From a virus: DNA of 21,498 bases. Below the pieces are notes generated by a model, which was not told where the DNA came from, searched no databases, and was given only the letters and a program-made list of their open reading frames with translations. Below, in pieces: positions 1 through 21,498 of this stretch (positions within the stretch are counted from its first letter, which is position 1; each line of letters opens with the position of its first letter). Made by a program: the position numbers and the translations under genes. The stretch lies in IMG/VR virus record IMGVR_UViG_3300022937_003382, positions 1-21,498 of that record. One strand, 5' to 3'.

Positions 1-171
1 ATCATCTTTTATCCTCTTTATTATTTTGGGTTTTCTTGGAGCCAATTGATTCCTGATATGTTCCTCGTCAAAACCCATCATCCTTTTGAATTTTCCGTTT
101 ACCTTGACTGAATAATTGTATGGTGGTCCGGACCACGGAGACAACTCTATGTTCTCGTATCCGACCACCAT
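1..171 (-). CDS. Hypothetical protein, 3' end beyond the window
   Basis: Minus-strand frame open from an ATG at 171 to the left edge (57 codons, no stop). It begins MVVGYENIELSPWSGPPYNY and the visible end is basic (KPKIIKRIKDD). An in-frame stop lies just upstream of the start, so the 5' end is well bounded. It follows the gene at 196-579 by 24 nt and probably shares its transcript. I see no clear Shine-Dalgarno. No family recognised; the real C-terminus is outside the window. Confidence 0.55.
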   Translation of the reverse strand, partial: MVVGYENIELSPWSGPPYNYSVKVNGKFKRMMGFDEEHIRNQLAPRKPKIIKRIKDD

Positions 172-195
172 CTGCTTTTTGGATTTTTTTACCAA

Positions 196-579
196 TTAGT
201 CCGCTCTACTTTCTGAATAAACCCTCATTCCATATTTTTCAAGTTCATTAGCAAAGGCATCACAGGCTATTTCTTTTATGCTCATCGATTGAGTATGTCT
301 CCATCTATGATCCTGAGGCATGATATCATAATATGATATTCTGTATCCACCTCTATATCCATTATCTCCAACACCGGCTTTCTTCATGAAATTAACAAAT
401 TTACCTCTAGCAGGATGAATAGAAACATTAGCGAAACCACAATACATCGGTTCCTCTCTATCCTTCATAAATTCATCAACTGCCTTGATAGCCTGTGTTC
501 TTGCATTCAAGAACATATCAGCAGGACTTATGCCTTCTGCATTAAATTTTAATAAAGTTTTATTGTCTTCTGTAATCAT
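196..579 (-). CDS. Conserved phage protein of unknown function (127 aa)
   Basis: A complete 127-residue ORF with an excellent ribosome-binding site (AGGAGGT, on the plus strand ACCTCCT at 583-589) just before the ATG, and a sigma70-type promoter about 25 nt further upstream (610-637). The central block, residues about 46-80, contains CGFANVSIHPARGKFVNFMK followed by a Gly/Tyr-rich GYRGGYRISYYD segment. From memory this core recurs in small uncharacterised proteins of many tailed phages; no function is established. The C-terminus (ACDAFANELEKYGM) looks helical. The protein is soluble with no signal peptide. Its early-type promoter and its position at the head of a minus-strand unit suggest early expression (inference). 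Confidence 0.8.
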   Translation of the reverse strand: MITEDNKTLLKFNAEGISPADMFLNARTQAIKAVDEFMKDREEPMYCGFANVSIHPARGKFVNFMKKAGVGDNGYRGGYRISYYDIMPQDHRWRHTQSMSIKEIACDAFANELEKYGMRVYSESRAD

Positions 580-609
580 TACACCTCCTGTTTTAAAAAT
601 TACTCTTTC

Positions 610-637
610 ATTATAACATGGATGGTATTATGGTCAA
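610..637 (-). promoter_or_regulatory. Sigma70-type early promoter (minus strand)
   Basis: Read on the minus strand: TTGACC (plus 632-637), 16-nt spacer, TATAAT (plus 610-615). The predicted +1 lies near 603, about 25 nt before the ATG at 579, and that short leader contains AGGAGGT. The -35 is embedded in AGGTTGACC, which also occurs in the divergent promoter at 710 and in the promoter at 4565-4593. Confidence 0.8.
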
Positions 638-709
638 CCTGACTAATAACTCGCATAAAATGGAAGTTTTTTGTTCGGCTTTATATATTAATAATATAAC
701 TTTACCAGG

Positions 710-737
710 TTGACCGTATTTGGTTCCGTGTTATAAT
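710..737 (+). promoter_or_regulatory. Sigma70-type early promoter, predicted leaderless start
   Basis: TTGACC at 710-715, 16-nt spacer, TATAAT at 732-737. Exactly six bases then separate the -10 from the ATG at 744, so the expected +1 is the A of the start codon. It points away from the promoter at 610-637 and shares its AGGTTGACC -35 context and 16-nt spacer. Confidence 0.8.
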
Positions 738-743
738 GACAGT

Positions 744-1019
744 ATGATATATTTGGAAACAAAAAACGGTCAAATGGTCAAATCTTTGGAAACCTTGTAT
801 GAAGAATTCATAGATGGATACATCCAAGGCAATTTCATTGAAGGGGTCTGCTCTTGGAACGGAGACGATGCTTTGATGGGACCTAGATCATTCTCACATA
901 AATTCAAAAAAGAAGCATCCAAATTGGGATTTGGTTATGAAGAATACATTGGTTTCGCCAATGAGTTGGAAGAGTGGTGCCAATCATATCTAGGTAATTT
1001 GGAGATGAAATTTAGATGA
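744..1019 (+). CDS. Hypothetical small protein (91 aa)
   Basis: Starts MIYLETKNGQMVKSLETLYE. The frame is open from a TTG at 720, but that codon lies inside the promoter (-10 at 732-737), so the ATG at 744 is the credible start; it coincides with the predicted +1 and has no room for a Shine-Dalgarno. The protein is acidic to neutral, with a Trp/Gly-containing middle (GVCSWNGDDALMGPRSF) and a C-terminal helix rich in Glu. The stop overlaps the next gene's ATG in an ATGA arrangement, implying translational coupling. No family recognised. Confidence 0.7.
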   Translation: MIYLETKNGQMVKSLETLYEEFIDGYIQGNFIEGVCSWNGDDALMGPRSFSHKFKKEASKLGFGYEEYIGFANELEEWCQSYLGNLEMKFR

Positions 1020-1222
1020 GCATGGAAGGATTGATAGGCGGAGTGATGATGTTAGTGGCATCTGTGTCAAACACGGGCACGGTGGATTCAAATACCGTTT
1101 GGAATGCTGTGGTACTTGCGGACAAGGCCATAATCAAGACCGAACAAGGCACCTGGGGTGATTCGATCCACGAGGAATCATATCAAATAATCAAGGATAC
1201 CATTAGGAAAATTAGTAGATAG
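1016..1222 (+). CDS. Hypothetical small protein (68 aa)
   Basis: Overlaps the previous stop by four bases (ATGA), so it is probably translated by coupling; a second ATG at 1022 is also possible. Begins MSMEGLIGGVMMLVASV, a Gly/Val/Met-rich stretch that is hydrophobic but too short and polar-flanked to call a membrane segment, then a polar middle and the helical end IIKDTIRKISR. It ends one base before the convergent stop of the minus-strand gene at 1224, with no terminator between. Function unknown. Confidence 0.6.
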   Translation: MSMEGLIGGVMMLVASVSNTGTVDSNTVWNAVVLADKAIIKTEQGTWGDSIHEESYQIIKDTIRKISR

Positions 1223-1223
1223 A

Positions 1224-1697
1224 TTATTTAGGCTTAACTATTTTAGACTTCTGTAATTTCTTTTTAGAGGCGAGACCCTTACCTTTTTTCAACTTCTTGC
1301 CTTTTTTCATTTTGGCAGTTCCGGTCTTCCTTTGCCCGATCTGTATGTTTTTCAATCTAGTGGATGCTCCACCTGACTTTATTGTTCTTGCTCTCTTCTG
1401 GGCGGTCTGCTTGGCTTTGGCCAATCGTTTCTGTGAAATCTTGGCACCTGTTTTTGGTTTCAAAGGTGCGGAACAGGTATCCTGGTTGGCCACGATACGA
1501 CCTTTCCTAGGACCTGCTATACATCTAAAACCCTTTTTCAAACCCTTGCCTTTGGTTCTTCGGAGGATTTGACCTATGCCTTCTGCTATGGCCGAATGGT
1601 CCGATGATGATACTATATCTTGTGCCACAATATCTTGTGCCTTTGATTCGGTTATGGCACTAGAAGATTTGATTTGGATGATTTCGTTGATTCTCAT
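1224..1697 (-). CDS. Very basic late protein with putative capsid-targeting N-terminus and prohead-protease-like sites
   Basis: A 157-residue protein. Residues 1-10 are MRINEIIQIK, nearly the same as the first ten (MRIFEVIQLK) of the gene at 1895. Residues 15-18 (ITE-S) and 37-40 (IAE-G) fit the T4 prohead protease pattern [L/I]-x-E followed by a small residue. A short segment with C59 and C75 (FRCIAGPRKGRIVANQDTC) resembles a segment I recall in cyanophage virion proteins. The rest is Lys/Arg-rich, ending KKKLQKSKIVKPK, as in DNA-binding internal head proteins. A 15-bp tandem duplication (copies at 1615-1626 and 1630-1641) encodes AQDIVAQDIV. A late-type CATAAATA lies 8 nt upstream of the ATG. 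Internal head protein is an inference; a non-virion basic protein is possible. Confidence 0.75.
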   Translation of the reverse strand: MRINEIIQIKSSSAITESKAQDIVAQDIVSSSDHSAIAEGIGQILRRTKGKGLKKGFRCIAGPRKGRIVANQDTCSAPLKPKTGAKISQKRLAKAKQTAQKRARTIKSGGASTRLKNIQIGQRKTGTAKMKKGKKLKKGKGLASKKKLQKSKIVKPK

Positions 1698-1705
1698 TAT
1701 GACAC

Positions 1706-1713
1706 TATTTATG
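1706..1713 (-). promoter_or_regulatory. T4-type late promoter element (minus strand)
   Basis: CATAAATA on the minus strand, 8 nt before the ATG at 1697. One base differs from the T4 late consensus TATAAATA. Predicted +1 falls within about 3 nt of the start codon and no Shine-Dalgarno is visible. Confidence 0.65.
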
Positions 1714-1755
1714 GATCTTACACACCTTACAATCCGCTTAAGAACTTAAACACTC

Positions 1756-1792
1756 TTATAACTTAATCGCTTATAGGTTATAACTTAACCGC
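1756..1792. repeat. 15-bp direct repeat in a divergent spacer
   Basis: TTATAACTTAATCGC at 1756-1770 and TTATAACTTAACCGC at 1778-1792, one mismatch, period 22 bp (about two helical turns). It lies between the divergent late genes at 1697 and 1895. Possibly a protein-binding site; function unknown. Confidence 0.7.
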
Positions 1793-1831
1793 TGAACTGT
1801 TCTAAAACTGACACTATTACATGACAATGAC

Positions 1832-1876
1832 AAAGTTGATCTTGCTCTTTTGTAACAATGATATAAGATCAACTTT
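1832..1876. repeat. 12-bp perfect inverted repeat (hairpin)
   Basis: AAAGTTGATCTT at 1832-1843 and AAGATCAACTTT at 1865-1876 are exact reverse complements with a 21-nt loop, just upstream of the late promoter at 1883. No T-tract follows on either strand, so it is not a typical intrinsic terminator. It may be an operator, a protein site or a transcript stabiliser. Confidence 0.75.
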
Positions 1877-1882
1877 AGACGG

Positions 1883-1889
1883 TTAAATA
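1883..1889 (+). promoter_or_regulatory. T4-type late promoter element, predicted leaderless start
   Basis: TTAAATA followed by exactly 5 nt and the ATG at 1895. In T4 the late box occupies about -13 to -6, so the predicted +1 is the A of the ATG. Confidence 0.65.
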
Positions 1890-1894
1890 CACAT

Positions 1895-2131
1895 ATGCGA
1901 ATATTTGAAGTGATACAACTCAAAGACAACATAGGACCCGCACCACGTGGCGTGTGTTCCAAACCCACATCATCACTGCCGGCATCGTGGGTGTCATCTT
2001 GTAAATCACAAGGTAAACGAAAAAGAACCGGTGCTAGGAAACAAAAAGTCAAAGGAAAAACCATCAAGGTTGCCAATAAAAGAATCAAGGGCAAGAAATA
2101 TGGCGGCCCTCTGCCCGATTACTCCGCTTAA
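1895..2131 (+). CDS. Small basic late protein, N-terminal paralogue of the 1224-1697 product
   Basis: 78 residues beginning MRIFEVIQLK, matching the start of the divergent neighbour (MRINEIIQIK). Residues about 15-40 hold two cysteines in RGVCSKPTSSLPASWVSSCK; the rest is Lys/Arg-rich and ends in KGKKYGGPLPDYSA. That KKYGGPLPDYS-type ending recurs, from memory, in small proteins of marine phages. No Shine-Dalgarno; the TTAAATA element predicts a leaderless message. The composition and shared leader peptide suggest a DNA-associated head protein, by analogy with T4 internal proteins. That is inference; no enzymatic motif is seen. Frames in the other registers here are shadows. Confidence 0.7.
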   Translation: MRIFEVIQLKDNIGPAPRGVCSKPTSSLPASWVSSCKSQGKRKRTGARKQKVKGKTIKVANKRIKGKKYGGPLPDYSA

Positions 2132-2144
2132 CATCAAAAAATTA

Positions 2145-2193
2145 AAAACCTAATAGCGAGCCAAACTGCTATACAAAACCTAATAGCGAGCCA
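2145..2193. repeat. 19-bp perfect direct repeat, 30-bp period, before the sugar dehydrogenase
   Basis: AAAACCTAATAGCGAGCCA at 2145-2163 and again at 2175-2193. The second copy runs into CATAAT (2192-2197), a possible -10 hexamer seven bases before the ATG at 2205. There is no recognisable -35, so the repeats may be activator or repressor sites (inference). Confidence 0.8.
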
Positions 2194-2204
2194 TAATTAA
2201 CTGT

Positions 2205-3344
2205 ATGCGTATAGGATTTGTAGGACTTGGTAAATTGGGTATGCCTTGTGCGGAAGCCATGGCCGAACGTGGTACCACAGTGAGTGGCTATGACATAGTG
2301 CCAAAAGTCAGTGAATACATTGATATAAAGTCTAACATCAGAGAAGCAGTGGAAGGACAGGACATAGTGTTCGTGGCCACACCCACTCCACACACAGAAG
2401 GCTATGATGGAAGGAATCCAACCAGTCATCTAGAGCCACGTGACTTCAATTACGACGCCGTGATAGAAGTTCTGAAACAATGTGATCAACACATGAACAA
2501 AGATCAGATACTGGTATTGATATCAACAGTGTTGCCTGGAACCACTCGCAGAGAGTTTGATCCTTTGATAAAAAACACTCGCTTTGTATATAATCCTTAT
2601 TTGATCGCCATGGGAACAGTGAAAGCAGATTTCCTATCTCCAGAGATGTTGATAGTGGGCACCAAGAATGGTAGCATGACAGAGGAAGCAAATACCCTGA
2701 TCAATTTTTATCAAAAAGTTTTGGGATATTTTCCCAGGATAGAAACAGGCACATGGGAAGAAGCGGAAGCCATAAAGATATTCTACAACACATTCATATC
2801 CACAAAGATCGCTCTGGTCAATATGATACAAGACGTGGCACAGAAGTTGGGCAACACCAATGTTGATAGAGTGACCACAGCATTGGCCAACAGCACCAAA
2901 CGTATAATAAGTTCAAAGTACATGAAAGCAGGCATGGGAGATGGTGGAGCCTGTCATCCCAGAGACAACATCGCCCTGAGATGGTTATCCAAAGAACTGA
3001 AATTGGGTTATGATCTTTTTGATGCTGTGATGACTGCTCGTGAACGTCAGGCGGAAAACATGGCATTGGAAATATTGAAGTATGGAAACAATATACATTT
3101 CACTTCCGACAGTTACAAACCCGGAACAAATCTCACCGATGGATCATACAGTATTTTGGTTCAACATTATGTAAATAAACATGGAGGACAGTTGGTTAAC
3201 GGGTTTGATAATCCTGTGGAAGTAATTGTGAGAGTGCATGAAACAGATCAATTCACAACAGACGACAAAGTGATTATCTTCGATCCATGGAGGACGTACC
3301 CCAAAGCAGACAACGTGATTTATTATGGCGAGACTACCCAGTAA
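2205..3344 (+). CDS. Nucleotide-sugar 6-dehydrogenase (UDP-glucose/GDP-mannose dehydrogenase family)
   Basis: Predicted to oxidise the C6 hydroxyl of an NDP-sugar to the uronic acid in two NAD-dependent steps. The N-terminal Rossmann fold starts at residue 1 with GFVGLGKLGMP (GxGxxG). The middle has the family region around E188, K191 and N195 (EAIKIFYNTF). The catalytic nucleophile is most likely C250 in GDGGACHPRDN, equivalent to the family's GFGGSCFPKD. At 379 residues it is slightly shorter than bacterial Ugd (about 390-450), with a reduced C-terminal NDP-binding domain, so the substrate cannot be assigned. No Shine-Dalgarno; a CATAAT lies 7 nt upstream and a direct repeat covers the promoter region. 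It overlaps the next gene by 20 nt. Likely supplies modified sugar for glycan synthesis in infected cells or on virions (inference). Confidence 0.85.
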   Translation: MRIGFVGLGKLGMPCAEAMAERGTTVSGYDIVPKVSEYIDIKSNIREAVEGQDIVFVATPTPHTEGYDGRNPTSHLEPRDFNYDAVIEVLKQCDQHMNKDQILVLISTVLPGTTRREFDPLIKNTRFVYNPYLIAMGTVKADFLSPEMLIVGTKNGSMTEEANTLINFYQKVLGYFPRIETGTWEEAEAIKIFYNTFISTKIALVNMIQDVAQKLGNTNVDRVTTALANSTKRIISSKYMKAGMGDGGACHPRDNIALRWLSKELKLGYDLFDAVMTARERQAENMALEILKYGNNIHFTSDSYKPGTNLTDGSYSILVQHYVNKHGGQLVNGFDNPVEVIVRVHETDQFTTDDKVIIFDPWRTYPKADNVIYYGETTQ

Positions 3345-3702
3345 AACGGTAATGAGAAAGTTCGGAACTTTCAACAAGATGAGTAAGATCTATTCCCCAC
3401 ACAGAAAAAGTTTCATATTTGAAGGCAGAGTTTACAGGATACATTTCAAAACAGTCGAGGAAGCATTGGATTATTTTTTTACTCCAGAGGCACTGGCAAG
3501 TTACAAATACTGTCATAGATTTGAAAAAAAGTTGATTGACAATTATTCATTACACTGGACAATTGATTTTGGTGTGCCCGAAAATCCCAATGAAAAACCC
3601 TGGGCCGACTGCTGGAAAGATACCAAACAGATGTTGACAGATCGGGGTTCGTGGTTCAATCATCCAACAAAAATCACACACGACGCTCCTCATCTATTTT
3701 AA
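3325..3702 (+). CDS. Hypothetical protein (125 aa)
   Basis: Begins MARLPSKTVMRKFGTFNKMS inside the last 20 nt of the sugar dehydrogenase, so probably co-translated; later in-frame ATGs are at 3352 and 3379. The sequence is rich in aromatics (FEGRVYRIHF, EALDYFF, YKYCHRF, NYSLHWTIDF) and has no membrane span or known catalytic motif. It ends before the terminator at 3711-3744, which closes this plus-strand unit. Function unknown. Confidence 0.7.
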   Translation: MARLPSKTVMRKFGTFNKMSKIYSPHRKSFIFEGRVYRIHFKTVEEALDYFFTPEALASYKYCHRFEKKLIDNYSLHWTIDFGVPENPNEKPWADCWKDTKQMLTDRGSWFNHPTKITHDAPHLF

Positions 3703-3710
3703 AGTCATAA

Positions 3711-3744
3711 AAAAAGGGCGACACATTTCTGTACTGCCCTTTTT
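3711..3744. terminator. Bidirectional intrinsic terminator
   Basis: Inverted repeat AAAAAGGGC (3711-3719) and GCCCTTTTT (3736-3744) between convergent genes. On the minus strand the stem extends inward (GUACA pairing with UGUGU) and is capped by a GAAA tetraloop, followed by a T-run; that side terminates the cold-shock gene. The plus-strand side ends the 2205-3702 unit. Confidence 0.9.
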
Positions 3745-3754
3745 ATACTCTAAA

Positions 3755-3955
3755 TTATGCTACTGATAGATTCACAGCACTAGGTCCTTTAGGACCATCC
3801 TGTGTTTCAAACGTAACTGTGTCACCTTCATTCAACGAGTTAAGGCCTGCGGCCTCTACTGCTGAGATGTGTACGAACACATCCTTGTCTTCATGTGCTA
3901 TGAATCCAAAACCCTTAGAGGCGTTGAACCATTTCACTGTTCCTTGATTGCTCAT
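3755..3955 (-). CDS. csp: Cold-shock domain protein (CspA family)
   Basis: A 66-residue single cold-shock domain. The N-terminus [19 protein letters not shown] carries RNP-1 (KGFGFI), and residues about 26-31 carry RNP-2 (VFVHIS). The end ([13 protein letters not shown]) matches the family's PxAxNV tail. It binds single-stranded nucleic acid and typically acts as an RNA chaperone. It has a modest Shine-Dalgarno (AAAGAG) and a roughly 120-nt upstream region free of convincing genes on its strand, reminiscent of the long 5' leaders of csp genes, though its promoter is not obvious. Terminated at 3711-3744. An auxiliary, host-derived gene; it could melt structured phage RNA (inference). Confidence 0.95.
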
Positions 3956-4022
3956 GTTTGCTCTTTCTTTATTGTTTATGTTATGAGGTAGTCTGTATCT
4001 AAAATAGGGCGGGAGGTTTATT

Positions 4023-4076
4023 ATGTCTTCTGCGTCTTGTCTTGTTACTCTTGTCTCATCTTTACTTATGCCTTAA
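4023..4076 (+). other. Possible 17-codon mini-ORF with strong ribosome-binding site, antisense to the csp leader
   Basis: ATG at 4023 preceded by GGGAGGT (4011-4017) at good spacing, reading [17 protein letters not shown] and stopping just before the hairpin at 4079-4108. A TAAAAT hexamer sits at 4000-4005 without a good -35. On the opposite strand the same bases are an anti-Shine-Dalgarno-like CCTCCC in the csp leader. Chance is quite possible. Confidence 0.25.
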
Positions 4077-4078
4077 AA

Positions 4079-4108
4079 AAAGGGCGATAGTTTCCTACCG
4101 CCCTTTAA
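4079..4108 (-). terminator. Intrinsic terminator with GAAA tetraloop
   Basis: Read on the minus strand: AAAGGGCGGTAG, GAAA, CTATCGCCCTTT, then more T's. The stem is continuous with one G-U pair, the loop is a GNRA tetraloop and a seven-base T-run follows. It lies just after the stop of the gene at 4131-4505. Confidence 0.9.
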
Positions 4109-4130
4109 CAACTAAATCTAAACGATTAGA

Positions 4131-4505
4131 TTATGCAGAAAAGTTAATTACTTTTCTTCCAGACTTTTTAAGTAATGAAATAATGTTTGATTTCATTTCT
4201 AATGCTGATGATTGAGGAGCAACTCCTAATACATTAACATTAAAGTCAATACCTTTAGATAACAACTTGTTAGTCGCTGTTTTTCTTGCAGTGTTTTTAA
4301 CTGCTAGGTTTTTGAACTTGATTTTACCACCATGAACTGAACCGTTCACTGTGTAAGCCTTAGCCGGCTCCGCGAATACACCGATTTGTTTAGCTCTTGA
4401 TTTGAACTCTCTAGTGTATACAACGTATTGTGTGCTTTTTGCCATTTTCTCTTCCTTTGTAGTTTTAGAAGAGGTTGTTTTTTTACCAAATAGATTAAAA
4501 AACAT
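4131..4505 (-). CDS. Hypothetical basic protein (124 aa, or 104 aa from an internal start)
   Basis: The first ATG (4505) has AGAGG upstream. A second in-frame ATG at 4445, giving MAKSTQYVVYTREF, also has its own good purine-rich site (AAAGGAAGAGA), so either or both may be used. Residues 1-20 of the long form (MFFNLFGKKTTSSKTTKEEK) look like a tail added to a compact basic domain. Residues about 79-87 (NKLLSKGID) nearly match NKLLDKGID near the C-terminus of the adjacent DUF1178 gene. A promoter with the AGGTTGACC motif lies at 4565-4593, leaving a leader of about 50 nt, and a strong terminator follows. No family recognised. Confidence 0.75.
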   Translation of the reverse strand: MFFNLFGKKTTSSKTTKEEKMAKSTQYVVYTREFKSRAKQIGVFAEPAKAYTVNGSVHGGKIKFKNLAVKNTARKTATNKLLSKGIDFNVNVLGVAPQSSALEMKSNIISLLKKSGRKVINFSA

Positions 4506-4564
4506 AGTTGCCTCTTTCTGTTAATTTAGATGAAGAATTTATTTTCAACATCATATTAAAATAT

Positions 4565-4593
4565 ATTTTACACTAAAAAGTTGTTTTGGTCAA
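4565..4593 (-). promoter_or_regulatory. Sigma70-type early promoter (minus strand)
   Basis: On the minus strand: TTGACC (plus 4588-4593), 17-nt spacer, TAAAAT (plus 4565-4570). The -35 sits in AGGTTGACC, as in the two promoters near 610-737. It drives the gene starting at 4505. Confidence 0.75.
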
Positions 4594-4620
4594 CCTTTAA
4601 AAAAGGCTGTAAAAATGGAA

Positions 4621-5082
4621 TTAATTGTCCTTGACTTTGGGCACATGAAATAAATCTATGCCTTTATCTAGCAATTTGTTTGTTTCTTCTTCTGTGGCTG
4701 TGCCAAAAAACTGATCATTTCTTTCACCTTGATCACATTTGATGGCTTCCTCGTAGAATCTATTGCCCACGTTCTCAAAATTTTTGGTAATGTATTTGCC
4801 AATACGTCTCAGTACATTGGAAGCCTGTGAAGCCGGCATCATTTGTTCAGAAGACACAGATTCCTCTCTCATTTGTTGTAGTCTTTCTTTCTTGGATTCA
4901 GATCTTGTTTTTGTTTTTGTTTTCTTGACATTGGGCGCCATGATGGCCTTGTTGACATAGGGACTGTCGCACACAGGACAAAGCAGTTGTCCTTTTTTCT
5001 TTTGTTTGGTAAATTCTTTACTATTTGGAAACCAACCGTCAAACTCGTGATCCAAATCACAGATAAGTCGATATTTTATCAT
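4621..5082 (-). CDS. DUF1178 family protein with N-terminal zinc-ribbon-like motif
   Basis: 153 residues from the ATG at 5082. The frame is open further upstream (to 5253) but there it is antisense to the GNAT gene, and the family N-terminus is MIKYRLICDLDHEFDGWF, so 5082 is right (an ATG two codons earlier is possible). Residues 8-40 hold the metal-binding-type cysteines C8 and the CPVC pair, followed by the family segment NKAIMAPNVK. The middle is a charged coiled-coil-like linker (RSESKKERLQQMREE). The C-terminus, IGKYITKNFENVGNRF then EEETNKLLDKGID, matches the family's layout. DUF1178 proteins are found mainly in alpha- and betaproteobacteria, function unknown; this copy is likely host-derived. 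The promoter overlaps that of the divergent GNAT gene. Confidence 0.88.
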   Translation of the reverse strand: MIKYRLICDLDHEFDGWFPNSKEFTKQKKKGQLLCPVCDSPYVNKAIMAPNVKKTKTKTRSESKKERLQQMREESVSSEQMMPASQASNVLRRIGKYITKNFENVGNRFYEEAIKCDQGERNDQFFGTATEEETNKLLDKGIDLFHVPKVKDN

Positions 5083-5092
5083 ATACATACTT

Positions 5093-5121
5093 ATTATAAA
5101 AGCAATTTGACAACAAGTCAA
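5093..5121 (-). promoter_or_regulatory. Sigma70-type promoter for the DUF1178 gene (minus strand)
   Basis: Minus strand: TTGACT (plus 5116-5121), 17-nt spacer, TATAAT (plus 5093-5098). The -10 is 4 nt from an ATG (5088) and 10 nt from the conserved start (5082), so the leader is at most a few bases. It interlocks with the divergent promoter at 5107-5135. Confidence 0.75.
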
Positions 5122-5135
5122 TATTATATTAGTAT
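5107..5135 (+). promoter_or_regulatory. Sigma70-type promoter for the GNAT gene, predicted leaderless start
   Basis: TTGACA 5107-5112, 17-nt spacer, TAGTAT 5130-5135, then exactly 6 nt to the ATG at 5142. The two divergent -35 hexamers form the inverted repeat TTGACAACAAGTCAA (5107-5121), so the polymerase sites overlap. Confidence 0.75.
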
Positions 5136-5141
5136 TATTAC

Positions 5142-5687
5142 ATGAAGTACAAAATTGAGGACACAGTAGACAAAACAGGAGAACCTGTTTCGATATGGCA
5201 TTCTGATTGTTTCGTACAAAACAAAGAACTTTACACGATATATGAAAAATCAATAGCCTTCATGATGGAGAAAGGCTGGGCAATGAATCCATCAGGACTC
5301 ATAAAGTCCGATCACAAGGTTATATTTGCAGAGAACAAGGATGGACGACCCATGGGAGGAGTTGTGTATGAATACCATCCATGGAATAAGCAAGGATGGA
5401 TCGTGTTAATTTTCACAGCGGACGAATTCAGAGGCAGACATATTTACAGTCTACTACAAAAAGCACTCGAAGATGAGACCATCAAGTTGGGTGGTACCAG
5501 CATAGCCAGTCTGGCACACAAGGACAACGAACCCAGAATCAAGGCAGGAGCCAGGGAAGGAATGCATCCACAATATCTTCGATTGTACAAAGATCTTTCC
5601 AATGAGTTAGAAAAAAGAAAAACTTATATGCAAATCAAATTAAAAAAAGAATGGAAAGACATCACTAAAGAAAGATGGAGAGGCTAA
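5142..5687 (+). CDS. GNAT-family N-acetyltransferase
   Basis: 181 residues. The GNAT signature lies at about residues 70-115: strand GGVVYEYHP, strand GWIVLIFTADEF, then the acetyl-CoA pyrophosphate loop and helix EFRGRHIYSLLQKAL, matching the R/Q-x-x-G-x-G/A pattern loosely (a Tyr replaces the last small residue). Residues 135-150 (AREGMHPQYLRLYKDL) match the family's C-terminal 'xxxGFxxxxxxYxxxL' region. The last 30 residues are a Lys-rich helix. The substrate cannot be inferred. The ATG coincides with the predicted +1, so the message is probably leaderless. The next gene starts one base after the stop. Confidence 0.8.
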   Translation: MKYKIEDTVDKTGEPVSIWHSDCFVQNKELYTIYEKSIAFMMEKGWAMNPSGLIKSDHKVIFAENKDGRPMGGVVYEYHPWNKQGWIVLIFTADEFRGRHIYSLLQKALEDETIKLGGTSIASLAHKDNEPRIKAGAREGMHPQYLRLYKDLSNELEKRKTYMQIKLKKEWKDITKERWRG

Positions 5688-5688
5688 C

Positions 5689-5874
5689 ATGGCGTTAGAA
5701 ATCAAACACAAAAACAAAATCGAAGAATACACACTGACCAATGAAGAACTACAAATACAAATTAAATTACTATCGGCACAGATAGGTAATCTAGAAGTTC
5801 AAATAGCAGATTATAAACAGATTGTTGTAGAACTTTCACAAAAAATTAAAAATTTAGAGGCACAAATAAAGTAG
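5689..5874 (+). CDS. Small coiled-coil protein (61 aa)
   Basis: MALEIKHKNKIEEYTLTNEE followed by repeating heptads with Leu/Ile at a/d positions (LQIQIKLLSAQIGNLEVQIA, VVELSQKIKNLEAQIK), predicting a continuous coiled coil from about residue 17 to the end. A good Shine-Dalgarno (GGAGAGG) lies within the end of the GNAT gene, one base of intergenic space, so it is co-transcribed. Function unknown; an oligomerisation or adaptor peptide is plausible. Confidence 0.7.
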   Translation: MALEIKHKNKIEEYTLTNEELQIQIKLLSAQIGNLEVQIADYKQIVVELSQKIKNLEAQIK

Positions 5875-5881
5875 ATATCAG

Positions 5882-5888
5882 TTAAATA
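5882..5888 (+). promoter_or_regulatory. T4-type late promoter element
   Basis: TTAAATA in the 53-nt gap before the gene at 5928. It would give a leader of about 35 nt, in which I see no Shine-Dalgarno. Moderate match, so less certain than the elements placed right at start codons. Confidence 0.45.
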
Positions 5889-5927
5889 TATAGACAACAA
5901 GCAAAAATGTGTTAATATATTAAAATT

Positions 5928-6233
5928 ATGAAAAGAAGAACAAAAAGTATCCTCGAAGAATTAAGTTCAGTAAGAATTAACAAAGATGAATCTGAGCATT
6001 TTGTGGAGTCTAGAGCATCGCATATCATCGACTCTGCCATAAATTTGATATATTTCATAAGAGAAAATTTTACCCCGGAGACTGCTTACATCCTAGAAAA
6101 AAAGTTTAATTCGTCGATAAAGAATCTCGATGCCAGTAAGTTCACAAGAGGTGTCAACAAACTAAAAGATCTAAAAGAAGTCAAGAAGTCTTTAACTATC
6201 AAAGAGGGTGAATTACAAGAAGAGGACGACTAA
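5928..6233 (+). CDS. Conserved T4-like marine phage protein of unknown function (101 aa)
   Basis: Starts MKRRTKSILEELSSVRINKD and continues ESRASHIIDSAINLIYFIRE, ending with a charged tail. I recall near-identical architecture (MKRRTK-ILEEL, then ESRA-H-I-AINLI-FI) in uncharacterised proteins of T4-like cyanophages and pelagiphages. It is all-helical and soluble. Its stop overlaps the next gene's ATG by one base (TAATG), implying coupling with the DUF6267-type gene. Confidence 0.75.
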   Translation: MKRRTKSILEELSSVRINKDESEHFVESRASHIIDSAINLIYFIRENFTPETAYILEKKFNSSIKNLDASKFTRGVNKLKDLKEVKKSLTIKEGELQEEDD

Positions 6234-7453
6234 TGTTAATTGAAGAAGTCCTTAGAGAGTTCAAAAGAACACACCTAGAGCACATTGAAGATATTATCCT
6301 CACATCCGGATATCAAGGAGGTGAAGCAGTAGTCGGCTATTTCACTGACATATATAATATGCTGAAAGGACAGAGTTCAACAGCATTACAGATGTCAGTG
6401 AAATGGGATGGTGCTCCTGCTGTTATTTGTGGCATCAATCCTGCAAATGGAAAATTTTTCGTTGGTACCAAATCAGTATTTGCCAAATCACCAAAAATAA
6501 ATTATACCAAAAAAGATATCGCAACAAATCACGGAACTGGAGATTTGGGAGAGAAACTATTAAAATGTTTGGTGCATTTGTCCAAATTGAACATACAAGG
6601 AGTTGTACAGGGAGATATGATGTTTACCGACAACGATCTTGTGAGACAAAAGATCAACGGAGAAAACTTTATCACATTCAAACCCAACGAAATTGTTTAT
6701 GCTGTTCCCGAAAATTCCGAAATAGGCAAAACGATATCACAAGCAAAAGTAGGAATTATTTTTCACACAACATACACAGGTGAATCATTGGGAGAAATGA
6801 ACGCCCAAGCAGGCGCAGATATATCTTCGTTCGTTAAAACTAACGATGTATGGTATGACAACGCCACTTATAAAAATGTTTCGGGCTCGGCCACTTTTAC
6901 AGCATCTGAATCTAAAAGTTTTGCCAGTGGTATCCAAACACTAAAAAAACTTTTGTCAAACGTTCCACAAAATTTATCAGCCATGTTATCAACCAACAAA
7001 GAGTTCATTCCGATGTTCCAGATGTTTATAAACTCAGAAGTCAAACAAGGACGTTTGCCTGATAACGTCAATCAATTTCTAAAAGGTTTTCAAGAATTCT
7101 ATGTTGCAAGAATGAATCAACAAATGGCTGGACTGAAAGCACAAAAGGCCATTCAACTAAGACAACAAAAAATGAAACAGATGCCGGCATTTATGAACAC
7201 AATAAAAAAACCATTACAGGCCATGCTGACTTTTTACAAACAAGTACAAATACTAAAAGCAGAAGCACTCCAAAAAATGAACCAAGCCATGCAGGTTGGC
7301 ACATTTGCTCAGACTGAGAATGGTTTGGAAGTCACAGACCCGGAAGGTTTTGTTGCTGTTGGATCGGACGGTGGTGCAGTCAAATTAGTGGACAGGCTCA
7401 CATTCTCAAGAAGAAACTTGAGTGCCATCAAAAAATTTGATAAAACCCAATAA
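6233..7453 (+). CDS. DUF6267-type phage protein with ligase-like nucleotidyltransferase motif
   Basis: 406 residues, resembling large T4-like cyanophage proteins I associate with DUF6267. Residues 55-64 (SVKWDGAPAV) match the KxDG motif I of covalent nucleotidyltransferases (ATP/NAD ligases, capping enzymes), with K57 as candidate nucleotide-attachment lysine. VVQGDMM at about 123-129 could be motif III, and VGIIFHTTYTGES near residue 180 a later core motif. The C-terminal third is Gln/Met/Lys-rich helix (QKAIQLRQQKMKQMP). The extreme N-terminus (MLIEEVLREF) resembles the leader-like starts of other late genes here. It overlaps the convergent glycosyltransferase gene by 48 nt. Enzymatic activity is inference; the family is uncharacterised as far as I know. 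Confidence 0.8.
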   Translation: MLIEEVLREFKRTHLEHIEDIILTSGYQGGEAVVGYFTDIYNMLKGQSSTALQMSVKWDGAPAVICGINPANGKFFVGTKSVFAKSPKINYTKKDIATNHGTGDLGEKLLKCLVHLSKLNIQGVVQGDMMFTDNDLVRQKINGENFITFKPNEIVYAVPENSEIGKTISQAKVGIIFHTTYTGESLGEMNAQAGADISSFVKTNDVWYDNATYKNVSGSATFTASESKSFASGIQTLKKLLSNVPQNLSAMLSTNKEFIPMFQMFINSEVKQGRLPDNVNQFLKGFQEFYVARMNQQMAGLKAQKAIQLRQQKMKQMPAFMNTIKKPLQAMLTFYKQVQILKAEALQKMNQAMQVGTFAQTENGLEVTDPEGFVAVGSDGGAVKLVDRLTFSRRNLSAIKKFDKTQ

Positions 7454-8452
7454 GGTTTTGTTTATTTCATTCTGTAGAGCAGATCTATTAAAAAAATGTT
7501 TTGAATTGTGGTCTCTGATAAGTGTTGACTCTTTGTATAACTCTTCGGCTTTCTGATCTTTCAAAAACTTACACAACTTAACAATGGCATCAATTCTTTT
7601 ATCACTGTCATTTTCTTTATCATAACTCTCGTCGAACAAGGTACTGAAAGTTTTAAATCCCATCTCATTTAACTCCTGTAGATAATTTGGTTTGCTGTGT
7701 ACTATGAATATCTGTTTCATTAATATGGGTTTCCATATTTTTTCTGTTATGAATGTCTCACCAAAGTCGTGTGTTTCCGAAACTATATTGTAGGAAGAAT
7801 GATTGTACGGAAGTTCATAGATGTCTCTATCTTTTCCGTACTTTGGATAATTGTTGACATCTACCCATGGTAATTCATATTTTGGATCTAAGTTTTTGTT
7901 TTCGCTAAGGAAACTGTACAAACTATCGGCCAATAATCCCTCTGACTGTAACTTTTTAAACAATTTTATCCTGTGAGGTCTTTCCTGTTTGTTTAGATAA
8001 AAAAAATCAAATATTTTTTTTGAATGATCTATGTCAAATTTCTGATCTTTGTACCTTTCAAACATCATCCACCAAAACCAACTTGATCCCCCGGTCCAGT
8101 AGGTATATCTGTTTTCTTCTATGACGATTTTTCTTAATTGCTTTATGATTGTGTGCTTGGACTCCCAGGGATTTGAAACTATCATAACAAACTTGTTTTT
8201 GACAAGATATTCGATTCGATCGTACAAGTCTTTCCAATAAAAATCATTTTCCCATAATTTGTAGTTTCCCATTCGATGATCTATCACAGCAAACTTTCTT
8301 TTATACTTTTTTAAATCATAAGAGGGTATGGAGTACCAATCACCGGTGCATTCAAATGTTTGATCATTCAACGAATGCATATCGATAAAAGATTGTAACT
8401 GTTGATGGTTTCCAGTCTTGAGTATATCGGTTAATATTAAGTTGTGTTCCAT
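7406..8452 (-). CDS. Glycosyltransferase-like protein (GT10/fucosyltransferase-type C-terminal motif)
   Basis: 348 residues. The best functional clue is at about 225-275: IVSETHDFGETFITEKIWKP followed by LMKQIFIVHSKPNYLQELNE and MGFKTF. This resembles the donor-binding region of GT10-like enzymes (F-xTEKixkPi... ...Y-l-elGFktF), common in phage and giant-virus glycosyltransferases. The N-terminal half is aromatic-rich and unassigned. It is the only minus-strand gene in a long plus-strand tract and looks more AT-rich than its neighbours, which suggests later acquisition. Its 3' end overlaps the DUF6267-type gene by 48 nt, and its 5' region overlaps the late promoter of the divergent gene at 8471. 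Donor and acceptor unknown. Confidence 0.7.
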   Translation of the reverse strand: MEHNLILTDILKTGNHQQLQSFIDMHSLNDQTFECTGDWYSIPSYDLKKYKRKFAVIDHRMGNYKLWENDFYWKDLYDRIEYLVKNKFVMIVSNPWESKHTIIKQLRKIVIEENRYTYWTGGSSWFWWMMFERYKDQKFDIDHSKKIFDFFYLNKQERPHRIKLFKKLQSEGLLADSLYSFLSENKNLDPKYELPWVDVNNYPKYGKDRDIYELPYNHSSYNIVSETHDFGETFITEKIWKPILMKQIFIVHSKPNYLQELNEMGFKTFSTLFDESYDKENDSDKRIDAIVKLCKFLKDQKAEELYKESTLIRDHNSKHFFNRSALQNEINKTLLGFIKFFDGTQVSS

Positions 8453-8458
8453 TTTACG

Positions 8459-8465
8459 GTAAATA
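8459..8465 (+). promoter_or_regulatory. T4-type late promoter element, predicted leaderless start
   Basis: GTAAATA followed by exactly 5 nt and the ATG at 8471, the same geometry as at 1883 and 19353. Confidence 0.65.
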
Positions 8466-8470
8466 TTTCT

Positions 8471-9043
8471 ATGTTAATGCCCTTCATACAGTATGTATCT
8501 GAAGCAAGAGTGGTTCGAAGACAAAACGACCTACAACGCTTCACGTTCCAAGATATACAAGAGCGTATATATCTAACATTTTTGGGTTTGTCTCTACTAA
8601 AAAATATCAACAACGAAGGAAAACAGTGGGCAAAAATGTATGCTCAAAGCACACTGACTTATGGTGATTTTAAAATCGTGAGAACATCAGGAAACGATTT
8701 ATACAATATGCTATCGGTCGTGGATGGTAAAGAAGACATAGTCAAAAAATTGAGAAATCCAAAACAGGCAGAGGCGTTGAGACAAAGGTCCACCTTGCCG
8801 ACACTGGCTGTGAAACGTTACCTAAGGAAATTGTCTGATGATTATGACTTCCTCACAAAATTAGAAAACACACTCAACATCAGCAACGTCGAATACAAAA
8901 ACCTACGTAGAAGCATCAGTGATTATTCAAATCTCAAAAAAACAGATAAGAACAATGTCAATCACAGAATGGCAAAACTATTACAAAATAAATTACACGC
9001 CACAGATATAACAAAAAAAATAAAACAACTGCTGGGACAATGA
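8471..9043 (+). CDS. Late protein with T4 capsid-targeting-like N-terminus (190 aa)
   Basis: The frame opens at a GTG at 8444, but the late promoter geometry puts +1 at the ATG at 8471; an ATG at 8477 is the alternative. The N-terminus MLMPFIQYVSEARVVRR closely parallels the T4 internal-protein leader (MKTYQEFIAE, then A-x-VV), with a possible protease cut after the Glu. The rest is helical and basic with repeated charged stretches (VKRYLRKLSDDYDFLTKLEN) and ends ITKKIKQLLGQ. This fits a protein packaged in the head and ejected with DNA, but that is inference from the leader alone. The stop overlaps the next start (ATGA). Confidence 0.7.
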   Translation: MLMPFIQYVSEARVVRRQNDLQRFTFQDIQERIYLTFLGLSLLKNINNEGKQWAKMYAQSTLTYGDFKIVRTSGNDLYNMLSVVDGKEDIVKKLRNPKQAEALRQRSTLPTLAVKRYLRKLSDDYDFLTKLENTLNISNVEYKNLRRSISDYSNLKKTDKNNVNHRMAKLLQNKLHATDITKKIKQLLGQ

Positions 9044-9321
9044 AACACATAGGTGCAATATTAGGTCCCCCGGAAAACTATTACAATAAAAAGTTTGCAT
9101 GGATACCAACACGTTTAAAAAACGGATCGTATGTTTGGCTCACCGATTACATGGAAAAAGAAACCACCTGGCGTTGGTACAAAGGAGCACCCGTGCTATA
9201 TAAAATCAATATCAGTATGCATGAAGCCATGCTGGAAGGATTGAAAAAAATAAATCATAAAAGATATCACACCAAGTCACATTATCAGGCATGGGAAGAT
9301 GATTACATGGGCAGAGATTAA
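9040..9321 (+). CDS. Hypothetical protein (93 aa)
   Basis: Translationally coupled to the preceding gene (ATGA overlap). Rich in Trp/Tyr: PPENYYNKKFAWIPTRLKNG, VWLTDYMEKETTWRWYKG, ending with YHTKSHYQAWEDDYMGRD. No known motif and no membrane span. Directly abuts the FkbM gene (stop, then ATG). A virion or virion-assembly role is only suggested by its position. Confidence 0.65.
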   Translation: MKHIGAILGPPENYYNKKFAWIPTRLKNGSYVWLTDYMEKETTWRWYKGAPVLYKINISMHEAMLEGLKKINHKRYHTKSHYQAWEDDYMGRD

Positions 9322-10050
9322 ATGAAAAAAGCAAAATGTTTTAGATGTGCTTGTGATACACACTGTGGAAATGCTTGTGCCAACTGTGAGAATTGTGATC
9401 ATTGCGACTGCTCCAACTGCCTTCAAAAAGATAATGTATATCCGACAGGCAAAGACTTTTGGGTGGCATACAATGGTCAACATACCCAACCCACATTCGT
9501 CAAGGATGCCGGTGATGGACAATCTGAACTGAGAAGAGAAGCCTACTCACACATCAAAAGTTGGAGAGGGTGCATAGACGCAGGAGCCAATGTGGGTATG
9601 TGGACACGAAACCTAATGAAAGATTTTGAGATAGTACACTGTTTTGAACCCAACCCGATATTTGTGGAATGTTGGAAAAAGAACATACCTCATGACCAAA
9701 ATGCCATCTTGCATGAAGTTGGACTGGGAGATGTTGAGAGCACGGCCACCTTCCATGAACCACTACACCAAATGCTTGATCGTACTCCTGGTAGCATACA
9801 CATCAAGACCCTGGACAGTTTTGAACTGACCAACATCGATTTCATAAAGATAGATGTGGACGGATACGAAGACCTGTTAATGAAAGGTGCTGTGGAAACT
9901 GTTGCCAACAACAGTCCTGTGATCAACATAGAAATGAAAAGAGCAAAAAGACCACACGTGGTGCGAGTAGCAGAAGACATATTGAAAAAACTGGGTTATA
10001 AAATCAAAAAACGTACCAAAAGTGATGAAGTTTGGTTAAAATCATTATAA
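9322..10050 (+). CDS. FkbM-family methyltransferase with cysteine-rich N-terminal extension
   Basis: 242 residues. A SAM-dependent methyltransferase core begins near residue 83 with CIDAGANVGMWT (motif I); HCFEPNP follows (motif II region), and IDFIKIDVDGYEDLLMKGA near residue 172 is the FkbM hallmark. FkbM enzymes usually O-methylate sugars or polyketides. Unusually, residues 1-36 contain ten cysteines plus two histidines (C6, C9, C11, C15, C19, C22, C25, C28, C30, C33), suggesting a metal-binding knuckle. The ATG directly follows the preceding stop and there is no strong Shine-Dalgarno. It may act with the sugar dehydrogenase and the glycosyltransferase-like protein on glycans (inference). 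Confidence 0.85.
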   Translation: MKKAKCFRCACDTHCGNACANCENCDHCDCSNCLQKDNVYPTGKDFWVAYNGQHTQPTFVKDAGDGQSELRREAYSHIKSWRGCIDAGANVGMWTRNLMKDFEIVHCFEPNPIFVECWKKNIPHDQNAILHEVGLGDVESTATFHEPLHQMLDRTPGSIHIKTLDSFELTNIDFIKIDVDGYEDLLMKGAVETVANNSPVINIEMKRAKRPHVVRVAEDILKKLGYKIKKRTKSDEVWLKSL

Positions 10051-10076
10051 TACAGCATAAATTACCATAGTTTACC

Positions 10077-10083
10077 ATAAATA
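10077..10083 (+). promoter_or_regulatory. T4-type late promoter element
   Basis: ATAAATA in the gap after the FkbM gene. Predicted +1 near 10089, so the hairpin at 10094-10110 would sit at the 5' end of a roughly 55-nt leader. Confidence 0.7.
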
Positions 10084-10093
10084 ATTGCAACGT

Positions 10094-10110
10094 GTCACCG
10101 GAGCGGTGAC
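10094..10110 (+). promoter_or_regulatory. 5'-leader hairpin of the late mRNA
   Basis: GTCACC, loop GGAGC, GGTGAC: a perfect 6-bp GC-rich stem near the predicted 5' end. It is well upstream of the AAGGAG (10132-10137), so it is more likely an mRNA stabiliser than a translation block. Confidence 0.6.
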
Positions 10111-10144
10111 TCGCCATTAACGAAGAGAAAAAAGGAGAAAAACA

Positions 10145-10510
10145 ATGGCAACGATATCAAGAAATATCAGCACGACTCCATTTGCAGTGGGAACTTATGT
10201 TCAAACTGGAAACGTTGGAGCATTCAAAGTAACGTGTCAAAACTCATCAGATGCGGCTCAGGATCTAAGAAACGAGACTGGTGCAAACGAAGTTATTCAG
10301 ATGATTTTACACGCAACAAATGCCATCGGTTACACGATCGCTAATGACAACACAGGCGTTATCTCATTATTAGTAGATAACTCTCAGTGGGACGCGGCTG
10401 GCTTACAGACTGCGATCAGAGGATTAGGATCTGTAACAGGTGACGACTCAACTTCAATCGACCTAACTGGTTCGGATGTGGTTGCGGCAACAACATTAAC
10501 AGTAGCATAA
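10145..10510 (+). CDS. Probable abundant virion protein (121 aa)
   Basis: Starts MATISRNISTTPFAVGTYVQ after a strong AAGGAG with 7-nt spacing, a late promoter and a leader hairpin: all signs of high late expression. The composition is Thr/Ser/Ala/Gly/Asn-rich, beta-type, nearly free of Lys and with a single Cys, as in capsid-decoration or tail proteins. Residues about 83-110 (DAAGLQTAIRGLGSVTGDDS) are weakly similar to EAQLKSVIRALEVSGGSGNG in the next gene, so the pair may be paralogous. The initiation region AGGAGAAAAACAATGGC is identical in both genes. Virion role is inference; no T4 homologue is recognised. Confidence 0.75.
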   Translation: MATISRNISTTPFAVGTYVQTGNVGAFKVTCQNSSDAAQDLRNETGANEVIQMILHATNAIGYTIANDNTGVISLLVDNSQWDAAGLQTAIRGLGSVTGDDSTSIDLTGSDVVAATTLTVA

Positions 10511-10537
10511 TACTGATAATAAATTAGGAGAAAAACA

Positions 10538-10876
10538 ATGGCTGATTTAACATCATCTACAACAATAGCACCTAACTACGCAAAGTTAAATGTTAACACT
10601 AGCGGTTTAGGAGCAAAAACGTTAATCGTAACTATCGCGAAAGATTCTGGCGATGCAACTGAGGCTCAATTAAAATCTGTAATTAGAGCATTAGAAGTAT
10701 CAGGTGGATCTGGAAACGGTACAGACACAAACGGTCCAGACGCATTCGTGTGTGTTGGTCTTTCTGGAACAATCGGAACTGACCCAGTATACGCGGCATT
10801 CCAAGGTAATGGAACTATGGCGACTGCACCAGTAAGTGGTTACACAGTAACAACTGTTGCGACTTTCAACGTATAA
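10538..10876 (+). CDS. Probable abundant virion protein (112 aa), possible paralogue of the preceding one
   Basis: Begins MADLTSSTTIAPNYAKLNVN behind AGGAG (10526-10530), with the same 17-nt start region as the upstream gene. Small, beta-type, Gly/Thr/Ala-rich; it ends GYTVTTVATFNV. A double hairpin terminator follows directly, so 10145-10876 forms a compact, strongly expressed late bicistron. Decoration, fibre-accessory or tail roles are all possible. Confidence 0.75.
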   Translation: MADLTSSTTIAPNYAKLNVNTSGLGAKTLIVTIAKDSGDATEAQLKSVIRALEVSGGSGNGTDTNGPDAFVCVGLSGTIGTDPVYAAFQGNGTMATAPVSGYTVTTVATFNV

Positions 10877-10884
10877 TAAATTCT

Positions 10885-10944
10885 GATTGTTAACACAATC
10901 ATTATTTTGAAAGGGTGAGCATTTATTTGTTCACCCTTTCGTCT
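10885..10944 (+). terminator. Tandem hairpin terminator
   Basis: First hairpin GATTGT-TAAC-ACAATC (10885-10900) followed by ATTATTTT. Second: GAAAGGGTGA (10909-10918) perfectly paired with TCACCCTTTC (10931-10940), then GTCTTTT. The next late promoter starts at the end of this T-run. Confidence 0.85.
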
Positions 10945-10947
10945 TTT

Positions 10948-10954
10948 GTAAATA
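10948..10954 (+). promoter_or_regulatory. T4-type late promoter element
   Basis: GTAAATA immediately after the tandem terminator, 13 nt before the ATG at 10968, leaving a leader of about 8 nt without a Shine-Dalgarno. Confidence 0.55.
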
Positions 10955-10967
10955 CCTTGTAAACATC

Positions 10968-11441
10968 ATGCACAACTTTTGTATCATAACTTTGGTAGAC
11001 ATTGGTAATCCCGGGAACACAACATTACCTTTTCCCTTCACCTCCCCCACAGGAGTGTTGGTGGATAGCAAAGACACACTGGAAACTGTGAGATTGCAGA
11101 AAGCCAATTTTGTCACGGTGCAACAACTGATACAGTTGAGGGCCAACGTGGATTGGGACCACGATCCTGTAAAACAATCAGTTGATCTAAAGGAGTTCCA
11201 TTTTGGATCTTTCTACAAAGAAGGCAAACAGAACATATGGTCCTTCACATGGAGGACCGAGCAGACTGGTGCTTACAGTGATGGCGATAACGGAGTGGCT
11301 GGATTGATAACAGATTTTGACCTGATACCAACACACGGCTTTTTACAGGAAACAGTCACATTTCCGGCCAATTGCTTCAACACGCAGGATCCAAAATTTA
11401 AAAATACATACTTTATTGATATAGGCCCAACAGATAAATAA
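10968..11441 (+). CDS. Conserved T4-like marine phage protein of unknown function (157 aa)
   Basis: Starts MHNFCIITLVDIGNPGNTTL. The second half contains FHFGSFYKEGKQNIWSFTWR and AGLITDFDLIPTHGFLQETV, ending YFIDIGPTDK. I recall the same layout (N-terminal 'F-TLVDI', middle 'GS-y-G-k-vW-f-F', end 'D-D-iP---L-ET') in uncharacterised T4-like cyanophage proteins. No catalytic motif is seen. It stands between a terminator/late-promoter junction and a second late promoter element, so it may be nearly monocistronic. Confidence 0.75.
   Translation: MHNFCIITLVDIGNPGNTTLPFPFTSPTGVLVDSKDTLETVRLQKANFVTVQQLIQLRANVDWDHDPVKQSVDLKEFHFGSFYKEGKQNIWSFTWRTEQTGAYSDGDNGVAGLITDFDLIPTHGFLQETVTFPANCFNTQDPKFKNTYFIDIGPTDK
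11434..11440 (+). promoter_or_regulatory. T4-type late promoter element
   Basis: ATAAATA overlapping the end of the upstream gene (stop at 11439-11441), giving a leader of about 80 nt to the gene at 11528. Confidence 0.5.
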
Positions 11442-11495
11442 TAGTATATTAGGCTCAAATAGGCAGATCAACTTCTCAAACAGGCAACAAAAACT

Positions 11496-11511
11496 GCATC
11501 CATATGGATGC
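11496..11511. repeat. 16-bp perfect palindrome
   Basis: GCATCCATATGGATGC is its own reverse complement. It lies in the leader of the small membrane protein gene and contains the upstream candidate ATG (11504). Confidence 0.7.
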
Positions 11512-11527
11512 GAAAAAGAGAACTATT

Positions 11528-11758
11528 ATGAGTGATTTAGAAAAAACAAATTTGGAAGCACACGTGGACCTTTGCGCCGAAAGGTATAAAGGCCTACACG
11601 ATCGCCTGTCGTCAATTGAACTGGCATTGAAAAGAATCAACGACGACTTGTTGAACAATCACAAGAGTTCCAATAAAACTTTGATCATGACCGCGGGTAC
11701 CGTGGTGGCAGGATTACTATCAACGATTGTTGTGATCCTGATGAAGATGCCCTCATAG
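11528..11758 (+). CDS. Small membrane-anchored protein with N-terminal helix; holin-like (76 aa)
   Basis: I choose the ATG at 11528 (MSDLEKTNLEAHVDLCAERY) because AAGAGA precedes it at 6 nt; the ATG at 11504 has no ribosome-binding site and sits in a palindrome. Residues 1-50 form an amphipathic helix or coiled coil. Residues about 52-72 (LIMTAGTVVAGLLSTIVVIL) form one transmembrane segment near the C-terminus. This layout resembles XhlA-type holin partners and similar short proteins in marine T4-like phages. A holin or lysis role is a hypothesis; no lysozyme gene adjoins it here. Confidence 0.7.
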   Translation: MSDLEKTNLEAHVDLCAERYKGLHDRLSSIELALKRINDDLLNNHKSSNKTLIMTAGTVVAGLLSTIVVILMKMPS

Positions 11759-11781
11759 AATTCAAACTTAAACTTTAAAAA

Positions 11782-12003
11782 ATGTTCATACAATTATCTC
11801 GATATGCTCGAGTCTACATAACACAAAGACAAATTGCTTTTATAAAAAAATATAAAAGTAAATTACCAATCCTACAAAGCAACCTCGATGTGGAAGACAT
11901 AGAAACTGCAAGGATATTGGCCAGCAAGGGTGCTCTGGTAAGAAAAAAACTTGTTGATGATACCCAATATGCATTAAATAGAAGCATACGTTTAGTTAAG
12001 TAG
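11782..12003 (+). CDS. Hypothetical basic protein (73 aa)
   Basis: Starts MFIQLSRYARVYITQRQIAF and ends YALNRSIRLVK. The second half (DVEDIETARILASKGALVRK, then DDTQYAL) has the look of a helix-turn-helix or winged-helix end, as in small phage regulators, but I cannot assign a family. No Shine-Dalgarno. It lies in a run of short late-type genes with gaps under 25 nt. Confidence 0.6.
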   Translation: MFIQLSRYARVYITQRQIAFIKKYKSKLPILQSNLDVEDIETARILASKGALVRKKLVDDTQYALNRSIRLVK

Positions 12004-12014
12004 TATGAATTTCT

Positions 12015-12545
12015 ATGGCAAAAAAAATTGTTGATAATAAAAATGAGATACTTGAGAGTCAAATAAAATCCTACAATCTCAAAAACAAATTAAATGAACT
12101 GGCCAAAAACGACGAAAAGCAAAGACCTTTTCGACATTTACCAAAACAGTTTTCCAAAGGTATCTTAATTGGTAATATCGCAATCGTTCCCAAGAAGATA
12201 GATCCAACCAGATATGTTTATGTGATAGCGGACATGACACAGGCAAAGATTTTGTATGACAGTATTTTCCTCAAACAGACTGCCATATTGGTTGCACATT
12301 ATCTGGCAGATCAAAAAAACATACCTTCTCAAATATTAACATTGGATGAACAATTCGCATCAAAACTATTTGATATAAAGAACTTCAAGAGGTTCTATAA
12401 AATGGCAGTCAAAGAAAACGATGACGACAAGGAGTTTGTTTATTCTAACAAATTGATAGAGACCAACAGGCGAGCAGACGAGATAAAGTCAGAAATACAT
12501 CAAATATTCGATCACACATTTAGGTTTTTAAATGATTATAAATAA
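12015..12545 (+). CDS. Hypothetical protein of the late region (176 aa)
   Basis: Starts MAKKIVDNKNEILESQIKSY. Middle segment KGILIGNIAIVPKKIDPTRY then VYVIADMTQAKILYDSIFLK; the end is a charged helix (RRADEIKSEIHQIFDHTFRF). The overall pattern is a helical N-terminus, a short beta region, and a helical C-terminus. I believe similar proteins occur in T4-like marine phages, without known function. The late promoter for the next gene overlaps the stop. Confidence 0.7.
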   Translation: MAKKIVDNKNEILESQIKSYNLKNKLNELAKNDEKQRPFRHLPKQFSKGILIGNIAIVPKKIDPTRYVYVIADMTQAKILYDSIFLKQTAILVAHYLADQKNIPSQILTLDEQFASKLFDIKNFKRFYKMAVKENDDDKEFVYSNKLIETNRRADEIKSEIHQIFDHTFRFLNDYK

Positions 12546-12554
12546 CAGTAAATA
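12537..12554 (+). promoter_or_regulatory. Exact T4 late promoter TATAAATA plus a second element
   Basis: TATAAATA at 12537-12544 is the exact T4 late consensus; GTAAATA follows at 12548-12554, 9 nt before the ATG at 12564. Either can drive the paralogous pair at 12564-13181. Confidence 0.7.
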
Positions 12555-12563
12555 TATATTATC

Positions 12564-12866
12564 ATGGCTACTAAAGTAACATATACATTTATTATACCTG
12601 TTGGCAAGGTAAGATATTTCAAATCTAGTCCTCAACTAGAAGAGTTATGGCGAACCTATTGTTTAACAACCATAGACACAAAAGTCATAACAACAAAAGA
12701 AGTCACTAGCATGGATGGTGCAAACAAGCTCGTATTAACCACACACTGGCCAAACGATGCTGATTACAAAGATTTTGAGTCTAAAATCAGTAGTCATACT
12801 GACGCTATTAATGAGTACAATAGAATAAATAACATACAAGTAACAAGAGTTATTGAAAAACTTTAA
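12564..12866 (+). CDS. Small late protein, first of two tandem paralogues (100 aa)
   Basis: Starts MATKVTYTFIIPVGKVRYFK. It aligns over its full length with the next gene: the N-terminal TF-IP-G-VR-FK pattern, then a HWPNDADYKDFESKISSHTD block matching VWPNQAALDKFDAFVETIAD. The strand-helix-strand-helix pattern suggests a small ferredoxin-like or ABM-like fold, but no active-site residues are evident. The second copy differs in having a clear Shine-Dalgarno. Confidence 0.7.
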   Translation: MATKVTYTFIIPVGKVRYFKSSPQLEELWRTYCLTTIDTKVITTKEVTSMDGANKLVLTTHWPNDADYKDFESKISSHTDAINEYNRINNIQVTRVIEKL

Positions 12867-12881
12867 ATTTGGAGAAAAAAA

Positions 12882-13181
12882 ATGGCGATAAGAACAACAC
12901 AAACTTTTAATATACCAGCAGGTTCTGTCCGTTTTTTCAAAACATATGCTCCTTTGAGAACTGAAATCATGAGAATGATGGAAGCAGGAGAGATACAAAC
13001 TGAAAAAACTGTGACTGCAAACGCAGATGGTTCACATGCATTAAAGATTGTAAACGTTTGGCCTAATCAAGCGGCATTAGATAAATTTGACGCATTCGTA
13101 GAAACAATAGCAGATCAAATAGATGCCTACAACGGTGAGCAAGGTATTACAAAATCTGAAAGAACAACAGAAACAGTTTAA
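12882..13181 (+). CDS. Small late protein, second tandem paralogue (99 aa)
   Basis: Starts MAIRTTQTFNIPAGSVRFFK after GGAG at good spacing. A tandem duplicate of the gene upstream (shared blocks: TF-IP-G-VR-FK, WPN, and the ID-YN region), diverged over the rest. It ends GITKSERTTETV. The better ribosome-binding site suggests this copy is made in larger amounts. Probably a virion component, given its place before the acidic structural-type gene; unproven. Confidence 0.72.
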   Translation: MAIRTTQTFNIPAGSVRFFKTYAPLRTEIMRMMEAGEIQTEKTVTANADGSHALKIVNVWPNQAALDKFDAFVETIADQIDAYNGEQGITKSERTTETV

Positions 13182-13183
13182 TA

Positions 13184-14029
13184 ATGAAAGCATTAGATCT
13201 AACTAAGAAAGTAACCACAGAATCTTTATTGAAAGAATTTGAATCTAGATTCGGACAAACACTTGACCTTTCTGGGTTAAGCAAGATCCAACTGGAAAAC
13301 ATGGCCAACATGGTTAGGACTAAAATTCATACAATCACAGACAACACACATTTTGGCAGAGAGCTAAATGATGCAAATTATCAAAAACATCAAATGATGT
13401 TGGACGTGATAAATCAAGCAATCAAAGAAGTTGATGCAGGATTTACAAAAAAAGCATTAAGCGATCCCAAGACACAACAGATGATCAAGAAAATTGAAAG
13501 AACACCTCAACTGACCGACATAGAGAAAAAAGCAGTGGTGGGTGATCTATTAAGCAAAGAGTCTGTTCAAGAAGGTGTGGAGCAACAATCAGAATTGATC
13601 CTGGCCGCCAAAGACATGATGGACAAGGTAACAGGTTATCTAGAAGATCTGGCCACAATGAAAACTGAAAGTATGTTAGAACTGGCAGACAGAATCAGAG
13701 ATGAGATGGGTGCCGACAAGGCAGATGCATTTATCTCAACTGTTCAACCAGCACTGGAAACAGCAGAATCCACATTGACACAAACAAGGCAAGACCTTGA
13801 CAACGGTGTGAGAATTTTGACTGGTGAGGAAACTGCTTCGGAACCAATGGGTGCCGATGACACAGCAGAATTGGACACTGAATTGGATTCATTAGATTCA
13901 GAAACAGACGAGTTTGGAACCACAGATGCAGAAGCAGGTGGCACAGAACCAGAAGGCAGAGAACAAAGAGAATCGCGTGAAGTTTTTGAATCATCATCAA
14001 GAATATACGCAAAACTTGCCGGGAAGTAA
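13184..14029 (+). CDS. Acidic helical virion-assembly protein; possible scaffold/prohead core (281 aa)
   Basis: Starts MKALDLTKKVTTESLLKEFE. Residues about 1-200 are predicted helical, with regions such as LILAAKDMMDKVTGYLEDLA and ESMLELADRIRDEMGADKAD. Residues about 200-265 are highly acidic and low-complexity (DDTAELDTELDSLDSETDEF), then a basic amphipathic end, SSRIYAKLAGK. An acidic helical protein with a short basic C-terminus is typical of capsid scaffolds such as T4 gp22, and similar proteins occur among T4-like cyanophage structural genes (recollection). No T4 gp22 motif can be confirmed. A hairpin over its stop codon may couple it to the next gene. Confidence 0.7.
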   Translation: MKALDLTKKVTTESLLKEFESRFGQTLDLSGLSKIQLENMANMVRTKIHTITDNTHFGRELNDANYQKHQMMLDVINQAIKEVDAGFTKKALSDPKTQQMIKKIERTPQLTDIEKKAVVGDLLSKESVQEGVEQQSELILAAKDMMDKVTGYLEDLATMKTESMLELADRIRDEMGADKADAFISTVQPALETAESTLTQTRQDLDNGVRILTGEETASEPMGADDTAELDTELDSLDSETDEFGTTDAEAGGTEPEGREQRESREVFESSSRIYAKLAGK

Positions 14030-14034
14030 TCCCG
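14020..14034 (+). promoter_or_regulatory. Small hairpin across stop codon and next ribosome-binding site
   Basis: CGGGA-AGTAA-TCCCG pairs exactly. The 5' arm holds the likely Shine-Dalgarno (GGGAAG), the loop contains the TAA of the upstream gene and the 3' arm abuts the ATG at 14035. Ribosomes ending the upstream gene would melt it, giving translational coupling (inference). Confidence 0.5.
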
Positions 14035-14394
14035 ATGAGATTCCGAGAATTTCAAGATCCCAAAACACAAGAATTGCAATCCGCAGTCATGAATACGTTG
14101 ACCAACCTTAGAGGTTCAGCCGACGATGTTGATCAAACTTCGGAAATCAGTTTTGATGCCTTGGAGCAGATATTGAAAAACACAGGATATCCCATGTTCA
14201 ACTATAATCTTTTCAAGTCCATGTACGACAGTTCCGATGTTTTAAAAAGTGTTGTTGATGATTTTGATCAAGAAAAAGTCATATTGAAAACTGAGAAACA
14301 GGCCGAAAAAGATCCAGAAATGGATTTTGACGACCAAGGGTCCACGGATAAAGTTAAGCAGATGGCCAAGTCTGCTATGAAACACAGACAATAA
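14035..14394 (+). CDS. Conserved late-region protein of unknown function (119 aa)
   Basis: Starts MRFREFQDPKTQELQSAVMN, a leader-like beginning similar to other late genes here (MRI-E-I). The middle (FDALEQILKNTGYPMFNYNL then FKSMYDSSDVLKSVVDDFDQ) ends in EKVILKTE. This pattern recurs, from memory, in T4-like cyanophage hypotheticals located near structural genes. The C-terminus is helical and mixed-charge (VKQMAKSAMKHRQ). It follows the acidic protein by 5 nt and is probably coupled through the 14020-14034 hairpin. Confidence 0.68.
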   Translation: MRFREFQDPKTQELQSAVMNTLTNLRGSADDVDQTSEISFDALEQILKNTGYPMFNYNLFKSMYDSSDVLKSVVDDFDQEKVILKTEKQAEKDPEMDFDDQGSTDKVKQMAKSAMKHRQ

Positions 14395-14412
14395 TTCATA
14401 ATCAGAATTTTA

Positions 14413-14441
14413 TTGTAATATAATCTAATATACTATATAAT
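14413..14441 (+). promoter_or_regulatory. Sigma70-type promoter for the exonuclease gene
   Basis: TTGTAA 14413-14418, 17-nt spacer, TATAAT 14436-14441, then 9 nt to the ATG at 14451. The leader would be at most about 3 nt. The surroundings are AT-rich, so other -10 matches exist nearby. Confidence 0.55.
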
Positions 14442-14450
14442 TTTTACTGT

Positions 14451-15155
14451 ATGAAAATACCAACAGAAACATTCAAAAGCAAAGGTATAGAATATATTCA
14501 ACGTTTTGAATATAATGAACTCAGTCGAGCATCTCGTAACGGTAAACGTCATTACGAAACACCCGACGGAAGACAGGTGCCATCGGTCACAACTGTACTG
14601 AGCGCCACAAAGGATATGACACACCTACACGCCTGGCGTAAAAGGATTGGTGTGGAGAAGGCACAGCAGATCACGACAGAGAGTGCCAACATAGGAACAG
14701 TGATGCACCGTAGCCTAGAGAAGCACGTGAAAGGCGAAGATCGAACTCCAGGGTCTAATCTCATACAGCAGAAGGCACATGCCATGGCCAACATAATAAT
14801 TGACAATGGGTTGAACAATGTTTCGGAGGTTTGGGGATCTGAGGTTTCGCTTTATTATCCCGAGCTATATGCAGGTACCACAGATCTTGTGGGAGTGTAC
14901 AAAGGAGCACCTGCCATAATGGATTTCAAACAAGCACGTAAATTGAAAAAGAAAGAATGGGTGGAAGATTACTATCTTCAATTAGTGGCTTATGCAGAAG
15001 CACACAACAAACTATTTGATACTGATATAAAAACAGGACGTATTTTTATCTGCACACAAAACAACGAGTATCAAACCTTTGAAATTGACGATTATGATAA
15101 ATGGTCTGACCAATGGTATCGTCGACTAGAGCAATATTATAAGTCTATCCTTTAG
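14451..15155 (+). CDS. PD-(D/E)XK exonuclease (RecB/MGME1-like)
   Basis: 234 residues. Motifs in order: VPSVTTVLSAT (residues 43-53, as in MGME1-type nucleases), GTVMHRSLEKH (H86), E131 in WGSEVSL, D145 in GTTDLVGVY, the catalytic D158-x-K160 in IMDFKQARK, and QLVAY (Q177, Y181), the RecB-family motif. It is predicted to degrade DNA from ends in a metal-dependent way, serving phage DNA recombination or processing. Similar genes are annotated as exonucleases in T4-like cyanophages. A sigma70-type promoter lies a few bases before the ATG, unlike the late-type elements around it. It may act earlier than its structural neighbours. Confidence 0.9.
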   Translation: MKIPTETFKSKGIEYIQRFEYNELSRASRNGKRHYETPDGRQVPSVTTVLSATKDMTHLHAWRKRIGVEKAQQITTESANIGTVMHRSLEKHVKGEDRTPGSNLIQQKAHAMANIIIDNGLNNVSEVWGSEVSLYYPELYAGTTDLVGVYKGAPAIMDFKQARKLKKKEWVEDYYLQLVAYAEAHNKLFDTDIKTGRIFICTQNNEYQTFEIDDYDKWSDQWYRRLEQYYKSIL

Positions 15156-15163
15156 CATAAATA
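15156..15163 (+). promoter_or_regulatory. T4-type late promoter element
   Basis: CATAAATA just after the exonuclease stop. Predicted leader of about 20 nt containing AAGGAG (15175-15180), 8 nt before the GTG at 15189. Confidence 0.7.
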
Positions 15164-15188
15164 CTGTAAATTTTAAGGAGAAAATACA

Positions 15189-16799
15189 GTGCCAATAGTG
15201 CAAATTTCAAGAATCCAACACCGTAGGGGTAAAGCAACCGACTTGCCACAACTTGCCGCGGGAGAACTGGGTTGGGTGATTGACGAACAAAAACTCTACA
15301 TAGGTAATGGCACAGTGGCCGATGGTGCACCGGCTGTGGGCAACACAGAAATCATCACAGAAAATTCCACAGGATTTGCTTCTGCTTTACAATATATCTA
15401 CAAGGGTTATAGACAAGATGACACAATATTAACTGGTGCAAATGTCAATTCTCCAACAACAAGATCTCTACAGGCAAGACTCGACGATATTGTTTCTATA
15501 AAAAGTTTTGGAGCAATAGGAAACGGTAATGATTCAATTGCTACCACCAACACACAGGCTATTCAAAGAGCCCTAGACGAAATTTATTCCGACATAGTGG
15601 ATCAAGGTGATGCTCAAAGCAGAAGAATAATTCTTTTTCCTGCAGGCATTTACAAAATAAATTCAACATTAAAGATTCCACCTTATGCCCAATTGGTGGG
15701 AGAAGGTAACGGCAAGACAATTATTCATAACATAGGTACAGGTTCAATAGCACAAACAGTCGATCAAGATGGCGTAGGATTTGGAAGCATGACTGGATCA
15801 GCAACAACACCTAAAAATATTTCCGTAGAAGGAATCACTTTTAAAACAGGTACATCTTATGGTGGGATATCTATAGACTGTGCAGAAAATGTTTCGTTTT
15901 ATGATTGTGGATTTGAAGGTGCATACACTTTAGGTGGTAGTGATGTTGTTCCTTCGATAGATTCTTCTATCGGCAAAGGTATCACGATTAGATCCACAAC
16001 TGCATTAACATCTTCAAACATAACATTTGACAAATGTACTTTCACAAAATTTGCTAGATTGGTACAATTGGATCATGATGTTGTATCTGTGAAATTTATC
16101 AATTCAGATTTTACACTGGCTAGGTTTGGAGCGGTAATAGGTACGCTGGGAGATGGATCGTCGTCAGGACAAACAACTGGTCCAAAAAATATTCAGTTTT
16201 TATCTAATCAATTTAAACAAATTCATGAGAGTGCTGTAAAAGTTTCTAACTCCCCAGGAGAAGTTAGAAATGTGGTAACTTTCAATAACTTTTTTGATCG
16301 AACAGTTGGTTTGGCCAATTCCGGAGGTGTTGATAACATAACGACATACCCGATCGTGCAGTTTGACGCAGATGAATGTTCTTCTGTACTTGACTATTTT
16401 GACATCAGCGGTAGAAGAAGTAACACACTGGTTCCTCTAGATGAAGTGCAAGGAATTTGCAATGTGACCAGTCCTGTTAGAGTTGCAACTCTGCAAAACA
16501 ATCAGTCATTGGCATCAACAGGAATAATGATCCCGGCGGCCGAAAACAAAAAGATCACAATTGAATACAAAATTGAAAGAGGTTCTAATCATAGAGTTGG
16601 AAAATTAATCATCAACGCATATACCACTGGCGTTTCCTACAGTGACGAATTTGAAGAAAACAGTGATGTGCAGGTTGATTTGATACCTTCGTGGGATGAT
16701 CTAGATTCTTCAGGATCAAGCGATTCTGTGGTAATTAGATACAACACCGACAACAGTGTTGCCGGCACATTAAACTACCAAGTCACAGTTGGTGTTTAA
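15189..16799 (+). CDS. Tail fibre / tailspike-like protein with pectate-lyase beta-helix
   Basis: 536 residues starting at a GTG with AAGGAG at 8-nt spacing and a late promoter. Residues about 5-45 (QISRIQHRRGKATDLPQLAA, GELGWVIDEQKLYIGNG) are a short adaptor-type N-terminus common in phage fibre proteins. From about 100 the segment SIKSFGAIGNGNDS, then RRIILFPAGIYKINSTLKIP, matches the pectate-lyase-like beta-helix family (PF12708). Asn/Ser/Thr-rich repeats (ISVEGITFKTG, ITFDKCTFTKF) continue the helix to about 390. The C-terminus is a beta-rich receptor- or carbohydrate-binding-type domain. It likely mediates host recognition or surface glycan cleavage. Catalytic residues cannot be identified, so lyase activity is not claimed. 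Confidence 0.85.
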   Translation: MPIVQISRIQHRRGKATDLPQLAAGELGWVIDEQKLYIGNGTVADGAPAVGNTEIITENSTGFASALQYIYKGYRQDDTILTGANVNSPTTRSLQARLDDIVSIKSFGAIGNGNDSIATTNTQAIQRALDEIYSDIVDQGDAQSRRIILFPAGIYKINSTLKIPPYAQLVGEGNGKTIIHNIGTGSIAQTVDQDGVGFGSMTGSATTPKNISVEGITFKTGTSYGGISIDCAENVSFYDCGFEGAYTLGGSDVVPSIDSSIGKGITIRSTTALTSSNITFDKCTFTKFARLVQLDHDVVSVKFINSDFTLARFGAVIGTLGDGSSSGQTTGPKNIQFLSNQFKQIHESAVKVSNSPGEVRNVVTFNNFFDRTVGLANSGGVDNITTYPIVQFDADECSSVLDYFDISGRRSNTLVPLDEVQGICNVTSPVRVATLQNNQSLASTGIMIPAAENKKITIEYKIERGSNHRVGKLIINAYTTGVSYSDEFEENSDVQVDLIPSWDDLDSSGSSDSVVIRYNTDNSVAGTLNYQVTVGV

Positions 16800-16857
16800 T
16801 TATTTTTTTCCAAAATAATATAATAATATCACAAGTTGTATGTGTGATTTACACATT

Positions 16858-16902
16858 TTGTCATAGACTTGTCATTATTTTTTTATTATAATAGTCTATA
16901 AT
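16858..16902 (+). promoter_or_regulatory. nrdA upstream region: two TATAAT boxes and an 11-bp-spaced TTGTCAT repeat
   Basis: TTGTCAT occurs at 16858-16864 and 16869-16875 (11-bp period), with TATAAT at 16887-16892 and 16897-16902. No TTGACA-like -35 sits at 16-18 nt from either -10, so the repeat may be an activator site. The leader to the ATG at 16925 would be about 15 nt, AT-only, without Shine-Dalgarno. Confidence 0.45.
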
Positions 16903-16924
16903 AAACAAAAATAAAAATAAAATT

Positions 16925-19357
16925 ATGACAGCAAACATTTCAGTACAAGAACAAAAAACTCTGATAAATACCCATACAAAAAAAACAAAATCCAATTTGA
17001 ATAATACTGTAATGACCAATACTAATACCTCCGCCATCAATGTCGCAAAAAGAGATGGCAGGTTGGAGCCATTGGACATCAATAAAATTCATTTTGTTGT
17101 TGAAGAAGCCTGTGAAGATTTGTCTGGGGTATCAGCATCACAGATAGAAATCAATGCCAACTTACAATTTTATGACGGAATGTCGACGAAGGACATTCAA
17201 AATGTTCTTGTGCGTTCGGCCAATGACCTGACCACTCTGGAAAATCCCAATTATCAATATGCCGCGGCAAGGTTACTGCTTTATGATGTGAGAAAAGAAG
17301 CACACGGTCAATATGAATATATGCCACTCTTGAAATTAATTTTGAGAAATATCAGATTGGGTGTGTATGACAAAGGCATCGTTGAAAAATACAATAAAAC
17401 CGAATTAAAAAAATTTAACACTTGGATAAGAAGAGACAGAGATCTAAATTTTGCCTATGCTGGTTTAAGACAAGTGGTAGATAAGTATCTTGTACAAGAC
17501 AGATCGTCGGGCGAGTTGTACGAAACTCCACAAGATATGTACATGATGATCTCAGCAACACTGTTTGCCGATTATCCAAAAAACAAAAGGATGAGCTATG
17601 TTAAAAAATATTATGACGCAATTTCTCAATTCAAAATTAATATCCCAACTCCGGTCATGGCCGGTGTACGTACGCCTATCAGACAGTTTGCAAGTTGTGT
17701 TCTCGTTGACAGCGACGACACTCTTCCTAGCATTTTTAGTACTGACATGGCTATTGGTCTTTACGTGGCTCGTCGTGCAGGAATTGGTATTAATGCTGGT
17801 AGAATTCGTGGTATCAATTCTAAGATACGTGGTGGTGAAGTTCAACACACTGGTGTCGTCCCGTTCCTCAAAAAATTCGAAAGCACAGTAAGGTGTTGCA
17901 CACAGAACGGTGTGCGAGGTGGTTCAGCAACTGTACACTTCCCAATATGGCACCAAGAAATCGAAGACATATTAGTTCTGAAAAACAACAAAGGCACAGA
18001 AGACAACAGGGTTAGAAAATTAGATTATTCAATACAGTTATCTAAACTGTTTTACGAAAGATTCATTAACGACGAAGAAATAACTTTGTTCTCTCCACAC
18101 GAAACCCCGGGACTGTATGATGCGTTCGGCACAGACAAGTTTGATGATTTATATGTAAAATATGAAAAAGATAAAAATATTCCTAAAAAAACTATTTCAG
18201 CACAAGAACTATTTTTTGATCTATTGAAAGAAAGAGCAGAGACAGGACGTATCTACATAATGAACATAGATCATTGTAATTCACATTCGTCCTTTAAAGA
18301 TAAAGTTAGTATGTCAAACCTTTGCCAAGAAATAACATTGCCAACAACACCCATACAACACATCGACGACGACAAAGGTGAGATTGCTTTATGTATTCTT
18401 TCTGCAATCAATGTGGGTGCCCTCAATAATTTAGAAGAGTTAGAAAACTTATGTGACCTGGCTGTGAGAGCCTTGGAAGAAATTATAGAATATCAAGAGT
18501 ATCCTGTCAAAGCGGCAGAGACCAGCACAAAGAAAAGAAGAAGTTTGGGTGTTGGCTATATTGGGTTGGCACATTATCTAGCCAAACTAGGTTTTAATTA
18601 TTCACAACCAGAAGCATGGGACTCAGTGGATAGACTATCCGAAGCATTTCAATTCAATCTACTTAAAGCATCCAACAAACTGGCAGAAGAACGTGGTGCC
18701 TGCGAAGGTTTCTCTCAAACAAAATATGCAGACGGAATACTGCCTATAGACACATACAAAAAAGATATAGATAAAATTGTGCCACACAAACAAAGATATG
18801 CGTGGGAGTCACTGAGAAAAGACATTATAAAATACGGACTAAGACATTCCACACTATCAGCACAGATGCCATCGGAAAGTTCTTCCGTTGTCAGTAATGA
18901 AACCAACGGCATCGAACCACCAAGAGCATTGTTATCCATTAAGAAAAGCAAGAAAGGTCCACTCAAACAGATTGTGCCGGGCTTTCCTAAACTTAAAAAT
19001 GCCTACACTCTGTTGTGGGATATGCCATCAAATGAAGGTTACATCAATGTTGTGGCAATGATGCAGAAATATTTTGACCAAGCCATATCGGGCAACTGGA
19101 GTTACAATCCACTCAACTATGAAAATAACGAAGTACCGTTGTCAGTAATGGCTTCGGATTTATTAAATTCATACAAATACGGTTGGAAAACTTCTTACTA
19201 TCAAAACACTTATGATTTCAAAGGCGACGAAGAAGATGTACAACCATCGGGTATAGAGACCACAGAGACCGCAGATGGCGAAGACGTACAACTAACCGAT
19301 CTTGGAGTAAATGGGAACAGTGAGGACGAAGAAGCCTGTGACGCCTGTGCAATATAA
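16925..19357 (+). CDS. nrdA: Class I ribonucleotide reductase, alpha subunit (NrdA)
   Basis: 810 residues; reduces ribonucleoside diphosphates to deoxy forms together with NrdB. An ATP-cone domain (residues about 40-130, beginning VAKRDGRLEPLDINKI) is present, so dATP feedback regulation may be retained. Key residues: C258 (FASCVLVDSDD) and C490 (ALCILSAINVG) as the redox pair; N465-C467-E469 (SNLCQEITLP) as the substrate site with the thiyl cysteine; paired Tyr in GWKTSYYQNTYDF for radical transfer; and the shuttle cysteines in the terminal CDACAI (805-810). A Ser/Thr/Lys-rich segment of about 37 residues precedes the cone, so the ATG at 17012 is an alternative start. An acidic linker precedes the CxxC tail. 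nrdB follows 8 nt downstream. Confidence 0.97.
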   Translation: MTANISVQEQKTLINTHTKKTKSNLNNTVMTNTNTSAINVAKRDGRLEPLDINKIHFVVEEACEDLSGVSASQIEINANLQFYDGMSTKDIQNVLVRSANDLTTLENPNYQYAAARLLLYDVRKEAHGQYEYMPLLKLILRNIRLGVYDKGIVEKYNKTELKKFNTWIRRDRDLNFAYAGLRQVVDKYLVQDRSSGELYETPQDMYMMISATLFADYPKNKRMSYVKKYYDAISQFKINIPTPVMAGVRTPIRQFASCVLVDSDDTLPSIFSTDMAIGLYVARRAGIGINAGRIRGINSKIRGGEVQHTGVVPFLKKFESTVRCCTQNGVRGGSATVHFPIWHQEIEDILVLKNNKGTEDNRVRKLDYSIQLSKLFYERFINDEEITLFSPHETPGLYDAFGTDKFDDLYVKYEKDKNIPKKTISAQELFFDLLKERAETGRIYIMNIDHCNSHSSFKDKVSMSNLCQEITLPTTPIQHIDDDKGEIALCILSAINVGALNNLEELENLCDLAVRALEEIIEYQEYPVKAAETSTKKRRSLGVGYIGLAHYLAKLGFNYSQPEAWDSVDRLSEAFQFNLLKASNKLAEERGACEGFSQTKYADGILPIDTYKKDIDKIVPHKQRYAWESLRKDIIKYGLRHSTLSAQMPSESSSVVSNETNGIEPPRALLSIKKSKKGPLKQIVPGFPKLKNAYTLLWDMPSNEGYINVVAMMQKYFDQAISGNWSYNPLNYENNEVPLSVMASDLLNSYKYGWKTSYYQNTYDFKGDEEDVQPSGIETTETADGEDVQLTDLGVNGNSEDEEACDACAI

Positions 19358-19360
19358 ATA
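19353..19360 (+). promoter_or_regulatory. Exact TATAAATA before nrdB, predicted leaderless start
   Basis: The exact T4 late consensus overlaps the nrdA stop codon and lies 5 nt before the nrdB ATG, so the predicted +1 is the start codon. Because nrdB is normally early/middle and is cotranscribed with nrdA, it could be coincidental, but the geometry equals that at 1883 and 8459. Confidence 0.45.
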
Positions 19361-19365
19361 ACCCA

Positions 19366-20466
19366 ATGACAAAGACAGTATTCAATAAACAAAAAATAGA
19401 TTTCACAAAACAACCCATGTTCTTTGGTGAGGACGGTGGTGTTCAGAGATATGATGATTTCAAGTATCCACAGTTTGATAAACTGAACCAAACCATGATA
19501 GGATATTTTTGGAGACCAGAAGAAGTTTCATTACAAAAAGACAGAGCAGACTATCAAGGATTCAGACCAGAACAAAAACACATATTCACCAGCAATCTAA
19601 AATATCAAACACTGTTGGATTCAGTGCAGGGCAGAGGACCAAGTCTTATGTTCCTACCATATGTTTCTAATCCGGAACTGGAAGGCTGTATTGTGACTTG
19701 GGATTTCTTCGAAACCATACACTCAAGATCATACACACACATCATGAAGAATGTGTATTCGGATCCATCAGAAGTGTTTGACACAATATTAGATGACAAG
19801 GAAATATTAAAAAGAGCAGAAAGTGTAACAGGTGAGTATGACAAGTTCGGAGCAATGGCCATGGATTATGCTGTGGGCAAAAAAGTAGACATGATTGAAC
19901 TTAAGAAACAACTGTATCTGGCAATGATGACCGTGAACTTGCTGGAGGGTTTGAGATTTTATATTTCATTTGCTTGTACCTTTGCATTTGGTGAATTGAA
20001 ATTGATGGAGGGATCGGCTAAGATCCTCTCACTGATCGCTAGAGACGAAGCCACACACTTGAACCTTTCAACACACGTGATCAAAGCATGGCAAAAAGGT
20101 GATGATCCTGAAATGACCAAAGCAATGAAAGGCACAGAAAAAACTGTGCTCCAGATGTTCAAAGACTGTGTAGAAGAAGAAAAAGCCTGGGCGAAATATC
20201 TATTCAGAGACGGGTCGATTATTGGATTGAACGAAAGATTATTAGGATCTTATGTTGAGTGGACAGCAAACAAACGATTGAGAGCATTGGGCTTTGATCC
20301 AATTTACGATATATCAGCATCACAAAATCCTTTACCTTGGACACAGCATTGGTTGTCATCAAAAGGTATGCAGGTGGCTCCACAGGAGACAGAAGTCGAA
20401 AGTTATATCGTGGGTGGCATCAAGCAAGATGTCAAGAAAGACTCATTCAAAAAGTTTTCATTATAA
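19366..20466 (+). CDS. nrdB: Class Ia ribonucleotide reductase, beta subunit (NrdB)
   Basis: 366 residues; carries the diiron-tyrosyl radical cofactor for NrdA. The metal ligands are all visible: D85 (TLLDSVQ), E116 and H119 (WDFFETIHSRSY), E194 (LLEGLRFY), E228 and H231 (ARDEATH). The radical Tyr is Y123, in the position of E. coli Y122, which indicates a tyrosyl-radical rather than a radical-free Mn/Fe enzyme. The C-terminal tail KDSFKKFSL should dock on NrdA. The region between the ligands of the second half is typical in length. It directly follows nrdA; no Shine-Dalgarno is seen, so it may be translated by coupling or from a leaderless message at 19353. Confidence 0.97.
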   Translation: MTKTVFNKQKIDFTKQPMFFGEDGGVQRYDDFKYPQFDKLNQTMIGYFWRPEEVSLQKDRADYQGFRPEQKHIFTSNLKYQTLLDSVQGRGPSLMFLPYVSNPELEGCIVTWDFFETIHSRSYTHIMKNVYSDPSEVFDTILDDKEILKRAESVTGEYDKFGAMAMDYAVGKKVDMIELKKQLYLAMMTVNLLEGLRFYISFACTFAFGELKLMEGSAKILSLIARDEATHLNLSTHVIKAWQKGDDPEMTKAMKGTEKTVLQMFKDCVEEEKAWAKYLFRDGSIIGLNERLLGSYVEWTANKRLRALGFDPIYDISASQNPLPWTQHWLSSKGMQVAPQETEVESYIVGGIKQDVKKDSFKKFSL

Positions 20467-20473
20467 ATCAATA

Positions 20474-20502
20474 TTGACTTTTAAATTATTTCGTGTTACC
20501 AT
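20474..20502 (+). promoter_or_regulatory. Sigma70-type promoter for sufE, predicted leaderless start
   Basis: TTGACT 20474-20479, 17-nt spacer, TGT-TACCAT (extended -10; hexamer 20497-20502), then exactly 6 nt to the ATG at 20509. Confidence 0.65.
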
Positions 20503-20508
20503 AAGAAC

Positions 20509-20910
20509 ATGATACTAGAAAAAATAAAAGAATTTGGTAATGATCTAAAAATGTTAGAAGGTCACGATCGTCTACAATATCTTGTTGACAAAGCAAAAGA
20601 AGTAGAGCCGTTACCAGACGCCGTTAAAACAGAAGAAAATAGAATACACGGTTGTGCCAGTAAGTTGTGGATAGTAGGCGGTGCAGATGCAGAAAATAAA
20701 ATGCAATACAGAGTTGATGGTGATGCCTTTATTACTAAAGGAACTGCTAAAGTTGTCACGGACATAGTAAACGGAGCTCATCGTAGCGAAGTTGCAAACT
20801 TGACAGTAGAAAATTTTACAGAACTAGGAATCAAAGAATTGTTAACACTTCAAAGACAAAACGGATTGGGCGAATTAATTTTAAGAATTATAAGGATCGC
20901 CAATGCATAG
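20509..20910 (+). CDS. sufE: SufE-like cysteine desulfurase sulfur acceptor
   Basis: 133 residues. The SufE fold is indicated by EGHDRLQYLVDKAK, the PLPDAVKTEENRIHGCASK segment with catalytic C49 (family GCQSQVW, E. coli C51), and the C-terminal RSEVANLTVENFTELGIKEL then LTLQRQNGL and helical end LGELILRIIRI. SufE accepts persulfide sulfur from SufS and passes it to the SufBCD scaffold. No sufS or sufBCD is nearby, so it should act on the host system. Its own promoter separates it from nrdAB. The stop is overlapped by the DUF59 gene, so the two are likely a functional pair. Confidence 0.92.
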   Translation: MILEKIKEFGNDLKMLEGHDRLQYLVDKAKEVEPLPDAVKTEENRIHGCASKLWIVGGADAENKMQYRVDGDAFITKGTAKVVTDIVNGAHRSEVANLTVENFTELGIKELLTLQRQNGLGELILRIIRIANA

Positions 20911-21301
20911 CACACCCCCAGGCTGGATTCCTCAAGACAATGCATCAGTGGATCCTAGCCTACACGTAACACTTGAAGATATAAAAGAAGACACAGAAGT
21001 TCATCAAGAATTTATAGATATAGTAAAAGAAAAATTAAAAACTGTGTATGATCCAGAGATAACTGTGGATATTTACACACTGGGATTGATCTACGATGTA
21101 AAAATTACCAGTGACAGATATGTGTTTGTGTTAATGAGTCTGACCTCGGCATTCTGTCCTGCCGCTGATTCCATGCCCAGAGAGATACAACAAAAGATTG
21201 AGAGCATACCCGGATTGAGATGCAAAGTGAGGATCACAATGACTCCACAATGGAGCAGAGAAATGATAGAACCCGGAATGAGAGATCTTTTAGGTCTATG
21301 A
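20903..21301 (+). CDS. MIP18/SufT-like DUF59 iron-sulfur assembly protein
   Basis: 132 residues. Core: VYDPEITVDIYTLGLIYDV (residues about 48-66), then VFVLMSLTSAFCPAADSMP with the single conserved Cys of the family, then the end PGLRCKVRITMTPQWSREMI followed by GMRDLLGL. All are hallmarks of DUF59 proteins (SufT, PaaD, MIP18), which help Fe-S cluster maturation. The N-terminal ~40 residues (MHSTPPGWIPQDNASVDPSL) extend the core and are acidic. It starts 8 nt inside sufE behind an AAGGATC site, so it is translated with sufE. I leave the gene symbol blank because SufT and PaaD-type members cannot be told apart here. Confidence 0.92.
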   Translation: MHSTPPGWIPQDNASVDPSLHVTLEDIKEDTEVHQEFIDIVKEKLKTVYDPEITVDIYTLGLIYDVKITSDRYVFVLMSLTSAFCPAADSMPREIQQKIESIPGLRCKVRITMTPQWSREMIEPGMRDLLGL

Positions 21302-21305
21302 AGTC

Positions 21306-21498
21306 ATGCAAGTAATAGAAATTTTAATATACGGTCTAGGAATTTTAGAATTTCCTTATGACCCAAACGTGGGCAAGTGTCATGAAAACGCAAACCTGAT
21401 ATACCAACAGAACGGTTTGGAACACTTCAGCAAGATAGATCCACCGGAGTTCTGGGCAGAAGGTGATTACTGGCTGGGTGAAGATGGTAAGAGATACA
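21306..21498 (+). CDS. Hypothetical protein, 3' end beyond the window
   Basis: Open from the ATG at 21306 to the right edge (64 codons), 4 nt after the DUF59 stop. Reads MQVIEILIYGLGILEFPYDP, then an acidic Trp-containing stretch ending FWAEGDYWLGEDGKRY. The first 15 residues are hydrophobic but short. It probably belongs to the sufE-DUF59 transcript. No family recognised. An ATG overlapping the DUF59 stop (21298) closes after five codons and is not used. Confidence 0.55.
   Translation, partial: MQVIEILIYGLGILEFPYDPNVGKCHENANLIYQQNGLEHFSKIDPPEFWAEGDYWLGEDGKRY

Follow-up and report, generated by a model that had tools for sequence, protein, structure and literature searches.

Does a promoter whose -10 hexamer lies only 6 nt before a start codon give rise to a message without any leader? 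The question is raised by the beginning of a 21,498 bp IMG/VR virus record (the whole stretch of DNA analysed here, hereafter the window), where such a promoter precedes a small ORF. The genes of the window include nrdAB, DUF6267 and PHROG virion proteins. Its nrdA/nrdB DNA is ~73-79% identical to that of marine T4-like phages, with Pelagibacter phage Mosig as the top match. SufE and a cold-shock protein (CSD) were also found, both by profile rather than by eye; host-type genes apparent by eye in the related contigs G017, G022, and G020 are DnaK, ClpX-like, SufB-like, GroEL-like, and PurF-like. For two proteins of the window lineage there was no protein-level match among 50,697 phage records.

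The initial annotation had listed three promoters placed 6 nt in front of ATG codons and lacking a Shine-Dalgarno (SD) sequence. All three were found, letter by letter, at the positions given:

710-746, plus strand: sigma70-type promoter, TTGACC (710-715)-16-TATAAT (732-737) with TG before the -10, i.e., TTGACC-16-TGTTATAAT, 6 nt to ATG 744; leaderless start predicted for ORF 744-1019 (sequence and scan).
744-1019, plus strand: ORF of 91 aa, unknown function, served by the 710-746 promoter; its start agrees with homologues.
5107-5144, plus strand: sigma70-type promoter, TTGACA (5107-5112)-17-TAGTAT (5130-5135), 6 nt to ATG 5142 (sequence and scan).
5142-5687, plus strand: GNAT acetyltransferase-like gene (Pfam PF00583, E=4e-6).
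20474-20511, plus strand: extended -10 promoter, TTGACT (20474-20479)-17-TGTTACCAT, with TACCAT at 20497-20502, 6 nt to ATG 20509 (sequence and scan).
20509-20910, plus strand: SufE-like gene (Pfam PF02657, E=7e-29).

With SD defined as GGAG, AGGA, GAGG or AAGG at -18 to -4, none is present at ATGs 744, 5142, and 20509. Dinucleotide shuffles of the window upstream regions contained on average 0.023 promoter-like sites at a gap of 6 nt to the ATG, and three such sites were reached in 0 of 1000 shuffles. The promoter block of ORF 744, ACCAGGTTGAC[CG]GTAT...TGTTAT, is kept in the divergent contigs G023 and G024, where it lies 5 nt before the ATG; the homologue in L067 has an SD leader in place of the promoter at the ATG. 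TACCAT at 20497-20502 matches the consensus at just 4 of 6 positions, though it is TG-extended. The SufE homologue in L058/G014 has a different promoter, TTGGCA-17-TATTAT, likewise 6 nt before the ATG. The SufE start codon is supported by the N-terminus common to most homologues (~55 contigs), most of which lack such a promoter, the gene being located inside an operon.

Four more sigma70-type promoters of the window are relevant, the last of them as a contrast:

5080-5121, minus strand: divergent promoter TTGACT-17-TATAAT, -10 at 5098-5093, for the DUF1178 gene (ORF 4621-5082/5088) (sequence and scan).
14413-14453, plus strand: TTGTAA-17-TATAAT (-10 at 14436-14441), 9 nt to ATG 14451 of a PD-(D/E)XK nuclease gene (scan).
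5891-5930, plus strand: TAGACA-16-TGTTAATAT-like promoter, 9 nt to ATG 5928 (scan).
579-637, minus strand: TTGACC-16-TATAAT located 30 nt upstream of ATG 579, with an AGGAGG SD (scan).

The DUF1178 and exonuclease promoters were said earlier to leave at most a few leader bases. The predicted leaders are indeed short (~0-6 and 2-3 nt, respectively), but both cases are weaker than the main three. The -10 of the DUF1178 promoter is 4 nt from ATG 5088 and 10 nt from ATG 5082; the latter agrees with the family (MIKY...). In the G020 homologue the -10 is located five nt before the ATG, and homologues in seven other contigs have a predicted leaderless late promoter (see below) instead. The nuclease homologues in G004, G005, G022, and G024 have gaps of 6-7 nt. 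For the homologue of the ATG 5928 gene in G017, G021, and G022, TATAAT is followed by TAAATA 5-6 nt before the ATG.

Two observations concern the DUF1178 region itself. Homologues in G016, G017, G022, and others carry an early -10 TATAAT directly followed by a putative leaderless late promoter (TATAATAGTAAATAATATTATG), suggesting that a single start codon is served by overlapping promoters of the early and the late type. At 5093-5135 of the window the divergent promoters overlap: TTGACaacaaGTCAA (5107-5121) is an inverted repeat whose arms are the two -35 elements. Competition for polymerase between DUF1178 and the GNAT gene, or a regulator common to both, is therefore possible.

The genome-wide comparison of -10-to-ATG spacing proposed in the initial annotation was carried out on whole IMG/VR relative contigs after dropping near-identical ones (1376 genes in 506 protein families; gene starts from the hexamer-based caller used in this analysis). 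At a score threshold of >=10, sigma70-type promoters were located 5-7 nt before the ATG in 70 genes, far above both the shuffles (1.9) and the other spacings (3.35 per gap). Their -35 and -10 hexamers are 16-18 nt apart and the TG extension is frequent. Nine of the 70 were dropped as leaderless cases, since they combine an SD with another in-frame ATG ~20 nt downstream. The cleaned set comprises 61 genes of 33 families, every one of them starting with ATG (61/61) and none preceded by SD (0/61), while SD accompanies 69% of sigma70-type promoters located 15-50 nt upstream. Counting all early genes with gaps of 5-9 nt as leaderless was rejected because 12 genes (gaps of 4-9 nt) show this combination of an SD and a further in-frame ATG. 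Judging by their type, the sigma70-type promoters of the window lineage would be active early in infection.

A second promoter class, overlooked earlier, was found in the window. TAAATA, the core of T4-type late promoters, is located 5 nt before ATGs 1895, 8471, and 19366, and less closely elsewhere (the last two entries being contrasts):

1884-1897, plus strand: late-promoter core TAAATA (1884-1889), 5 nt to ATG 1895 (sequence and scan).
8460-8473, plus strand: TAAATA (8460-8465), 5 nt to ATG 8471 (scan).
19355-19368, plus strand: TAAATA (19355-19360), 5 nt to ATG 19366 of nrdB (sequence and scan).
1695-1711, minus strand: TAAATA (1711-1706), 8 nt to ATG 1697; predicted leader of 3 nt (scan).
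15154-15191, plus strand: TAAATA 25 nt upstream of the GTG start 15189, with AGGAG (sequence and scan).
10078-10147, plus strand: late core 61 nt upstream of ATG 10145, with AAGGAG (sequence and scan).

The TAAATA spacing is identical in 9 contigs for the gene family of ATG 8471. In front of nrdB, the TAA at 19355-19357 doubles as the stop codon of nrdA.

Among the relatives, TAAATA occurs exactly 5 nt before the ATG in 79 genes of 40 families, compared to a mean of 2.83 genes and 2.36 families per other gap (Poisson P ~1e-83 and ~1e-34, respectively; family counts are safer, since the contigs share ancestry and the gene-level value overstates independence). SD is absent from the space between the core and the ATG in all of these genes (0/79) and all start with ATG (79/79, compared to 92% of other genes), while TAAATA located 12-59 nt upstream is accompanied by SD in 62% of cases. 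A strand switch precedes 47% of the gap-5 late genes and 9% of the others. Sixteen families have a gap-5 late promoter in at least two contigs; in 11 of them the core and the spacing are kept although the upstream DNA is just 23-41% identical. TAAATA was the core searched for; in the window lineage the two bases in front of it (the first TA of TATAAATA) show no conservation. As the late promoters constitute the larger and sharper class, the leaderless pattern is not mainly a feature of early genes. The earlier proposal of leaderless mRNAs from sigma70-type promoters is strongly supported by the 5-7 nt spacing peak and the absence of SD, but was incomplete.

T4 late promoters span -13 to -6. 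Five bases between TAAATA and the ATG therefore place the predicted +1 on the A of the ATG. The two promoter types, measured with different rulers, would thus converge on one point, +1 being the A of AUG. We consider it highly probable that these are real promoters with +1 on the A of AUG or 1-3 nt before it, giving rise to leaderless or nearly leaderless mRNAs. The motifs, their spacing, the absence of SD, the position at the heads of transcription units and the conservation across diverged relatives are direct observations. The lineage would use two modes of initiation: distant promoters would produce a leader of 15-50 nt with SD, while messages from promoters at unit heads would begin at AUG. 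This would be achieved by promoter placement, with the -10 of sigma70-type promoters 5-7 nt and TAAATA of T4-type late promoters exactly 5 nt before the ATG. Presumably, host RNA polymerase starts on the A of AUG at the former, polymerase with a gp55-type late sigma factor does so at the latter, and ribosomes attach directly to the AUG at the 5' end, a mode that might, as suggested earlier, evade the control of normal initiation.

Individual genes may have leaders of 1-4 nt or a transcription start 1-2 nt inside the AUG, as the distance from -10 to +1 varies and the exact +1 may shift at single genes. Some genes are also reached by read-through from upstream, which would give a leadered message. 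A systematic offset is a different matter: real promoters could start slightly off the AUG, leaving leaders of 4-12 nt, and ribosomes would then initiate by scanning or standby without SD instead of on a 5'-terminal AUG. Gap classes of 8-9 nt (early) and 6-8 nt (late) do exist, as this explanation would require, but the peaks fall exactly at the +1 given by the ruler of each promoter type (5 nt for late, 5-7 nt for sigma70-type promoters). Moreover, the late genes with a gap of 8 nt keep a Y-A step at a fixed distance from TAAATA (Y in 96%, A in 93%), which fits a fixed +1 and a leader of 3 nt. We regard this alternative as improbable. A hairpin with a T-run ends 15-18 nt before TAAATA in 7 of 79 gap-5 genes and in 15 of 1297 others (P=1e-4), and such a terminator-like structure leaves hardly any room for a leader longer than ~28 nt.

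Still less credible is the idea that TAAATA-N5-ATG is an AU-rich, SD-independent translation initiation signal rather than a promoter. It would account for the fixed distance to the ATG and for the overlap of some TAAATA with upstream stop codons, such as the nrdA TAA (19355-19357). However, TAAATA is found at the heads of transcription units (the strand-switch excess above) and directly after terminators, and an unrelated promoter type converges on the ATG in the same way. It also matches the already known T4/cyanophage late promoter NATAAATA (PMC2984593), and the same core is located 20-35 nt upstream of genes in other phages. In the late region of T4, processed identically, no core has a gap of 5 nt and the cores are found at 21-28 nt. 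Syn9 has 0 at gap 5 and 8 at 20-35 nt, P-SSM2 has 1 and 14, respectively, and 50 kb of the OM43 phage Melnitz have 0 at gap 5 and 9 at 20-34 nt. Chance or a gene-calling artefact in AT-rich DNA is the least likely explanation of all: AT-rich genomes do give many promoter-like strings (79 in the window, 63 expected) and a dozen early cases have doubtful starts, yet the spacing peaks are missing from the shuffles and from the identically processed control phages, and the late gap-5 peak recurs at independently annotated GenBank starts in HTVC008M.

Compared to T4 and cyanomyophage late promoters (TATAAATA / NATAAATA, gp55; PMC2984593), those of the window lineage share TAAATA and have an equal predicted distance from it to +1. 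What differs is the position relative to the gene: the core is ~20-35 nt upstream in T4, Syn9, P-SSM2, and Melnitz and ~5 nt upstream, without SD, in the window lineage. SD motifs are frequent in T4 (0.67), unlike the gap-5 late genes, which have none.

The late gap-5 arrangement is shared by the pelagimyophages HTVC008M and Mosig (Kyanoviridae), with 11 genes in the former, all at GenBank-annotated starts, and 6 in the latter. In HTVC008M the CDSs predicted to have leaderless messages are those at 6280, 7562, 11972, 16007(-), 18916(-), 19456, 31132, 49760, 75559, 75830, and 142360. Likewise, 80 marine T4-like loci bearing gp55, in which ATAAATA predominates, contain 48 genes with a gap of 5 nt, whereas gaps of 4, 6, 7, or 8 nt do not occur. 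The trait therefore reaches beyond the window lineage, at least for late promoters. Unlike these, the early leaderless peak was seen solely in the window lineage, being absent in HTVC008M and in 50 kb of Mosig. The gp55-bearing loci (L192-L271) have another TAAATA spike 51 nt upstream of the ATG (36 genes), with smaller ones at 49 and 54; the 51-nt spike is a predicted conserved long late leader before some gene near gp55. Searches for the late sigma factor in the window-lineage fragments with phrog_234, PF04542, and phmmer using HTVC008M and Mosig gp55 gave no match; phrog_234 (gp55) is present in G013, G030, and HTVC008M. Similarly, gp23 (PF07068) was not found in the window-lineage fragments but was found in the related contigs G013 and G030.

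The DnaK encoded by the related contig G022 has its best bacterial-genome matches among Pelagibacteraceae (78-80% identity), which makes a SAR11 host likely. SD motifs precede only 12% of genes in 400 kb of one SAR11 genome. In the same 400 kb, TAnnnT shows a weak excess at gaps 5 and 6 (22 and 19, compared to ~9 per gap) and strict promoters at gaps 5-7 number 4, with 0.9 expected. These figures are only suggestive of leaderless mRNA use by SAR11 itself.

Proteins resembling bS21 are encoded by HTVC008M, Mosig, and 11 related IMG/VR contigs (G004, G005, G008, G009, G010, G013, G014, G017, G020, G022, and G023), two of the 13 being below the Pfam cut-off; T4, Syn9, and P-SSM2 do not encode bS21. 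The correlation of bS21 with the leaderless trait is suggestive, involving few independent phages. We tentatively speculate, considering it possible though not the likelier outcome, that T4-like phages of SAR11 have gone over to leaderless initiation for much of their transcription, both early and late, adapting to hosts that rarely use SD, perhaps with the aid of bS21, while the closely related Melnitz and cyanophages, which have other hosts, kept their leaders.

Lambda cI transcribed from PRM is a single phage case of leaderless mRNA. Leaderless mRNAs are known in bacteria, e.g., the mycobacterial leaderless class (PMC4633059). In both, as in the window lineage, the -10 lies ~6 nt before the ATG, SD is lacking and the start is AUG. 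Unlike in either, the arrangement in the phage lineage involves dozens of genes and two promoter classes, and SD-led genes coexist with it. A passing remark in the literature calls phage transcripts often leaderless (PMC5312081). The searchable literature, which largely excludes subscription journals and with them the main cyanophage transcriptome papers, yielded no account of a T4-like lineage whose early and late transcripts are both leaderless; within this scope, a phage lineage basing both its early and late programmes on leaderless mRNA appears to be unreported.

T4-like phages of SAR11 are a major marine group. SAR11 bacteria themselves are described as being among the most abundant cells on Earth (PMC7029224). 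If many messages of these phages lack a leader, they are missed by standard promoter and start-site prediction. A pelagimyophage survey reports no success in predicting late promoters in these genomes (PMC7029224), which promoters placed directly on the ATG might explain. If the proposed mode of initiation is true, HTVC008M on Pelagibacter HTCC1062 would provide a natural cultivable system for competition between leaderless and SD-led mRNAs, and the phage-encoded bS21 would gain a testable role.

A recurrent early leader, ATGAAnvAAGGAGTTGAAATG, was observed in G002, G005, G016, G017, G021, G022, and G023 (e.g., G005:13463 and G022:14702). The predicted +1 falls on its first ATG; AAGGAG comes next, and then another, in-frame ATG. 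When SD-led early genes were scanned, 8 of 9 such 5' ATGs shared the reading frame of the gene, a proportion that is partly due to gene-calling bias.
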